This document shows positions 1 to 64,000 of a DNA stretch of 64,000 nucleotides, one piece after another; position 1 is the first letter of the stretch; every line of letters begins with the position of its first letter. The position numbers and the translations under genes were made by a program. The DNA comes from Tannerellaceae bacterium (lineage in GTDB: Bacteria; Bacteroidota; Bacteroidia; Bacteroidales; Tannerellaceae). Under the pieces are notes generated by a model, which was given only the letters and a program-made list of their open reading frames with translations, had not been told where the DNA came from and did not search any database. The DNA lies in the NCBI GenBank assembly GCA_021201295.1, contig JAJQFE010000003.1:62001-126000 (forward strand), in the 5' to 3' direction.

Positions 1-1
1 G

Positions 2-1726
2 GAAGAACAACTGAGCTTCCGCAATGTAATCGTTTTTAATGTTTATGAGTTCTATCCATTGACTAATCAGGCAAACAGTAATCTCTCTTATCTGAAGGAT
101 TTCTTTCTGGATCATGTGGATGTGGATCCGGCTAATATATATTCCCCGAATAACATGATACTAACGGATAATATTTATGAATTTTGCCGCAGGTATGAAT
201 ACCAGATTCAAAGTGTAGGGGGAATTGATTATATGTTGTTAGGAGTTAGGCATGCCGGTAATATCGGTTTTAATGGTCCCGGTTCTACATTGAGTGTAGG
301 TACCCGTTTGGTCTTGTTAGGTAATGATGACCGGAAAGAGGCTTTCAAGATATTTAAGTCCATAGAAAGTGTTCCTGCCAGTGTGATCACGATGGGGGTG
401 TCTACTATTCTGAAATCCAAATGTATTGTCCTGATGGCCTGGGGAGAAAGTAAAGCTGCTATTATCCAACGGACAGTGGAAGGGAAAGTGAGTGACACAG
501 ACCCTGCTACCTATCTGCAAAATCATACCAATGCAAAAGTGGTAGTGGATCTGGGAGCTGCCTATCAGTTGACGCGTATCAGTCATCCCTGGCTGGTCTC
601 CAACTGTGACTGGGACAATCAACTAACCCGCCGGGCCATTGTCTGGCTATACCTGCTGACCGGAAAGCCGATCCTGAAACTTACCAATAAGGATTACAGC
701 GAACATGGACTGGGCGAACTGCTTGCTTTGTATGGTTCGGCTTATAATGTCAATATTAAAATCTTTAATGATATACAACATACCATTACCGGATGGCCGG
801 GGGGAAAACCGAATGTGGATGATTCCAATCGTCCAGAACGTGCGACACCTTATCCCAAGAAGGTCATTATTTTCAGTCCTCATCCGGATGATGATGTCAT
901 CTCGATGGGAGGTACTTTCCGTCGTTTATGTGACCAGAAACATGATGTGTATGTGGCTTACCAGACTTCCGGCAATATTGCCGTAGGGGATGAAGAGGTG
1001 ATCCGGTATTGTGAATATCTGCGTGATGTTTGTGATAAATATTCTCTGGGTAATGATGAGGTAAAGAAAAAAGCGGAAGAAATTATCCACTATCTGAAAT
1101 TTGAAAAGGTAGAGGGTGAAAAAGAAAAGGAAGATGTCCTGTTTATGAAGGGTACGATCCGCCGGGAAGAGGCTCGTGCGGGATGCCGTTATTTCGGCAT
1201 TACCCGGGAGGATCATATTCGTTTCTTAGATTTGCCGTTCTATGAAACCGGCTTGGTGAAAAAGAAAGACCTGAGTGAAGCGGATGTGAAGATTATCCGT
1301 GAACTGTTGGAAGAGGTGAAACCCGATCAGATGTTTGTTGCGGGTGACCTCGCAGACCCGCATGGTACGCATAAGGTCTGTCTGGATGCTATTCTGGCGG
1401 CTATTGATGAGATCAAAGATGAAGAATGGATGAAGCATTGCCGTGTATGGATGTATCGTGGAGCATGGGCTGAATGGGAAATAGACCATATTGAGATGGC
1501 GGTTCCGATCAGTCCGGAAGAACTTCGTTTCAAACGGAATGCTATCCTGAAACACCAGTCACAGGCAGAGAGTGCTCCGTTCCTGGGAGATGATGAACGT
1601 CTGTTCTGGCAGCGTGCTGAAGACCGGAACCGGGCTACTGCTGAATTGTACAGACAATTAGGTCTGGCTGCTTATGAGGCAATCGAAGCCTTTGTCCAAT
1701 ATGTTCCGGTAAGAACAGAATGTTAA
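2..1726 (+). CDS. glucosamine-6-phosphate deaminase-like / PIG-L deacetylase fusion (5' end outside window)
   Basis: The reading frame is open from base 2, so the gene begins upstream; about 574 residues are visible. The N-terminal part resembles NagB isomerase/deaminase, which converts glucosamine-6-phosphate to fructose-6-phosphate and ammonia. A C-terminal PIG-L/LmbE-type deacetylase domain starts near visible residue 285, with the metal-binding HPDDD motif around bases 880-895 and a later DPHGTH motif around 1357-1375. This NagB-PIG-L fusion is a known Bacteroidetes architecture of roughly 660 residues. Oddity: the segment matching the E. coli NagB catalytic motif DGHIAFNEP reads AGNIGFNGP, so the D, H and E positions are not conserved and deaminase activity is doubtful. 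The PIG-L motifs look intact. The stop codon directly abuts a GGAGTTAA-type repeat element. Confidence 0.85.
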   Translation, partial: EEQLSFRNVIVFNVYEFYPLTNQANSNLSYLKDFFLDHVDVDPANIYSPNNMILTDNIYEFCRRYEYQIQSVGGIDYMLLGVRHAGNIGFNGPGSTLSVGTRLVLLGNDDRKEAFKIFKSIESVPASVITMGVSTILKSKCIVLMAWGESKAAIIQRTVEGKVSDTDPATYLQNHTNAKVVVDLGAAYQLTRISHPWLVSNCDWDNQLTRRAIVWLYLLTGKPILKLTNKDYSEHGLGELLALYGSAYNVNIKIFNDIQHTITGWPGGKPNVDDSNRPERATPYPKKVIIFSPHPDDDVISMGGTFRRLCDQKHDVYVAYQTSGNIAVGDEEVIRYCEYLRDVCDKYSLGNDEVKKKAEEIIHYLKFEKVEGEKEKEDVLFMKGTIRREEARAGCRYFGITREDHIRFLDLPFYETGLVKKKDLSEADVKIIRELLEEVKPDQMFVAGDLADPHGTHKVCLDAILAAIDEIKDEEWMKHCRVWMYRGAWAEWEIDHIEMAVPISPEELRFKRNAILKHQSQAESAPFLGDDERLFWQRAEDRNRATAELYRQLGLAAYEAIEAFVQYVPVRTEC

Positions 1727-1856
1727 GGAGTTAAGTAGTTAAAGTAGTCAAGGAGAAGGATGGTTATAGATCCTATGTTATATATTCTTTATTCTTTTTC
1801 CTCCTTAACTTCTTGACTCCTAAGGAGCAAAGCGACTGCTAACTCCTTTAACTACT
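1727..1856. repeat. GGAGTTAA-family inverted-repeat element, copy A
   Basis: The element starts right after the TAA stop of the deaminase-like gene. The left arm has GGAGTTAAG/GTAGTTAAA units. The centre contains TATGTTATATATTCTTTATT, shared with copy D at 24 kb. The right arm has CTCCTTAACTTCTTGACTCC, then the family core CTAAGGAGCAAAGCGACTGC and TAACTCCTTTAACTACT. The arms are imperfect inverted repeats and would fold in RNA. Confidence 0.85.
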
Positions 1857-1889
1857 CATAAATATACCCGTTAATCTAAATATATTACT

Positions 1890-3076
1890 ATGGTGAAAGT
1901 TCAGAAAACTACACGCATTGAAGCACTGGATATTTTCCGGGCACTTACGATGTTCTTTATGCTTTTTGTAAATGATATTCCCGGCCTGAAAAATATACCT
2001 CACTGGTTACTGCATGCTTCTTATCATGAAGACATGCTGGGATTTTCCGATACTATTTTTCCCGCTTTCCTGTTCGCCATGGGTATGGCTGTTCCCTATG
2101 CCATACAGAACAGATATAAAAAAGGCGATACTACCCTGGAAGTCGGGCTGCACATTTTCTGGCGTACGATTGCCCTTTTAGTGATGGGTGTATATACGGT
2201 GAACCGGGATACGATTGATCCGGTAGCTTTCGGCATGTCTATGCCTGTGTTTTCGTTATTGATGGTACTTGCCTTTTTCCTTATCTGGAGTGTGTATCCG
2301 AAGGTCAAAGGATTCAGAAGGCATCTTATCTCCCTGATGAAAATGATCGGTCTGCTGATACTGGCTTATCTGTTTTATATCTATGTGGGGATCAATGACA
2401 CTGCTTTTTCTCCTCAATGGTGGGGTATCCTGGGATTGATCGGATGGACCTATGTGGTATGTGCGGTGATTTTCCTGGTCACCCGGGAGAATCTACTTTT
2501 GAATACTTTTGCCCTTTTCCTGCTAATCATTGGTTCGGTGGTATCGGCACAGGGAATGTTTAAAGACTGGGGGGGGTAATGCATGTTATTCCCGGTGGAC
2601 CCACCTTGCATGCGTTTGGTATGGCTGGTTTGTGGGCAGGTCTGGTCATGCAGAAGCTTGCAGATAAACGCCGGCCGGGAAAATTCTTTACCGTGATGGG
2701 GGTGTGTGGAGTAATTATGTGGGTTGCTGCTATCGTTTCCCACCAGTATTGGATCATTTCCAAATTGCAGGCTACACCTACCTGGCTTTTCTACTGTTGC
2801 GCTATTTTCTTCCCTTTTTATGCGTTTATTTACTGGTTGATAGATGTCAGGGGAAAAAGCGGATGGTTTGTTCTGATTAAACCTGCGGGAACGGTGACAC
2901 TGACCTGTTATATTATTCCGTATGCCTGGTACAGTATTCAGTCTCTGCTGGGACTTCATTATCCGGCTTTCCTGCAATCCGGTGTTCCGGGATTGATCAG
3001 GTTACTGGTCTTTTCTTTTCTGGTCATTGGTGTAGCCTGGGTTTTGATGAAGTTACATATACGGTTGAAAGTCTGA
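1890..3076 (+). pseudogene. DUF5009 / HGSNAT-like membrane acyltransferase, frameshifted
   Basis: This is a polytopic inner-membrane protein of the DUF5009 family, related to heparan-alpha-glucosaminide N-acetyltransferase. It starts with the family-typical segment RIEALDIFRALTMFFMLFVN, and several hydrophobic helices follow. After 229 codons the frame runs through a G8 tract at 2569-2576 and stops at 2577-2579. The rest of the protein (IPGGPTLHAFGMAG onward, about 165 residues) continues in another frame to 3076. One extra G would restore a continuous protein of about 395 residues, so this is a one-base homopolymer deletion. No in-frame stops lie elsewhere, suggesting a recent lesion or a base-calling error. 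Confidence 0.85.
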
Positions 3077-3150
3077 GTTTATTGTTCGTATAAATTGCAA
3101 CTGTCATATTTTAGCCGTTACTTTATGAGGCTTTTAAAACATATCGTAGC

Positions 3151-4059
3151 GTGCTGAAATTTATTAAAGACTGGACACTTCCGTTAGCTATGCTGACGGG
3201 GGCGGTTACTTATCCCTGGATAAGTTATGCAGCTGTCTTCACTCCCTGGCTTATTTTTATGATGCTGTTGCTTACTTTCAGTAAGCTTTCTCCGTGGGAT
3301 ATACGGATCCGCCCTGCCCATATCTGGTTGTTAATGATTCAGATTTTCGGATGTATAGGGGTGTACGGATTGTTATCTTTTTTCCATCCGGTGGTGGCAC
3401 AGGGAGGATTGATCTGTGTCCTGGTACCTACGGCTACTTCAGCCGCTGTTATTACAGGGATGTTAGGAGGAAATGTGGCTTTTCTGACCAGCTACCTGTT
3501 AGTTTGTAATATCGCAGTAGCTGTGGCAGCACCTTTGGTATTTCCGTTCATCGTCCCCGGGGAGGAGGTCTCTTTTCTTTCTTCTTTTCTGGTGATTTGT
3601 AAACAGGTAGGCCCTGTGTTGTTATTGCCTTTGCTTTTAGCTTGGTTCTTCCGGTATTATCTTCCCAAAGTCCATGAGAAAATAGTGAGTATACGGGGAC
3701 TTTCCTTTTATCTTTGGGCGGTGGCTTTGACCATTGTGACGGGGAGTATGGTCAGGTTCCTGGTGCAACAGGAAAATCCGGATTACAGTGTTGAGATCAG
3801 TCTCGCGGTAGTCGCTTTGGTGATCTGTGTAGGTCAATTCCTGTTGGGTAGACGGATTGGTACACATTATGGAGATGCTATCTCTTCCGGACAGGGGCTG
3901 GGACAGAAGAATACGATCCTGGCTATTTGGATGGCTTAATCGTATCTGGATCCGATCTCTTCCATTGCTCCGGTTGCATATGTGTTATGGCAGAATACGA
4001 TCAACTCCTATCAGTTATGGGTGAAAAAACGGTCAGAATCCATTAAAGAAATATATTGA
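3151..4059 (+). pseudogene. BASS (bile acid:sodium symporter)-family transporter, premature TAA
   Basis: This is a hydrophobic multi-pass protein of the bile acid:sodium symporter superfamily. It contains the glycine-rich C-terminal segment SGQGLGQKNTILAIWMA. The likely start is the GTG at 3151; no ATG is well placed. A TAA at 3937-3939 interrupts the frame, and the same frame continues with SYLDPISSIAPVAYVLWQ to a TGA at 4057-4059, giving about 302 codons. The family usually has Leu here, so the lesion is most simply TTA to TAA, one of the few non-transition stops in this window. The substrate cannot be inferred. Confidence 0.8.
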
Positions 4060-4071
4060 AAAATAATAGAT

Positions 4072-4509
4072 ATGCGATTAAGTAATGTGTGGTTTACAGC
4101 TCTTTCTGAAAATGAATCTGGACAAATGATCACGATAGCAGGCAGAGAGGAATTAACAGAGTTCCGAAATTCCGGTAAGTTAAAGGAACGGGTGGAGATC
4201 ACCTGGGCCTATAAAGGGAATCAGAAAGGAATGCCTTCGGATGAATTGGCTGAACAGATGGAAGCGGTGCAGGAAACCCTGCGTAAAGCTATGGAAAAAG
4301 ACAAGCTTTCTATTCTGACGGCTGTATATACCGGAGGAGGGGAAAAGATCTGGGTATATTATACCCGTACAGTGCGCGTATTCGGAGAACGGCTGAATGA
4401 GGCGCTGGCTTCTTTCGAACTGTTACCGATCTCTATTTATACTGAACTGGACCCGGAGTGGGAAGAGTACCAGGATATGTATGAGATGAAGCAGTGGGCG
4501 GTTGATTGA
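4072..4509 (+). CDS. DUF695 domain-containing protein
   Basis: A 145-residue soluble protein starting at ATG 4072, 12 bases after the end of the broken transporter frame. The sequence fits the DUF695 family: an N-terminal NVWFTALSE segment, a central acidic helix, then ILTAVYTGGGEKIWVYYTR and a C-terminal region rich in acidic and aromatic residues. No signal peptide or membrane segment is seen, so it is probably cytoplasmic. The function of the family is unknown. A bidirectional terminator follows. Confidence 0.75.
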   Translation: MRLSNVWFTALSENESGQMITIAGREELTEFRNSGKLKERVEITWAYKGNQKGMPSDELAEQMEAVQETLRKAMEKDKLSILTAVYTGGGEKIWVYYTRTVRVFGERLNEALASFELLPISIYTELDPEWEEYQDMYEMKQWAVD

Positions 4510-4542
4510 CAGGCGTCTCTTTTTGCTTACTGAAAAAATAAA

Positions 4543-4572
4543 AACGGAGCTATCCGGTTGGATAACTCCGTT
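4543..4572. terminator. bidirectional intrinsic terminator
   Basis: An inverted repeat AACGGAGCTATCC / GGATAACTCCGTT (one mismatch) with a four-base loop, flanked by A-rich and T-rich sequence. It lies between the convergent DUF695 gene and acyl-CoA dehydrogenase gene. Confidence 0.8.
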
Positions 4573-4597
4573 CGTTATTCTATACGGTCAGGAGGAA

Positions 4598-6304
4598 TCA
4601 ATGCGGTTTAAAATAACCCAGGTCTTCCCGGTCAAAGCTGGTAATATAGGACTCAATCTTCTTAACCTCTGCCTGTGCGTAATTGATATATACTTCGGCA
4701 GAACGACGGAAGCTTTCATCCACAGTCGTATCCTGTAACAACAGGTGTCCTATCACACAATGAGCTGCCGCTTCTACCATCCGGCGGGCATGGAAATCAA
4801 TATATTCATTATCCCTGGTTTCCGTTACTAAGGTCACTACTTTCTCATATTGATCCGTCATAGTGATCAGTTTCTTTTTCAGGTCATCCAGTTCCGGTTT
4901 ATATGCCAGTCCTTCATATTCACGGATCTTTGCCAGATACGTGCCGGTGGTGACATGGCGGATCGCTGCTACTACCTGCAACTGGGTGGTTCCCTCATAG
5001 ATATTGGTAATACGTGCATCTCTGTAGAGACGCTCACAGGCATAATCTTTCATGAAGCCGGAACCACCGTGGATCTGGATCGTGTCATAGGTGTTCTGGT
5101 TGGCAAATTCAGTAGCCATCGCTTTACCGATAGGAGTAAAGGCATCGGCTAATTTAGCATACTTCTTCATCTCCTGACGCTCCTCCGGTGTCAGTTTACG
5201 TTCTTTGGAAATATCTTCCAGGGCTTTATAGATATCTACGAACCGGGCTGTCTCATACAACAGTGTACGGGATGCATCTGTTTTTGCACGGATCAGGGCA
5301 ATCATTTCATATACAGCCGGGAATTCAATAATGGCTTTACCAAACTGCTTCCGTTCGGTTGCATAGGAATAGGCTTCCCGGTAAGCTGATTCACTTAAGC
5401 CTACTGCCTGAGCAGTAATTCCTAAGCGGGCACTGTTCATCAGTACCATGACATATTTGATCAGCCCTAATTTCCGGTCTCCACATAATTCTGCCCTGGC
5501 ATTCCGGTAGACCAGTTCACAAGTGGGTGACCCTTTGATTCCTAATTTATTTTCAATGCGGCGAACGGTTACGCCACCATCTTTTTTATCATAAATGAAC
5601 ATGGACAGTCCACGTCCGTCACGGGTTCCTTCTTCTGAACGGGCCAGCACTAAGTGAATATCAGCGTCCCCGTTGGTAATAAACCGTTTGACACCATTCA
5701 GATACCAGTATCCGTCTGCTTCATTGTAGGTAGCTTTCAGCATAACCGACTGAAGGTCTGATCCTGCATCCGGTTCTGTTAAGTCCATAGACATGGTTTC
5801 ACCGTCACACACACGGGTAATAAACCGCTGGCGCTGATCTTCATTCCCAAACTCATATAATGTTTCAGCACAGTCCTGTAATCCCCACAGGTTTTCAAAC
5901 CCGGCATCGGCACGGGACACCAGGTCCGCTGCCATCATATAGGGGACAATAGGGAAATTCAGCCCATTATAGCGACGGGGTAACGCAATCCCCATCAGGC
6001 CGGCTTTACGCACGGCATCCAGGTTTTCCTGAGTACCTCTGGCATAGGTTACACGTCCGTCCGCAACGGTAGGTCCTTCGTGATCTACACTTTCGGCATT
6101 CGGTGCGATGATCTCACCACAAATTTTACCCACAATCTCTAATACTTTGTCATAGCTGTCCATCGCATCTTCAAAATCGATGGGAGCGTAGTCAAACTTA
6201 TCTTTATCCGTGTAATTGCGTTCTTTCAATTCCACAATACGCTTCATCAATGGATGATGCAGGTGGTGTTTCAAACTGGGATTATCTGTATAAAAATTAG
6301 CCAT
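4598..6304 (-). CDS. acyl-CoA dehydrogenase family protein
   Basis: A flavoprotein predicted to oxidise an acyl-CoA and pass electrons to the ETF encoded just upstream in the same direction. I chose the ATG at 6304 (MANFYTDNPSLKHH), giving 568 residues. A longer open frame exists, but its extra codons are merely translated repeat sequence. Diagnostic segments include LTEPDAGSDLQSV in the middle domain, KGSPTCELV, and a C-terminal domain with IHGGSGFMKDYACERLYRDA and ITNIYEGTTQLQ. The length is typical of the long Bacteroidales members with an extra C-terminal helical region. The gene is intact. It forms an etfB-etfA-acd cluster split by an S23 element immediately upstream of its start codon. 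The exact substrate is unknown. Confidence 0.9.
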   Translation of the reverse strand: MANFYTDNPSLKHHLHHPLMKRIVELKERNYTDKDKFDYAPIDFEDAMDSYDKVLEIVGKICGEIIAPNAESVDHEGPTVADGRVTYARGTQENLDAVRKAGLMGIALPRRYNGLNFPIVPYMMAADLVSRADAGFENLWGLQDCAETLYEFGNEDQRQRFITRVCDGETMSMDLTEPDAGSDLQSVMLKATYNEADGYWYLNGVKRFITNGDADIHLVLARSEEGTRDGRGLSMFIYDKKDGGVTVRRIENKLGIKGSPTCELVYRNARAELCGDRKLGLIKYVMVLMNSARLGITAQAVGLSESAYREAYSYATERKQFGKAIIEFPAVYEMIALIRAKTDASRTLLYETARFVDIYKALEDISKERKLTPEERQEMKKYAKLADAFTPIGKAMATEFANQNTYDTIQIHGGSGFMKDYACERLYRDARITNIYEGTTQLQVVAAIRHVTTGTYLAKIREYEGLAYKPELDDLKKKLITMTDQYEKVVTLVTETRDNEYIDFHARRMVEAAAHCVIGHLLLQDTTVDESFRRSAEVYINYAQAEVKKIESYITSFDREDLGYFKPH

Positions 6305-6768
6305 AATTTTAGGAGTTAAAGGAGTTAAGGAGTTAAAGGAGTTAAGTAGGTATATACTCTTCATGGTTATTGATCAGCCCTTTACAATATGCATTTAACA
6401 TCCTGCTTACTTCAGATGCCTGTTCATATAAATCTTCCTTATCTTCCATAGAAATATAACCTAAGTCTTTTGATAAGATAATGAAATTGCGGGTTTCTTC
6501 CAATAAACCTTGCAAAATGTTGTAGAAACGTAACTTTTCTTTTATTCCGATCCGGATATATCCCTCTGCAATATTTACTGTGACAGAGATAGCTGCACGT
6601 CTCATCTGATTGACCAGGAAAAATATCTCATCTTTGGGATATGATCTGGTAATCCGGTAGATGGAAAGAACATATGGATGTGCTTTCTGCCATACAACTA
6701 ATTGTTCGAAGGATTGAGTGGACATTTCTACTTGACTACTTAACTTCTTTGACTACTTTAACTACTGT
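6305..6768. mobile_element. IVS-like inverted-repeat element carrying an S23 four-helix-bundle gene, copy B
   Basis: Arms built from 8-9 base units (GGAGTTAAA, GGAGTTAAG, GTAG) at about 6310-6350 are mirrored by TTGACTACT/TTAACTACT units at about 6728-6766. Between them lies a single S23-like gene, and its last codons overlap the left arm. The right end abuts the etfA stop codon. This is the layout of 23S rRNA intervening sequences (complementary ends flanking an S23 gene), but here it sits between etfA and the acyl-CoA dehydrogenase gene. Mobility is inferred from the other repeat copies in the window, not shown. Confidence 0.7.
6342..6725 (-). CDS. S23-type four-helix-bundle protein
   Basis: A 127-residue protein of the S23/four-helix-bundle family, first known from open frames inside 23S rRNA intervening sequences. 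Family marks are the N-terminal FEQLVVWQKAHPYVLSIYRI helix, SYPKDEIFFLVNQMRRAAIS, the near-invariant NIAEGY segment, and a third and fourth helix ending EVSRMLNAYCKGL. The start is ATG 6725 (MSTQSFEQL). The final codons (EEYIPT and stop) are encoded by the repeat arm. Relatives form pentameric bundles thought to bind nucleic acid; Avd of diversity-generating retroelements has the same fold. The role outside rRNA is unknown. The gene is intact despite widespread damage nearby. Confidence 0.85.
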   Translation of the reverse strand: MSTQSFEQLVVWQKAHPYVLSIYRITRSYPKDEIFFLVNQMRRAAISVTVNIAEGYIRIGIKEKLRFYNILQGLLEETRNFIILSKDLGYISMEDKEDLYEQASEVSRMLNAYCKGLINNHEEYIPT

Positions 6769-7788
6769 TTATTTCGTATTCTTCTTATAATACCTGATCA
6801 TCTTGGGAAGTACCTCTTCAACCGTACCGGTGATGACATAATCTGCGATGGTATTGATCGGAGCCATCGGATCATTGTTTACGGAGATAATGATGAAACT
6901 TTCCTGCATACCTGCCATGTGCTGGATCTGTCCGGAGATCCCGCAGGCAATATAGAGTTTAGGACGAACGGTTATCCCGGTTTGTCCGATCTGTCTTTCA
7001 TGTTCCGTGAAACCGGCATCCACTGCCGCACGGGAACCACCTACTTCGGCGCCAATTACGGCTGCCAGGTCATGCAATAACCGGAAGTTTTCTTTAGATC
7101 CTACTCCGTAGCCTCCTGCCACGATGATAGACGCGCCTTTTATATTGGTTTTACTTTTCTCCATCTGGCGGTCGATCACGCTGACTGCAAAATCGGTAGC
7201 ACTTACATATAGATTGACATCATATGTTTTGGTTTCTCCCGTGTAGTTTGCATCCAATATTTCTTTTTTCATCACCCCTTCACGAACAGTCGCCATCTGG
7301 GGACGGCATTCCGGATTGATAATCGTGGCTACAATATTACCACCAAATGCCGGACGGATCTGGTAAAGCAGATCTGTGTAGGTTTTATTTTCTCTTTTTT
7401 CTTCGTGGTTGCCAATTTTCAGGGACGTACAGTCTGCCGTTAACCCACTAAACAAGGCGGAAGAGACACGAGGCCCTAAATCACGTCCGATGCTGGTAGC
7501 ACCCATGAGGGCGATCTGCGGTTTTTCCTCCCGGAATAGTTTAATCAGTACTGCGGTGTGCGGCAAGGTGGTATAGGGATACAAACGGGCATCATCAAAC
7601 AGGTGCAGGACATCTACCCCGTAAGGGAATACCTGTGCCCCGATACCTCCCAGTTCATGGCCGATAGCCACTGCTTCCAGTTTACATCCTAATGTGGTCG
7701 CTAATGAACGTCCTTTGGTCAATAACTCCAGACTCACATCGGCTACTATGCCATCTTCAATTTCGCAATATACAAATAGATTGTTCAT
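6769..7788 (-). CDS. etfA: electron transfer flavoprotein subunit alpha
   Basis: A 339-residue alpha subunit of the heterodimeric electron transfer flavoprotein, which accepts electrons from acyl-CoA dehydrogenases. The C-terminal FAD domain is recognisable: VAGGYGVGSKENF, GGSRAAVDAG, QIGQTGITVRPKLYIACGISG and QHMAGMQ, followed by NNDPMAPI. The start MNNLFVYCE at 7788 is the only sensible one. It lies downstream of etfB, separated by an inverted-repeat element, and upstream of the S23 element and the acyl-CoA dehydrogenase gene, so the three enzymes are probably co-transcribed. Intact. Confidence 0.93.
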   Translation of the reverse strand: MNNLFVYCEIEDGIVADVSLELLTKGRSLATTLGCKLEAVAIGHELGGIGAQVFPYGVDVLHLFDDARLYPYTTLPHTAVLIKLFREEKPQIALMGATSIGRDLGPRVSSALFSGLTADCTSLKIGNHEEKRENKTYTDLLYQIRPAFGGNIVATIINPECRPQMATVREGVMKKEILDANYTGETKTYDVNLYVSATDFAVSVIDRQMEKSKTNIKGASIIVAGGYGVGSKENFRLLHDLAAVIGAEVGGSRAAVDAGFTEHERQIGQTGITVRPKLYIACGISGQIQHMAGMQESFIIISVNNDPMAPINTIADYVITGTVEEVLPKMIRYYKKNTK

Positions 7789-7797
7789 AATTGTTTG

Positions 7798-7875
7798 AGT
7801 AGTTAAAGGAGTTAAGGAGTTAAAGGAGTTAAGTAGTTCTACTGGCTACCTGACTTCTTTAACTCCTTGACTACT
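7798..7875. repeat. GGAGTTAA-family inverted-repeat element, copy C (no gene)
   Basis: The left part has GTAGTTAAAGGAGTTAAGGA and further GGAGTTAAA/GTAG units. The right part reads TGACTTCTTTAACTCCTTGA then CTACT, an imperfect inverted repeat with a short TTCTACTGGC loop. It occupies nearly the whole etfB-etfA spacer and begins next to the etfB stop codon. As RNA it would form a strong hairpin between the two subunit cistrons. It lacks the CTAAGGAGCRAAGCGACTGC core of copies A, D, E and F. Confidence 0.8.
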
Positions 7876-7878
7876 GAT

Positions 7879-8751
7879 TTAACCGATTGTGTGGTTTGCT
7901 ATTAATTCTTTCATTAATTCATCTATCTCTCCGTCAGTAGGCTGCAATGTTTTGCTTTCTTTGGCCTGGAAGATGACGTTCTCGATTTTCTTTACTTTGG
8001 TGGGTGAGCCGGAAAGACCACACCATTGGGTATCTGCCTGCACATCCGTTACGCTCCATTCCACTAAGCTCAGGTAAGGACGGATGTCATACAGTTCCGT
8101 ATAGTCCGTATCTGCTTCCTGTTTTTCTGTCACTGTTTTGGCATGTTTGTATTTCTGAACAAACCGGGCATTGCGGGGACGGCATTCCGGTGCACTGCTG
8201 TTCACAGTCGCCACTAACGGCAATTGGGTTTCCACCACTTCAATGCCCCGTTCCAGCCGGCGTTTGATCGTTATTTTCCCATCCTCTACTTTCCGGATCT
8301 CTTCTGCATAGGTAACCTGGTTGATCCCTAATTTCTCAGCCACCTGGGGACCTACCTGTGCCGTATCTCCGTCAATGGCCTGACGTCCGCATATAATCAG
8401 ATCATAGTCTTTTATTTTGCGAATGGCCATGGAAATGGCATAGGAAGTGGCTAATGTATCAGAACCTGCGAAGGCACGGTCTGTTAGTAAATACCCACCG
8501 TCTGCTCCACGATACAATCCTTCACGGATAATTTCAGCAGCACGGACCGGACCCATCGTGACCAGCGTAACGGTTGTTCCGGGATAGGTGTCTTTCAGGC
8601 GTAGTGCCTGTTCCAGCGCATTCAGGTCTTCCGGATTAAAGATAGCAGGAAGTGCGGCACGGTTGACTGTACCATCCGCTTTCATCGCATCCTTACCCAC
8701 ATTGCGGGTGTCCGGAACCTGTTTTGCCAATACGATTATTTTTAAACTCAT
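7879..8751 (-). CDS. etfB: electron transfer flavoprotein subunit beta
   Basis: A 290-residue beta subunit of ETF, binding AMP and part of the FAD site. Recognisable parts are the start MSLKIIVLAKQVPDT, FNPEDLNALEQALRLKD, VTMGPVRAAEIIREGLYRGAD, and the beta-subunit signature region IICGRQAIDGDTAQVGPQVAE. It is the first gene of the etf/acyl-CoA dehydrogenase cluster and is preceded by a well-formed Bacteroidetes promoter and a palindrome. Intact, with typical length for the longer Bacteroidales form. Confidence 0.93.
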   Translation of the reverse strand: MSLKIIVLAKQVPDTRNVGKDAMKADGTVNRAALPAIFNPEDLNALEQALRLKDTYPGTTVTLVTMGPVRAAEIIREGLYRGADGGYLLTDRAFAGSDTLATSYAISMAIRKIKDYDLIICGRQAIDGDTAQVGPQVAEKLGINQVTYAEEIRKVEDGKITIKRRLERGIEVVETQLPLVATVNSSAPECRPRNARFVQKYKHAKTVTEKQEADTDYTELYDIRPYLSLVEWSVTDVQADTQWCGLSGSPTKVKKIENVIFQAKESKTLQPTDGEIDELMKELIANHTIG

Positions 8752-8780
8752 AACTAAATGATATTAAATTTTTAGTGTGT

Positions 8781-8795
8781 TAGATAGGCTATCTA
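8781..8795. promoter_or_regulatory. 15-bp palindrome in the etfB leader, candidate operator
   Basis: TAGATAGGCTATCTA is a perfect 7+1+7 palindrome located between the predicted transcription start (about 8809) and the etfB start codon. The symmetry suits a dimeric repressor, for example of TetR type, but no regulator gene is adjacent. The function is inferred from symmetry and position only. Confidence 0.45.
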
Positions 8796-8815
8796 TCATT
8801 TTTTTCATCACGATG

Positions 8816-8845
8816 CAAATGTAATCAAACATTCTTTAAATCAAA
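8816..8845 (-). promoter_or_regulatory. Bacteroidetes-type promoter of etfB
   Basis: On the minus strand the -33 element TTTG (complement of 8842-8845) and the -7 element TACATTTG (complement of 8816-8823) are separated by 18 bases. This matches the Bacteroides primary-sigma consensus TTTG / TAnnTTTG. The start codon lies about 65 bases downstream. Confidence 0.7.
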
Positions 8846-8994
8846 GGGCTTTCAGTAAGAAAGTGCACACTTTAGGTTTTTTTGAGCATTCTGGTTGCGG
8901 TGGATAGGTAAAGGAAAGGGCAGGTCTTTTCTTCCGGAATTTCTTTTTCTGACAGAGATCTTTATTTTCACTATTTTATATAGGATCTATATGG

Positions 8995-9036
8995 AAATAG
9001 TATACTTATTATTTGTATTTAATAAGTATACTATTT
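8995..9036. terminator. AT-rich long hairpin (TATACTTATTA family)
   Basis: AATAGTATACTTATTA (8996-9011) and its perfect complement (9020-9035), extended by one A-T pair at each end, form 17-bp arms around an 8-base loop. It lies after the end of the DUF2807 pseudogene and before the etfB promoter region, so it may act as a terminator. A related hairpin is at 60840-60877. The rest of 8850-9130 shows nothing recognisable. Confidence 0.6.
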
Positions 9037-9131
9037 TACATGAATACATCGGTTTATTTCGTGAAGAATGGCTCCCGGTTTGAAAGGAGGCCGGGGGTGG
9101 ATCTTCCTGTTTCTGGAGTCCGGCTGCTCTG

Positions 9132-9905
9132 TTAATCTGCTTTTTTGATCTTACCCATGCCGGAGGCAGAACTGTTGACACTGGCGTTTCCTTTGTAACG
9201 GATGTCGCCGATTCCGGACAGGTTGGCATTGAGTTGTTCACTGGCATAGACCTGCATGTTGCCGACTCCGGTCAGGGTGTAGTCCAGGGTTTGGGCATCC
9301 AGGTCATAGGCTTTGATGTCACCGACTCCGGTTAATTTATAGGAGGCTTTTTAAGCTTCACCGCTTAAAGTGATGCTGCCGACTCCAGTCAACACACAAT
9401 CTAAGTTCTCACACTCTAAGGCGTCAAAATGGATATCGCCGACTCCACTTATTTTTAAGTTTAAGTTGTTGGTCTTTACGGTTTGCCTGGCATAAAAGTT
9501 GGCCACACCATGAATTTCCAGTCCGTTAATCGTTTGGGGACAGCCTTTAAATTCCAACTGGGACGGGGCGATCTTACTTTTATCTTTGGTGGTGATCTTC
9601 AACCGGGTCCCGTTCTGTTCCACAGCTAACAGATCGAACAGGTTTTCATCGATCGTTACCTGCAGGGAGGCATAACCGGTTGTTTGTTCATAGTGGAAAG
9701 CGGGCGTGGTGGTTTTATTTCCGAAAAGCTTTCTCATTATTTTTCCTTCATAGGCAATTTTATCATCTAGAATGATACTGGTAAATTCCTTTACGGATAG
9801 TTCTTTGGTAACCAGGTTACCATTTCCATCTTTTCTTTTGGCAGCTGTTACGCAGGTGGTAAAGCTAAAGATAAGAGCAACTAAAAGTATACCTTTCACT
9901 TTCAT
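9132..9905 (-). pseudogene. head GIN domain (DUF2807) protein, premature TAA
   Basis: An exported DUF2807 (auto-transporter adhesin head GIN) protein with an N-terminal signal peptide (MKVKGILLVALIFSFTTCVT) and a C-terminal right-handed beta-helix. The helix turns are visible as repeated GVGDI, GVGSI, GVGDI, GVGNM and GIGDI motifs. A TAA at 9351-9353 follows SGEA, but the same frame continues with KASYKLTGVGDI to a natural TAA at 9132-9134, so the original protein had 257 residues. A single change, most simply AAA to TAA, explains the break. About the first 184 residues could still be made. Function unknown. Confidence 0.85.
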
Positions 9906-9962
9906 CGCTTTTTTATTTAATTGTTTCTATATAAATAGACGATTGATTCCGGATTAAGGTTG

Positions 9963-9970
9963 CAAAAATA
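9963..9970 (-). promoter_or_regulatory. -7 promoter element of the DUF2807 gene
   Basis: The minus strand reads TATTTTTG, matching TAnnTTTG, 58 bases upstream of the start codon. No clear -33 element was seen. Confidence 0.5.
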
Positions 9971-10069
9971 GGATAAAAAATTAGTCTTTTATACCAACTG
10001 TCTCCAAATAATTCAGGAAATAGTGGATGATAAAAGACTAATCAGTAACAGGCTATCTTTCCCCTATGC

Positions 10070-11599
10070 TTAGTCAGACACTTTTTGCAGTTTTTCCAGT
10101 ACTCCGGGTTTGACCGGTATGCGTGCCGGGTCATTGGCTGCATTCAGTGCAAACCAGGCTACCATAGCCGCGTTTAACCGTAAATCGTCTAAGGACAGAC
10201 GTTCATAGGTGTCCATCAGGGTGTGATAGGTACGGTTATATTCCAATTCATCCTGTATAAACTGATAGGCCGGTAATCCCAGGACGTTGAAGGCTACATG
10301 GTCGGTAGATCCGGTACGACGCGGGGAAAGAGTGGTAAAGCCGGAGGCTTCAAACGGAGTCATCCAGGTTTTAAAAAAAGGGACTGCCATATCATTTTCT
10401 TCCAGATAGATACCCCGGAAACGGCCTGAACCGTTATCCATATTCAGGTATAACACAAACTGGTCATACCCGGGCAGTTTTGCAGCCTGGGCGCGGTCAT
10501 ACAGAAAGTGCTGAGCATAGCCTCTGGAACCATATAAGCCCTGCTCTTCGCCGCCCCACAGCGCAATGCGGATCGTCCGGCGCGGGGAGATGTTCAATTC
10601 TTTCAGAATGCGCATCGCTTCTACCATCACCAAGCATCCGGAGGCGTTATCGGCTGCTCCGATACCTCCATGCTAGGAGTCAAAATGAGCACCGATCAGG
10701 ACGATTTCGTTTTTTAATTTAGGATCTGTTCCCGGTATTTCGGCTACTACATTATAAATCATAGTGTCGGCAGGAGTAAAGCGGTTTTTTATTTCCACTT
10801 CCATTTCAACCGGTACCCCTTTTTGAAGCAGGCGTGCCATCCGGCCATGGTTCTCTATGGACAGGTTGATCTCCGGAACCGGCTCCGGATCCCCGGCTTT
10901 GTAGGCTACTCCTCTTGAACCCGGTACGTTGAAGGTGCCGTTACCTCCGAAAATAGCTGCCGGTTTTTCGTTCGCTAAGAACTCATGAATCTTAGTCAGT
11001 AGCGGATTGAAGCGGCGGCGGTAGGGGCGTGCCGGTTGGGGGCGTGGATCTTTTGCCAGCTCTGCCAGTTCTTCTTCGGTTAACCGGGAAGCCAGCGGCT
11101 CGAAACGGAGGGTATATCCAGAGACTACCGGAAGCAGGACGATCTTTCCAGCTAACTTGCCTTTATAGGTTTCTAGGTCTTCTTCCTTTTCCACATCCAG
11201 GTAGATGACTTCGCTTCGGATCAGTCCGTCGGTGCTTCCTGACCAGGCTTTGGGGGTAGCAGAAAAACTGGCGTAATAGGGGCTGGTCATCGCGACATAA
11301 GTCTTTTCATTGTCCCATCCACCTTTCGGGAAATTCGCTGCCAACTCTCTCCGTGCATTCTCAAATCCCATTTCCACTAACTTGTGTTCCATCAGTGCTT
11401 CCGCACGAAGTCCGTTGGCAGAAGCGGCCAGCCGGGGTCCTAAAAAGTCTGTCATCCACTGGGCAGTTTCTTCCATTTTTGACTGGTTGAAAGCCTCATC
11501 TTTAATTCTGTAAGCCATCTCTTCCGGTAAGCGTGTCTGGGCACTCAGGAGAAAAGGTATGCACAGGACTAAGCCTGTAAAAAGAAATTTTGTTTTCAT
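10070..11599 (-). pseudogene. M28 family zinc aminopeptidase with PA domain, premature TAG
   Basis: An exported metallopeptidase with a signal peptide (MKTKFLFTGLVLCIPFLLSA), a protease-associated insert around residues 120-260 and an M28 catalytic domain. A TAG at 10673-10675 interrupts the zinc-binding start HFDS-stop-HGG. Homologues have Trp here (HFDSWHGG), so TGG became TAG. The frame then continues with DNASG (zinc Asp), WGGEEQGLYGSRGY (catalytic Glu pair), and STDHVAFNVLGLPAYQF (last zinc His) to the normal end, about 509 residues in all. Everything except the stop looks functional. Translation would end before the catalytic centre, so no active enzyme is expected without readthrough. 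Confidence 0.9.
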
Positions 11600-11681
11600 A
11601 TATTATATGGTATATAGTCAATTCGTTCTTCTCTCTGCTTCTTAGGGGTCAGTGGTTAAAAGTAATCACCTGCTGTTGCCG

Positions 11682-11689
11682 CAAAAGTA
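11682..11689 (-). promoter_or_regulatory. -7 promoter element of the M28 peptidase gene
   Basis: The minus strand reads TACTTTTG (TAnnTTTG), 83 bases upstream of the peptidase start. No convincing -33 TTTG was found. Confidence 0.5.
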
Positions 11690-11846
11690 TAAATTAATCT
11701 GTTACCCTGGAGGAGTGTAAGGTAATAAATCTGTAAAAACATCCCTTTGACTTTAAAATATGCATAAAACAGGAAATGTTTCTGTTAAAATGACAGCATA
11801 TTCCCTTGCAGGGAGATTTTTTGTTAGGAGGATAAGGTGGGGAGTT

Positions 11847-13163
11847 TTAAAAGAGTTGAATCAGTAGTAATCCCAACACGACAGATGTCCCTGTAGCAAT
11901 TAAGCCGGGAATCATAAAGGAATGGTTTAAAATGTACTTACCGATATGGGTGGTCCCGGTCCGGTCGAAGTTGATCGCTGCAATCACGGTCGGGTAATTA
12001 GGAATAAAGAAATAGCCATTTACCGCCGGGAAAAGGGCGATCAGCATATAAGGGGAAAGCCCTAAGGCAATCCCTAACGGCATCAGTGCCCTTACGGTAG
12101 CAGCCTGGCTGAAAAGAAGGATGGACATCAGGAACAGGGCCAGCCCGAACAACCAGGGCATTTCGGTAACAATGCTTTCGATAGAGCCTTTCAGTTCCGC
12201 CATGTTTCCGGCAATAAAGGTGTCACCCATCCAGGCAATACCAAAGATGGCTATTACGGCTCGCATACCGGCGGAGAAAACAGAACCCTGTGCGGCTTTC
12301 AGGCCGTCCGTACGGGTCACTAACAGGATCAGGGCGGCTGCGGAAAGCATCAGTATCTCGATAATATAGGCCATACCTAAGGTCGTGGTTTCCCCGTTTA
12401 CAGTAAATGTGAGACGCAGACTTTCCACAGAACCAAACAGGACAATCCCGATGGTGGCCATGATGAAGATGAATACGGAAAGGAAGGCGGATCGTTTATT
12501 TTGCACATCCCGGGTCTCATAGTGGGTAGTGTTGAAATCGCCTGCTGCTATTCTTCTTTTGAACTCCGGGTCGTCTGCCAGTTCTTTGCCTACCCGTAAA
12601 GAATAAAGCGCCCCTGCTAATACGCCTGCCAGGGTGCAGGGAATGGATATCATCAGGATATTCAGTAGAGATAGGTTATAACCGTTCCCGTTCAGTAAGC
12701 TTAGGAGTGCTACAGTAGCAGCGGAGATCGAACTGGCGGTAATGGCTTGCTGAGAGGCAATCACGGATATGGCTAAGGGACGTTCCGGCCGTATGTTGGT
12801 TTCCATGGCTACTTCCGCAATGGCAGGTAGTACAGAATAGGCAACATGCCCTGTTCCTGCCACGAAAGTGAAAAGATAGGTCACTAACGGACTTAAGAGG
12901 GTGATCTGCTTAGGATTCTTCCGTAGTAGCTTTTCGGCCATCTTCACCATCAGGTCTAACCCTCCGGCGGCCTGCATACAGCCGGCAGCTGCAATTACGG
13001 CTGCAATCATCAGCATCACATCGATCGGGGGAGAAGTCGGTTCCAGACCGAAACCAAAGGTGAGGATGGCTAACCCGAACCCACCTAAAACACCTAAACC
13101 GATACCCCCTACACGGGCACCAATAATAATAGCTATTAGAACAAACGCTAATTGGATGAGCAT
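11847..13163 (-). CDS. anaerobic C4-dicarboxylate transporter, Dcu family
   Basis: A 438-residue inner-membrane protein of the DcuA/DcuB family, which exchanges fumarate, malate or aspartate for succinate in fumarate-respiring anaerobes. It has about 10-12 hydrophobic helices and the family segments AAAGCMQAAGGLDLMV, FVAGTGHVAYSVLPAIAEVA, VIASQQAITASSISAATVAL, and the C-terminal FIPNYPTVIAAINFDRTGTT. The length is typical and no lesion is seen. Whether it is DcuA- or DcuB-like cannot be decided by eye. A monocistronic minus-strand transcript is likely, with its own promoter. Succinate export would fit a fumarate-reducing Bacteroidales lifestyle. Confidence 0.9.
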   Translation of the reverse strand: MLIQLAFVLIAIIIGARVGGIGLGVLGGFGLAILTFGFGLEPTSPPIDVMLMIAAVIAAAGCMQAAGGLDLMVKMAEKLLRKNPKQITLLSPLVTYLFTFVAGTGHVAYSVLPAIAEVAMETNIRPERPLAISVIASQQAITASSISAATVALLSLLNGNGYNLSLLNILMISIPCTLAGVLAGALYSLRVGKELADDPEFKRRIAAGDFNTTHYETRDVQNKRSAFLSVFIFIMATIGIVLFGSVESLRLTFTVNGETTTLGMAYIIEILMLSAAALILLVTRTDGLKAAQGSVFSAGMRAVIAIFGIAWMGDTFIAGNMAELKGSIESIVTEMPWLFGLALFLMSILLFSQAATVRALMPLGIALGLSPYMLIALFPAVNGYFFIPNYPTVIAAINFDRTGTTHIGKYILNHSFMIPGLIATGTSVVLGLLLIQLF

Positions 13164-13195
13164 CTGAATATGATAGATTTAGTTCTTACAGGCCA

Positions 13196-13203
13196 CAAAG
13201 ATA
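13196..13203 (-). promoter_or_regulatory. -7 promoter element of the Dcu transporter gene
   Basis: The minus strand reads TATCTTTG (TAnnTTTG), 33 bases upstream of the start codon. Confidence 0.55.
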
Positions 13204-13309
13204 ATTATTTTATGAAAGTAAGAAACCTGTAAATATAAAACAGTATGGAAAAGATTTTGTTTATCCGGTCCGTCCGGGGATTTCCTGTGAAAATGAACAG
13301 TCTGTCCGG

Positions 13310-13379
13310 AAATGAACACTGGTTCATTTTTGTAATGTTCAGATAGATAATTATTTAGGTTTTTGGCATATCCTTTGCT
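13310..13379 (+). promoter_or_regulatory. sigma-54 promoter with palindromic upstream activator site
   Basis: TGGCAT-ATCCT-TTGCT at 13364-13379 matches the sigma-54 -24/-12 consensus (TGGCAC-N5-TTGCA), with GG and GC correctly spaced. Thirty-five bases upstream is the perfect palindrome AAATGAAC-actg-GTTCATTT (13310-13329), and a further half-site AAATGAAC lies near 13291. It drives the ABC permease pseudogene. A related, mutated arrangement lies at 15845-15929. Confidence 0.75.
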
Positions 13380-13410
13380 TTTAAAGGAGCGAAAAGTAAA
13401 CTATAGAAGT

Positions 13411-14705
13411 ATGGACCGGGAGATTTCAAAAGAGGTTAGAAAAAAGAACAGTGGACGAAGCTCCTGAAAATAGGAGGTGGGGTTGGAATGGGCGTTATTC
13501 TTATTATCTTTATTATTTCTTTTTTATGTTAGCTTGTAATAGACAGGTCCCTTCTCACAGAAATACGGAAAATGTATATCTGTTACATATGACTATTTTA
13601 CCGGAGACGCATCCGGAATACCAGACTGAGGAAAGTAATCCTACTTATCAGGTGATTAATTTTAACCGGGTCATTGACAGGCTACAGCAATATCCGGAAG
13701 TGGAGTTTGTGGGAGTTTCCTTTCCCAGGTCTTATCCGGGGCTGACAGTTTCAATAGTAAACGTCTTGAGAATATAACAGATTCTACCAGAGGATTTTAT
13801 CCCAGTGTTCTGACCATAGCAACAACCGGGGATGATCTGCGTACTTTCTGCCACACTGAAAAGGGTGGAGATGGAGTGGTTTCCATGACTGACATAGACC
13901 TGACGGATCCGAAAGGAATTGTTATCACAAAAATGGTGGAAGATATTTTATTTCCCGGGCAATCTGCTTTAGGACAGCAGGTGACTCAGAACAGGAAAAA
14001 TCCTGAAAATGAGAGAGTGGTAAAAGCTGTGGTCGGAGATATCAAAAGGGCTCTCAATCAAAGGCCAGAGGGCACTGTTTTTATGTTTCAAAGAGTCAAT
14101 GAGGAAAATGTATCCGATACAGATGTGTCCATTCGATTAAAAAAGAAACTTTCTGCTACAGAATTGGCCTCTTTCCGGCAGGAGATACTCCGGGATCTCC
14201 GGATCGGCAATTACTATGTAAAAGATAGGGTGTCGTATGATAAGATTATGGACGATTTTGACTTTAGTATAGGCTCTGTTAATACGATCCGGACTTTTAC
14301 AGCTTTACTGGTTTTTTTCTGTTGAATATCCTTTTATGCGTTCTGGGAACTTTCTGGTGCCGGGTAAATGCAAGACGGGAAGAGATTGGAATCCGCAGAG
14401 CTATGGGAGCCACTAAAGAGAAAATTCATTATCTCTTTATGACAGAAGGAATGGTTCTTCTGACCTGCATTCTGGTGCCTGCTGTTCTGATAGAAATACA
14501 GTTAGTATATGCTGATCTGATGTATACCTTAGGGTATTTAGAAGAGACCCAAGGCTTATTTTTGCCGGACTATATGGGCCTGCGGTTGCTTATTACTAAT
14601 CTCCTAACTTATCTCCTTTTAGCAGTTGTGATGATGGTAAGCATCTGGTATCCTGTCTGGAAAGCCGGAAAGATTACTCCGATAGAAGCATTACGGGATG
14701 ACTGA
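13411..14705 (+). pseudogene. MacB/FtsX-type ABC transporter permease, multiply disrupted
   Basis: Remnant of a large-ectodomain ABC efflux permease. Pieces lie in successive frames. An N-terminal part (about 13411-13560) has stops. A periplasmic piece follows with NTENVYLLHMTILPE (to about 13740), then GFYPSVLTIATTGDD through VNTIRTFTALLVFF to about 14320. After a frameshift in the T7 tract at 14312-14318 comes the C-terminal FtsX domain, RREEIGIRRAMGATKEKI, with the last helices ending ITPIEALRDD. At least two frameshifts and one or more stops are present, and the periplasmic region looks short for the family. It lies downstream of an intact-looking sigma-54 promoter. This gene is clearly dead and more decayed than most others here. 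Confidence 0.85.
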
Positions 14706-14734
14706 ATGAAAGGAATGGGTATCCAGTCTCTTAT

Positions 14735-15293
14735 TCAAAAGACCAGGGAAGCATATAATCCCACCTGTTTACCGGTAGTCACCGGACTGAGAGAAAGTTT
14801 ATATGTATCTGCAAACGGACGGGTAAAAATATAAGCACTTCCGGCTCCGAGCGCAGCTCCGGCTACTACATCCCACCAATCATGTTTTTTTTGCATAGGT
14901 TCGGCTCCAGCCTACATAACTGGCTAAAGCATAGGCTGGGATTCCCCAGCTCCAGCCATACCGGCGTTGCAGAAAGGCTGCACTGGTGAAGCTGATAGCC
15001 GTGTGGGCAGACGGAAAGGAGTGCAGGTCGCTTCCGTCCGGTCTTTCTTTTTTTATGGAATATTTCAGAATGAGGGAAGTTCCCAGGGAGGTAACGCCTG
15101 ACAAGGCACCCTGTTTTAATCCTTCCCAATCCTGTAGGATCAGCGTCGTGCTCAGACAGACAACAGGTGCCGTTACAAATAGCACATCTCCGCTTCTTTT
15201 AACAGCTTTTCGTCCGCTACTGATTTCCATGGACTGGCTGGAAACAGGTAAGCAGATAAAAATCAGAAGAATAGTAAAAAGAATTTCCCGCAT
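14735..15293 (-). pseudogene. PAP2-family phosphatase, frameshifted in poly-A
   Basis: An exported or membrane PAP2 acid phosphatase-like protein with a signal peptide (MREILFTILLIFICLPVSSQ) and the motifs KKERPDG, FPSAHTA and, past the break, the final SRTYAKKHDWWDV. The frame meets TGA after SRTYAKKT because the coding strand carries A8 (complement of 14885-14892) where A7 would keep frame. The remaining segment, ending TTGKQVGLYASLVF, is intact in the shifted frame to 14735. The lost part contains the last catalytic His. One-base insertion in a homopolymer. Confidence 0.85.
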
Positions 15294-15378
15294 GTGTATG
15301 GATATATTAAGAGTTATGTAAATGGAATGAATATTAATATGGAGCGCTTATAATATATATAATTTATACACATATGAT

Positions 15379-15759
15379 TTACCGGAAAAGGAAGATCACT
15401 TTAGGAACAAAAATGATCAGCCCGGTCACCGCTGCGCTGATTGCTACAAATAAAACTGCTCCGGCTGCCAGATCTTTAATCTCTTTAATCGTGGCATAAT
15501 ATTCCGGAGAGATCATATCTGCTATCTTTTCGATAGCCGTATTGACTGCTTCCAGGGCAAACACTACTCCGATGGTCAGAAGAATGATGCTCCATTCCAT
15601 AGAGGATAACCGGAAAAAGAATCCGGCTATTAGTACACAAACAGCAGCCAAAAGATGGATCCAGGCATTATGTTCATGAATCAGTAAAAGCCGCATACCG
15701 TTAAAAGCATAGCGAAATCCTGCTATGCATTTACGGAATAAAAATTGACCTTTTGCCAT
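15379..15759 (-). CDS. diacylglycerol kinase family protein (DgkA type)
   Basis: A 126-residue inner-membrane kinase of the prokaryotic DgkA/undecaprenol kinase family, which phosphorylates diacylglycerol or undecaprenol. Three transmembrane helices and the signature EAVNTAIEKIADM, followed by IKEIKDLAAGAVL, are intact. The start is ATG 15759 (MAKGQFLFRKC). In Gram-positives this family recycles undecaprenol; in Bacteroidales the substrate is unresolved. It is adjacent to and co-oriented with the broken PAP2 phosphatase, so the pair may once have acted on lipid phosphates together. Confidence 0.88.
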   Translation of the reverse strand: MAKGQFLFRKCIAGFRYAFNGMRLLLIHEHNAWIHLLAAVCVLIAGFFFRLSSMEWSIILLTIGVVFALEAVNTAIEKIADMISPEYYATIKEIKDLAAGAVLFVAISAAVTGLIIFVPKVIFLFR

Positions 15760-15786
15760 AAAAAGAGATAAATTGAATTATTTCTG

Positions 15787-15794
15787 CAAAAGTA
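15787..15794 (-). promoter_or_regulatory. -7 promoter element of the DgkA gene
   Basis: The minus strand reads TACTTTTG (TAnnTTTG), 28 bases before the start codon. Confidence 0.55.
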
Positions 15795-15844
15795 ATCCTT
15801 TCCTATGCATAATTTATCATCTGCTACCGGTTTTTGATAAAAAC

Positions 15845-15929
15845 GAACAAAGTGTTCAATATCGGACATCACATGGGGAAAGTAAAACTAATGAAATCAG
15901 GGAGATACCCTTTTGACATATCTTTTGCC
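15845..15929 (+). promoter_or_regulatory. decayed sigma-54 promoter with GAACA/TGTTC upstream site
   Basis: TGACAT-ATCTT-TTGCC at 15914-15929 aligns base for base with the intact promoter at 13364-13379, but the -24 GG dinucleotide reads GA. Upstream is the inverted pair GAACA-aag-TGTTC (15845-15857), resembling the ATGAAC/GTTCAT palindrome of the other promoter. It precedes the TolC remnant. Loss of GG at -24 normally abolishes sigma-54 recognition. Confidence 0.6.
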
Positions 15930-15956
15930 AGTCATAGAACATAAAGATGATACTCT

Positions 15957-16125
15957 ATGAAAAAGATATATCTGATAATTGTCACAGCCTGTCTGTTTTC
16001 TTCTTTTACACAGGCGCAGGAGCATATCGTTACCCTTACGTTAAAGGAAGCTATTCTGTTGGCTCGGCTTCAATCAGTAGATGCAGCGGTCGCATTGAAT
16101 GAGTTAAAAATGGCTTACCAGGATG
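15957..16125 (+). pseudogene. TolC-family outer-membrane factor, N-terminal remnant
   Basis: Only the signal peptide (MKKIYLIIVTACLFSSFTQA) and the first conserved TolC segment, LTLKEAILLARLQSVDAAVA followed by LNELKMAY, remain. After about 55 codons the sequence switches, without a stop between, to a different frame encoding the end of an NtrC-type regulator. The deletion junction lies between about 16115 and 16145. Most of tolC, whatever lay between, and most of the regulator gene are gone. Confidence 0.8.
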
Positions 16126-16440
16126 TTCCTGTAAAAACTCCCTTATTCCGGAAATATCCGTGAATTGAAAAACCTGGTAGAGCAGACCATCTTGGTATCT
16201 GGCAAGAGCCGCCTGGAAGCCAGTGACTTTGAACAGCAGAGCCGGAATCTTTCCTCCGGTAACACACCGGTATCCGGTTCTTTTGCCGGAATGACCCTTG
16301 AAGAATTAGAGAAACAATCTATTGTACAGGCTTTGGAAAACTATAAAGGTAATCTTTCTCATGTAGCTGTGGCCCTGGGAGTCAGCCGGGCTGCCTTATA
16401 CCGGTGGTTGGAAAAGAATGGAATACAAACAGATAAATAA
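16126..16440 (+). pseudogene. NtrC-family sigma-54 response regulator, C-terminal remnant
   Basis: The frame carries PGNIRELKNLVEQTILVSGK, the hallmark end of the AAA+ sigma-54 activation domain, followed by a linker and a Fis-type helix-turn-helix (QALENYKGNLSHVAVALGVS then RAALYRWLEK). It ends at TAA 16438-16440. The receiver domain and nearly all of the ATPase are missing, so it cannot activate sigma-54. It is joined to the TolC remnant by a deletion and followed directly by its partner sensor kinase. Confidence 0.85.
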
Positions 16441-17752
16441 AACGTTATACGTGTTAAAGGTCTGTTCTGGATATTAACTTTCTTTTTACTGGCTATTCCG
16501 GCTATCCTGAGCTGGTATATTTTTTATAACTTTTCTTTCTATTATTTTATCGCTATAGAAGGACTGATCCTGCTGACCGGGCTCTACCTGATTGTTTTTT
16601 ACCAACGGATTGTTAAACCTTTACGGATTATCGGGGATGGTATGGAGCTATTGAAAGAACAGGATTTTGGCTCCCGTTTACGTTATGTCGGGCAAAGAGA
16701 TGCAGACCGTATAGTAGATGTCTTCAACAAAATGATAGAACAGTTGAAAAATGAACAGTTACACCTGAGGGAACAAAACCATTTTCTGGACCTGTTGATC
16801 CATTCTTCTCGTATGGGTGTAATAATTCTGGATCTGGATGACAGGATCTTATCCCTGAAACCGGCTACCTACATGATGTTAAGAGTGGCTTCTCCGGAAA
16901 TGGCTATAACAAAAAAATTACCGGAAATCGATTCTCTGTTGACCAGTGAAATGGAAAAAGTGCCTCTCTATGATTCCCGGACCTTACGTTTGAGTGATGC
17001 CAATATTTATAAATGTACACATTCTTCTTTTGTTGATAAAGGGTTTCACCATCCCTTTTATCTGCTTGAATCCTTAACAGAAGAAGTGTTCAAAGCGGAA
17101 AAGAAAGCCTATGAAAAGGTGATCCGTATGATTGCGCATGAGGTGAACAACACGACTGCAGGGATTACTTCTACTCTGGATACCCTGGAGTCCACTTTTC
17201 AGTTGACAGCCGGCATGGAAGATATCTGTGAAGTTCTCCGTATTTCCATAGAATGTTGTTATAGTATGAGCCAATTCATTACTAACTTTGCTGATGTCGT
17301 CCGGATTCCTGAACCTCAGTTCAGTTTCCGGAATATCAATGAAGTCGTTGTAGCCGGTAAACGTTTTATGGAAACCATTTGCCGGAACCGGCATATAGAT
17401 ATTGTATTGGGCTTGGATCAAGGTTTCTCACAGGTAAATATAGATGTTGTCCTGTTTGAACAGGTGCTGCTAAATATAATCAAGAATGCCGCCGAATCCA
17501 TAGACCAGGATGGAACTATCTATATCTGGACGACGCAGCACCCGGTTTGCCTGGAAATTGCAGATACAGGAAAAGGAATCAGTAAAGAAACAGAGCCCCG
17601 GTTGTTTACTCCTTTTTTCTACCAGACCCAAAGGACAGGGAATAGGGCTTATTTTTATTCGTGAAGTGCTCCTTACACATACCTGCATCTTTTCTTTACA
17701 AAGTTATTCGGATGGAATGACCCGGTTTAAGATTTTCTTTCCGGTTGGTTGA
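16441..17752 (+). pseudogene. sensor histidine kinase of an NtrC-type two-component system, frameshifted
   Basis: The frame opens right after the regulator stop and encodes two transmembrane helices, a HAMP-like segment (VKPLRIIGDGMELLK), a PAS-like region, and a HisKA box with the phospho-acceptor in MIAHEVNNTTAGIT. The ATPase domain follows with NIIKNAAESI (N box) and DTGKGIS (G1). A frameshift near the T6 run at 17613-17618 diverts the frame, and the final G2 region KGQGIGLIFIREVL with the rest of the domain continues in another frame to 17752. No good start codon is visible at the 5' end, so the start may also be damaged. Its promoter, partner regulator and target operon are also broken. 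Confidence 0.85.
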
Positions 17753-17821
17753 CCTGTATTTCTTTTAAGCCATTAAAAATATTGTTATACAGCATCTTTC
17801 CTATAGAATGACAGAAAAGAA

Positions 17822-17853
17822 ATTGCTGGTCTTTTTCTATTAGTGTATATTTG
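17822..17853 (+). promoter_or_regulatory. promoter of the GH51 pseudogene
   Basis: A -7 element TATATTTG (17846-17853) and a -33-like ATTG (17822-17825) are 20 bases apart, 52 bases upstream of the GH51 start codon. Confidence 0.5.
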
Positions 17854-17905
17854 TCAATTATTCTAATATTTGAAAAATACATATTCATTAAAACTGATAC
17901 TTCAT

Positions 17906-19895
17906 ATGAAAACACCCCTGAAAAAGACTTTTTTATCCTATCTGGCTATTTTGGGAGCAGCTACTGCATCCACAGGATCATTGTCTGCGATCCAGCCGGC
18001 TAATCCCTGGGAACCTGTGCATCAGGTCCGGATTGATGTACATGCTACCGGAGCCCCTATCCAGTCTACCATGTATGGCGTATTTTTGAGGATATTAACT
18101 TTGGGGCAGATGGTGGAGTATATGCTGAACTGATTAAGAACCGTTCGTTTGAATTTGATAATCCCCTGGCTGGTTGGTTGCCCTTTGGGGATGTTTCTAT
18201 CCGGACTCAGTCTCCCTGTTTTGACCAGAATCCGCATTATGCCCGGTTAATATATGATAAACAGGTGACCGGTACCGGCCTGGTCAATGAAGGGTTCAAA
18301 GGGATTGGCGTAAAAGGAGGAGAGTCCTATGATTTTTCATTCTATGCCCGTAGCCTGGCTACTACTCCTGTTACCTTACGTATTCAATTAGTAGGTAAAG
18401 ATAATGTCCCTTTTGATACCCGGGAAATAGAAGTTTCAGAAAAGAAATGGGATAAATATACCACCACATTCAGTCCTCAGAAAACAGAAGCCTTGGGACG
18501 GTTACGGATTCAGGTCCTTACGCCAGGAACCGTAGATCTGGAACATATTTCCCTGTTCCCACAGAAAACATTTAATAACCGCCCCAATGAACTCCGGGCA
18601 GATTTGGCACAGGCACTAAAAGATCTGAAGCCGGGAGTCTTTCGTTTTCCGGGTGGTTGCATTGTGGAAGGAACTACACTGGAAACCCGCTATCAGTGGA
18701 AAAATACGATTGGTCCGGTAGAAAATCGTCCGACCAATGTAAATCGCTGGAATTATACCTTTGATCATAAAATTTTCCGGACTATTTCCAATCTTACGGA
18801 TTAGGGTTTTATGAATATTTTCTCCTGAGTGAAGACCTGGGTGCGGAACCCTTACCTGTCTTACATTGCGGGTTATCCTGTCAGTTTGAAAATCATGATA
18901 TGTGCCAGCATGTAGCTCTGAAAGATTTGAAACCTTTTGTGGATGATGCCCTGGATCTGATTGAATTTGCCAATGGTCCTGTTACTTCCCCATGGGGAAA
19001 GATCCGTTCGGAAATGGAGCATCCGGAACCGTTTAACCTGAAACTGCTGGCTATTGGGAATGAACAGTGGGGAGAGATTTATCCAGAATGCCTGGAAATG
19101 TTTGTGAAAGCCATCCGGGAAAAATATCCGGAGATTCTTATTGTCGGAAGTTCCGGACCCGGATCAGAAGGAGAGGACTTTGATTATTTATGGCCGGAAA
19201 TGAAACGGCTGGAAGTAGACCTGGTAGACGAACATTTTTATCGCTCACCGGAATGGTTCCTGCATGGGGCAGACCGGTATGATTCGTATGACCGGAATGG
19301 ACCGAAAGTCTTTGCCGGAGAATATGCCTGTCATACAAAAAACCAGGAAAACAATTTTCTTGCCGCTCTTAGTGAAGCTGCTTTTATGACCGGATACGAA
19401 AGAAATGCGGACGTAGTCCATCTGACTACCTATGCACCCCTGTTTGCCCATGTGGATGCCTGGCAGTGGAGACCAGACCTGATTTGGTTTGATAATCTGT
19501 CCGTTATGAAAACTCCTAATTATTATGTACAGCAAATGTATGGACAAAATGCCGGCACCCATGTGTTACCTATGACCCAGGATGGTAAACCGTTAACCGG
19601 ACAGCATGACCTGTATGCTACTGCAGTAATCGATACCCATACCCAGGAAGTCATTATCAAGATTGCCAATACGGGTATGTGTCAGCAAAAAATACACCTG
19701 GAACTGGCCGGATTATCTTCTGGAACCTATACCGGTACGGCCACTCTGTTGCAATCCTATGGCCTTGGAGCTACTAATACGATCCATGAGCCGGAATGTA
19801 TTACTCCGGTGAAATCTTCTGTCAGTATGGACAGTAATCAGATGCAGGTGAAATTACTCCCTTTTAGCTTTTCGGTGTACCGGATTAGTTTATAA
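17906..19895 (+). pseudogene. GH51 alpha-L-arabinofuranosidase, two frameshifts
   Basis: An exported enzyme that would release arabinose from arabinan or arabinoxylan. It has a signal peptide after MKTPLKKTF, then an N-terminal segment ending STMYGVF, where a T5 run (18083-18087) replaces the T6 needed for FFEDINFGADGG. The second part runs through a carbohydrate-binding-like region and LKDLKPGVFRFPGGC to DHKIF, where a C appears to be missing at 18777-18778. The third part begins DYFQSYGLGFYEYF and carries the acid/base Glu in AIGNEQWG and the nucleophile Glu in FAGEYA. The original length was about 662 residues. All catalytic residues survive, so the lesions are recent or artefactual. Confidence 0.88.
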
Positions 19896-19902
19896 ATGAT
19901 AA

Positions 19903-19947
19903 AAGAGGCTGTATCCGGGTTTTGGGAGACTTAGAATTCAGCCTCTT
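19903..19947 (+). terminator. stem-loop after the GH51 pseudogene
   Basis: AAGAGGCTG (19903-19911) pairs perfectly with CAGCCTCTT (19939-19947) around a 27-base loop, followed by an AT-rich tract. The rest of the gap 19948-20206 is AT-rich with no recognisable gene. Confidence 0.55.
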
Positions 19948-20206
19948 ACTTTATAATAACAACTGTATTTTAGTTTACTTTTACGTATGTGATTTTATTA
20001 TAAAAATCTTCATCGTCTTTATCTTCTACAATGAGAATAGTAGACGTAATTTCATTAATTGTGTATATTCATTTATCTCCATAATGGTCTTTTATAATAA
20101 TTTTCTTGTCGTTTACTAACCATGTAAAGAAATGATTTTTTTCATGATATTAAAATAAATAGTCTGCTTTTTATAAGTAAAAGATTACACTAGAGATCAG
20201 TTTTGT

Positions 20207-20214
20207 TATCTTTG
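20207..20214 (+). promoter_or_regulatory. -7 promoter element of the ADP-ribosylglycohydrolase-family gene
   Basis: TATCTTTG (TAnnTTTG) lies 30 bases upstream of the original ATG at 20244. No convincing -33 element. Confidence 0.55.
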
Positions 20215-20296
20215 TTTTATGCTAATTTAAATACTATCAGAAAATGAAAAAACTGGTTTATTACTTTCTTCCCTTTTCCTTTTATGTATTATTTGT

Positions 20297-21799
20297 ATGG
20301 CCTGTCATTCGGTTTCCAATCCATCTGCCGGTGATAAAATACCCGCAACCTATATTCTGACACAGGACCAACTCCTGGATAAGATCAAAGGAGGCTGGGC
20401 CGGACAGACCATTGGCTGTACCTACGGAGGACCTACTGAGTTTTTATATAACGGTACGATGGTACAGGATTATGTCCCGATTGACTGGCCGGATGGGTAT
20501 ATTAAACATTGGTTTGATACTTTCCCGGGATTATATGATGATGTGTATATGGACCTTACTTTCGTGGAGGTGTTTGATCGTCTGGGCCTGGATGCATCTG
20601 TGGATTCGTTTGCCATGGCATTTGCTACAGCCGGATATACTTTGTGGCACGCCAACCAGGCTGCCAGGTATAATATCCTACAGGGTATGATGCCACCGAA
20701 ATCCGGACACTGGCGGAATAATCCCCACGCAGATGATATTGATTACCAGATAGAAGCGGATTATGCGGGTCTTATGTCTCCCGGAATGCCCAATACGGCC
20801 TCTGAAATCTCCGATAAGATCGGTCATATTATGAATTATGGAGATGGCTGGTATGGTGGAGTCTATGTCGGAGCTATGTATGCCCTGGCTTTTATTTCTG
20901 ATGATATTCAGTTTATTGTAGAAAAAGCCTTACAGACTATTCCTAAAGAAAGCACCTATTATCAATGCATGGCAGATGTGATCCGCTGGCAAAAACAATA
21001 TCCGGATGACTGGAAGCAAACTTGGTTTGAATGTGAAAAGAAATGGAGTGAGGAGGTTGGCTGTCCGGATGGTGTATTTCTTCCTTTTAACATTGATGCC
21101 GTTATTAACAGTGCTTATATCCTTATTGGCCTACTCTACGGAGAGGGTGATTTCTATAAAACGATGGATATAGCCACTCGGTGTAGACAGGACTCCGATT
21201 GCAACCCGGCTTCTGCCGCCGGCATATTGGGAACGATGTTAGGATACAGCCATATTCCTGAATATTGGATGAAAAACCTCCGGGAAGTAGAAGACCTGCC
21301 TTTTGACTATACGGATATTTCCCTGAACCGTGCCTATGAAATGAGTTTCAGCCAAGCGTTGCAGGTCATTGAACGCAATGGAGGACAGATAGAAGGAGAC
21401 CAGATCACGATCCGTTGCCAGGAACCAGTGTCTGTCCGTTATGAAAAGTCATTTGAAGGACTCTATCCGACAGGGAAAATGACGCTGTTAAAAGGGATAG
21501 AAGAGATAGGAGAAGTAGGGTTTGAAGGGACAGGTATCGTTTTCAAAGGATATGTAAGGGCTACAGATGAAACGTATGTAGCCCGGGTAGCCATGTATAT
21601 TGACGGAGAACTCAAGGAAACGGCTAACCTCCCGGCTTCCTACACTACCCGGCGACCGGATTTATTCTGGAACTACCAGCTACCCAAAGGGAAGCATACG
21701 GCCACTTTTCACTGGCTGAATCCGGTTCCCGGAGCTTCAGTTAATTTTAGTGAAGCCGTCATTTATTCCGATGCTTTCCGGCAGATCCGGCACCCCTGA
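20297..21799 (+). CDS. ADP-ribosylglycohydrolase family protein with frameshifted lipoprotein leader
   Basis: The body is a 500-residue ADP-ribosylglycohydrolase (COG1397) fold with metal-binding motifs YDDVYMDLTF near residue 75 and RCRQDSDCNPASAAGILG near residue 300, plus a C-terminal beta domain. Close Bacteroidales relatives are exported. The original start was probably ATG 20244, which begins with ATG and A6. With A7 the frame would read MKKTGLLLSSLFLLCIICMA then CHS, a lipoprotein signal with its Cys. As written, the leader is out of frame with the body, and the first in-frame ATG (20297) lacks a signal peptide. The gene is therefore either mislocalised or inactive, or rescued by slippage on the A-run. 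True substrate unknown. Confidence 0.8.
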   Translation: MACHSVSNPSAGDKIPATYILTQDQLLDKIKGGWAGQTIGCTYGGPTEFLYNGTMVQDYVPIDWPDGYIKHWFDTFPGLYDDVYMDLTFVEVFDRLGLDASVDSFAMAFATAGYTLWHANQAARYNILQGMMPPKSGHWRNNPHADDIDYQIEADYAGLMSPGMPNTASEISDKIGHIMNYGDGWYGGVYVGAMYALAFISDDIQFIVEKALQTIPKESTYYQCMADVIRWQKQYPDDWKQTWFECEKKWSEEVGCPDGVFLPFNIDAVINSAYILIGLLYGEGDFYKTMDIATRCRQDSDCNPASAAGILGTMLGYSHIPEYWMKNLREVEDLPFDYTDISLNRAYEMSFSQALQVIERNGGQIEGDQITIRCQEPVSVRYEKSFEGLYPTGKMTLLKGIEEIGEVGFEGTGIVFKGYVRATDETYVARVAMYIDGELKETANLPASYTTRRPDLFWNYQLPKGKHTATFHWLNPVPGASVNFSEAVIYSDAFRQIRHP

Positions 21800-21925
21800 G
21801 GTGAACAACCTTTCTCTTCCTCCTGATGTTTAAGGGAGAAGATCAGTCTGTTACGTTTTGAAAGGAAGCCGGTGGCCTATGGCGAATAAGTCGTCGGAAA
21901 ACTATTAAAATTCAGGAAAAAAACG

Positions 21926-21933
21926 TAACTTTG
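21926..21933 (+). promoter_or_regulatory. -7 promoter element upstream of the hypothetical-gtrA-GT2 operon
   Basis: TAACTTTG (TAnnTTTG), 45 bases upstream of the ATG at 21979. Confidence 0.55.
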
Positions 21934-21978
21934 TTCCTGTTCTTTTTTCATTGAGGTAAGCACTAAACAAAAAAAATT

Positions 21979-22734
21979 ATGAGAGAAAAAGGGGATATAT
22001 TCGAACGCTTCAGAAACTCCTTTGCCAGTATGCAGGGACATTTCCATATTCTTGAACAGCGCGTGCCGGTAGAAGTACAGATGGAATATTTTAAATATTC
22101 CGAGCAGTTAAGAAAAGACGGTTTCCCGATGACAGATTCAGAATATGAAGTCTATATAGATAATTTAGCGGATAGAGAGACCACCACAGAACGTAAAAAG
22201 TATGTGCTTTCTTCCTTAGCCACCTCTAACGAGGTAAGAGCCTACCGGGCCTTGCAGAAATATGTGGAAAATCCGGACCCGGACGTAACAGACTGGGCCT
22301 ATATGGCCCTAATGGAAAGCCGCATCTTCTTAGAGTCAGAAATGTCGGATGAGAAACAGATCTATATCTCTACCGGTCTGGGAGGTAAAGGGGAAAAATT
22401 ACGTTTTTTCGTATTGATGCTGGCCACGGAAAACAAACCGTTTGAACTCTATCAGCGTCAGGTAGTAGAACGGGAATTTGCCTATTATATGCCTAAGTCC
22501 GATTGTGAAATTGAGCGTCTGACATTTGGTGAGCAATATGTGGAACTGGTATTTTTAATTCCGGTCCGGGCAGACCTAAAAGCTATTTTAGATAATATAA
22601 TCGGTGAATGTAACCAGTACGGTAATTTTATTGCGAATACATTTACAGTGACTAATGTAAAGGAATTGGACGCAGGAGAGATTGCAGAGATACTGGAGAA
22701 AAAATATGAAGACGACAGTAAAACAAGCGATTAA
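21979..22734 (+). CDS. conserved hypothetical protein
   Basis: A 251-residue soluble, acidic protein; I do not recognise a named family. Residues about 60-110 (KYVLSSLATSNEVRAYRALQ and DVTDWAYMALMES) look like paired helices of a HEAT-type repeat. The middle has ISTGLGGKGEKLRFFVLML, which resembles a nucleotide- or metal-contacting loop. The C-terminal half is alternating strand and helix. No signal peptide. It overlaps the following gtrA gene by 29 bases, and both precede a GT2 glycosyltransferase gene, so the three are probably translated from one message. A link to membrane glycosylation is a guess from context. Confidence 0.7.
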   Translation: MREKGDIFERFRNSFASMQGHFHILEQRVPVEVQMEYFKYSEQLRKDGFPMTDSEYEVYIDNLADRETTTERKKYVLSSLATSNEVRAYRALQKYVENPDPDVTDWAYMALMESRIFLESEMSDEKQIYISTGLGGKGEKLRFFVLMLATENKPFELYQRQVVEREFAYYMPKSDCEIERLTFGEQYVELVFLIPVRADLKAILDNIIGECNQYGNFIANTFTVTNVKELDAGEIAEILEKKYEDDSKTSD

Positions 22735-23083
22735 ATACGGAATTGTAGGGGTTGGAAATACCCTGATCACAGCCCTGGTGATCTGGGTGATGATGAAAAT
22801 ATGTGGTTTTTCCCCCGTTATATCAAATGCAACCGGTTATGTAGCAGGGGTTTTGAATAGTTTTATATGGAACAAACAGTGGACTTTTCAGAGTTCAGCC
22901 GGATGGGGTAGTAGTGCCATCCGTTTTGGGGTAGTATTCGGAATTTGCTACCTGTTACAATTAGGACTGGTTATGTATCTGGATGCCCACTTGCCCATTG
23001 ATCCGTATTATAACCAGTTGATCGGTATGGCTTTTTATACCGTAGTCAATTTTATTATGAATAAGTTCTATACTTTTAAATAA
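22706..23083 (+). CDS. GtrA family membrane protein
   Basis: A 125-residue protein with four transmembrane helices typical of GtrA, which is proposed to flip or present undecaprenyl-linked glucose during surface-glycan modification. It begins MKTTVKQAIKYGIVGVGNTL (ATG 22706) and ends with the family C-terminus GMAFYTVVNFIMNKFYTFK. The start overlaps the end of the preceding gene. Eight bases downstream is a GT2 gene, forming the classical GtrA-GtrB pair. Intact. Confidence 0.88.
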   Translation: MKTTVKQAIKYGIVGVGNTLITALVIWVMMKICGFSPVISNATGYVAGVLNSFIWNKQWTFQSSAGWGSSAIRFGVVFGICYLLQLGLVMYLDAHLPIDPYYNQLIGMAFYTVVNFIMNKFYTFK

Positions 23084-23090
23084 GCAACGG

Positions 23091-24065
23091 ATGAAAACAC
23101 TTACAATTATAGTGCCCTGCTATAATGAAGAAGCCGTGATTACGGAATCCTATCGCCGGACTAAACAAGTCATACAACAACTGCCCAACCAGACTGAAAT
23201 TATTTATATCAATGATGGAAGCCAGGACAATACCCGGCTATTGTTAAATGAGATAGCAGCGCAGGACCCGCAGGTAAAAGTCCTCCATTTCTCCCGTAAT
23301 TTTGGTCATCAACCTGCCGTAACAGCCGGAATTCACCACTGTACAACCGATTTGGCAATCATTATTGATGCCGATATGCAGGATCCTCCTGAATTGATTC
23401 CGGACTTATTGGAATTGCAGGAACAGGAACAGGCTAATGTGGTCTATTGTGTTCGCAAATCCCGCGACGGGGAAAGCTTCTTTAAACTGCTTTCCGCCAA
23501 ACTTTTTTACCGGGTGATGAACTCCATGAGTGAAGTCAGTTTTCCCCTGGACACAGGAGACTTTCGCCTGATAGACCGGAAAGTCATGGATGAATTTGAC
23601 CGCCTCAAAGAACGGGGTAAATATATCCGCGGACTGATTAGCTGGCTTGGATTTAAACAGGTTCCCTTCTATTATGAACGGGAAGCAAGAATTGCAGGCG
23701 AAACCAAGTACCCGTTAAGTAAAATGTTTAAGTTTGCCTCTAACGCTTTACTCTACTTCTCCAAAAAACCATTGAAACTGGCTATGAGTATGGGATTCAC
23801 CGCCGTAGTCGTGGGAATTATTCTGGCCATCTGGTTCATCTTAGGTAAAATCTACGGTTTCACCAATGCAGATTCCGGATGGACCTCCATTATCATAGCC
23901 GTGATCTTCTTTGGAGGTGTCCAACTCATTACAGTCGGCGTATTAGGCCAATATATCGGTATCCTTTTCGACGAGATCAAAGCCCGCCCGGAGTACGTGA
24001 TTGAGGAAAAGAAGGGAATAGAGGAGTTAAAGGAGTTAAGGAGTCAAGTAGAAAGATTTGTGTAG
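23091..24065 (+). CDS. GT2 family glycosyltransferase (GtrB/DPM1-like)
   Basis: A 324-residue membrane-anchored glycosyltransferase that likely transfers a hexose to undecaprenyl phosphate. The nucleotide-sugar binding domain shows IIVPCYNEEAVI, YINDGSQDNT and the metal motif DADMQDPPELI. Two C-terminal transmembrane helices follow (SMGFTAVVVGIILAIWFILG and the ITVGVLGQYIGIL region). The gene appears normal up to RPEYVIEEKKGI. The last 14 residues (EELKELRSQVERFV) are encoded by a GGAGTTAA-type repeat that has replaced the native 3' end. Works with the adjacent GtrA. Confidence 0.9.
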   Translation: MKTLTIIVPCYNEEAVITESYRRTKQVIQQLPNQTEIIYINDGSQDNTRLLLNEIAAQDPQVKVLHFSRNFGHQPAVTAGIHHCTTDLAIIIDADMQDPPELIPDLLELQEQEQANVVYCVRKSRDGESFFKLLSAKLFYRVMNSMSEVSFPLDTGDFRLIDRKVMDEFDRLKERGKYIRGLISWLGFKQVPFYYEREARIAGETKYPLSKMFKFASNALLYFSKKPLKLAMSMGFTAVVVGIILAIWFILGKIYGFTNADSGWTSIIIAVIFFGGVQLITVGVLGQYIGILFDEIKARPEYVIEEKKGIEELKELRSQVERFV

Positions 24066-24154
24066 ATATTATGCTATATATTCTTTATTCTACTTAACTA
24101 CTTTAACTCCTTGACTCCTTTAACTCCTAAGGAGCGAAGCGACTGCTAACTCCT
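24021..24154. repeat. GGAGTTAA-family inverted-repeat element, copy D, fused to a gene end
   Basis: The left arm GAGGAGTTAAAGGAGTTAAG lies inside the glycosyltransferase gene and supplies its last 14 codons and stop. The centre TATATATTCTTTATTCTACT matches copy A. The right arm has TTAACTACTTTAACTCCTTG, then ACTCCTAAGGAGCGAAGCGA and CTGCTAACTCCT. The right end abuts the 3' end of the convergent msrA pseudogene. Confidence 0.85.
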
Positions 24155-24157
24155 GAT

Positions 24158-24657
24158 TTAAAATATCTTCCGGTATATATGGCAATAAGGAGTCTCGCCT
24201 TTTTTATCATAATAATGCTGGTGGTACTCTTCGCCTATCCAAAAGGTAGAAGCCGGTTCTAAGGCAGTAGCAACCGGATAGCCTTTTTCAGTGAGTAACC
24301 CTATGTGTTTTTCCGTCAGTTGCTTTTGTTCCTTATTCACATAAAACACCACCGAACGGTATTGAGTCCCTATATCCGGTCCCTGCCCACCCACTTGTGT
24401 GAAGTCATGGGTTTCATAATAGAGTTTCAGGATATCCTCAAAATTAGTAATCGCCGGATCAAAGACAACTTCCACCGTTTCCACATGTCCGGTAGTCCCG
24501 GTTTTTACTTCCGGATAAGTAGGATGCTGTGTCTCTCCACCCATATAACCCACGGAAGTAGAAAGCACCCTTCTATTTTATTTAAATGATATTGTGTGTC
24601 CCAGAAACATCCCGAAGCCAGATAAGCGGTTTGTGTAGCCGGATTTTGTTCCATCAT
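24158..24657 (-). pseudogene. msrA: peptide-methionine (S)-S-oxide reductase MsrA, frameshifted
   Basis: MsrA repairs oxidised methionine in proteins. The N-terminal part (MMEQNPATQTAYLASGCFWD) carries the catalytic Cys in GCFW. After YHLNKIEG the frame is lost because the coding strand has GGG at the complement of 24568-24570 where GGGG would keep frame. The rest (VLSTSVGYMGGETQHPTYPE and the GQGPDIGTQYRSVVFY region) continues in another frame to 24158. The total would be about 166 residues, typical of short MsrA. A one-base homopolymer deletion breaks the gene. It is convergent with the GT2 gene. Confidence 0.88.
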
Positions 24658-24685
24658 TTCTTTTTAGGATTAACTATTCAGGCTA

Positions 24686-24693
24686 CAAATATA
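24686..24693 (-). promoter_or_regulatory. -7 promoter element of msrA
   Basis: The minus strand reads TATATTTG (TAnnTTTG), 28 bases upstream of the msrA start, in the short gap after the hydrolase gene. Confidence 0.5.
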
Positions 24694-24698
24694 ATAGA

Positions 24699-25970
24699 TT
24701 AATAGTTTCCAGCTTCCGATTCCGCCCGTTTGATTCCTTTCTTTAACGGTTCCCACAGGTCAAATTCAATGACCTGCACAATGTCAAACACCATTAACCC
24801 GTCCGAATGAGCCAGTGCTACATAGGCAGCTTCCTCTATATCGGTATGATTCAGCGCATAAATACTTCCCACCATCCGGCAATCGTCCCGGATGACCCGT
24901 TTAGCCCGTGCCAGTCCGTATTCTATACTTTCCGGTTCATCCATTGCATATATCTTTTCCAGATAGGTACCACACATGAATACATCCATATGTTCGGCAA
25001 AACCTGTCCGGTAGAATCCCGGGGAGACCTGGTCATTCTTCTGTGCCGGATCATGTCTCTTACTACCCCAGTTCTGCCCTTGCAGATAGAGGGAGGGATA
25101 TCACGAAGGAGCCCAGTATTCAAGCTGTACGTCCGGCCTGATGGCTTTTATCTCCTGTTTAGCCCTTTCTATAAAATCATGGATCACCTGCGCTCTGAAT
25201 TCAAACCAGGGTTTATAATACGGTCCGGGTACGGTCCGGAAGTTCCCATCCTTATCCTGTTCCCAGGTAAATATATCCTGGGGAAACTGTTCCACCTCTT
25301 TCCCTATATATGCTTCAAATGCTTGTCGGGAAGGATGGGAAAAATCTGTTTCCACACCAGAATACCGGCAGTAATCCAAAGCATATCCATCTATCTCATA
25401 CTTTTCTACGATTTCCCGGATAAACCGGAGACAGAATTCCCGGACTTCCGGCAGCAGGGGATTTAAAAAGATAGCCACCTGGGAACAGTCATCCTTCATA
25501 CTGACCAAACCTTCCGGCCAGTACCGGACAGCGATTTGTTCATCCCAGTCATGTGAGTGGTAGACCATTCCGTCCCGGGTATAGGGCCTTCCCCCGGAGA
25601 AAATCGTTGTAGAAACACTTACTTTCAGTTCTCTTTTCCGTGCCTCCTTTATGAAGAACTGTAAGTAGTCCCAATCCCTTTCCACCGCGTAGCCATCCAG
25701 ACGGGTAAGGGGAGCCAGGTGACTACTGGTATATAACGCATCCCCCTGCAAAGGACGTACATCTACCACAATCCGGTTAAAACCAGCCTGTTTGGTTTTA
25801 TCTAAATAATAAGTAATGGAATCTTTATATTGAAAGCGTTCAAAGTTAGCCTCTGCATCAAACCACATATATTTAGGTTTTTCCACCAGAGGGTGTTTTT
25901 CTCCTGTACAGGCTGTAAACATACCGGGAAACAAAAGAATAGCGATCAGATAGAGATAGTTAGTATTCAT
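24699..25970 (-). pseudogene. GHL10-type (DUF187-like) glycoside hydrolase lipoprotein, premature TGA
   Basis: An exported TIM-barrel protein of the alpha-amylase-like/GHL10 group. The best start is ATG 25970 (MNTNYLYLIAILLFPGMFTA then C), which gives a lipoprotein signal. Core segments include YLDKTKQAGFNRIVVDVRP, GYALDYCRYSGVETDFSHPS and RPDVQLEYWAPS. A TGA at 25101-25103 follows, where TGG (Trp) is expected. The same frame continues with YPSLYLQGQNWGSKRHDP through MDVFMCGTYLEKIYAMDEPE to TAG-free sequence ending at 24699. Total about 423 codons. It lies downstream of a SusC/SusD pair in one transcription unit, so it probably trimmed the glycan imported by locus 1. Confidence 0.82.
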
Positions 25971-26103
25971 CGTATTTAACATGATCAGACAGGTCATAAA
26001 ATGGGCACAGACCCCACAAGGTACAAATCAGATTTAGCTTGAACTATTGAGAGATAACCTGGTTTATGTGTAATCTGTGCCCGGAATAAATAATATAAGA
26101 GAG

Positions 26104-27693
26104 TTATTTGTATCTACCCGTATCCCACCATACTCGTACGTTAGGACCGTCACCTTGTCCCTGGTTCAGCGAAGAAGCGGTTGAATTCGCCGTGTTTTCT
26201 CTTCTTTCAATCTCTGAATACCGGAGTTTTTTAATAAACTCACCATTCGCCGGATTGATAGAAGGCTCATCACTCTGAGCAATCGGTCTCAGCTCCGGAT
26301 AACCGGTTCTTCTGAATTCCGCCCAGGCTTCATTCCCGTTCGGAAACATGGAGATCCATTTCTGAGTAATGATTTTCTTCAGCTTAGTTTTAAAGTCATC
26401 CGCCTCGTTCCAGGCAACGCTACCAGTCGTGTAATAGGTCTCATCCTCATCAGTCGTATAGTAACTTTCATCTACATTCAGGCGGGTTTCAGCAAAAGAG
26501 GCCTGAATCCCCTCAATATAGTTGGTTTGAGCATCTCCGGCATTTCCCCATCCGCGAAGCGCAGCTTCCGCTTTCAGGAAACAAACTTCCGAGTAAAGCA
26601 TGAAATAATAAGGATCCGTAGAACGTCCGCTCGGAGCTTCTCCTTCCGCATTCCATACAGGATACCATTTCAGCCCCCACACATTGGAATTTGTGCTGTT
26701 GACATCTCCTAACTCTGTAGCAGACAATCCGTTTCTTAGTCCTTGAAGGACTCGTTGTCCATCCTCATCGTTCGTAGAGGCCTGGGTATACCCTGCATAG
26801 AACAACGCACGCGGATCCTGCACGGTGCTTAATTCCTTATAGGCATCAACCAATGTTTCACTTAAACGGAATTCATTCCAGTGGCAGATCACCGTCATTG
26901 GATGTTCGGAATCACCAGAACTGCCCGGTTTATACCCGGCACTGTGGCTTACTTCTGTCATCAGTCGTTTACTCAGCGCATCCTCTACTTCCGCTTTGGC
27001 TTTTTCAGGATCCACATAAGATAGGCGCATCGCATATCTTAACCGTAATAAATTTCCTAAACAGATCCAGCTATCTGCACTTCCTCCGTACACCAGGTCC
27101 TGGCTTCCGTAACTTTTTTGCTGCACACCTCCGTAATTGGCTGCTTCCAACGCATCCGTAGCCTCTTTCAATTCCTTAAGGATATCATAATAGATATCTT
27201 TTTGCGAATCGTACTTCGGTTTGTCAATACCCCGGGAGGCTTCACTGTAAGGAATATCTCCGAAGACATCGGTGATTCTACCCGTACCTTCGGCAGTCAT
27301 AATACGCACAATATGATACATCTGCTGGAAGTCAGAACGGTCTTCACAAATCTCTTTGATTTGTAACATATACTTCAGGACGTACAGATAATAAGGAGTC
27401 CAGTATCCGTTCATCGCCCAGGAATCTTGGTAAGCATACCGGTCAGTAGCCCAGGAAGTAGCTGTGTTACTTACATATTGCGCATATTGATTTGTATAGA
27501 GATTAACTCCTACCTGATATTCACCATAGTAAGCATGAATCGCTTTCTGTTGGATCCGTGGAAAATAAAAGTTCGGGTCTTCAATCGTATCCAATGAATT
27601 CTGGCTTTTGTTCATCTCTTCAAAATCACCAGTACAACTATACGAAAGAAACAGACCGGTGACAATAGCTGCGTATTTTATTATATTTTTCAT
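26104..27693 (-). CDS. SusD/RagB-family nutrient-binding outer-membrane lipoprotein (locus 1)
   Basis: A 529-residue surface lipoprotein with signal MKNIIKYAAIVTGLFLSYSC and lipid-attachment Cys. The SusD-like_2 pattern is visible: helical TPR-type repeats around VLKYMLQIKEICED, AEGTGRITDVFGDIPYSEA, a large middle insert, and a C-terminal ITQKWISMFPNGNEAWAEFR followed by TGYPEL. Such proteins cap a TonB-dependent SusC channel and bind the substrate outside the cell. It follows its SusC gene by 13 bases. Intact, whereas its SusC partner and the downstream hydrolase both carry stops. Confidence 0.92.
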   Translation of the reverse strand: MKNIIKYAAIVTGLFLSYSCTGDFEEMNKSQNSLDTIEDPNFYFPRIQQKAIHAYYGEYQVGVNLYTNQYAQYVSNTATSWATDRYAYQDSWAMNGYWTPYYLYVLKYMLQIKEICEDRSDFQQMYHIVRIMTAEGTGRITDVFGDIPYSEASRGIDKPKYDSQKDIYYDILKELKEATDALEAANYGGVQQKSYGSQDLVYGGSADSWICLGNLLRLRYAMRLSYVDPEKAKAEVEDALSKRLMTEVSHSAGYKPGSSGDSEHPMTVICHWNEFRLSETLVDAYKELSTVQDPRALFYAGYTQASTNDEDGQRVLQGLRNGLSATELGDVNSTNSNVWGLKWYPVWNAEGEAPSGRSTDPYYFMLYSEVCFLKAEAALRGWGNAGDAQTNYIEGIQASFAETRLNVDESYYTTDEDETYYTTGSVAWNEADDFKTKLKKIITQKWISMFPNGNEAWAEFRRTGYPELRPIAQSDEPSINPANGEFIKKLRYSEIERRENTANSTASSLNQGQGDGPNVRVWWDTGRYK

Positions 27694-27706
27694 AATGCTC
27701 TACTAA

Positions 27707-30700
27707 TTAAAATGTTAGATTGACATTGATACCGAAGTTCCGGGAGGGAGGCAATGTGTTCAGGTCAAATGCCTGCATCCAGTCTTGGCGGGTCGATGCG
27801 CTTTCCGGCGTAGTTCCCGGAGTGTTTTTCAAAAGATAACCCAGATTCCTTCCGACGAAAGACACTCGGGCTTTCTTTACAAATTTGGTTTTTGCCAGGT
27901 ATTGTTGAGGAACCATATACCCGATAGATAATTCTCTCAACATAATGTAAGAACCATCATACATAAACTCCTCTGCAATACCATTATTATAACCATCGAT
28001 GGCATTCTAGTACTCTTCAGCAGTGACAGACTGGGTATTTCTTTCACCCGTACTCCGGATAATACCTTCCACCACCATGCCATCACGTCCCTCTAAGGTT
28101 CGGGGGCTGGTACCATTCTGTGCGGCAATCGCATCCGTAATAGAAACAATGTCTCCACCTTTCTTGATATCCAGTAACGCATGGAAGGTGAAGTTCTTAT
28201 ATCGTAGCATGTTATAAACAGATCCTGTCCAATCCGGAAGCATATTCCCTAACGTAATATTATCTTCTGTAGCAATAGGAATTCCATTGTCCTGAAGCAG
28301 GATGTTACCATTATCATCTCTCAGGAAACCTTTTCCTACAATATCACCAAACTTGCCACCTTCATCTACCACAACGTCTGCTACTTTAAATCCACCTAAG
28401 GTATGTCTTTTGATCTCATCATTCAAAGTCACACATTCTGAGCGGTTGAATCCCCAGTTAAGATTCAGGTCCCACTGCCAGTCTTGTGTTTTGATGGGAG
28501 TAGAAGTAATAGACAGTTCCACCCCGTGACTCTTGATCTCACCGGCATTGATCCATTGAGAGTAATATCCGGTGGTAGGAGAGGCGTCCAACGAAAGGAT
28601 CTGATTCAGCGTATTCGCTTTATAATAGGTAAAATCCAGTCCTAAACGGTTATCCAAGAAGCGGGCATCCACACCAATCTCCCAGGATTTTGTTTTTTCC
28701 GGTTGCAGGTCATAAAAAGGTTTAGTACCAGGTAATTCACCGAATTTAGTAGAACCATTCATGGTATTTAACCAGACACTGCTATAGAGTTGATACGGGT
28801 CCGTATCACTACCTACCTGTGCCCAGGAACCTCTCACTTTCAGGAAGGGGATAAAATCAGGTAATGTAAACACATCGGAAAGTACCCCACTGATACTGAT
28901 GGATGGATAGAAATAAGACCAGTTACTTGGATTTAATGTAGAAGACCAGTCATTACGGGCCGTAAAGTCTAAGTACAACCAATGATCCAATCCAACCTGC
29001 ACATTCCCTAAGACCGAATGAACTTCTTTTTCATAATAATTATTTCCTACAGAAGTATTGATCTTTTCACTATTCGATAATCGATAGAGTCCTTCAAGGA
29101 CTAAGTGACCAGAGTTCGCATTGAATTCATATTTTTCCCAGCGTCTCATCGCAGCTCCGGCGTTAGCCAATACAGAGAACCTGCCGAAATCTTTATTGAA
29201 ATTCAACATAATGTCATAGTTCCCTTCATTAATACGGTATTCACCCATATAATAAACCGGATTTTCACCTAAATACGTTTTTAATCCGTAACTGTTCGAA
29301 TGATTCAGAATATAATCCTGACCTGCTTTACCGGTAATCCCTAACCAATCGGTAAATTTAAAATTAACGGTAGCCACCCCGATCACTCGGTCTCTCTCAT
29401 CTACACTATGTTTTTTATCAGTAGTTAGTGCGTACGGGTTATAAATATCACTTCTTGTTCCTGCCCAGTTCATCTGCATGCCATCCACTGCTTCCCAGTC
29501 TTTTAGGTCTGACAAGCGGATATTACCCGGCATTGTGTTAAACATATGCATCAAACCATATACTCCTAAGCCCACACGGTTTTTCACTTCCTGTTTCATG
29601 TAAGATCCTTTCAGATTGACAGTCAGGCGTTGATACTGGTAATTTACATTCAGGTCGAAATAATCACGGGTCATATTGTTATTGTCCACAATCCCTTTAT
29701 TTCTTGAATCCGTAAAAGAGAAGCGGGCTGCCAAATGTTCACCTCCACCTTCAATGGCAATACTATTAGCTACATTGGAGCCGGTGTTAAAGAAATCTTT
29801 AATCCAGTTTTTCTGAGGTAACATTTCATAATCCGGCAGGTTATATCCATAATGGCTGTAATAATGGTTTTTCCAGTTTGTGATCATCTGTCCGGTCATT
29901 TCCGGTCCCCAGGCTGTCTCAGAGTCAGGACTAAAGATGCCACCGTTACCCTGTCCGTATTTCCATTGATAATCATACCCGTCATATACTTTGCTCCAGC
30001 TGAAATTTCCGTTATAAGTCACAGAAATAGGCTGGCCCTGCTGAGCTTTTTTGGTAGTGACCAGAATAACCCCGTTAGAGGCTCTTAAACCATATAACGC
30101 AGCCGCATTCGGTCCTTTCAGTACGGAAATGCTCTCAATATCATCTGGATTCAGGTCTGAGGCTCCACCTGCCACATCGGAACCACCCCATTGGTCAACC
30201 TCTCCATTGTCCGAGTCATCAATCGGAATCCCGTCAATAACCCACAACGGACTGTTATTCCCCGATAAGGAGTTCAGGCCACGGAGTATCACACGGGTAG
30301 AACCTCCCAGACCGGAAGAAGACTGGCCGATCTGCACACCGGCTACTTTTCCCTGCAGCATATTCGATAAACTGGGAGCACGGGTCTCCATAAATGTTTC
30401 CGATTTGATCTCCTGCATGGCATATCCCAGAGCTCTCTTTTCCCGTTTGATACCCATGGCAGTTACCACAACCTCATCCAGCCGTTCCGCATCTGGCTCT
30501 ATCACAATATGAAAGAACGTACGGTTATCAATCTAGAATTCTACCCGGCTATAACCGATATAAGAAATAACTAAGGTATTCGCACCGGAAGGAACCGTTA
30601 AGTCAAAATTACCATCCAGGTCTGTGATCACACCTGTATTTGTATTCTTTACCACGACGTTCGCTCCGATAATCGGTTCGCCGTCAGAGTCAACTACCTT

Positions 30701-30862
30701 ACCGGTAATCCGTTTTTCCTGAGTAATCATTTGGGGACCCGGAATAGCTTCCGCATGCAGGAGCTGAGTTCCGGCAAAAGAAAGGCCCATGATTGCCGTC
30801 CATATCACCAGCTGGTGAATCATGAAGATTGTTTTTCGTGAAAACTTTAAAAGGGCATTCAT
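27707..30862 (-). pseudogene. SusC/RagA-family TonB-linked outer-membrane channel (locus 1), two TAG codons
   Basis: About 1,051 codons encode a signal peptide, a carboxypeptidase-like domain (RITGKVVDSDGEPIIGANVV and VISYIGYS), a plug (LRGLNSLSGNNSPLWVIDG and PNAAALYGLRASNGVILVTT) and a 22-strand barrel ending FGINVNLTF. TAG at 30533-30535 replaces a residue in YSRVEF-x-IDNRTFF, most likely Gln. TAG at 28007-28009 sits in TAEEY-x-NAIDG, most likely Trp. Both fit single C-to-T or G-to-A changes. The frame is otherwise open throughout. The first stop falls about 109 residues in, so no transporter is made unless suppressed. Confidence 0.9.
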
Positions 30863-31707
30863 AATTAATTAAATTTTTAAGTATTAATCATTCTGATTGT
30901 TTGTTAGGTTAGATAAAAACATATAAAGAGTTTTTTATAGTGGATCGGTACAGATTGGGGGGCAAAGAGTAGGTACTAAACCCCTCCCGGATATTATCTT
31001 TTTCTGAAGGTTATTTTTCATCTTTTTACATAGCATTACAAATGGATTAAAGTAATAATGTTAATTTATGAGACAAAGTCAATAAAATATTTTATTATTT
31101 ATTATTTTAGTCAGAATAAATTTTAAAATATTGTAGGCTGTAGGAGAAAATAACCCGTGAAGAAGCGTCAACCAGGAGCAAAATCCTTTATAAATAGCAG
31201 TTGTTAGAAGAAAAAGACATGCGGATGTATGATTCTGTCAGTTGGAATAGATTGACCGTCAATAGCCGAAAGAGATATGCACTCAGGCTTGGTCGGAAGA
31301 TTTAATACATTATATAAGCAATTGATAAAAAGTTCATTATAAACTAATCCATAAGATTTACTTTTACTTATAATTCGAAACCTCCGTTTTTCATAAAAAT
31401 GTATTTATTTAGGTCGATATAGTAAATTATAAGTCTCTAAAAATTGTGAATAAAAATCAACGCCTTAGCTTATCAATAAATTATTATTATTATTATTTGA
31501 TTTATAGATGTTTATGGTAGATTTTAAATCTTCCGACATCACTAATTAAAAATTCCTATTTTCAATTCCTTCCAATCACATGTAATAATTGGTTTTTCAA
31601 TTAAATAATATCTTTTGAACCTTCCTATATATGTATTTCACGATGATTCACATGCAATCCCTATGGATAAGAGTCCGGCAGTGCCTGTTTTTTCGCATGG
31701 CCAATGA
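30863..31707. other. 845-base gene-free AT-rich region
   Basis: No convincing reading frame, RNA gene or recognisable gene remnant. Part of 30863-31100 is likely the upstream region of the locus 1 operon, but no clear TAnnTTTG was found in the right place. It contains one inverted-repeat pair, listed separately. The AT content is higher than in flanking genes. Confidence 0.6.
31292..31537. repeat. 14-bp perfect inverted repeats 246 bp apart
   Basis: GTCGGAAGATTTAA at 31292-31305 and its exact complement TTAAATCTTCCGAC at 31524-31537 bracket an AT-rich non-coding segment. No target-site duplication is visible at the edges and no protein is encoded inside. It could be a small non-autonomous element, or a chance or structural pair. 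Confidence 0.45.
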
Positions 31708-32007
31708 TTAATCCGCACTTTTCTGGATTTTACGGATCAGGGTAGCTTTATCTACTATGCCGGATCTGCGCCATATGACCTCTCCGTTTTTAAAAAGGAG
31801 AAAGGTGGGGATGGATCTGACTTCATACTGTTGGGTAAGGGCTCTGTGCTCGTCGATGTCTATTTCCAGTACACGGGCATGCTGGTGTTGCTCTTTTCCT
31901 AATTGGTCTATGATTGGTTCCATTAGTTTACATGGACTGCACCAGTGGGTGTGAAAATTGACTAATGCCGGTTTGTCTCCGTGAGTTAGTTATTCAAACG
32001 TTTCCAT
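31708..32007 (-). pseudogene. thioredoxin, stop at codon 6
   Basis: A 99-codon thioredoxin-fold protein with active site WCSPC, then IDIDEHRALTQQYEVRSIP (cis-Pro loop) and FLLFKNGEVIWRRSG. ATG 32005-32007 is followed by ETFE and then TAA at 31990-31992, after which the frame is open to the natural end at 31708. CAA (Gln) to TAA is the simplest explanation. A restart at an internal Met after the CxxC motif (base 31923) would give a protein without its active site, so the gene is inactive as written. Confidence 0.85.
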
Positions 32008-32082
32008 ACAATACAATTAATTTATTTTCTCTTAGTTCTGACAAAATGGATAACCTGTTTCCATCAGTAAACGATTAAGGAG

Positions 32083-32090
32083 CAAAGGTA
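32083..32090 (-). promoter_or_regulatory. -7 promoter element of the thioredoxin pseudogene
   Basis: The minus strand reads TACCTTTG (TAnnTTTG), 75 bases upstream of the start. Confidence 0.5.
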
Positions 32091-32160
32091 GATACTTCTG
32101 TTTATACAGACGTGTATTTCCTGATCTATTCTATTTATGTTGTGATAGAAAATATCTATA

Positions 32161-32249
32161 CCACCGGACGGGTTAGCAATCTGTCAGCACAGAGGATACA
32201 CATGTCATGTACGATCCATCTGCTGGCAGACCGTTAACCCGTCCGGTGG
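32161..32249. terminator. 89-bp GC-rich stem-loop after susCD locus 2
   Basis: CCACCGGACGGGTTA (32161-32175) pairs perfectly with TAACCCGTCCGGTGG (32235-32249). An inner pair CTGTCAGCA (32181-32189) and TGCTGGCAG (32221-32229) has one mismatch, leaving a loop of about 31 bases. It starts 15 bases beyond the stop of the locus 2 SusD gene. It probably ends or protects the operon message, but the size is unusual for a simple terminator. Confidence 0.65.
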
Positions 32250-32263
32250 GAAGAAAGAAAGGG

Positions 32264-33841
32264 TTAATATCCCTTATTCTGTACCAGGTTTTTCCCTTTG
32301 GCTATCTCGTTGGTCGGAATAGGGAACACGTGGTTGACGGATTCGTTGAAGCTACGGGCCGGCCAGGCTTCTATTTCGGTGATTTCCATATCGTCGATGG
32401 AGGTGGGGATCTCTATACCGCTTTTGAGTTGCACGGCATAACCGTAAAGTGGTTTTTCTACGTATTGTTTGGCCACTCCCCAGCGGAGGAGGTCTAACAT
32501 GCGGTGGGAGAATTCTCCTGCCAGTTCGCATCTGCGTTCCTTCATCAGGTCTTCCCGGGTGGCATTCACTACGTCCGAAAGACCGGCTCTTCTTCTGACC
32601 AGGTTCAGGGGCTTGTCTCCGTTGGCTCCCTGCCAGATCAGCGCTTCTGCTTTCATTAGCAGTACTTTTGCATAGCGCATGGCGGGTATGTTCAGGCTGG
32701 TGGTCGGATAGTCTCCGTTGGGGTTGACCGTATTCCCGATAGCATCTTCCTCTTCAAAGGGCTGCATGTATTTGTTGAACTGCATGCCTGACAGGCTTTC
32801 GTTGGAGTAGTACACCTTTTCCTGTCCCAGGAACCGGAAGGTGTCTCCCGGTTTCAGGATAGTAACCGGAAGGCGTTTATCGGCCGGGTCGAATGCATTC
32901 AACAGGTCGGTGGTCGGAGTGAAATAGCCCCATCCGTTATATTCTCCCAAACCTTTATTTTCCAGCAGCACACCGGGTAGGATCGATCCGGACACGACTG
33001 ATGAGGGGAAGGAGAAGAGGTATTCCGGACTGTAATTGTTGGATGGACTGAACAGGGCGTGGAAGTCACTTGCCAGGTCGTGTGCTCCGGAGGAGATCAC
33101 TTTATCGCAATATTCAATCACGGTGGCATAGGAGGAAGGATCATACTGTGCATCCCATAACGCCACTTTGGCTATGTAGGCCCAGCAGGCAGTTTGATGG
33201 GGGCATCCATACTGGCTTTCTCCCCATTCGCTGAAGGTGGGTAGCAGTTCGGCAGCCTTTTTGAAATCATTTATGCAATAGGCATAGTTATCCCGGACAC
33301 TGGTGGCACGGGGCACATCCATCTCATCGATTTTCAGTCCCGGTTCTACGATAGGGATACCTCCGTTTTCGCCGTTATCACCATAGTAGGGTGCCAGCCA
33401 GAAATAGGCCCAGGCCCGGAAGAAATAGGCTTGTCCGAGTGCTTTGTTTTTTACGTCGTCGTTGATGTCCATCTCTGGCACGTTCAGGATCATGTCGTTG
33501 CATCGTTTGATCAACTGGTACATGATGGGCCAGTTATCTACTACGTCGCGGGAATAGTCGGCTATGAAGTTTTTCATAGCGGCGCAGCCTGCCTGTGTCC
33601 TTCCAGTTACGACATCGTCACTACAGTTGTAGTAGTGCATAAAGCCACGTCCTACCACTCCGTTTTCTCCCATCCAGAAATAGAGTCCGTCGGCTGCCCA
33701 TTCTGCATTGGCTGCGGTTTGCCAGAAGTTGTCATTGGCGGGTTCCCCATATTTGTCGTAGGTCAGGAAGTTTTCACAGCAGGTGAAAAGGATACCGCAG
33801 CTTATGATTGCGAATATGGATCTTAAAGATATTGTTTTCAT
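32264..33841 (-). CDS. SusD/RagB-family nutrient-binding outer-membrane lipoprotein (locus 2)
   Basis: A 525-residue SusD-type lipoprotein with signal MKTISLRSIFAIISCGILFT then CC. It shows the classic SusD organisation: an N-terminal helical region (NDNFWQTAANAEWAADGLYF), QAYFFRAWAYFWLAPYYGD, VPRATSVRDNYAYCINDFKK, and the C-terminal RYAKVLLMKAEALIWQGAN, ERRCELAGEFSHRMLDLLRW and PTNEIAKGKNLVQNKGY. It lies 27 bases after its SusC gene, and all three genes of the unit face the same way. Intact. The likely ligand is a phosphorylated compound, judged only from the neighbouring phosphatase. Confidence 0.93.
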   Translation of the reverse strand: MKTISLRSIFAIISCGILFTCCENFLTYDKYGEPANDNFWQTAANAEWAADGLYFWMGENGVVGRGFMHYYNCSDDVVTGRTQAGCAAMKNFIADYSRDVVDNWPIMYQLIKRCNDMILNVPEMDINDDVKNKALGQAYFFRAWAYFWLAPYYGDNGENGGIPIVEPGLKIDEMDVPRATSVRDNYAYCINDFKKAAELLPTFSEWGESQYGCPHQTACWAYIAKVALWDAQYDPSSYATVIEYCDKVISSGAHDLASDFHALFSPSNNYSPEYLFSFPSSVVSGSILPGVLLENKGLGEYNGWGYFTPTTDLLNAFDPADKRLPVTILKPGDTFRFLGQEKVYYSNESLSGMQFNKYMQPFEEEDAIGNTVNPNGDYPTTSLNIPAMRYAKVLLMKAEALIWQGANGDKPLNLVRRRAGLSDVVNATREDLMKERRCELAGEFSHRMLDLLRWGVAKQYVEKPLYGYAVQLKSGIEIPTSIDDMEITEIEAWPARSFNESVNHVFPIPTNEIAKGKNLVQNKGY

Positions 33842-33868
33842 ATGTTGTCTGTCTGTAATTTAAACGAT

Positions 33869-36800
33869 TTAAAATGTCAGGTTCACTCCTACGGAGAATA
33901 CTCTGGAAACCGGGTATCTTCCTCCATCTACTCCTTCATTTCCTACTTCCGGGTCCATGCCTGAGTAGTTGGTGATCGTAAACAGGTTCTCTCCGGTCAG
34001 GTAGGCTCTTAGTAGAGGGGCAGAAGCGGGGTTCCCGAACAGTGTTTTAGGGAAAGTATACCCTAAGGTCAGGTTTTTTAGGCGGGCATAGCTGCCGTTT
34101 TCCAGGAAGAAATCGGATACGGTGCTGAAGTTTCCGTTTGAATCAGACATACTGATCAGTGGGATGTCTGAATTTTTGTTGTAGTTCCAGGCATCTAATA
34201 CATCTTTTGACATGTTCCAACCCTGTCTGGCGGCGTAGGTCATTACTTTCATACCGTTGAAAATCTTATTTCCGGCTACTCCCTGGATAGAGAAGCTCAG
34301 GTCGAAATTTTTATAGGCGAATGAACCGTTGATCCCGTAGGTCACTTTGGGGGTGTAGCTTCCCATAAATTGCCGGTCTTCATCGCTGATAATGCCGTCT
34401 CCGTTGGCATCCACGAATTTTAGATCTCCGGGTTGTGCATTGGGCTGGATCTTGTTGCCGTTGGCATCTGTGTAGGCATCGATCTCTGCCTAGCTCTGGA
34501 AGATACCGTCTGTCCGGATCAGGTAGTAGGAGTATCAGGGCTGGCCTACCCCTGAACGGAGCGGCTGCATGGCACGGATGGTTTTGTCATGGGCGAAAAA
34601 TTCACGGTCACCCAGGTCTTTTACCTCACTTTTCAGGAAGGCGATGTTCCCGTCAATCCGGTATTCAAAGCCGCCTCTGGTCCGGTTGTTATAGCCTAAG
34701 GTGAATTCCCATCCCCTGTTTTGTACCTTTCCGATGTTGCCATAGGGATCTGTTCTGACTCCGGCTACGGAAGGCATCGGGATCTCTTCGATCAGGTCTT
34801 TGGTGTTTTTGATGTAGTAATCGGCAGAGAAGTAAACCGTTCCCCAGAGTAGTTCTAGGTCGAATCCTAAGTCAGTCTGTTCGGAAGTTTCCCAGATCAG
34901 GTTCCGGTTGGGAATCGTGGTTAGTCCTACTCCTTTGATCGGGTTCTCGTGGGAATTGCCTAAATAGATATATTGTCCAGTCTCTTCCAGGTTACTGGCA
35001 TAGGAGTAGTTGTTTACTACGTTTACATTTCCGATCTGTCCCCAGCTTGCGCGTACTTTCAGCAGGGAAACAGTCCCCGGATGAAAGAACTCTTCGGAAG
35101 ATATTTTCCAGGCTCCGGAAACGGCAGGGAAAATACCGGAGTTGTTATCTTTAAACAGTTTGGAGGAAGCATCCCGGCGGATACTGGCGGTCAGGATGTA
35201 GCGGTCATCATAAGAATAGGCAGCTCTGGCATAGGCGGAAACCTGGGAAAGCTGGGTCTTTGTTTCTGCCAGTTTGGTTTTGGTCCAGTCTCCACTGTTC
35301 ACCAGGTGTTGGGAATAGGTACTTTCATCGGAAAAGTCATAGGCCTGGACTTCCAGTGCATTGTAGCCTTCATAACTCATGGAGTAACCGGCCATAGCAC
35401 TGATCAGGTATTTATCAAACGTACGGTCAAAGCTGGCGACTGTTTCCCATAACCAGGTATTTTTTCTGGAATACCGGAGTTTACGGGAGTTCTCTTCATT
35501 GGTTTTACCTATTTCGGTTACTTTGGATACGAAATCTTCATATCGTTTGTTTTCTGTAGAGGCGGAGAAATCCGAACGGAGTTTCAGCCCTTCCCACACA
35601 TCTAAGGCTAATGAGGTAGTAGAGAACAGGGTCTGTTTGGGCCTGTATTGGTTCAACCGTTTCAGGTAGGCAACCGGGTTGCTTACTTCCCCGAAGGTTC
35701 CGGCTACTCCCAGGTCTTTGGCCCACAGGGGAACGGTTCCTCTGAATTGTTTGTTGCCGTTGGCATCTAATACATAGTTGCCACTCTGGTCCATTTCATA
35801 GACAGTAGCAGAAGGAGGCATAAACATGGCAGCAGCGGTAACCCCTGTATGGCTGCTGGTGTTCAGGTCTCCCTGTCCGTTTTGATATTTATAATTGAGC
35901 CGTTCTGACAGGGTAGGCCGGCTGTTCAGTTTCAGGTCTACATTCAGTTTTCCTCCAAAGTTTTCTACGAACGTATTCAGCAGGGTTCCTTCGAATTTGC
36001 TGTATTCCGCCGAAGCATAGGCTTTCAGGTCTTCACTCCCTCCGTTCACTGTGACGGCATAGCGCTGCATAAAGCCTGTCCGGAAGATCTCATCGATCCA
36101 GTTGGTACGGGTGACCTGTCCATAGGGATAGATTTTCAGATTGATACCGGAAGGAATGGACACTCCGCTGACGTTCGCTGCATCTGTCCGTACTTTGACA
36201 TATTCTTCCGCATTCAGCATTTCGGGTGTACGCCAGGCGGATTGTATCCCGAAATTAGCCCGGGCGGTTACGGTTGCTTTCCCTGCCTTGGCTTTCCGGG
36301 TAGTGATCAGGATCACCCCTCCGGAATCTACATTGGTCCCGTAAATAGCTGTGGATGCCGCATCTTTTAATACGGTGATGGACTCCACATCTTCCATATT
36401 GAAAGGGGCTCCGGATACTCCATCTACTACGTAGAGCGGCTCTTCACTATCGCGTGAACCTCTCCCCCGGATCGTTACCGTAGGCTTAGCCAGCGGATCT
36501 CCTCCGGTACTGCTGATCGTCACCCCTGTAATCTGTCCCTGTAGAGCGCCTATCATGTCTGTCGCACGGCTTTTCACGCTTTCGTTAATTTCTTTATTGG
36601 AGGCAGCTACTGAAAGGTTGGCCTTGCGGGATTCCTGTCCGTATCCTAACACTACTACTTCATTCAGGGCAGTGGAGGATTCTTCTAATGAAAAGTGAAG
36701 GATAGTCCGGGAGCTGACTTGGGTGGTCACGGTTTCGTACCCCAGATAACTTACCTGAACTTCACTTTCGGGTGTTACCTCCAATGTGTAGTTCCCATCG

Positions 36801-36961
36801 TAGTCTGTGATGGTTCCATGAGAGGTTCGGATATCCAGGATGGAAGCTCCGATAATCGGTTCTTTGGTACGGCTGTCCTGCACAGTTCCCGACAGGGTGA
36901 TCTGCTGTGCATAGGTGAAACCTACACAAGTAAGGAAAATGAATACATTAAAAAATTTCAT
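33869..36961 (-). pseudogene. SusC/RagA-family TonB-linked outer-membrane channel (locus 2), TGA and TAG
   Basis: About 1,030 codons encode a signal peptide (MKFFNVFIFLTCVGFTYAQQ), a carboxypeptidase-like domain (EPIIGASILDIRTSHGTITD), a plug (EVVVLGYGQESRKANLSVA and ATSTAIYGTNVDSGGVILIT-like segments) and a barrel ending RVFSVGVNLTF. TGA at 34535-34537 sits in SGVGQP-x-YSYYLIRTDG, and TAG at 34490-34492 sits in GIFQS-x-AEIDAYTDANG. The expected residues are Trp and Gln. The barrel C-terminus, needed for assembly, lies after both stops. The rest of the frame is open, so the damage is limited to two point changes. Confidence 0.9.
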
Positions 36962-36976
36962 GGGATAAAAAATTAA

Positions 36977-38932
36977 TTAGTGATAGGTTGATTCTATTAT
37001 TTTATGGAATATATGTGTATTCGGATAGACACCGGTGAAGCGTTGGGATTGAGGACCATAGGCGAATACAGGAACCATGATCGGGGTATGGTCATCTGTC
37101 ATATGGATTGCTGTCATATGATGCTGTCCCGGATTTCCATCTACCAGTGTCAGCCCTCCGGTTTCATGGTCGGCTGTAACAATCACTAAGGTTTCTCCGT
37201 TCTCATCTGCAAATTTCAGGGCTTCTGCTACTGCCAGGTCAAAGCCCAGAGTTTCCATCACTGAATTAGGGAGGGAATTGGCATGTCCAGCATAATCGAT
37301 TTTAGCGCCTTCTACCATCAGGAAAAATCCGTTTCCGGCATTCTTTTCTAATCTCCCGATCGTTTGCCGGGTAGCATCTGCCAGTAGGGTCAGGTTTTCT
37401 GCGGTAGTTGCTTCTCCCATCCGTTCATCTATGCAGAGTACTTTTTTAGAAGTAAGGGAAAGTGAATCTATGGATTGTATAATATCATAGTGTCTGGTAA
37501 GTTCTTTTTCCAACGGCTGGTTGTGTACCAGTTTTTCTATTAATTCTATTCCACTGCCGCATAGAATGGACAAGGCTCCGTGGGTCAGCCAGGGTAGGAT
37601 TTCTTCTGCCCGGTCCCGTTCAGTCGTATGACTATAAAAGGCGGCTGGGGTGGCATCTGCTATATTTCTGAACGTGACTACCCCGCAACTTTTTCCCTGG
37701 GAGGTGAATCGTTCCACCAGGGTTTCATACACTTCTCCGGTTTTGCTCATAGAGATATGCCGGTTGTTGTTGGATTCTCCGGTGGCCAGGCTACTTCCGG
37801 CTCCTGCCGAGTCTGTAGTATAGGCATCTTTTGCCTGGGTCCGTTGTAATCCTACCTGTTTTAGCTGGAGCATACTCAGTCCGTGGTTGACGGCATCTGC
37901 CACACAAACCTGGGCCAGTCCCATTCCGTCGCCGATCAGCAGGATCACATTTTTTACGGGTAGCTCTTTTCCATCTGACAGGAAGGTAGGCTTATAGATT
38001 TCAATCGCTTTTGCCAGATGACGGCTATCGGCACTGAAACTAGTGAAACGGGCAGTTATTTTATCCAGGCGATCTGTTTGTATGCTTTTAGTTTCTGGAT
38101 TATCTATAGAAGTATTCAGAGCAAAATTTTTCTGGTCAAAATTCCGGAAGAAGGCACTGCAGGCTTCCGGTTTATCGGTGTTGATGTAGTCTATTCCCAT
38201 AAAGTAGAAGGTATTCCATGCGGTCATGGAGTCCGGACTTCCCCAGAAACGGATGGGTTTTTCCTGGGCATGTGCTTTTTGTATGATCGCTTCCAGTTTC
38301 TTTTTTTCAGCTGCAATGATGGAACCTTTTCCGTTCCAGACGGAATATTTGCGGAAAGATTCACTGAAAAAAGCTACCCGGTTGAGTTGTGCAGGTGTGT
38401 AGGAAAGTTGGATCAATCCGTCAAAAAAGATATAGGCCGGATACAGGTCAAATTCTTCCGGTGCAGGTGCATCTCCACTTATGACAATACGTACGGCTAA
38501 CGGATTAACGAATGGGTTAAAGACTTCCGGGTATTGCTCCAGTTGTTTTACTAACAGATCCATAACCTGTTGACGGTTGCTCTTAATATCAATCAGCAGA
38601 TCCAGTGTTTCGTGGGTGTGTACCCAGGCTTTCCCGTTATTTCTGCGGAACAGGTCTACCAGAGGTTGCAGGTAGAGTTGTTCGAATGTGAGTGCGGTCT
38701 GCAGTTCTTCCTTGTCGTGTGCAACTACTAACTGTTCCGGGTCATGCGGAGACAGATACAGGTCTGCTTCAATGGAATGGACCTGCTGGGAGTAAGCCTG
38801 ATAGAAGGGAACCAATTGCCTGTAATCGTTATGGGAATGTATACGTACAGGAGATATTGACATAGTGTTCAAAGAGATTGTAAATAAAAGTATGGGTATT
38901 AGCATACCTCGAAAACTGATGTTGTAGAGCAT
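36977..38932 (-). CDS. GDPD-like / alkaline phosphatase fusion, exported
   Basis: A 651-residue exported protein. The start is ATG 38932 (MLYNISFRGMLIPILLFTIS), which gives a signal peptide. Residues about 30-260 resemble a glycerophosphodiesterase/PI-PLC-type TIM barrel (RIHSHNDYRQLVPF, SIEADLYL, VVAHDKEEL and LLIDIKS). Residues about 305-650 are an alkaline phosphatase: ILLIGDGMG, the nucleophile Ser in TTDSAGAGSSLATGE, DATPAAFYSH, FLMVEGAKIDYAGHAN and VTADHETGG. The two activities would first cleave a phosphodiester and then free the phosphate. It is the first gene of a unit with SusC (15 bases on) and SusD, suggesting a phosphate-scavenging uptake locus. Intact. Confidence 0.88.
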   Translation of the reverse strand: MLYNISFRGMLIPILLFTISLNTMSISPVRIHSHNDYRQLVPFYQAYSQQVHSIEADLYLSPHDPEQLVVAHDKEELQTALTFEQLYLQPLVDLFRRNNGKAWVHTHETLDLLIDIKSNRQQVMDLLVKQLEQYPEVFNPFVNPLAVRIVISGDAPAPEEFDLYPAYIFFDGLIQLSYTPAQLNRVAFFSESFRKYSVWNGKGSIIAAEKKKLEAIIQKAHAQEKPIRFWGSPDSMTAWNTFYFMGIDYINTDKPEACSAFFRNFDQKNFALNTSIDNPETKSIQTDRLDKITARFTSFSADSRHLAKAIEIYKPTFLSDGKELPVKNVILLIGDGMGLAQVCVADAVNHGLSMLQLKQVGLQRTQAKDAYTTDSAGAGSSLATGESNNNRHISMSKTGEVYETLVERFTSQGKSCGVVTFRNIADATPAAFYSHTTERDRAEEILPWLTHGALSILCGSGIELIEKLVHNQPLEKELTRHYDIIQSIDSLSLTSKKVLCIDERMGEATTAENLTLLADATRQTIGRLEKNAGNGFFLMVEGAKIDYAGHANSLPNSVMETLGFDLAVAEALKFADENGETLVIVTADHETGGLTLVDGNPGQHHMTAIHMTDDHTPIMVPVFAYGPQSQRFTGVYPNTHIFHKIIESTYH

Positions 38933-39487
38933 TGTAGTATGTTTAGATTCTTTTGGGTGCAAAGCAACAAACCCTATATTAAAGAAATATTACAAGGAGA
39001 TAAAGATACTGTTGCAGGAATTTTTCTTAGAGTTTAAACTGCTATCTTCAGTTTTATATTATTAAAATCTTATTTATGTAGAAAATGATGGATATGAGAT
39101 GTCGTGTAGGATCAACTATACAGAAGCAAAAACGAAAACAGTCATTCAGGGGTCCGGAGGTGAAGAGGATCTGATAGAATGTGATTTTAAAATCAAAAAA
39201 AGAGCTGTTATGCAAAAAGTTTACTGGAATGGAGAACTTAAATGGGAAAGACCTGAACATGTTTCGGATGACGCACCTGTAACTCCTGAATTTGATGTAG
39301 TCAGATAGGAAAAGTTCATAAGGTTTGCCCATTAACCTTTGAGGATACTCAGAATTCATTTATGATCTGGTGCCAGGACAAAAATGATCATTCTTTTATT
39401 TACATGTTTCCCAATTTATATACCTTTGCCGGGCTTTGAACAAGCCTATGATTGAATTGTTAATTAGATTAGTAGAGGTGAAGAGAT
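38933..39487. other. 555-base intergenic region between divergent operons
   Basis: It separates the minus-strand phosphatase/susCD unit from the plus-strand pot operon. It holds the pot -7 element at 39421-39428. A 69-codon plus frame (39099-39308, MSCRINYTEAKTKTV to EFDVVR) is open, but it has no recognised family and no convincing ribosome site; it may be a small gene, a remnant or chance. Nothing else recognisable. Confidence 0.45.
39421..39428 (+). promoter_or_regulatory. -7 promoter element of the pot operon
   Basis: TACCTTTG (TAnnTTTG), 59 bases before potA. No clear -33 element. Confidence 0.5.
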
Positions 39488-40879
39488 ATGCAGGAGTCTG
39501 ATTCCATTATCAGTGTCAGCCATGTTTCCCGATATTATGGGGAGAAGGCTGTATTAGATGACGTGAGCTTAGAGGTTCGCAAAGGAGAGTTTGTGACTAT
39601 TCTGGGACCTTCCGGATGTGGTAAGACTACGTTGTTAAGGCTTATTGCCGGGTTTCAGACTGCCACGGAAGGAGTGATCTGTATCGGAGGACAGGATATG
39701 ACTCAGACGCCTCCCTATAAACGTCCGGTCAACACGGTGTTTCAGAAATATGCCTTATTCCCCCATTTGAATGTATTTGATAATATTGCCTTTGGCCTGA
39801 AACTGAAAAAGCTTTCTTCTTCGGCGACAGAGAAGAAGGTGAAATAGGCATTGAAGATTGTGGGAATGACGGATTATAAGTTTCGGGATGTGGATTCACT
39901 CTTCGGAGGCCAGCAGCAACGGGTGGCTATTGCCCGGGCCATCGTAAATGAGCCGGATGTATTATTGCTGGATGAGCCGCTGGTAGCTTTAGACCTGAAA
40001 ATGCGGAAAGATATGCAGATGGAATTAAAGCAGATGCACCGCTCCTTAGGGATTTCCTTTCTATATGTCACCCATGACCAGGAAGAAGCTCTGACGTTAA
40101 GTGACCGAATTGTCGTGATGAGTGAAGGCAAGATCCAGCAGGTGGGCTCTCCTGTAGATATTTATAACGAACTAGTCAATTCATTTGTAGCTGATTTTAT
40201 CAGAGAAAGCAATATCCTGAACGGTGTCATGGTGAAAGACTAGTTAGTACGGTTTGCCGGGCGGGAGTTTGAATGTGTGGATAAAAGCTTTGGAGAGGAC
40301 ACTCCAGTAGATGTAGTGATCCGTCCGGAGGATATTTATATTTTTGAAGTGTCGAAGGCAGCCATGCTGACCGGCCGGGTGACTTCCTGTATTTTTAAAG
40401 GCGTGCACTATGAGATGATGGTGGATACTCCGAATGGATATGAATTCCTGGTACAGGATTACCATCAGTTCCCAGTGGGACAGGAAGTAGGATTGCGGGT
40501 AAAGCCGTTTGATATTCATGTCATGGAAAAGGAAAGGCTGTGCAACACATTTACCGGAAAGATGGTGGATGCTACGCATGTGGAGTTTTTAGGTCATACG
40601 TTTGAGTGTTCGGAACGGAAAGATATTCCTGCCGGGTCGGAGGTGACCGTAGAGGTGGATTTCCGGCAGGTGATCCTGCAGGACAATGAAGAGGATGGAA
40701 TGATCACGGGAGATGTGAAGTTTATCCTGTATAAGGGAGATCATTATCACCTGACGGTCTTTACCGACTGGGATGAGGATATTTTCGTGGATACGCAGGA
40801 TGTCTGGGATGACAATGACCGGGTAGGGATCACGATTGATCCGGAAAGTATCCGGATCATAACCGGTAAAGGAACCTAA
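39488..40879 (+). pseudogene. potA: spermidine/putrescine ABC transporter ATPase PotA, two TAG codons
   Basis: An ATPase for polyamine uptake, 463 codons in one frame. Walker [11 protein letters not shown]-loop region [10 protein letters not shown], Walker B VLLLDEPL and H-loop VTHDQ are visible, followed by a TOBE regulatory domain ([12 protein letters not shown]) and a second similar C-terminal domain. TAG at 39845-39847 (KKVK-x-ALKIVG) and TAG at 40241-40243 (MVKD-x-LVRFAG) interrupt it. The first fits CAG to TAG; the second could be from CAG or AAG. In addition the ABC signature LSGGQ reads LFGGQ (Phe at 39902-39904), consistent with TCC to TTC, which should impair ATP hydrolysis. The decay therefore goes beyond stop codons. 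Confidence 0.9.
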
Positions 40880-40882
40880 GCC

Positions 40883-41677
40883 ATGGGAAAGATCACTGCT
40901 TTTCTGGGAAAACGAAGGAACTGGACGGTTCCGTACGCATTGTTTCTTTTTGTTTTTGTGGTAATGCCCCTGCTCTTGATCGCCTGGTACGCATTTACGG
41001 ATATGGACGGGTCTGTTACGCTGGATAATTTCCGTAAATTTATGAAGCATCCGGAAGCGCTGAACACTTTTATCTATTCGGTGGGGATCGCGATTATCAC
41101 TACGCTGGCTTGTCTGTTGTTAGGCTATCCGGCGGCTTATATTCTGAGCCGGGCGGGGTTTAAAAGTTCCAATACGATGGTTGTCCTGTTTATTCTGCCG
41201 ATGTGAATTAATATCCTGATCCGGACACTGGCTACTGTGGCACTGTTTGATTTTCTGAATGTACCCTTAGGAGAGGGAGCCCTGATTTTCGGGATGGTCT
41301 ATAATTTCTTTCCTTTTATGATCTATCCGATCTATAATACATTGCAGAAAATGGATTATAACCTGATCGAGGCGGCTCAGGATTTAGGAGCTAATCCCTT
41401 TCAGGTCTTTACCAGGACCGTATTTCCTTTATCTATGCCCGGTGTGGTGAGCGGCATCATGATGGTGTTTATGCCTACGATCTCCACGTTTGCTATTGCC
41501 GAGTTACTGACGATGAATAATATCAAGTTGTTTGGAACCACTATTCAGGAGAATATCAATAATGGCATGTGGAACTATGGAGCTGCTTTGTCACTGATCA
41601 TGCTGTTGCTGATCGGTATTACCGGACTGTTTAACGGGGAAGGAGATAAGGCATCTAATGAGGGAGGACTGATCTAA
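40883..41677 (+). pseudogene. potB: spermidine/putrescine ABC permease PotB, premature TGA
   Basis: A 264-codon inner-membrane permease with a cytoplasmic N-terminus, about six helices and the EAA loop (EAAQDLGANPFQVFTRTVFP) that contacts PotA. TGA at 41204-41206 follows FILPM and precedes INILIRTLATVALF. PotB homologues have Trp at this place, so TGG became TGA. Upstream and downstream parts are in the same frame and look normal. The stop falls about 40 percent of the way in, before the EAA loop, so no functional permease is expected. It starts three bases after potA and ends overlapping potC. Confidence 0.9.
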
Positions 41678-42470
41678 TGGTGAAGTATCTGAGAAAAGCC
41701 TACCTGTGGTTTTTATTAGTCTTATTATATGCTCCGATCCTGATCATTATGATCTTCTCTTTTACGGAAGCGAAGATGTTAGGGAACTGGACCGGTTTTT
41801 CTACCAAACTATATACCTCTTTGTTTGCCGGAGGGGTGCATCGTTCCCTGATCAATGCGATCTGGAATACACTGGCGATTGCGCTGATCGCGGCTACTGT
41901 GTCTACGTTGTTGGGAAGTCTTGCTGCGATCGGTATCTATAACCTGCGGGCCCGTTCCCGGCAGGCCATAGGGTTTGTGAATAGTATCCCGATCCTGAAT
42001 CCGGATATTATTACAGGGGTTTCCCTTTTCTTGTTGTTTGTGAGTTTTGGTATTTCTCAGGGTTTTACGACCGTGGTACTGGCTCATATCACTTTTTGTA
42101 CTCCTTACGTGGTGTTGAGTGTGATGCCCCGTTTGCAGCAAATGAACCAGCATAGCTATGAAGCGGCTCTGGACCTGGGAGCTACCCCTTTCCAGGCGTT
42201 ACGGAAGATCATTATGCCGGAGATCCGTCCCGGTATGATCAGTGGTTTTATTCTGGCTTTCACCCTTTCGATTGATGATTTTGCCGTTACTATTTTTACG
42301 ATCAGTAATGAAGGACTGGAACCCTTTCTACTTATATTTATGCGGATGCCCGGAAAGGGGAACTAACGCCGAAGTTACGTCCGTTGTCTACGATTATTTT
42401 TGTTGCCGTACTGGTGTTATTGATCATTATTAATAAACGCTCCGCAAGGATTAACAGGAACAGGGAATGA
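41677..42470 (+). pseudogene. potC: spermidine/putrescine ABC permease PotC, frameshifted near the end
   Basis: The second permease subunit, with MVKYLRKAYLWFLLVLLYAP, several helices and the EAA loop (EAALDLGATPFQALRKIIMP). After FTISNEGLE the frame reads PFLLIF and stops at 42366. The expected continuation LSTYIYADARKGELTPKLRP through TIIFVAVLVLLIIINKRS is present one frame over, to TGA 42468-42470. AA at 42320-42321 where AAA is expected would explain it. The loss removes the last transmembrane helix. The restored frame would overlap the potD ATG by the classic ATGA arrangement. Confidence 0.88.
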
Positions 42471-43810
42471 GGAAGCTGATACAGATGGTAGGGATTTGCC
42501 TGATAGTGGCGGGCGTGTTGTGTTCCTGTGACCGGACAGATGAACAGCGTAAGAAGATCCTGAAGATCTATAACTGGGCGGATTATATAGACGAGGAAGT
42601 GCTGGAAGATTTTACCTATTGGTATAAGGAACAAACAGGAGAAGAGATCCGGATCATTTACCAGGTGTTTGATATCAATGAGATCATGTTGACCAAGATC
42701 GAGCGGGGACACGAGGATTTCGATGTGGTGTGTCCTTCTGAATATATCATTGAGCGGATGCTGAAAAAGGACCTGTTACTGCCTATTGACCGGGATTTTG
42801 GGGATACGCCGGATTATACGGGAAATATAGCTCCTTACATCCGGGAACAATTGGATAAGATCAGCCAGCCGGGACGTAAGGTGAATGACTATAGTGTGGC
42901 CTATATGTGGGGAACTGCCGGATTACTCTACAATACGGCCTTTGTCTCTGCGGAGGAGGTAGAGAGTTGGTCTTGTCTCTGGGACCCTGCCTACCGGGAA
43001 AAGATCCTGATGAAGGACAGCTACCGGGATGCTTACGGCACGGCTATTATTTATGCCCATGCGGACGAACTGGAGGCGGGAACCGTCACGGTGGAGGAGT
43101 TGATGAACAACTATTCCCCGGAAGCCATTGCTTTGGCAGAACAGTACCTGAAAGCGTTAAAGCCTAATATTGCGGGTTGGGAAGTGGATTTCGGGAAAGA
43201 GATGATGACTAAGAACAAAGCGTGGATCAATTTTACCTGGAGTGGTGATGCAGTCTGGGCTATTGACGAGGCGGAAGCAGTGAATATTGAATTGGATTAT
43301 GAGGTTCCCCAGGAAGGAAGTAACATCTGGTATGATGGCTGGGTAATTCCCCGGTATGCACGGAATGTGAAGGCTGCCAGCTATTTCATTAATTACCTTT
43401 GCCGTCCGGACATTGCCTTACGCAATATGGATGAGATCGGGTATGTAAGTGCAGTCGCTACCCCGGAGATATTGGAAGCGAAGGTGGATAGTATGTTGAC
43501 AGACTATTATGATCTGAGTTATTTCTTTGGGGAAGGAGCGGAACATATTCCTATTGATCCAGTGCAGTATCCGGATTATGAAGTGGTGCAGCGATGTGCC
43601 ATGATCTGTGATTTCGGGGATCAGACAGAAGAAGTGCTGGAGATGTGGAGCCGTGTGAAAGGAGACAATCTCAATACAGGTCTTGTCTTACTGATCTTTT
43701 TGGTGTTTGGTTTGCTCTTGGTCTGGATAGTGTGGAAAAAGATACGTACCTACAAACAGAAACAACGCCACCGGAGCCGAAGGCGGAAAAGACTGAAAAT
43801 AAACGGTTGA
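42467..43810 (+). CDS. potD: spermidine/putrescine-binding protein PotD
   Basis: A 447-residue polyamine-binding protein, with a lipoprotein-like signal (MRKLIQMVGICLIVAGVLCS then C). Binding-protein segments include ILKIYNWADYIDEEVLEDF, FDVVCPSEYIIERM, VAYMWGTAGLLYNT, WINFTWSGDAVWAIDEA and VIPRYARNVKAASYFINYLC. Unusually for PotD, but known in Bacteroidetes forms, a C-terminal transmembrane helix (LVLLIFLVFGLLLVWIVW) and a basic tail follow. The gene is intact although potA, potB and potC are all broken, so it can bind polyamines but has no working importer here. Confidence 0.92.
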   Translation: MRKLIQMVGICLIVAGVLCSCDRTDEQRKKILKIYNWADYIDEEVLEDFTYWYKEQTGEEIRIIYQVFDINEIMLTKIERGHEDFDVVCPSEYIIERMLKKDLLLPIDRDFGDTPDYTGNIAPYIREQLDKISQPGRKVNDYSVAYMWGTAGLLYNTAFVSAEEVESWSCLWDPAYREKILMKDSYRDAYGTAIIYAHADELEAGTVTVEELMNNYSPEAIALAEQYLKALKPNIAGWEVDFGKEMMTKNKAWINFTWSGDAVWAIDEAEAVNIELDYEVPQEGSNIWYDGWVIPRYARNVKAASYFINYLCRPDIALRNMDEIGYVSAVATPEILEAKVDSMLTDYYDLSYFFGEGAEHIPIDPVQYPDYEVVQRCAMICDFGDQTEEVLEMWSRVKGDNLNTGLVLLIFLVFGLLLVWIVWKKIRTYKQKQRHRSRRRKRLKING

Positions 43811-43832
43811 TTAAGAATTAACTATGAATAGG

Positions 43833-43853
43833 AAGCATATTCAGATGCTTTTT
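43833..43853 (+). terminator. intrinsic terminator of the pot operon
   Basis: AAGCAT-attcag-ATGCTT followed by TTT, 22 bases after potD. A short stem with a T-tail. Confidence 0.6.
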
Positions 43854-43934
43854 GTATATTTAATCGCGAAATAAAACAGGAGATCCTATGGGGTCATCTA
43901 AACAGATATATATTTTCAATGACCAGTTAAACAA

Positions 43935-44552
43935 ATGGAAGGAATAAAGAATCTCATTCTGGATTTTGGCGGCGTGATCATCAACCTGACCTGCAACCGC
44001 TGTATCGAAGCATTTGAGCAGTTGGGTGTGGCGGATATCCGGGAGCTGATCACGAATAATTACCAGCATAAAGATTTGTTTATGCAACTGGAGCTGGGCA
44101 CGCTGACGATGGCTGAGTTTCATGACGGCATACGGCATTTGTCCCAACAATCTTTCTCTGATGAGGAGATTGACCAGGCCTGGATCCTGATGCTGGATGA
44201 TATTCCTGCTGCCAAACTGGACCTGCTGTTGGCTTTACAGAAAAAATATAAGGTCTTTTTGCTCAGTAATACGAATGAGATCCACTGGAAGTGGGCGGAA
44301 GCGAATTGCTTCCATTACAAGGGACACCACGCCAGGGACTTTTTTAATGAGATCTATCTGTCCTATGAGTTAAACATGCTGAAACCTAATGCGGATATTT
44401 TTGAATATGTACTCCGTGATGCCGCTATCCTTCCGGAAGAAACATTATTCATAGATGATGCACTGGTGAATTGCCGTACGGCAGAATCTTTAGGAATCCG
44501 GAGTTATGCTCCTGAACCACGGGAAGACTGGTCGCATCTCTTTCTTTTATAG
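43935..44552 (+). CDS. HAD-superfamily hydrolase (YihX-like)
   Basis: A 205-residue HAD subfamily IA phosphatase. Motif I is LILDFGGVIINL, in the YihX-like variant where the second Asp is replaced by Gly. Motif II is FLLSNTNEIHWKWA, motif III lies in YELNMLKPNADIFEY, and motif IV is FIDDALVN. An alpha-helical cap lies between motifs I and II. YihX relatives remove phosphate from sugar phosphates such as glucose-1-phosphate; the substrate here is unknown. The stop codon TAG is formed by the first bases of an adjoining palindromic repeat. Intact. Confidence 0.88.
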   Translation: MEGIKNLILDFGGVIINLTCNRCIEAFEQLGVADIRELITNNYQHKDLFMQLELGTLTMAEFHDGIRHLSQQSFSDEEIDQAWILMLDDIPAAKLDLLLALQKKYKVFLLSNTNEIHWKWAEANCFHYKGHHARDFFNEIYLSYELNMLKPNADIFEYVLRDAAILPEETLFIDDALVNCRTAESLGIRSYAPEPREDWSHLFLL

Positions 44553-44619
44553 TAGTCAGAGGAGTTAGCAGGCACTTCACTCCTAAGGAGCAAAGCGACT
44601 GCTAACTCCTCTGACTACT
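44551..44619. repeat. GGAGTTAA-family element, copy E, minimal palindromic form
   Basis: AGTAGTCAGAGGAGTTAGCA plus G (44551-44571) is a perfect 21-bp inverted match to 44599-44619. The loop contains the nested palindrome CTCCTAAGGAG and the family core GGAGCAAAGCGACTGC. It provides the TAG stop of the HAD gene and lies between two convergent genes, where it could also act as a bidirectional terminator. Confidence 0.9.
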
Positions 44620-44639
44620 ATAAATTACCTCCTTCCTGC

Positions 44640-45320
44640 TCAAATATCCTTCACCTTGAGAATATGATAAGAAGTATCCGTATCATACACATCGGCTCCT
44701 TCTATCTTTTTAATGTAAGTTACGACCTGGATTGTGACTGGAAGGATGATTACTTCATAGAGCGATTTCAGGAATGCCTGTGTCCCGATCATGATTAGGA
44801 GTTCTGCCGGTGGAATGATGCCGATGAAAGCGATCGGGAAGAAGAGCAGGGAGTCTGCACTTTCGCCGATCAGGGTGGAGACGATGGCCCGCAGGGAGAA
44901 ATTCTTGCCTCCGGAGGCTATTTTCATTTTACTCATGACATAGGCATTCAGGAAAGAGCCTATTAAAAAGGCGATCAGACTGGCACAGGCTATGCGGGGT
45001 GCCATGCCAAAGACGAAGTTAAACCCTTCTTCGTTTTCCCAGAAAGGAGCAGCCGGTAACCGGACAGCTATCTGGGCAAAACCGATTACTAAGAAATTGG
45101 AAATAAACCCACTCCAGATGATCAGCCGGGCTTTTTTGAATCCCCAGACTTCAGCAATGCAGTCGTTGATGATGTAAGAAATGGGAAAAACAATCAGTCC
45201 GGCAGTGGCGGTAATGCCAAATACCTGGATTACTTTCGCTTCCAACAGGTTGGATGCCACTAAGCAGATGTTAAAAAGGATACCCAATAGCATAAAGGGT
45301 ACGGATACAGTCTTTTGCAT
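44640..45320 (-). CDS. queuosine precursor transporter (YhhQ/VUT-1 family)
   Basis: A 226-residue inner-membrane protein of the YhhQ family, which imports 7-cyano-7-deazaguanine, a precursor of the tRNA base queuosine. Six hydrophobic segments are visible, with family features LEAKVIQVFGITATAGLIVF and PISYIINDCIAEVWGFKKAR near the N-terminus and LRAIVSTLIGESADSLLFFP in the second half. The start is ATG 45320 (MQKTVSVPFMLLG). Intact. Its leader of about 75 bases does not match the queuosine-linked riboswitch consensus I know. Confidence 0.9.
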   Translation of the reverse strand: MQKTVSVPFMLLGILFNICLVASNLLEAKVIQVFGITATAGLIVFPISYIINDCIAEVWGFKKARLIIWSGFISNFLVIGFAQIAVRLPAAPFWENEEGFNFVFGMAPRIACASLIAFLIGSFLNAYVMSKMKIASGGKNFSLRAIVSTLIGESADSLLFFPIAFIGIIPPAELLIMIGTQAFLKSLYEVIILPVTIQVVTYIKKIEGADVYDTDTSYHILKVKDI

Positions 45321-45400
45321 ATTTCTTGTTTTTTACGTGGTTTAGCAAGCACACGGGAAGACTATGCTTCCATCCTATGTTATCCTATCGGATCTGCCTG

Positions 45401-45408
45401 CAAAGGTA
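45401..45408 (-). promoter_or_regulatory. -7 promoter element of the YhhQ gene
   Basis: The minus strand reads TACCTTTG (TAnnTTTG), 80 bases upstream of the start codon. Confidence 0.55.
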
Positions 45409-45478
45409 GACGTTATTTTTTCATTCTGTAAATCCCTTTTTAGTGTCCTGGCATAGGATACTTATTATACAGGAATAG

Positions 45479-45508
45479 TATATATAGTAAGCAGGATTAC
45501 TATATATA
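45479..45508. terminator. AT-rich hairpin downstream of the VTC operon
   Basis: TATATATAGTAA (45479-45490) and TTACTATATATA (45497-45508) form a perfect 12-bp stem with loop GCAGGA. It lies after the 3' end of the minus-strand DUF2490 gene. ATACTTATTATAC, resembling the arms at 8996 and 60840, lies just upstream at about 45459. Confidence 0.55.
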
Positions 45509-45552
45509 TTGTGTCCGGGAATGTTTCTTTTTTGCAGTGTCCGGCAGAGGAC

Positions 45553-46227
45553 TTAAAATCTATGGCTGTACCCGATTCCGATCATATGTTTTCCGTTGAT
45601 ATCGTCATCGTCGATAAAATTAGTGTAGCGGTAATAGATTTCCAGCGCGTTTCGTTTATTGAGTTTATAGTCTGTTCCTCCGGTGACACGGAATTTATTC
45701 ATTTTATTTTCCTGCGGATCATTTAACGTGTTATAGAATTCCATAGATGCATAAGGACTGAAACTGCTTTTCCGGATGTCATAGACTCCTTTCAGGCGGC
45801 TTCTGAGATAGGATTTGGGGTTGGCTCTTTTCGCCGTGGCTGACACCCCTGCCCGGTAGGTACTCTGGAAACGTTCCCGCAGGAAAAAGATAAAGCGGTT
45901 CACCCGGTAGGAACCGGTCGCATAGACATAGTAGCGGTGGCGTACTTCCCAGCCTCTTTTGTCATGGTTATAATTAATCAGGTTATAAGCTCCCCCTACT
46001 TTAAAGAAATCCCGGACCTTGTAGTTCAGGTCCAGTGTGGTAGAGAAACAGTCTGCCTTGCCCAGGTCTTCCCGCATACGGAACTCTTCTTCCAGGGAGG
46101 CCGTCAGTCCGGGCAGGATCTTTTTGGACAGGTCAATGCTCAGCGAGGAACCGAAATCATTTTGTCCCAACAGGGAAGTCCCCGGTAGCAGCAGGATGGA
46201 AAACAGGATGAATCGCAGGTAGTTCAT
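45553..46227 (-). CDS. DUF2490 outer-membrane beta-barrel protein
   Basis: A 224-residue exported protein: signal MNYLRFILFSILLLPGTSLLG, then alternating amphipathic strands typical of a small outer-membrane barrel, ending in an aromatic residue (GIGYSHRF). The DUF2490 pattern is visible in LSKKILPGLTASLEEEFRMR, DFFKVGGAYNLINYN and KRNALEIYYRYTNF. It lies 9 bases downstream of a DUF4956 gene, itself overlapping a VTC-domain gene, a conserved Bacteroidales trio. Function unknown; context suggests a link to polyphosphate or envelope. Intact. Confidence 0.82.
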   Translation of the reverse strand: MNYLRFILFSILLLPGTSLLGQNDFGSSLSIDLSKKILPGLTASLEEEFRMREDLGKADCFSTTLDLNYKVRDFFKVGGAYNLINYNHDKRGWEVRHRYYVYATGSYRVNRFIFFLRERFQSTYRAGVSATAKRANPKSYLRSRLKGVYDIRKSSFSPYASMEFYNTLNDPQENKMNKFRVTGGTDYKLNKRNALEIYYRYTNFIDDDDINGKHMIGIGYSHRF

Positions 46228-46236
46228 ATAGGTTTT

Positions 46237-46920
46237 TTAGTTATTCTCACGGGGGAGACGGTGTAAAGTCTCCGTTGTATTGATTTCACGGCTTTCCGGC
46301 TCATAAAACACCTGGATGTATGCTGCGTCTTTCAGGAAATCGATATGGCCGATCTCTACCTTCCGGATGCTCAGTCCTGTCCGTTTGCGCAGGTCACTGA
46401 GCAGCTCTTCCCGTCTGTCCAGAGTGATGAGTTCTATTTTGTCATACAGGATCAGTTTGCTGGATACATGCTTTAGCCAGCGTTCACTTTCCAGCAACCA
46501 GATGCTTAACACAAAGATCGTATTCGTGGCTATCCACTCCATCAGACTGATCTGTGTGGCTAGTGCATTGATGACGGAAATAGCAATAATAATGAAAAGA
46601 TACGTCATCTCCCGGATGGGTACGGATTCGGTGCGGTAGCGTATGATCCCGAAGATAGCAAAGATACCCAGGGCAAACCCGATCTTTATCTTGACACTTC
46701 CCAGGAGGAAAATCAGGAAAAAAACACTGACACTGATCAGGGAAAATGTAAAGTAGTAATCCCGCCTGTGACTTTTCGGGTAATAGAAAAAATGGATGAT
46801 AAGTCCTATGACTAAGCAATTAAACAGGAAGCGTACCAGCAATACAGTCAGCCCCTCTCCGTCAAAGAAAGGCGTGTTCAGGATGAACAGTTCATCCGTT
46901 AGTTCCGGGAGTGTATCCAT
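46237..46920 (-). CDS. DUF4956 membrane protein
   Basis: A 227-residue inner-membrane protein with about four N-terminal helices (VLLVRFLFNCLVIGLIIHFF; VSVFFLIFLLGSVKIKIGFA) and the family-typical segment FAIFGIIRYRTESVPIREMT YLF around residues 85-107. A cytoplasmic C-terminal domain follows (LRKRTGLSIRKVEIGHIDFL). DUF4956 proteins are regularly encoded beside VTC-type polyphosphate polymerase domains, as here, where the start overlaps the VTC gene by 29 bases. A membrane partner of the polymerase is the likely role. Intact. Confidence 0.85.
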   Translation of the reverse strand: MDTLPELTDELFILNTPFFDGEGLTVLLVRFLFNCLVIGLIIHFFYYPKSHRRDYYFTFSLISVSVFFLIFLLGSVKIKIGFALGIFAIFGIIRYRTESVPIREMTYLFIIIAISVINALATQISLMEWIATNTIFVLSIWLLESERWLKHVSSKLILYDKIELITLDRREELLSDLRKRTGLSIRKVEIGHIDFLKDAAYIQVFYEPESREINTTETLHRLPRENN

Positions 46921-47677
46921 AAGAATGATTGATTTGTTTGTTAATCTGCATGATCCTGCTTTTGAAACGATTGTGTTTCAGTCCGGGATGAGTGAGTATG
47001 GAACCGAGGCAATATTTACTGATACTGACCGGGCGGATATGCAATTCTGCCAGTAGCCGTTTGGCCTGCGAAAAAGCATGGCCCTGCTGTTTCAGTTCTA
47101 TAATGACTAAGTCCGGCAACACATGCGTCAGTCCAGTGATCCGGTTCTCAAAAGAGATATCCGTATCTATGGTGAGCCGCTCGGTCTGTTCCTTATTGAC
47201 CAGCGTAATCCGGTTGAAATGGTTCTGCACATGTGGATGCAGTTGCTGAGGGGAATAGTGGGCATTTGCCTGAAGAAAAGCGATGGATTCCTCATCCAGT
47301 TGGTTTGGCCAGCAGGAGGTGGGGATCCGTATTTTTTGTGTCCGTCCCTTATTGTTCTTATTTTTTATTTCCAGGAAGGTGATCCCGGAATCCACATAAT
47401 TCCTGACCCGGATCTTTTCCCGGGTCCTGCGTCCGTTCTGATGGGCGAAATACATCTCCAGTTCCCGCGTATCCCAGTAGATGGTCTGGTAATGGCTGAT
47501 CCGTTTGCCCCGGATCTCCTGCACGTTGTATGCTTCCATCATTTCTTCCAGTAAGGACATAAGAAGCTCCCAGCTGGTGGTGTATTTGGTGTCCACCCGG
47601 TTCATCAGATGCACTTTTTCCATTTCAGCTAAACTAACCGGCTGAAATAACATGAGTTTTTCCCCGATATATTCCAT
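46892..47677 (-). CDS. VTC-domain polyphosphate polymerase-like protein
   Basis: A 261-residue protein with a VTC/CYTH-type tunnel domain, which in yeast Vtc4 makes polyphosphate from ATP. Basic and acidic tunnel residues are seen in MNRVDTKYTTSWE, GRRTREKIRVRNYVDSGITF then LEIKNKNNKGR, TLVNKEQTERLTIDTDISF and LVIIELKQQG. The N-terminal ATG 47677 gives MEYIGEKLMLFQPVSL. It is the first gene of a three-gene unit with DUF4956 and DUF2490. Intact. Whether it polymerises phosphate in this organism is inferred from the family. Confidence 0.87.
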   Translation of the reverse strand: MEYIGEKLMLFQPVSLAEMEKVHLMNRVDTKYTTSWELLMSLLEEMMEAYNVQEIRGKRISHYQTIYWDTRELEMYFAHQNGRRTREKIRVRNYVDSGITFLEIKNKNNKGRTQKIRIPTSCWPNQLDEESIAFLQANAHYSPQQLHPHVQNHFNRITLVNKEQTERLTIDTDISFENRITGLTHVLPDLVIIELKQQGHAFSQAKRLLAELHIRPVSISKYCLGSILTHPGLKHNRFKSRIMQINKQINHSYGYTPGTNG

Positions 47678-47696
47678 GTCTTCTCTTCTATATCTT

Positions 47697-47704
47697 CAAA
47701 AATA
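47697..47704 (-). promoter_or_regulatory. -7 promoter element of the VTC operon
   Basis: The minus strand reads TATTTTTG (TAnnTTTG), 19 bases upstream of the start codon, so the leader would be very short. Confidence 0.4.
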
Positions 47705-47892
47705 AAGATAAACAGCAGGTCCGGGAATGGAAAAAATAATCGGTGAATGGAAGTTATCTGTCTTTTAAAAGGGTAGATGGACGATGAAACATGCAGGCTT
47801 TGCCAAACGATTTAGCTGTTATCCTATTCATAAAAACCGCTTTCGTATGGAAAAAAACTAACATATTGTGCCTTTTTGACGTAAAGTAATTC

Positions 47893-47900
47893 TACTTTTG
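47893..47900 (+). promoter_or_regulatory. -7 promoter element of the PLP enzyme / LuxR operon
   Basis: TACTTTTG (TAnnTTTG), 28 bases upstream of the ATG at 47929. A TTTG at 47875-47878 is too close (14 bases) to be a standard -33 element. Confidence 0.5.
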
Positions 47901-47928
47901 TGCCTGCAAAAGATTTAAATCCTTAGTA

Positions 47929-49164
47929 ATGATGAAAAATATTAGTTTTGAAGCGCAATTGCTTCATACTCCTTTTGATAAAGAAGATGCTTACCGGGCC
48001 TTGTCCATGCCGGTTTACCAGACTGCTGCCTATGAATTTGAGACAGCGGAGGCGATGGAGGAAGCTTTTTGCGGACGGACTCCGGACCATGCCTATTCCC
48101 GGATCACGAATCCCACGGTCCAGTATTTTGAAGACCGGATCAGACATATCACCGGAGCGACCGGAGTGACTGCCCTGAATTCAGGGATGGCAGCTGTTAC
48201 GAATACATTTATGAATATCGCCTGGAGTGGAGCCAATGTGGTTACTTCCCCACACCTGTTCGGTAATACGTTTTCTTTACTGAAAAGTACCCTGGCCGCT
48301 TTTGGAGTGGAAGCCCGTTTCTGTGACCTGACTAATCTGGAAGAGGTCAAAGCGCAGATCGATGAAAATACCTGTGCGGTGTTTTTAGAGATCATTACCA
48401 ATCCTCAACTGGAAGTGGTGGACCTGAAAGCCATCTCTGCTGTGGCAGCGGCTGCCGGTGCCCCGTTGATAGCGGATACGACTATTATCCCGTTTTCAGC
48501 TTTTAAGGCAAAAGACTTTGGAATAGATATTGAAATTGTTTCTACTACGAAATATATTTCCGGGGGAGCTACCAGCATTGGAGGAGTCATCGTGGATTAC
48601 GGTACGTTTGACTGGAGTGATTCTCCTGTTTTAAAGAACTGGGCCGGATCAGCAGGGACCTATGCTTTTACAGCCCGGATGCGGAAAGAAGTGCATAGGA
48701 ACATCGGAGCCTATATGACTCCTCAGGTGGCCTATATGCAGACCTTAGGGCTGGAGACGATGCAATTGCGTTTTGAAAGACAGGCGGCTACCTGCCTGGC
48801 GCTGGCAGAGCGTTTACAGACACTGGACCCCATTGTTGCCGTCAATTATACCGGATTGAAGGATAATCCGTTTTATGAACTGAGCTGTGCCCAGTTCGGA
48901 CCCTGTCCGGGAGCCATGCTGACTTTTGATTTAGCTTCCCGTGAAGCCTGTTTTGCTTTTATGAACCGTCTGCAGTTGATCCGCCGGGCAACCAATCTGT
49001 TTGATACCAAATCCCTGGCTATCCATCCGGCAAGTACTATTTACGGGAACTTCACGAAGGAACAGCGCCAGGCAATGGATGTAAGTCTCTGTACGATCCG
49101 CTTGTCTGTCGGACTGGAAGCGGTGGAGGATTTGTTTAATGATATAACACAAGCTTTGAGTTAA
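47929..49164 (+). CDS. Cys/Met-metabolism PLP-dependent enzyme (O-acetylhomoserine sulfhydrylase / methionine gamma-lyase type)
   Basis: A 411-residue member of the trans-sulfuration (Cys/Met metabolism) PLP family. Key segments are MPVYQTAAYEFETAEAMEEA, YSRITNPTVQYFEDRI, GVTALNSGMAAVTNTFMNI, and the PLP lysine at residue 208 in STTKYISGG. The C-terminal segment SLAIHPASTIYGNF contains the usual substrate-binding region. Members either make homocysteine from O-acetylhomoserine and sulfide or cleave methionine; the two cannot be told apart by eye. A LuxR-type regulator starts 4 bases downstream. Intact. Confidence 0.9.
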   Translation: MMKNISFEAQLLHTPFDKEDAYRALSMPVYQTAAYEFETAEAMEEAFCGRTPDHAYSRITNPTVQYFEDRIRHITGATGVTALNSGMAAVTNTFMNIAWSGANVVTSPHLFGNTFSLLKSTLAAFGVEARFCDLTNLEEVKAQIDENTCAVFLEIITNPQLEVVDLKAISAVAAAAGAPLIADTTIIPFSAFKAKDFGIDIEIVSTTKYISGGATSIGGVIVDYGTFDWSDSPVLKNWAGSAGTYAFTARMRKEVHRNIGAYMTPQVAYMQTLGLETMQLRFERQAATCLALAERLQTLDPIVAVNYTGLKDNPFYELSCAQFGPCPGAMLTFDLASREACFAFMNRLQLIRRATNLFDTKSLAIHPASTIYGNFTKEQRQAMDVSLCTIRLSVGLEAVEDLFNDITQALS

Positions 49165-49168
49165 GCGT

Positions 49169-49813
49169 GTGAGAACAATTATTTTAGCTGATAATCAGGA
49201 AATCACCCGTGCCGGACTTCGGTATCTGTGTGAGAAGATGACCGGCACGCATCCGGTGTGTGAAGTGGAAAACCGGAAAGCCCTGTTGCAGGTACTGGTG
49301 GACTTCCCGGATGCTGTGGTAGTACTTGATTATACACTGTTTGACCTGACCAGTACGGATGATCTTTTTATTTTGCAGGCCCGTTTCAAAGAGGTGGACT
49401 GGGTGCTGTTCAGTGAGGAGTTAAGTGAAGATTTTATTCGCCGGGTAGTTTTCAGCGGGGAACATTTCAGTGTTGCCCTGAAAGATTCATCCCTGCAGGA
49501 AATTAACCGAGCTTTGCATCATGCCATCCGTCATCAACCGTTTATCTGTTCACGCATCACTAATTTATTGTCTGTTCATCCACAAGAAAAGGAAGAACAC
49601 CCTGTGCTGACCCATACGGAAACGGAGATCCTGAAAGGGATCGCTTTAGGAAAAACCACGAAGGAGATAGCCTTTGAACGCTATTCCAGTATACATACCA
49701 TTACCACCCACCGGAAAAATATCTTTCGCAAACTCCAGGTAAATAACGTGCATGAGGCTACTAAATATGCCTTACGTGCCGGAATTATTGATTCTGCCGA
49801 ATATTATATCTGA
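49169..49813 (+). CDS. LuxR-family response regulator
   Basis: A 214-residue two-domain regulator starting at GTG 49169. The receiver-like domain keeps ADNQ near the N-terminus and the likely phospho-acceptor Asp54 in VVVLDYTLFD, with Lys in the SVALKDSS segment. The C-terminal LuxR/GerE helix-turn-helix is clear: LTHTETEILKGIALGKTTKE then IHTITTHRKNIFRKL. It is probably co-transcribed with the PLP enzyme 4 bases upstream. This pair order, with no adjacent kinase, recurs in Bacteroidales. Target genes unknown. Intact. Confidence 0.88.
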   Translation: MRTIILADNQEITRAGLRYLCEKMTGTHPVCEVENRKALLQVLVDFPDAVVVLDYTLFDLTSTDDLFILQARFKEVDWVLFSEELSEDFIRRVVFSGEHFSVALKDSSLQEINRALHHAIRHQPFICSRITNLLSVHPQEKEEHPVLTHTETEILKGIALGKTTKEIAFERYSSIHTITTHRKNIFRKLQVNNVHEATKYALRAGIIDSAEYYI

Positions 49814-49982
49814 TTTTTCTAAAAAGAAAGTCTTTTTTATATATTTGTGATGCTTAACTAATTACAGGAATTCTATCTGAAGCATTCTATAAGCCTTAAC
49901 TTAACTTACTAAATTTGTGTGAAAAATAAAGAGCAACATTTTACAAGCTAACCTATTAGGGATACTAAAAGGAAAATATCCC

Positions 49983-50906
49983 GTGAAGTCCGTATTGGTG
50001 AAAAAATTGGTGGACATACTAAAAATGGAACGGGAAGGCGTGTACCGGAGGTTACGGGGAGAAGCCGCTTTTAGTTTTTCCGAAGTAGCGATTATTGCAG
50101 AAGAAATAGGTATCTCGTTAGATAACCTGATTGGGATTGATCTGGCTAAGGCACGCCCTTTCAGCATGGTATTAACCGATTATGAAACCCCTACTCACCA
50201 GGATTATGAAATGTGTGAGAGTTATATGAGGTTATTAAAGGTATTGTCCGGAGACCCTGCTACGCATTGTACGGAAACATGGAATACGATCCCGCATCCT
50301 ATGGTCAGTAAGTTTCCGGCTTTGACCCGTTTCTATGTGTTTAAATGGGCTTACCAGTTTAAAAACTATTCGCCCGGTAAAAAATACGAAGACATAGTCG
50401 TATCTGAACGGTATGTGAAATTATTACGGGAGAACTATGAGCACAATAAAGCCATTGCTCATACGGAATATATTTTCAGTAAACAGCTATTTGCCGATGT
50501 AGTGAATGACATCCGGTATTTTTACAGTTTAGGATTGATCCATAAGGATAGCCTGACACAGATCCGGAAGGAGTTATATGACTGTATTGATTACATCGAA
50601 CAACGGGCGGTTACCGGAAAATTTGAAGGTACGGATAAAGATCTTTCGATCTATGTTTCGGAAACACATGTGGACCTGAACCAGTGTTATATTGAATCAG
50701 ATATCTATACGTTCTGTATGGTCCGTATCCTAGTGATCAATGCAATCTCCTCGGTGGACGGGAACCGACATGATTATATTAAGAACTGGTTGTTAGGACA
50801 CAAGAGGTTGTTTACCCTAATCTCTGTTAGTGGTGAGATTGAACGGATAACCTTCTTCACTGCCCAACGCCATGCTGTGGACTCCCTGAAAGACTGTTTC
50901 CAATAA
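49983..50906 (+). CDS. helix-turn-helix-like regulator, N-terminal start uncertain
   Basis: At least 307 residues from GTG 49983. The N-terminal segment VKKLVDILKMEREGVYRRLR then GEAAFSFSEVAIIAEEIGIS resembles a Bacteroidales XRE/BetR-like DNA-binding helix bundle, and the rest is helical with no named domain. The frame is open further upstream (SNILQANLLGILKGKYPVKS) to a TGA at 49920-49922. A GTG at 49919 would enter this frame if the following A5 run were A4, so the true start may be frameshifted. As written, the DNA-binding domain may lack its first helix. Function not assigned. Confidence 0.65.
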   Translation: MKSVLVKKLVDILKMEREGVYRRLRGEAAFSFSEVAIIAEEIGISLDNLIGIDLAKARPFSMVLTDYETPTHQDYEMCESYMRLLKVLSGDPATHCTETWNTIPHPMVSKFPALTRFYVFKWAYQFKNYSPGKKYEDIVVSERYVKLLRENYEHNKAIAHTEYIFSKQLFADVVNDIRYFYSLGLIHKDSLTQIRKELYDCIDYIEQRAVTGKFEGTDKDLSIYVSETHVDLNQCYIESDIYTFCMVRILVINAISSVDGNRHDYIKNWLLGHKRLFTLISVSGEIERITFFTAQRHAVDSLKDCFQ

Positions 50907-51020
50907 AAACAGCACACAGATAAAACTATGCGATGGCATTCTTCGTTTTATATAAGCCTCTGCTGACAAGTTGTGTTCATTGGTTTTATCTGCGTTGCCT
51001 GTATACCGGAAACTATCAGT

Positions 51021-51770
51021 TTATTCCTGCTTTTTCCCCTGGTTTGCCACTGCATCCATAAGTTTTTTGATCTCTTTCGGATCTCCCAGGAAGTAGTCAT
51101 TGACTAATTGCAGGTTATCATCAAACTCAAACACATAGGGAACGGCTGTGGGAAGGTTGAGATGGACAATCTCTTCGTTGGATATATTTTTCAGGTATTT
51201 AATGATTCCCCGCAGGCTGTTACCATGGGCAGCGACCAATAGCTGACCGGCTGTTTGCAGGTTGGGGAAAATAGTCTCTTTCCAGTAAGGTAAGATCCGG
51301 TCTACTGTGTCTTTCAGGGATTCGGTACGGGGCAGTTCCTGATCCGGTACGTTTTTATACCGGATGTTGAGGCGGGGATTCCGGGGATCATTGACATCTA
51401 ATGGAAGAGGAGCCACCTCATAGCTTCTGCGCCAGATCATGACTTGTTCCTCTCCATATTTCTCTGCGGTTTCTGCTTTATTTAATCCCTGCAGGTTTCC
51501 ATAATGCTTTTCATTGAGCCGCCAGTTCTTTTCCACAGGTATCCAGTCCAGATCCATCCGGTCCAACACTACATTCAGGGTTTTTACGGCACGTTTCAGA
51601 TAGGAGGTATAGGCTTTGTCAAACACATAGCCTTTTTCCTTTAACAGATTGCCGGCTTTGATCGCCTCTTCAACCCCTTTGTCTGTCAGATCTACATCTG
51701 TCCATCCGGTAAAATGGTTCTCCTTGTTCCAGGTACTTTCTCCATGCCGGAGTAATACGATACTTTTCAT
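51021..51770 (-). CDS. gpmA: 2,3-bisphosphoglycerate-dependent phosphoglycerate mutase
   Basis: A 249-residue glycolytic enzyme interconverting 3- and 2-phosphoglycerate. The phospho-His motif [10 protein letters not shown] is at residues 6-15, followed by [42 protein letters not shown] and the second catalytic His in [15 protein letters not shown]. The length and C-terminal DYFLGDP tail match the bacterial dPGM family. It stands alone on the minus strand. Intact. Confidence 0.95.
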
Positions 51771-51968
51771 AGTTATTTTGCTTTTATTTTGATTGTTATA
51801 TACTTACTACTAATAACAAACAAAATAAGAGAAAGGATTTGGAAAAAGTCATGGAACAGGGACTGCTTGTTGGCTGATATACGGACACTACCCATCAGGC
51901 CGGGGAATCGTAAGTGGAAATTCGTATTCCTTAGATGCCAGCTGGTAAGCAGGGGGCTCTGTTACGGG

Positions 51969-52291
51969 TTAATGGGTATGTTTATGTATATGTGTATGGG
52001 GGCTCATTCTGACAGGTTCATACTCCCACCGTATGACTTTATCATTCAGGACATGGATGTTATATACCGCATTTTCATGATTGGAATAAGCCAGGATTTC
52101 AACAGATCCTTCCGGTAAGGCATAGGCTCCCACAGCCTGGTAATGCTTCCCCATGATGGAGATAACCTGTTGTTTGCTCATGCCTAATTCTATTTTTTTG
52201 ATGTTGCTATTCACTTGCATAGTCTCCATGAGTGAGCCACAGGAAGTGAATGTGAAAATAGAAAATAAAAGGTAAATCAGATTTTTTTCAT
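51969..52291 (-). pseudogene. small SmpA/BamE-like lipoprotein, leader frameshifted in poly-A
   Basis: From ATG 52291 the coding strand reads ATG, A7, then TCTGA, so translation stops after four codons. With A8 it would read MKKNLIYLLFSIFTFTSC then GSLMETMQ, a normal lipoprotein signal, joining the intact frame NIKKIELGMSKQQVISIMGK that ends in a His-rich tail (HTHIHKHTH). The LGMSKQQVISIMG segment is typical of SmpA/OmlA-like domains of the BamE fold. One missing A abolishes export. Restart at an internal Met would leave a cytoplasmic fragment. Not necessarily BamE itself. Confidence 0.75.
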
Positions 52292-52407
52292 AAGTAGCGT
52301 ATATCTATATGTTTGTTCTATTCTTTCCTTAGACGCTGAGCCCGGCTGAATGTTTAGTCTGAGCCCTATATTTTTTTCTGTTCTTACGATATGGAGATAA
52401 GAAAGAA

Positions 52408-52437
52408 AAAGCGGGGTTTTCCTATAAACCCCGCTTT
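52408..52437 (-). terminator. intrinsic terminator of guaA
   Basis: AAAGCGGGGTTT and its perfect complement AAACCCCGCTTT flank a six-base loop. It lies 14 bases beyond the guaA stop, with A-rich and T-rich flanks. Confidence 0.85.
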
Positions 52438-52451
52438 GGTATATCGTTGGC

Positions 52452-53972
52452 TTATTCCCACTCAATGGTTGCCGGTGGTTTGGAGCTTATGTCGTAGACT
52501 ACCCGGTTGACTCCTTTTACCTTATTAATAATCTCATTGGACACTTTTGCTAAGAAGTCATAGGGCAGTTGTGCCCAGTCGGCAGTCATGGCATCTGTAG
52601 AAGTGACAGCGCGCAGGGCTATTGTATTTTCATACGTCCGTTCATCTCCCATCACGCCTACTGAACGGATGGGTAACAGGATAGCACCTGCCTGCCAGAT
52701 CTGGTCGTACAGACCCCATTCACGCATCAATGACATATAGATATCATCTGCATCCTGCAGGACACGCACTTTTTCAGGGGTAATATCTCCTAATATACGG
52801 ATCCCCAGACCCGGGCCCGGGAACGGATGACGTTTGATCAGGCGAGGCATCATGCCTAACTCCGTACCTACGCGGCGGACTTCATCTTTAAACAGTAAAC
52901 GTAAAGGTTCTACCAGTTTCAGATTCATTTTTTCCGGCAGGCCTCCTACATTGTGGTGACTCTTGATGACTGTTCCTGTGATAGACAGGGATTCGATCAC
53001 ATCCGGATAGATAGTGCCCTGGCCTAACCATTTAATATCTTTCAGCTTATGAGCTTCTTCATCAAATACATCTATGAATCCTTTACCGATAATCTTCCGT
53101 TTGGTTTCAGGATCTGTCACTCCTGCCAGTTTACTGTAAAATTTCTTTCTGGCATCTACGCCGATCACATTCAGGCCTAAATGTTCATAATCCCGCAATA
53201 CGTTTTCAAATTCATTCTTACGTAACAATCCATGATCTACAAAAATACAGGTCAGGTTTTTACCGATTGCCCTGTTTAAGAGGACGGCTGTTACGGAAGA
53301 GTCCACCCCTCCGGAAAGGGCCAGGATCACTTTGTCATCTCCCAGTTGTTCTTTTAATTCAGCAACGGTCGATTCAATAAAGGACGCAGGGGTCCAGTCT
53401 TTGGAACAACCGCATATATGCAGGAAATTATCTAATATCAGCGTACCGTCGATGGAGTGGAATACTTCCGGGTGGAACTGAACCCCCCAGGTGTTCTCTC
53501 CTTCAATGTGGTAAGCTGCTGTTCTTACATCGTCTGTGCTGGCAATAATACGGAAAGGCTCCGGCAGTACGGTAATTGTATCTCCGTGAGACATCCATAC
53601 CTGTGAACCGCAATCAATTCCTGTTAATAACGGATCGTCTGTATTGATATAGGTAAGATGTGCACGACCGTATTCCCGTGAATCGGCGGATTCTACTTTT
53701 CCTCCGGACGTGTTTGCCAGGAATTGAGCTCCGTAGCAGATTCCCAGGACCGGATAAGTGCCCCGGATCTGGGCCAGGTCGGCTTTGAAGGCATTGGTGT
53801 CATTCACTGAGTAAGGGCTTCCGGAAAGGATGACTCCTTTTACAGCCGGATCTCCGTATGGGAATTTGTTGAAGGGTACGATCTCACAATAAGTGTTCAA
53901 CTCTCTGACCCGGCGGCCAATTAACTGGGTAGTTTGCGAACCGAAGTCAAGAATAATAATTTTCTCGTACAT
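52452..53972 (-). CDS. guaA: GMP synthase (glutamine-hydrolysing)
   Basis: A 506-residue enzyme converting XMP to GMP. The class I glutamine amidotransferase domain has the nucleophile Cys in [10 protein letters not shown] and the His-Glu pair in [12 protein letters not shown]. The ATP-pyrophosphatase P-loop is [18 protein letters not shown], and the C-terminal dimerisation domain ends [11 protein letters not shown]. Full length and intact, consistent with an essential purine gene. Divergent from the coiled-coil protein gene at 54167. Confidence 0.97.
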
Positions 53973-53999
53973 GCCATGTAATTATTTAATTGAGTGGTG

Positions 54000-54007
54000 C
54001 AAATTTA
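54000..54007 (-). promoter_or_regulatory. -7 promoter element of guaA
   Basis: The minus strand reads TAAATTTG (TAnnTTTG), 27 bases upstream of the guaA start. Confidence 0.5.
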
Positions 54008-54134
54008 GCAATAATATTCAGACAAGGAAAGGGTGGCAACTCATTTTATAAAGCCGGTATCTGTATATATGTTAACAACTTTTTAAAGAGTGTAAATATA
54101 CGTGAACAAATAGCCGGAAAGCCGATTAATTATA

Positions 54135-54142
54135 TACCTTTG
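54135..54142 (+). promoter_or_regulatory. -7 promoter element of the coiled-coil protein gene
   Basis: TACCTTTG (TAnnTTTG), 24 bases upstream of ATG 54167. Confidence 0.55.
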
Positions 54143-54166
54143 CAGCTACATATAACCTTGATTAGT

Positions 54167-55072
54167 ATGGATGCCGAAAAAAGAGAGAATAAAGAGATCA
54201 ATAAACTGTCATTGCTAATCGTAGCCATGATAGTGCTTGTCCTGATAATCGCAGGTGGAGGATATTATATCTTCCATCAAAAGAAACAGATGGAAGATCT
54301 GGTGCAGGGCTTTGAACTGGATAAGGAGGCACTCGAAGATGAGTTTAATGAACTCTCGTTACAATATGAAGAATATAAATTCAGTGTAAGTAATGATTCC
54401 TTAGTGGCTTTGCTGACTACCGAACAGGAGAAAGTGCAACGTCTGCTGGAAGAGTTACGCACCGTAAAAGCCACGAATTCCCGTCGTATTAATGAGTTGA
54501 ATAAAGAATTGGCTACCCTGCGCAGGATTATGCGTGGATACGTGATCCAGATCGATTCCCTGAACCGGGAGAACGAACAGCTCAAAGTGGAAAAGCAACA
54601 GGCTGTCAGACAATACCAGCAAGCTGCCAGCACGGCTGCCCAATTAACTAAAGAAAAGGAAAAATTAACGGAACGGGTAACGATGGCAAGCCGCCTGGAT
54701 GCTACGGCTATTTCCGTTACGCCGGTCAATGGCCGGGGCAAAACAGTGAAGAAGATCAAACAGATGGAACAGTTTGTCGTGAACTTCACGTTAGCTAAAA
54801 ATATTACGGCACCCGTAGGGAAAAAGATGATTTATGTCCGGATCATGAAGCCCGATGACGACATTCTCCTAAAAAGCCGTGGAGACATGTTCCCCTTTGA
54901 AGGGAAAGAGATCCATTACTCCATGAAGCGGATGGTGGAATATGACGGCGAAGAACTTCTGGTTACCATGTACTGGAATATTGAAGAATTCTTATCACCG
55001 GGAACCTACCGTGTGGATATATTTGCTGATGGCAACCTGATCGGACGTAAGAACTTTGCATTAGATAAATAA
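54167..55072 (+). CDS. single-pass membrane protein with long coiled coil
   Basis: A 301-residue protein starting at ATG 54167 (MDAEKRENKEINKLS). A longer frame is open upstream, but the promoter element at 54135 argues against it. A hydrophobic helix (LLIVAMIVLVLIIAGGGYYI) is followed by about 140 residues of charged heptad-like coiled coil (LVQGFELDKEALEDEFNELS through QLKVEKQQAV and QLTKEKEKLTERV). A C-terminal beta domain follows with VVNFTLAKNITAPVGKKMIY and YRVDIFADGNLIG. This looks like a periplasmic protein anchored in the inner membrane. Conserved in Bacteroidales; function unknown. Confidence 0.8.
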   Translation: MDAEKRENKEINKLSLLIVAMIVLVLIIAGGGYYIFHQKKQMEDLVQGFELDKEALEDEFNELSLQYEEYKFSVSNDSLVALLTTEQEKVQRLLEELRTVKATNSRRINELNKELATLRRIMRGYVIQIDSLNRENEQLKVEKQQAVRQYQQAASTAAQLTKEKEKLTERVTMASRLDATAISVTPVNGRGKTVKKIKQMEQFVVNFTLAKNITAPVGKKMIYVRIMKPDDDILLKSRGDMFPFEGKEIHYSMKRMVEYDGEELLVTMYWNIEEFLSPGTYRVDIFADGNLIGRKNFALDK

Positions 55073-55078
55073 TCGGAT

Positions 55079-55681
55079 ATGAAGGCTGATGATGGACATT
55101 TTGCCAGATTATTAGCTGATTTACCTGAACCACTTTCCCAGGACCTGCTATTTATCTGGGATCTGCAAAGCCGTTGCAAGCGTGTTGCAGTAAAAAAAGG
55201 GGATTATCTCCTGCGTGCCGGAGAAGTGTGCCAGAATGCCTATTTTATCAATAAAGGACTGTTTATTAATCAATATATTAATGATAAAGGAAATGAATGT
55301 GTAACCGGATTTTCTTCCGATGACCAGTATCCTTTTCTTTTCGTACTCAGCTATTTCACCAAATCACCTTCCGAATTTGAGATCAAAGCGATTGAAGACG
55401 GAGAACTGATTTGTATTTCCCGACAGGACATAGAAGAATTATCGTTGCATTACCCTCCGTTTGCTGCTTATTGCCAGAATGCTATGCTGGTGATCATTTC
55501 CAAACTATATACGCTGTTTGCCATCCGCCAGTCCTGCACGGCTGAAGAATTTATGTCTCATCTGTATAACCATTATGCCTGGTTAGTGAACCGTATTCCG
55601 GATAAATACATCGCCTGTTATATGGGGATTAGTAAGGAATGGTACTGCAAACTCAAGAAGCGTGTTTTTAAATTAAATTAA
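55079..55681 (+). CDS. Crp/Fnr family transcriptional regulator
   Basis: A 200-residue regulator. Residues about 20-120 form the cyclic-nucleotide-binding-type barrel (VKKGDYLLRAGEVCQNAYFI then NKGLFINQYI, and a later IKAIEDGELICIS strand). A long dimerisation helix follows, and a shortened helix-turn-helix (NRIPDKYIACYMGISKEWYC then KLKKRV) matches the Bacteroidetes Crp-like form. It starts 6 bases after the coiled-coil protein gene and precedes the TolC-HlyD-ABC2 efflux genes, which it may control. Ligand unknown. Intact. Confidence 0.87.
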   Translation: MKADDGHFARLLADLPEPLSQDLLFIWDLQSRCKRVAVKKGDYLLRAGEVCQNAYFINKGLFINQYINDKGNECVTGFSSDDQYPFLFVLSYFTKSPSEFEIKAIEDGELICISRQDIEELSLHYPPFAAYCQNAMLVIISKLYTLFAIRQSCTAEEFMSHLYNHYAWLVNRIPDKYIACYMGISKEWYCKLKKRVFKLN

Positions 55682-55708
55682 TTCAATTTTATATTTTCCC
55701 TGATTCTC

Positions 55709-55716
55709 TAATTTTG
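55709..55716 (+). promoter_or_regulatory. -7 promoter element of the efflux operon
   Basis: TAATTTTG (TAnnTTTG) about 139 bases upstream of the TolC-family gene, so the leader would be long. Confidence 0.35.
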
Positions 55717-55854
55717 TATTCGGATTTACAGACTAATCCATATATATGGAGAGTTATGTATAAACATAGAACATTCGTTTTAAAAAGATTGTTTTATTTT
55801 AATGAATATAGACTCATATCTCTTTGGAGAAACATCTTAGGTTAGTAATCCCTT

Positions 55855-57225
55855 ATGGTAAATAAGATAAACATGAAAAGGATTGTCGTTGTATTAGTAT
55901 GGTTACTATCGGCAGGAACTATCTACTCACAGCAGACCCGGACGCTGGAAGAATGCCGCGAGTTAGCTATCCGGAATAATAAGGAGTTAAAAATTGCCGG
56001 AACACAGATCAGGGTTGCTGAGAATGAAAGAAAAGCAGTCTTTACCAAATATTTTCCGGAGATCTCCGGAACCGGACTCTATCTCTGGAACCAGAAAAAT
56101 ATCAAACTGGTTGACTTCAGCGAGCTGGGATTAGTGGGAGAGATTCTGCCTGATAATGTCAAAGACTTTTTTACGCTTGATATACATAATGTCTGGTTGG
56201 GTGGGTTTTCCCTGATCCAGCCTGTCTTTTCCGGTGGACGGATTGTGAATTACAACCATATTGCTGCCTATGCGACGGAGCTGGCCCGTTCCATGAACGA
56301 CCTGACCTTGCAGAATGTGCTTTACCTGACCGACCAGGCTTACTGGCAGGTAGTCTCCGTCACCCATAAGAAGCAATTAGCAGATGCCTATGTGGAATTA
56401 CTCCGGCAAATGGACCGGAATGTTACGGCTATGATCGAAGAAGGAATGGCTACGCAGGTGGAAGGTCTTTCTGTGCGGGTAAAACTCAATGAAGCGGAAG
56501 TGGCACAAACCAAAGCTGAAAACGCCTTGGCCTTGAGCCAGATGCTACTGGCACAGATCTGTGGGCTGCCTATCGAAGAGCCTTTCACGTTGGCAGATGA
56601 GTATGTGGAATTTTTAACGGCTACTTCTGAAGCGGAAGTAGCGGATGTCGGAGAAGCCTTTGCCAATCGCCAGGAACTGAAAAGCCTGGAGATTACCACC
56701 CGTATCTTTAAGAAAAAGGAACAGATCGCTTTCGGAGAGATGTTACCCTCTGTCGGGCTGTTAGCCAATTATTCCGTGATGAACCCTAACCTGCAGAATG
56801 GTTTTAAGCATGAGTTTGCCGGAGCCTTCCATGTGGGAGTGACCGTAAGCGTACCGATCACAGGCTGGTGGGAAGGCACTTACAAAAGAAATGCCGCAAA
56901 GGCAGAAACCCATATTGCACGTTTGGAACTGGAAGCGGCCAAAGAAGCCATTGAACTGGAAGTACACCAATCCGTGTATAAAGCAAACGAAGCAAAGAAA
57001 AAATTAGTGGCCTCCAATAAAAATATGGAGAGTGCGGAAGAGAACCTGCGCTATGCCACTTATGGTTTTGAGGAAGGAGTCATTCCTGCCCTGAACCTGA
57101 TGGAAGCCCAGACAGCCTGGGTGTCTGCCCGTTCCGAGCTGATCGATTCCCAGATAGAAGTCAAGCTGACGAAAGTCTATCTGGAAAAAGCCCTGGGACG
57201 ATTAACACCAGAAGAGATAAAATAA
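55855..57225 (+). CDS. TolC-family outer-membrane efflux protein
   Basis: A 456-residue outer-membrane factor. The better start may be the internal ATG at 55873 (MKRIVVVLVWLLSAGTIYSQ), which gives a clean signal peptide. Two repeated TolC domains are visible, with LEECRELAIRNNKELKIAG at the N-terminus and QELKSLEITTRIFKKKEQIA opening the second repeat, plus long helices such as LEVHQSVYKANEAKKKLVAS. It forms the outer duct for the HlyD adaptor and the two ABC-2 permeases downstream. Intact, unlike the TolC remnant at 16 kb. Confidence 0.92.
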   Translation: MVNKINMKRIVVVLVWLLSAGTIYSQQTRTLEECRELAIRNNKELKIAGTQIRVAENERKAVFTKYFPEISGTGLYLWNQKNIKLVDFSELGLVGEILPDNVKDFFTLDIHNVWLGGFSLIQPVFSGGRIVNYNHIAAYATELARSMNDLTLQNVLYLTDQAYWQVVSVTHKKQLADAYVELLRQMDRNVTAMIEEGMATQVEGLSVRVKLNEAEVAQTKAENALALSQMLLAQICGLPIEEPFTLADEYVEFLTATSEAEVADVGEAFANRQELKSLEITTRIFKKKEQIAFGEMLPSVGLLANYSVMNPNLQNGFKHEFAGAFHVGVTVSVPITGWWEGTYKRNAAKAETHIARLELEAAKEAIELEVHQSVYKANEAKKKLVASNKNMESAEENLRYATYGFEEGVIPALNLMEAQTAWVSARSELIDSQIEVKLTKVYLEKALGRLTPEEIK

Positions 57226-57228
57226 GCC

Positions 57229-57314
57229 AGAAGTCAGAGGAGTCAGAGAATCAGGAAATATAAAATCTACTTAACTCCTAAGAAGCGGAGCGACTGATAA
57301 CTTCTTTAACTACT
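57229..57314. repeat. GGAGTTAA-family element, copy F, degenerate
   Basis: It begins 3 bases after the TolC stop. The left arm is AGAAGTCAGAGGAGTCAGAG. The right part is CTACTTAACTCCTAAGAAGC, then GGAGCGACTGATAACTTC and TTTAACTACT. The core differs from copies A, D and E at a few bases. It occupies most of the tolC-hlyD spacer. Confidence 0.75.
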
Positions 57315-57346
57315 AAAAAAATAATAACATTAAAACTATATACACA

Positions 57347-58351
57347 ATGAACGAGAATAAAAAGTTTTCGATCAGTAACATGGCCTTAGCCTTTATCGCG
57401 GTACTACTGGTGATCGGATTAGTCGCATTAGCCGGGTTTTTCTTTCTGAGTCCGCCTCCTGAAATCATTATGGGACAGGCAGAAGCAACGGAGGTCCGTA
57501 TTTCCAGTAAAGTTCCCGGACGTATCGACAGTTATCGTTTTAATGAAGGAGATCATGTCAGACGGGGAGACACGTTAGTCTTTCTGGATGTTCCCGATGT
57601 ACAGGCTAAATTACGCCAGGCAGAGGCCGCTCGTTCGGCTGCCCAGGTACAGGATCTGAAAGCCCGCCGGGGCGCCCGTTCGGAAGAGATTACGGGAGCC
57701 TATGAACTATGGCAGCAAGCACTGGCCGGAAGGGAGATTGCCCAGAAATCGTTTGACCGTATACAAAATCTGTATGTACGTGGTGTCGTTTCCGCACAGA
57801 CCCGTGATGAAGCGGAAGCCAACCTGAAATCGATGATTGCTACTGAACGGGCGGCCAAATCCCAGTATGATATGGCTACGGACGGAACCCGTTCGGAAGA
57901 TAAAGCTTCGGCGAATGCGTTGGTGCGTCAGGCAGATGCTGCTGTGGATGAAGTGGAATCTTATATAGAAGAATCGATTTTACTCTCTCCTATTGACGGA
58001 GAGATCTCCGAACGATATCCGGAGTTAGGAGAATTAGTGGGAACAGGGGCGCCTATTATGAGTATTGCTGACCTGAATGACATGTGGGTAACGTTTAGCG
58101 TACGGGAAGACCTGCTGGAAGATATCTGGATAGATACCGAACTGGAGGCTTTTATTCCTGCACTGGGTAACCGGGATATCCGGGTGAAAGTCTATTATAT
58201 GAAAGATATGGGAACCTATGCAGCCTGGAAAGCAACTAAGACTACCGGGCAGTTTGATTCCAAAACATTTGAAGTCCGTGCACGCCCCATGGAACGGATT
58301 CCTGATCTTCGTCCGGGCATGTCGGTTATTCTGAAAAGAAGCGTACACTGA
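57347..58351 (+). CDS. HlyD-family periplasmic adaptor
   Basis: A 334-residue membrane-fusion protein. An N-terminal anchor helix (MALAFIAVLLVIGLVALAGF) is followed by a biotinyl-lipoyl half-motif (VRISSKVPGRIDSYRFNEGD), a long alpha-hairpin (about residues 90-200, with RRGARSEEITGAYELWQQAL), the second lipoyl half (ILLSPIDGEISERYPELGEL) and a beta-barrel (ADLNDMWVTFSVREDLLEDI). It links the ABC-2 permeases to the TolC duct. Four bases separate it from the first permease gene. Intact. Confidence 0.92.
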   Translation: MNENKKFSISNMALAFIAVLLVIGLVALAGFFFLSPPPEIIMGQAEATEVRISSKVPGRIDSYRFNEGDHVRRGDTLVFLDVPDVQAKLRQAEAARSAAQVQDLKARRGARSEEITGAYELWQQALAGREIAQKSFDRIQNLYVRGVVSAQTRDEAEANLKSMIATERAAKSQYDMATDGTRSEDKASANALVRQADAAVDEVESYIEESILLSPIDGEISERYPELGELVGTGAPIMSIADLNDMWVTFSVREDLLEDIWIDTELEAFIPALGNRDIRVKVYYMKDMGTYAAWKATKTTGQFDSKTFEVRARPMERIPDLRPGMSVILKRSVH

Positions 58352-58355
58352 ATCT

Positions 58356-59534
58356 ATGACGTTTACCGAAGGTTTACATAGAATCTGGCTGGTGGCCAGA
58401 CGGGAGTTCTACCGGTTGTCACACACGCCGGTCTATTTCTTCAGCATGCTGATAGCACCCATGATCAGTGCAGTTTTCTTCTTGTCGCTGATGAGTGGTG
58501 GGTTGCCGCATGATCTGCCTATTGCTGTGGTGGATTTGGATAATTCTTCCACTTCCCGGAGCCTGATTCGTCAGTTAGATGCTTTTCAGACAGTACAGGT
58601 CATCCTGCGGACTGCTTCTTTTGAAGAGGCCCGGGTAGCTATGCAAAAAGGAGAAGTGTATGGCATTTACTACATCCCGGAAGATTTCTCCAAAGAAGCC
58701 GTTTCCGGAAAGCAGCCTACGCTTTCTTTTTATACGAATGGCACCTACCTGATCGCTGCTTCCCTGCTCTACAGGGATATGAAAACCCTGTCCGTACTGG
58801 CCGGTGCGGCTGTCGGACTGGAAACCGGACTGGCACAGGGCTATACGGAAGACCAGGTCATGGCACAACTCCAGCCGGTCACTATAGATGGTCATCCTAT
58901 CGGAAACCCTTGGCTGAGTTATTCTATTTACCTGAACAATATTATTATTCCTGCTTTTTTACAATTAATGATCTTTTTGGTAACTGTGTTTAGTATCGGG
59001 TCAGAGATTAAATATGCCACTTCCCGTGAATGGTTACATTTGGGAGGGGATTCTATTACCATCAGTTTAGTAGGGAAGATCCTACCCCAGACCTTGATCT
59101 TTACGCTGTTAGGCTGGATGTTTGCTGCAATCTTGTATGGCTATTTTGCTTTTCCTTTAAATAGCGGATGGCTTCCTATGCTAAGTGCGATCTTCCTGTT
59201 GGTAGTGGCAGCCCAGTCCGTCGGGATCCTCATGATCGGGGTATTGCCTACGTTACGTATGGGGTTAAGTTTTGCCAGCCTCTTTGGTATGGTCTCTTTT
59301 TCCATCATCGGCTTTTCCTATCCGCTGCTGGCTATGAACCCGACTTTGCAGGGAGTGGCCAACCTGTTCCCGTTACGGCATTATTTCCTCATCTACGTGG
59401 ACCAGGCACTCAATGGACGGAATCTGTATTATTCCTGGGCACAATATGCCAGCCTGGCGGCTTTTCTTATCCTTCCTCTGTTGGTGGGCAGGAACCTGAA
59501 GAAGGCATTATTGTATTTTAAGTACCTTCCTTAA
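58356..59534 (+). CDS. ABC-2 type transporter permease (first)
   Basis: A 392-residue ABC-2 permease with one N-terminal helix (FFSMLIAPMISAVFFLSLMS), a periplasmic domain of about 150 residues (IAVVDLDNSSTSRSLIRQLD and YGIYYIPEDFSKEAV) and five C-terminal helices. The segment FPLRHYFLIYVDQALNG near the end is characteristic of the YhhJ/YbhR type. No ATPase gene is present in this operon, as is usual for this Bacteroidetes TolC-HlyD-ABC2-ABC2 arrangement. Substrate unknown. Intact. Confidence 0.9.
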   Translation: MTFTEGLHRIWLVARREFYRLSHTPVYFFSMLIAPMISAVFFLSLMSGGLPHDLPIAVVDLDNSSTSRSLIRQLDAFQTVQVILRTASFEEARVAMQKGEVYGIYYIPEDFSKEAVSGKQPTLSFYTNGTYLIAASLLYRDMKTLSVLAGAAVGLETGLAQGYTEDQVMAQLQPVTIDGHPIGNPWLSYSIYLNNIIIPAFLQLMIFLVTVFSIGSEIKYATSREWLHLGGDSITISLVGKILPQTLIFTLLGWMFAAILYGYFAFPLNSGWLPMLSAIFLLVVAAQSVGILMIGVLPTLRMGLSFASLFGMVSFSIIGFSYPLLAMNPTLQGVANLFPLRHYFLIYVDQALNGRNLYYSWAQYASLAAFLILPLLVGRNLKKALLYFKYLP

Positions 59535-59546
59535 AAACAGAACAGT

Positions 59547-60758
59547 ATGGCACGAGAATACCGGTTACGTTACATTATCAAAGAGGGCTTTTTTGACATC
59601 TTCTATGTCTGGCGGGATGAACTGAAAAATATTTTTAAAGATGCGGGCGTGATTACCCTGATCTTTATTGTACCGCTGTTCTACCCGGTTTTGTATACGT
59701 TCATTTATAATAATGAGATCGTCTACAATGCCAAAATGGTCGTAGTGGACCAGTCGGATTCTTTTTTAAGCCGGGAGTTCATCCGTAAGGTAGATGGAAC
59801 GGCAGATGTAGCCGTAGTTGCCGTTTGTGGCGGTATGGAAGAGGCCAAACGGATGCTGGATGAGAAAAAAGCCTATGGGATCCTTTATATTCCCTCTGAA
59901 TTCAGTAAAGACCTGAACCGGGGAGAACAGACTACGGTGTCCCTCTACACGGATATGAGTGCGTTGCTCTATTATAAATCCCTTTTACTGGCAACTACGG
60001 AGGTTTCGCTGGATATAGGAAAAGAGCTACAGATGAGAAGCCATCCGGCTTCTACGGATAAATTGCAGGAAATCACTGTCAATCCGATCCCGTATGAATC
60101 CATAGGGCTGTTTAATTCCCAGAATGGATTTGCCAGTTTTCTGGTTCCGGCTATTTTGATCCTGATCATCCAGCAGACCTTAGCACTGGGCATTGGCATG
60201 CTGGGAGGGACTGCCAGGGAAAGAAACCGTTTTCATACATTAGTTCCTATCAGTCGCCATTTCAATGGCACCTTACGGATCGTATTCGGTAAATCCTTAG
60301 CCTATGTAATTATCTATTCCATTATCTCCCTATGGGTATTCGTTATTGTACCCCGTTTGTTTTCATTGCCCCAGGTAGGAGAGCCATTAACTGTCCTGTT
60401 ATTTATATTGCTCTACTTTTTTGCCTGTATATTCTTCTCCATGACCATATCCGGATTTATGACCTCCCGGGAGTCTCCTATGATCGTTTTTGTGTTTACT
60501 TCTGCGATCCTGTTATTTATTTCGGGTGTTTCGTGGCCTAAAGAGGCCATTCCTCCTTTCTGGAAAGCGGTAGGTTATTTGTTCCCTTCCACACCCGGTA
60601 TTCAGGGATTTGTCCGGATCAATACGGCTGGGGCTACATTAAACGAAGTGACCCATGAATACCAGACCTTATGGGTGCAGGTCGGCTTCTATTTTATTAC
60701 TTCTGCTTTGGTCTACCGGTATCAGATCATTCGCAGCCGGAAGCTTCTTCATCAGTAA
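59547..60758 (+). CDS. ABC-2 type transporter permease (second)
   Basis: A 403-residue paralogue of the preceding permease with the same layout: an N-terminal helix (GVITLIFIVPLFYPVLYTFI), a periplasmic domain (MVVVDQSDSFLSREFIRKVD and YGILYIPSEFSKDL) and a C-terminal membrane domain (LVPAILILIIQQTLALGIGM and SGVSWPKEAIPPFWKAVGYL then FPSTPGIQGFVRIN). The two permeases probably form a heterodimer. Last gene of the operon. Intact. Confidence 0.9.
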   Translation: MAREYRLRYIIKEGFFDIFYVWRDELKNIFKDAGVITLIFIVPLFYPVLYTFIYNNEIVYNAKMVVVDQSDSFLSREFIRKVDGTADVAVVAVCGGMEEAKRMLDEKKAYGILYIPSEFSKDLNRGEQTTVSLYTDMSALLYYKSLLLATTEVSLDIGKELQMRSHPASTDKLQEITVNPIPYESIGLFNSQNGFASFLVPAILILIIQQTLALGIGMLGGTARERNRFHTLVPISRHFNGTLRIVFGKSLAYVIIYSIISLWVFVIVPRLFSLPQVGEPLTVLLFILLYFFACIFFSMTISGFMTSRESPMIVFVFTSAILLFISGVSWPKEAIPPFWKAVGYLFPSTPGIQGFVRINTAGATLNEVTHEYQTLWVQVGFYFITSALVYRYQIIRSRKLLHQ

Positions 60759-60839
60759 TATGTATTTATGAAGGAACAGGTGGCCCGTAAGAAAGCTGTG
60801 CCGTGTTGAAGCCCTGTGGTGGTAGTTATAGTAGTAAAA

Positions 60840-60877
60840 ATAATACACTTATTATTTTTTAGTAATAAGTGTATTAT
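60840..60877. terminator. AT-rich long hairpin (TATACTTATTA family) between convergent genes
   Basis: ATAATACACTTATTA (60840-60854) and its perfect complement (60863-60877) flank TTTTTTAG. The arms resemble those at 8996-9035, differing by a few bases. It lies between the ends of the ABC-2 permease gene and a small minus-strand gene and may terminate both. Confidence 0.65.
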
Positions 60878-60939
60878 GCTGTGTGAATAAATATATTATG
60901 AACTATCTTCTTTCTCAGGCAGGCACGCTGTGTGCCGGC

Positions 60940-61176
60940 TTAAATTTTTGAAGTATGTAATTTCCTGTAATTGGCTATGCGGGCATCTATTTCCTCCTGG
61001 GACAGATGAGCCGGAAGTTCAATGGTGGTTCGGTCTGTGATGGTGATCTGGATCACTACACCATTTTTTTCCTTCAGGTTTTTTAAAAGCATTTTTACCT
61101 GGTTATGAGCGGAATCTCCACTGGAATAACTGATTTTTTGTTTTTTAGGAGCCGGAAAACTTTGTTTTAATGCCAT
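60940..61176 (-). CDS. small hypothetical protein
   Basis: A 78-residue protein from ATG 61176 (MALKQSFPAPKKQKISYSSG). The first 25 residues are basic and polar; the remainder suggests helix-strand-helix (VKMLLKNLKEKNGVVIQITI and LSQEEIDARIANYRKLH). No signal peptide or membrane segment. I do not recognise a family. It is convergent with the efflux operon and alone on its strand. The coding look is fair but the short length keeps confidence moderate. Confidence 0.5.
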   Translation of the reverse strand: MALKQSFPAPKKQKISYSSGDSAHNQVKMLLKNLKEKNGVVIQITITDRTTIELPAHLSQEEIDARIANYRKLHTSKI

Positions 61177-61619
61177 TTTATTTTGATTTAAAAATGAGTA
61201 TGCTGATTCGTATGCTATTGAGTATACTTAAAGAGAAGGAAATTTTATTGGTGGGACCTCTTATACAAGACCTGGATGGCCGGAAGAAAAGTACATGCCG
61301 GCGCCTTTCTTTTTCCTATAATCGGGGAATGTGCAATAAAAGACTGGTCTTATCCTAAATAAGATACTGATATCTAAAGATAAGCATATAATTTGGATTA
61401 ACCAGTAGAAAGAGAGGCATTCCTTAGCAAACTGGTAGGTGGATTATAGATTATATTTTTATTAAAACATTTATTAACTCATTTCTGGTTGATGAGGATT
61501 TGACGGTTGAAGGGAATCTATTTTAGTTCGGATTACAAATCCTCATGTTTAACCATTCTTATATCCGTATTAATTGGAATTGCAAATCCTTGCATCTAAC
61601 CAAGGGTATCCCTATAAAA
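61177..61619. repeat. gene-free stretch with GGATTnCAAATCC repeats
   Basis: No convincing gene. Two imperfect copies about 46 bases apart, GGATTACAAATCCTCATG.. (from 61530) and GGAATTGCAAATCCTTGC.. (from 61576), each continue into a similar TAACC end. ATGAGGATTTG at 61492-61502 is an exact inverted match to CAAATCCTCAT at 61536-61546. This may be a remnant of a small repeat element. Confidence 0.45.
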
Positions 61620-61643
61620 AAGCCGGATTGCTACATCCGGCTT
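61620..61643 (-). terminator. intrinsic terminator of the DUF1080/PHP-like gene
   Basis: AAGCCGGAT-tgctac-ATCCGGCTT, a perfect 9-bp stem with an A-run on the plus-strand left side (a T-run in the minus-strand transcript), 23 bases after the gene end. Confidence 0.85.
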
Positions 61644-61665
61644 GTTATGAAGGAAATGTGATCTG

Positions 61666-63057
61666 TTAAATCTTAATACTGGGCTTATACATATGTTCTG
61701 CTGTCAGGCCGCATTCTTTTTTCATACGGATACTGTAGCTCAGGTCGCTCACTTCCGGGGTCACGTTGTTACTTCCAAAGGTGAATTTAACGCCTGCCTC
61801 TTTGGCTTTCAGAATGATCGCTTTATTCGGTATGTTATACAGCTCATTAATTTCCAGTCCCTTTCCACTTTTAGCCAGTGCATCCACAAACTTATTCATG
61901 CGTGCTTCTGTCCAGAACTCGTCATACCGTTCATCCATGGGTGAAGGGAGGAAACAGGGATTTACGTAGATAGCCATAGGTTCCTGTAATACTTCACAGA
62001 TCCGGTCTACAATCAGGTCCATGTATTTTTCTTCCTCATCGATCCAGGTTTCTTCCGGTATCCACAGGCGGGTGCGGCGTCCTTTATGGTCTGCAAAAGT
62101 GAGTGCATCGGTAAAGACATAGTCAAACTCGTCCCGGACTTCCTGGGAGAAAGTAGTCAGCCATTCACGGCCTTCTGCCTGCATAGCTAGGATAAAAGGT
62201 TCGGAACGCATCTCAGTCAGGAATTTCATGACTTCCTGGTCATTGGTGATGGGGAAACCGATCCCACAGTTAGGGGCAATGGCATAATTGATCCCTGTCT
62301 GACGGGATTGTCTGGCGGCTACTTCTTTGGTTAATCCTCCTTTAAGATGGACATGGTAGTCCAGTACTGGGAAATCTTCCTGATGCAGTCTGATGATCTC
62401 ATCTGTCTGCTCATTGACCGCTTGTATGAGTTGAGTATTCACTTCCGTAAAATTCTTTTCCGGTAGCACGGTAACTTCTATGTTTCTGATCCGGATATCT
62501 CCGTCTCCGCTACTTACGATGGCAAATGTCCCTTCTGATATGGTGGCGGTGGCATGGGGGCCTACCCGGTAAGGGGAAGCCGGCTCAATGTAGTCTACAA
62601 CCGGGGCACCGTTAATATGTACGGAAATAGCATTTCCGTCTACCTGGATATCCATTTTGTACCATTCCTCTTCTTTGACAAAGCTTTTGGTCAGGTTACG
62701 TACGGAGATAAGGCTGCCGCTCATTTTCCACCAGACCGGATCTTCCCGGTCGTTATTGATCGCTACCTGATAGCCCTTGCCGAGGGTAGGAGTGGTATGA
62801 AACCAGACAGCCCCTTTTCCTCCCGGGCTGGTGCAGACATCCATATGCAGGGTGAAATTTTTATATTTCCCGTTTTTTAATACGGCGGAGGCATTTTCTC
62901 CTTTTAATGTGAGTACCTGGTCTTCTACGAAGACCTGTCCGGTAGTTGCCCATTTGTCTGTGCTGTTTCCGTCAAACAGGGAACCGCTCCCGGAGGTATT
63001 GCACGAAGCCAGTATAAGACAACATACACTTGTCAAAAGAATGGATATACGTTTCAT
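61666..63057 (-). CDS. DUF1080 lectin-like domain fused to PHP-like amidohydrolase, lipoprotein
   Basis: A 463-residue exported lipoprotein (MKRISILLTSVCCLILASC). Residues about 25-200 form a 3-keto-disaccharide hydrolase (DUF1080) concanavalin-like domain: LFDGNSTDKWATTGQ, GGKGAVWFHTTPTLGKGYQV, EEEWYKMDIQVDGN and VHINGAPVVDY. Residues about 225-463 resemble a PHP/metal-dependent hydrolase: VLDYHVHLKGGLTKEVA with the HxH metal motif, FTDALTFADHKGRR, GLEINELYNIPNKAIILKAK and the terminal FTFGSNNVTPE. The two together suggest processing of oxidised or modified sugars. It is divergent from a sugar isomerase/epimerase gene, supporting that idea. Intact; the reaction is inferred. Confidence 0.8.
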   Translation of the reverse strand: MKRISILLTSVCCLILASCNTSGSGSLFDGNSTDKWATTGQVFVEDQVLTLKGENASAVLKNGKYKNFTLHMDVCTSPGGKGAVWFHTTPTLGKGYQVAINNDREDPVWWKMSGSLISVRNLTKSFVKEEEWYKMDIQVDGNAISVHINGAPVVDYIEPASPYRVGPHATATISEGTFAIVSSGDGDIRIRNIEVTVLPEKNFTEVNTQLIQAVNEQTDEIIRLHQEDFPVLDYHVHLKGGLTKEVAARQSRQTGINYAIAPNCGIGFPITNDQEVMKFLTEMRSEPFILAMQAEGREWLTTFSQEVRDEFDYVFTDALTFADHKGRRTRLWIPEETWIDEEEKYMDLIVDRICEVLQEPMAIYVNPCFLPSPMDERYDEFWTEARMNKFVDALAKSGKGLEINELYNIPNKAIILKAKEAGVKFTFGSNNVTPEVSDLSYSIRMKKECGLTAEHMYKPSIKI

Positions 63058-63088
63058 GATATTGTGGGTTATTAAAATTTCATTTTGC

Positions 63089-63096
63089 CAAAGATA
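63089..63096 (-). promoter_or_regulatory. -7 promoter element of the DUF1080/PHP-like gene
   Basis: The minus strand reads TATCTTTG (TAnnTTTG), 31 bases upstream of the start codon. Confidence 0.55.
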
Positions 63097-63307
63097 ATAA
63101 AATAAAGGAGTGGTTGGTTTATTCTTTGGTAAAATCCTTTGCAGGAAGTTCCGGTAACCCTTCTGATTAGTATGAAGATAGACTTATCCGTAACCGGAAA
63201 TTATTTCAAACAGGTAAAGAAGAAAAAATATTCAATATGTTTTGACATTTATGCACGATTTTTGATGATTTTAACATATTCGGGTATAAAACCTCGAAAT
63301 ATAGTTT

Positions 63308-63315
63308 TACTTTTG
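63308..63315 (+). promoter_or_regulatory. -7 promoter element of the sugar isomerase/epimerase gene
   Basis: TACTTTTG (TAnnTTTG), 36 bases upstream of ATG 63352. Confidence 0.6.
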
Positions 63316-63351
63316 TAAATATTCTCAAGTAAACTTAATTAAATAGGTGCT

Positions 63352-64000
63352 ATGCAAAACAGACGTGACTTTTTAAAGCGAGCTTCTCTTATGCTTGCCG
63401 GAGGTGCAGTATTACCTCAATTATTAACTTCCTGCGGTGGTGGCAGTACCAGTGGCGCTGCGGCAACAACATCTGCAACAACAAAAAATATTGGCTTACA
63501 GTTGTACTCTTTGAGAGATATGGTAAAAGAGGATGGTATCCAGAAAACATTGGAAGTAGTTTCTAAAATGGGTTATAAGAATCTGGAAGCTGCCAGCTAT
63601 GATAATGGTAAGATCTATGGTTTAGCTCCTGCCGAATTCAAGAAAATAGTGAATGATCTGGGGATGAAATGTAGCAGTTCTCACTTGGGCCAGGCTTTCT
63701 CCAAAGATAAAGAAGCGGAAGTCATGTCCTGGTGGGATCAGGCTATTGATGCACATAATGAATTAGGTGTTAAATATATGGTGCAGCCATTTATGCCTGT
63801 GAATGATCAGACCACTTTGGACGACCTGAAAATGTATTGTGACTATTTCAATACAGTAGGTTACAAAACGGCAGCGGCAAGTATCCAGTTTGGTTATCAC
63901 AACCACGACTTTGAATTCCGTAAGATTGACGAAATCACTATCTATGATTACCTGTTGGACAATGTAAGTCCTAACCACGTATTCTTCCAGATGGACGTAT
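63352..64000 (+). CDS. sugar phosphate isomerase/epimerase family protein, Tat-type lipoprotein (3' end outside window)
   Basis: An open frame from ATG 63352 to the window edge, 216 residues visible. The N-terminus has the twin-arginine pattern NRRDFLKRASLMLAGGAVLP and a lipobox LTSC, so export by Tat and lipid anchoring are likely. The mature part begins a xylose-isomerase-like TIM barrel: IGLQLYSLRDMVKEDGIQKT then LEVVSKMGYKNLEAASYD, GMKCSSSHLGQAF, VKYMVQPFMP and IQFGYHNHDFEF (metal-site His region). This exported class occurs with DUF1080 proteins in Bacteroidetes carbohydrate loci, as here. No lesion in the visible part. Confidence 0.88.
   Translation, partial: MQNRRDFLKRASLMLAGGAVLPQLLTSCGGGSTSGAAATTSATTKNIGLQLYSLRDMVKEDGIQKTLEVVSKMGYKNLEAASYDNGKIYGLAPAEFKKIVNDLGMKCSSSHLGQAFSKDKEAEVMSWWDQAIDAHNELGVKYMVQPFMPVNDQTTLDDLKMYCDYFNTVGYKTAAASIQFGYHNHDFEFRKIDEITIYDYLLDNVSPNHVFFQMDV

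Follow-up and report, generated by a model that had tools for sequence, protein, structure and literature searches.

Inverted heptamer arms around S23 genes suggest an overlooked gene-plus-repeat mobile system in bacterial operons

Bacterial genes of the S23 family are commonly enclosed by inverted arms made of tandem 7-nt words, and this arrangement is a general pattern, found at S23 loci of one bacterial family and across phyla. In an etf operon of a Tannerellaceae bacterium the arms of the only S23 gene recur throughout the genome as gene-less hairpins. Across loci, the arms vary together with the lineage of the S23 protein that they flank. We interpret gene and arms as a heritable, transferable unit riding in operons, in which S23 would act in trans on its own heptamer arms and the hairpins would be non-autonomous kin, a reading to which we give about an even chance of being correct. 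The sequences suggest a gene-plus-repeat mobile system that has been overlooked so far.

An S23 gene between inverted arms in an etf operon

The window, a stretch of 64,000 nucleotides (contig JAJQFE010000003.1, positions 62,001 to 126,000), encodes a four-helix-bundle protein of 127 aa (6342-6725, minus strand). As evidenced by full-length profile matches above the curated cut-offs for PF05635 (E 3.3e-32, 111.3 bits, cut-off 33.8) and TIGR02436 (E 7.8e-30, 103.3 bits, cut-off 24), the protein belongs to the S23 family, and the S23 profile A1 matched the solved structure 2gsc in the PDB at 8.5e-36. Searching the genome with PF05635 returned this single S23 gene. It is inserted between etfA on its upstream side (6769-7788, minus strand; PF00766, PF01012) and a gene for an acyl-CoA dehydrogenase, acd, on its downstream side (4598-6304, minus strand; PF00441, PF02770, PF12186), all three genes lying on one strand.

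The arms that enclose the gene are inverted arrays of G[GT]AGT[TC]A(A) units. The acd-side arm (GGAGTTAAAGGAGTTAAGGAGTTAAAGGAGTTA at 6312-6345, plus strand) is composed of GGAGTTAAA/GGAGTTAA units and includes the S23 stop codon. On the etfA side the arm (TGACTACTTAACTTCTTTGACTACTTTAACTAC at 6733-6766) is filled by the complements of the GGAGTTAA-type units and begins 3 nt off the etfA stop codon. A first-pass annotation of the window had described an S23 gene with an arm on either side as one unit between etfA and acd, and this observation is confirmed. With the 17-mer GGAGTTAAAGGAGTTAA from the arm we obtained 92 matches genome-wide at up to 2 mismatches, compared with 0 for the reversed control; within the window there were 13 matches at up to 3 mismatches where 0.27 were expected. 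An Rfam scan of the window gave no match.

Gene-less hairpins built from the same units

About 45 dispersed elements consist of the same units as the S23 arms in the window. Most are gene-less and 70-150 bp long. The unit clusters that we delimited genome-wide number 46, with a plus-then-minus arrangement of the arms in 38, and they bear out the annotation's proposal of gene-less kin elsewhere in the genome. Within the window, one such hairpin occupies the etfB-etfA spacer (7799-7875) and is absent in the related genome G024. Others lie at 1727-1856 (with a branch hairpin), at 24023-24128, at 57230-57314 and, between convergent genes, at 44552-44619. A repeat that flanks the gene and is also dispersed as gene-less inverted pairs, as in RAYT/REPIN systems, is thus present here, and the elements of G022 show the same.

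A branch hairpin with a GCRRAGCG core lies in one arm of 23 of the 46 clusters. Branch hairpins of the AGGAGCGAAGCGACTGATAA type, nested in one arm of half the elements (e.g. 1727-1856), are common to several species and were also seen in the spacers of G016, G019 and G037. Elsewhere in the window, the consecutive open reading frames 1890-2579 and 2579-3076 resemble one membrane protein gene (1890-3076) broken by a stop codon or frameshift.

Between co-directional genes, the hairpins are located at a median of 5 nt past the upstream stop codon and 27 nt before the downstream start. Most are closer to the stop than to the start (30 of 35, p = 8e-5), and 10 of the 35 overlap or abut the stop codon, in agreement with the preference for gene 3' ends that the annotation had assumed. 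The neighbours of the gene-less hairpins are co-directional in 35 of 41 cases, no significant excess over the base rate of 31 of 42 in the window (p = 0.28), and some of the hairpins lie between convergent genes.

Filled and empty sites at the etf spacers

Presence or absence of hairpins between genomes was judged at the two etf spacers. The annotation had called for a search for empty orthologous sites, and had taken a spacer fixed in all relatives as speaking against its reading. Empty sites were found. Among the 30 genomes of the family that were compared, the etfA-acd spacer is mostly 4-18 nt long, including the empty spacer TAAGTTATG of the closest relative, G024, which belongs to the same genus and whose EtfA is 93% identical to that of the window. 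The spacer measures about 460-570 nt and holds an S23 gene in G000, G016, G036, G026, G037 and G065; S23 is also present at this site in G078, G089, G097 and G119. Similarly, the etfB-etfA spacer contains gene-less hairpins in some genomes and none in others, and filled and empty states coexist within one genus. Comparison of filled and empty etf spacers by eye revealed no constant target-site duplication. The flanks are A+T-rich, with A at position -1 in 96%.

In the S23 tree the proteins from the etf site form essentially one clade. The sole member without an etf label is L140 of G006, which has acd directly downstream and decayed arms; we infer its site, as the etfA contig of G006 stops short of the junction. 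Because these proteins form essentially one clade, the data point to one old insertion that was kept vertically and cleanly lost many times, not to recent jumping. Where dS was measurable, dN/dS of S23 ranged from 0.07 to 0.17, which indicates purifying selection.

A few individual loci stand out. In L046 (G078) the S23 frame continues without a stop into acd, giving an open frame of 709 aa and possibly a natural fusion. The etfA-acd spacer at L090 (G088) contains a different small open reading frame and no obvious heptamer arms. L034 and L037 are decaying S23 copies with one in-frame stop codon each; the arms of L037 are still recognisable.

Arms are a general pattern at S23 loci

We gathered 90 S23-family loci in the bacterial family, 87 non-Avd and 3 Avd-like. 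To score arms, the upstream flank was compared with the downstream flank in reverse complement; the highest local match gave the score, and loci scoring at least 15 were regarded as arm-bearing. This applied to 78 of the 87 non-Avd loci. Own flanks in the family reached a mean score of 23.1 compared with 9.4 for mismatched loci, and control flanks of etfA genes averaged 8.8, the only high value being the window locus itself. The three Avd-like loci scored 8-10 and showed no heptamer arms. A second set covered Bacteroidota, Clostridia, Planctomycetes, Chloroflexi, Acidobacteria, Proteobacteria, Omnitrophica, candidate phyla and others. Here 46 of 79 S23 loci scored at least 15, compared with 1.25% of mismatched pairs, leaving about 42% of these loci without clear arms. 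In both sets, self-identity of the arms peaks at lags of 7, 14, 21 and 28 nt. The annotation had named standalone S23 genes without arm repeats in other genomes as an outcome against its reading; instead, arms are present in other genomes, and their sequences differ.

The position of the unit is also recurrent. Where S23 has a neighbour on each side, both of them share its strand at 58 of 71 family loci and at 55 of 63 cross-phyla loci, and the gaps of about 50-80 nt between S23 and its neighbours consist largely of arms. Copy numbers of the unit vary from 0 to 17 between genomes. None of 20 non-Bacteroidota loci scanned with Rfam was located in rRNA. S23 genes on cyanobacterial plasmids likewise have arms (own score 16.6 against 9.0), with heptamers such as GGGAGTA, GGGTGTA and GGGAACA. 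S23 units were observed inside CRISPR operons in Anabaena sp. 90 (pANA02, L393), Pseudanabaena galeata (L397) and Picosynechococcus PCC 7003 (L395), with the gene order cas6-S23-cas4 twice and cas10-S23-cmr3 once. In addition, 29 IMG/VR contigs (L289-L317) encode S23 relatives.

Arm words follow the S23 lineage

Across pairs of loci, arm similarity climbs with S23 protein identity (Mantel rho 0.48, 0 of 500 permutations). Near-identical S23 genes can have common arms through descent. Restricted to non-homologous sites, with a homology filter on the flanks that relied on short contigs for some loci, arm similarity is 0.17 at 20-40% S23 identity, 0.38 at 60-70% and 0.51 above 70%. Paralogues within one genome have different arms, their similarity of 0.203 being close to the 0.182 of protein pairs of equal identity across genomes. 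The co-variation is carried by K-type S23 (52 loci, rho 0.38, 0 of 500). Within the W-type, which includes the window gene, it is not significant (rho 0.05) when only non-homologous sites, which offer few close pairs, are considered. A repeat of its own for each gene lineage, as known for RAYT/REPIN, is hence seen over all 78 loci and in the K-type alone, not in the W-type alone.

Two of three tested arm words are almost confined to their own genome. GGTAGAGGGTAGAG occurs in 93 copies in its genome G022 and in 2 elsewhere, both in one other genome, and GAGTTACGAGTTAC in 56 copies in its genome G050 and at most 5 elsewhere. The third, TTTCAGA from the arm of L051, is at most weakly dispersed in its own genome G100, with 4 matches, and is commoner in G046. 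Some heptamer arrays, as in G022, are one-sided and long. GKAGTYA repeats reach a median of 51 in the 10 genomes counted as carrying an etf-spacer S23 gene; the median of the other 110 genomes is 1 (p = 5e-7). These 110 include G006, whose decayed copy at the etf site was recognised later. At least 10 such repeats are found in 13 genomes without a scored etf-site S23 (e.g. G112, G073, G024), several of which are incomplete or have other S23 genes. Overall, the interpretation in the annotation is partly supported; the cognacy of the arms to the S23 lineage and the generality of the pattern are points that it missed.

Alternative explanations for the arms

GTAG-type hairpins in this genome could be moved by a RAYT/TnpA-REP-type HUH transposase whose gene lies elsewhere, S23 being a passenger caught between two of them. 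The arms do resemble GTAG-tagged REPs in their first and last letters, GTAG and CTAC, and also in sometimes supplying stop codons (PMC3733652). However, the GTAG tag is missing from most S23 arms elsewhere (TTGAAAG, AATTACG, GGGAGTA, GGTAGAG), which nevertheless follow the S23 lineage, and a passenger role leaves the arms at most S23 loci of many phyla unexplained. We consider this explanation unlikely, though a serious candidate for the GTAG-type hairpins of this genome.

The annotation itself had favoured an mRNA counterpart of the intervening sequences (IVSs) of 23S rRNA, whose arms would pair in the transcript to form a stem; RNase III would cut this stem and thereby excise the S23 RNA or process the polycistron. 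The IVSs of 23S rRNA encode S23, and in the Coxiella IVS tandem GACAGAT heptamers stand just upstream of S23p (PMC4990558). S23 genes are oriented in sense in operons, and when the 464-nt sense RNA is folded in silico, the arms of the window unit are joined by 26 pairs. Against this, the unit lies between etfA and acd and not within a 23S rRNA gene, and gene-less hairpins occur between convergent genes as well. Moreover, the arm duplex of the window copy is imperfect: its sense strand reaches -20.1 kcal/mol (mononucleotide shuffles -10.3 +/- 2.9), far short of the -32.0 kcal/mol of the antisense strand. Over 30 gene-less elements the sense hairpins are no more stable, antisense being better by a mean of 2.2 kcal/mol (p = 0.02), and the 124 arm pairs flanking S23 genes have no excess of G-U pairs on the sense strand (78 vs 89 in the family, 33 vs 54 across phyla). 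Since neither stability nor G-U pairing favours the sense strand, the inverted arrangement does not appear to be kept by selection at the transcript level, which argues for a role at the DNA level. A stem processed from mRNA is not borne out by these results and appears rather improbable.

We find it just as improbable that S23 is a domesticated regulator, one that adjusts termination or mRNA decay by binding to heptamer hairpins at the 3' ends of genes, its spread being incidental. The location of the hairpins, the purifying selection on S23 and the inheritance of the etf-site genes as essentially one clade would all suit a regulator. The repeated loss of the unit and its widely varying copy number do not, nor does the missing sense-strand signature of RNA function.

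Finally, ordinary microsatellites born by slippage, which S23 genes tolerate or happen to adjoin, are a very improbable source of the arms. An excess of heptameric repeats is known from many bacteria, with slippage as a proposed origin (PMC4692102), and some arrays are one-sided and long (G022). Slippage, however, yields direct arrays and not matched inverted arms round one gene family (own 23.1, mismatched 9.4). The control flanks of etfA score only 8.8, and the arms follow the S23 lineage across unrelated sites.

Discussion

Anatomy, dispersal, variable presence between genomes, coding constraint on S23 and lineage-specific words are direct observations; recognition of the word by S23 and the way in which the elements spread are deduced from them. 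The operon-riding unit proposed here would consist of a left arm, a promoterless S23 gene and a right arm, the arms being inverted arrays of 7 (7-9) nt words. It would ride host operons in sense orientation and, judging from this position, be expressed by read-through of host transcription. S23 itself is probably oligomeric, as is the solved pentamer 2GSC, and its most likely role is to recognise the word of its own arms, either as DNA or as RNA. In this way it may help to maintain or copy the units, together with their putative non-autonomous kin, the gene-less hairpins found where genes end. To our knowledge, S23 has no catalytic activity; the catalytic step would come from the host, by replication over the hairpin, by repair, or by a nuclease or transposase acting in trans.

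The fold of S23 proteins is known and their function is not; the heptamer excess of bacteria likewise stands without a mechanism (PMC4692102, PMC4679880). Should S23 and heptamers prove to belong together in a single system, both puzzles would become directly testable, and the unit would be a second, unrelated case of a single-copy gene with dispersed hairpins, as in RAYT/REPIN. The rRNA IVSs would then fall within a larger family. For annotation, four helix bundle proteins in etf, cas and other operons would have to be read as insertions and not as operon components. A much broader claim, tentative and on balance doubtful, is that S23 proteins are the long-missing cause of bacterial tandem heptanucleotide repeats. 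Operon-riding elements would then be a widespread class, so far without a name, each pairing a small non-catalytic protein with the cognate 7-nt word that spreads alongside it, and rRNA IVSs would be one special case.

Comparison with known systems

Like MITEs, the short gene-less inverted-repeat elements are akin to a gene-bearing unit, but neither a transposase nor a target-site duplication was identified for the S23 unit. The accessory protein Avd (bAvd) of diversity-generating retroelements (DGRs) shares the fold superfamily, and the window protein weakly matches the bAvd and Avd models. However, the Avd match of 33 bits is far under the cut-off of 80, the neighbours are etf and acd genes, and the three Avd-like loci of the family have no heptamer arms; we therefore reject membership in a DGR.

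The known heptanucleotide repeats (TAACTGA in Beggiatoaceae, GGGAATC in Xanthomonas, GGGGAYT in Nostoc) are, like the S23 arms, intergenic tandem 7-mers with genome-specific words (PMC4679880, PMC4692102). Heptamer repeats are over-represented in many bacteria, with no known cause or mechanism (PMC4692102, PMC4679880). Among the open-licence papers retrieved, no link between heptamer repeats and S23 came up, the nearest being the Coxiella IVS paper and papers on heptamer repeats that do not treat S23. TAACTGA arrays are present in 26 of 395 Bacteroidota genomes, and 21 of these 26 have S23 compared with 279 of 395 overall (Fisher p = 0.27); only two arrays adjoin an S23 gene, both one-sided. 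Within Bacteroidota, a link between TAACTGA and S23 is thus not established.

With the 23S rRNA IVS the unit shares the protein family and a gene placed between complementary arms. In Coxiella, S23p is directly preceded by tandem GACAGAT heptamers (PMC4990558), which fits the rule that S23 genes are accompanied by heptamers. In contrast to the IVS, the unit stands between protein genes, gives no indication that pairing of the RNA is selected for and has many gene-less relatives in the same genome.

The closest likeness is to RAYT (TnpA-REP) genes with their REPs and REPINs. There, too, the gene is often single-copy, vertically inherited and bordered by a repeat of its own, which also occurs elsewhere in many inverted pairs without the gene. 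The repeats prefer the 3' ends of genes and differ between paralogues of the same genome (PMC3116915, PMC3733652). The protein differs, an S23-family four-helix bundle standing in place of the Y1 HUH transposase with its HUH and Y motifs, as does the repeat, a tandem heptamer array in place of one 20-25 nt palindrome. S23 genes furthermore lie in operons, with arms directly at both sides. Because the protein is unrelated, the S23 unit falls outside the RAYT/REPIN family even though the logic is alike. The best explanation by analogy is that the S23 unit works like RAYT/REPIN with an unrelated protein.
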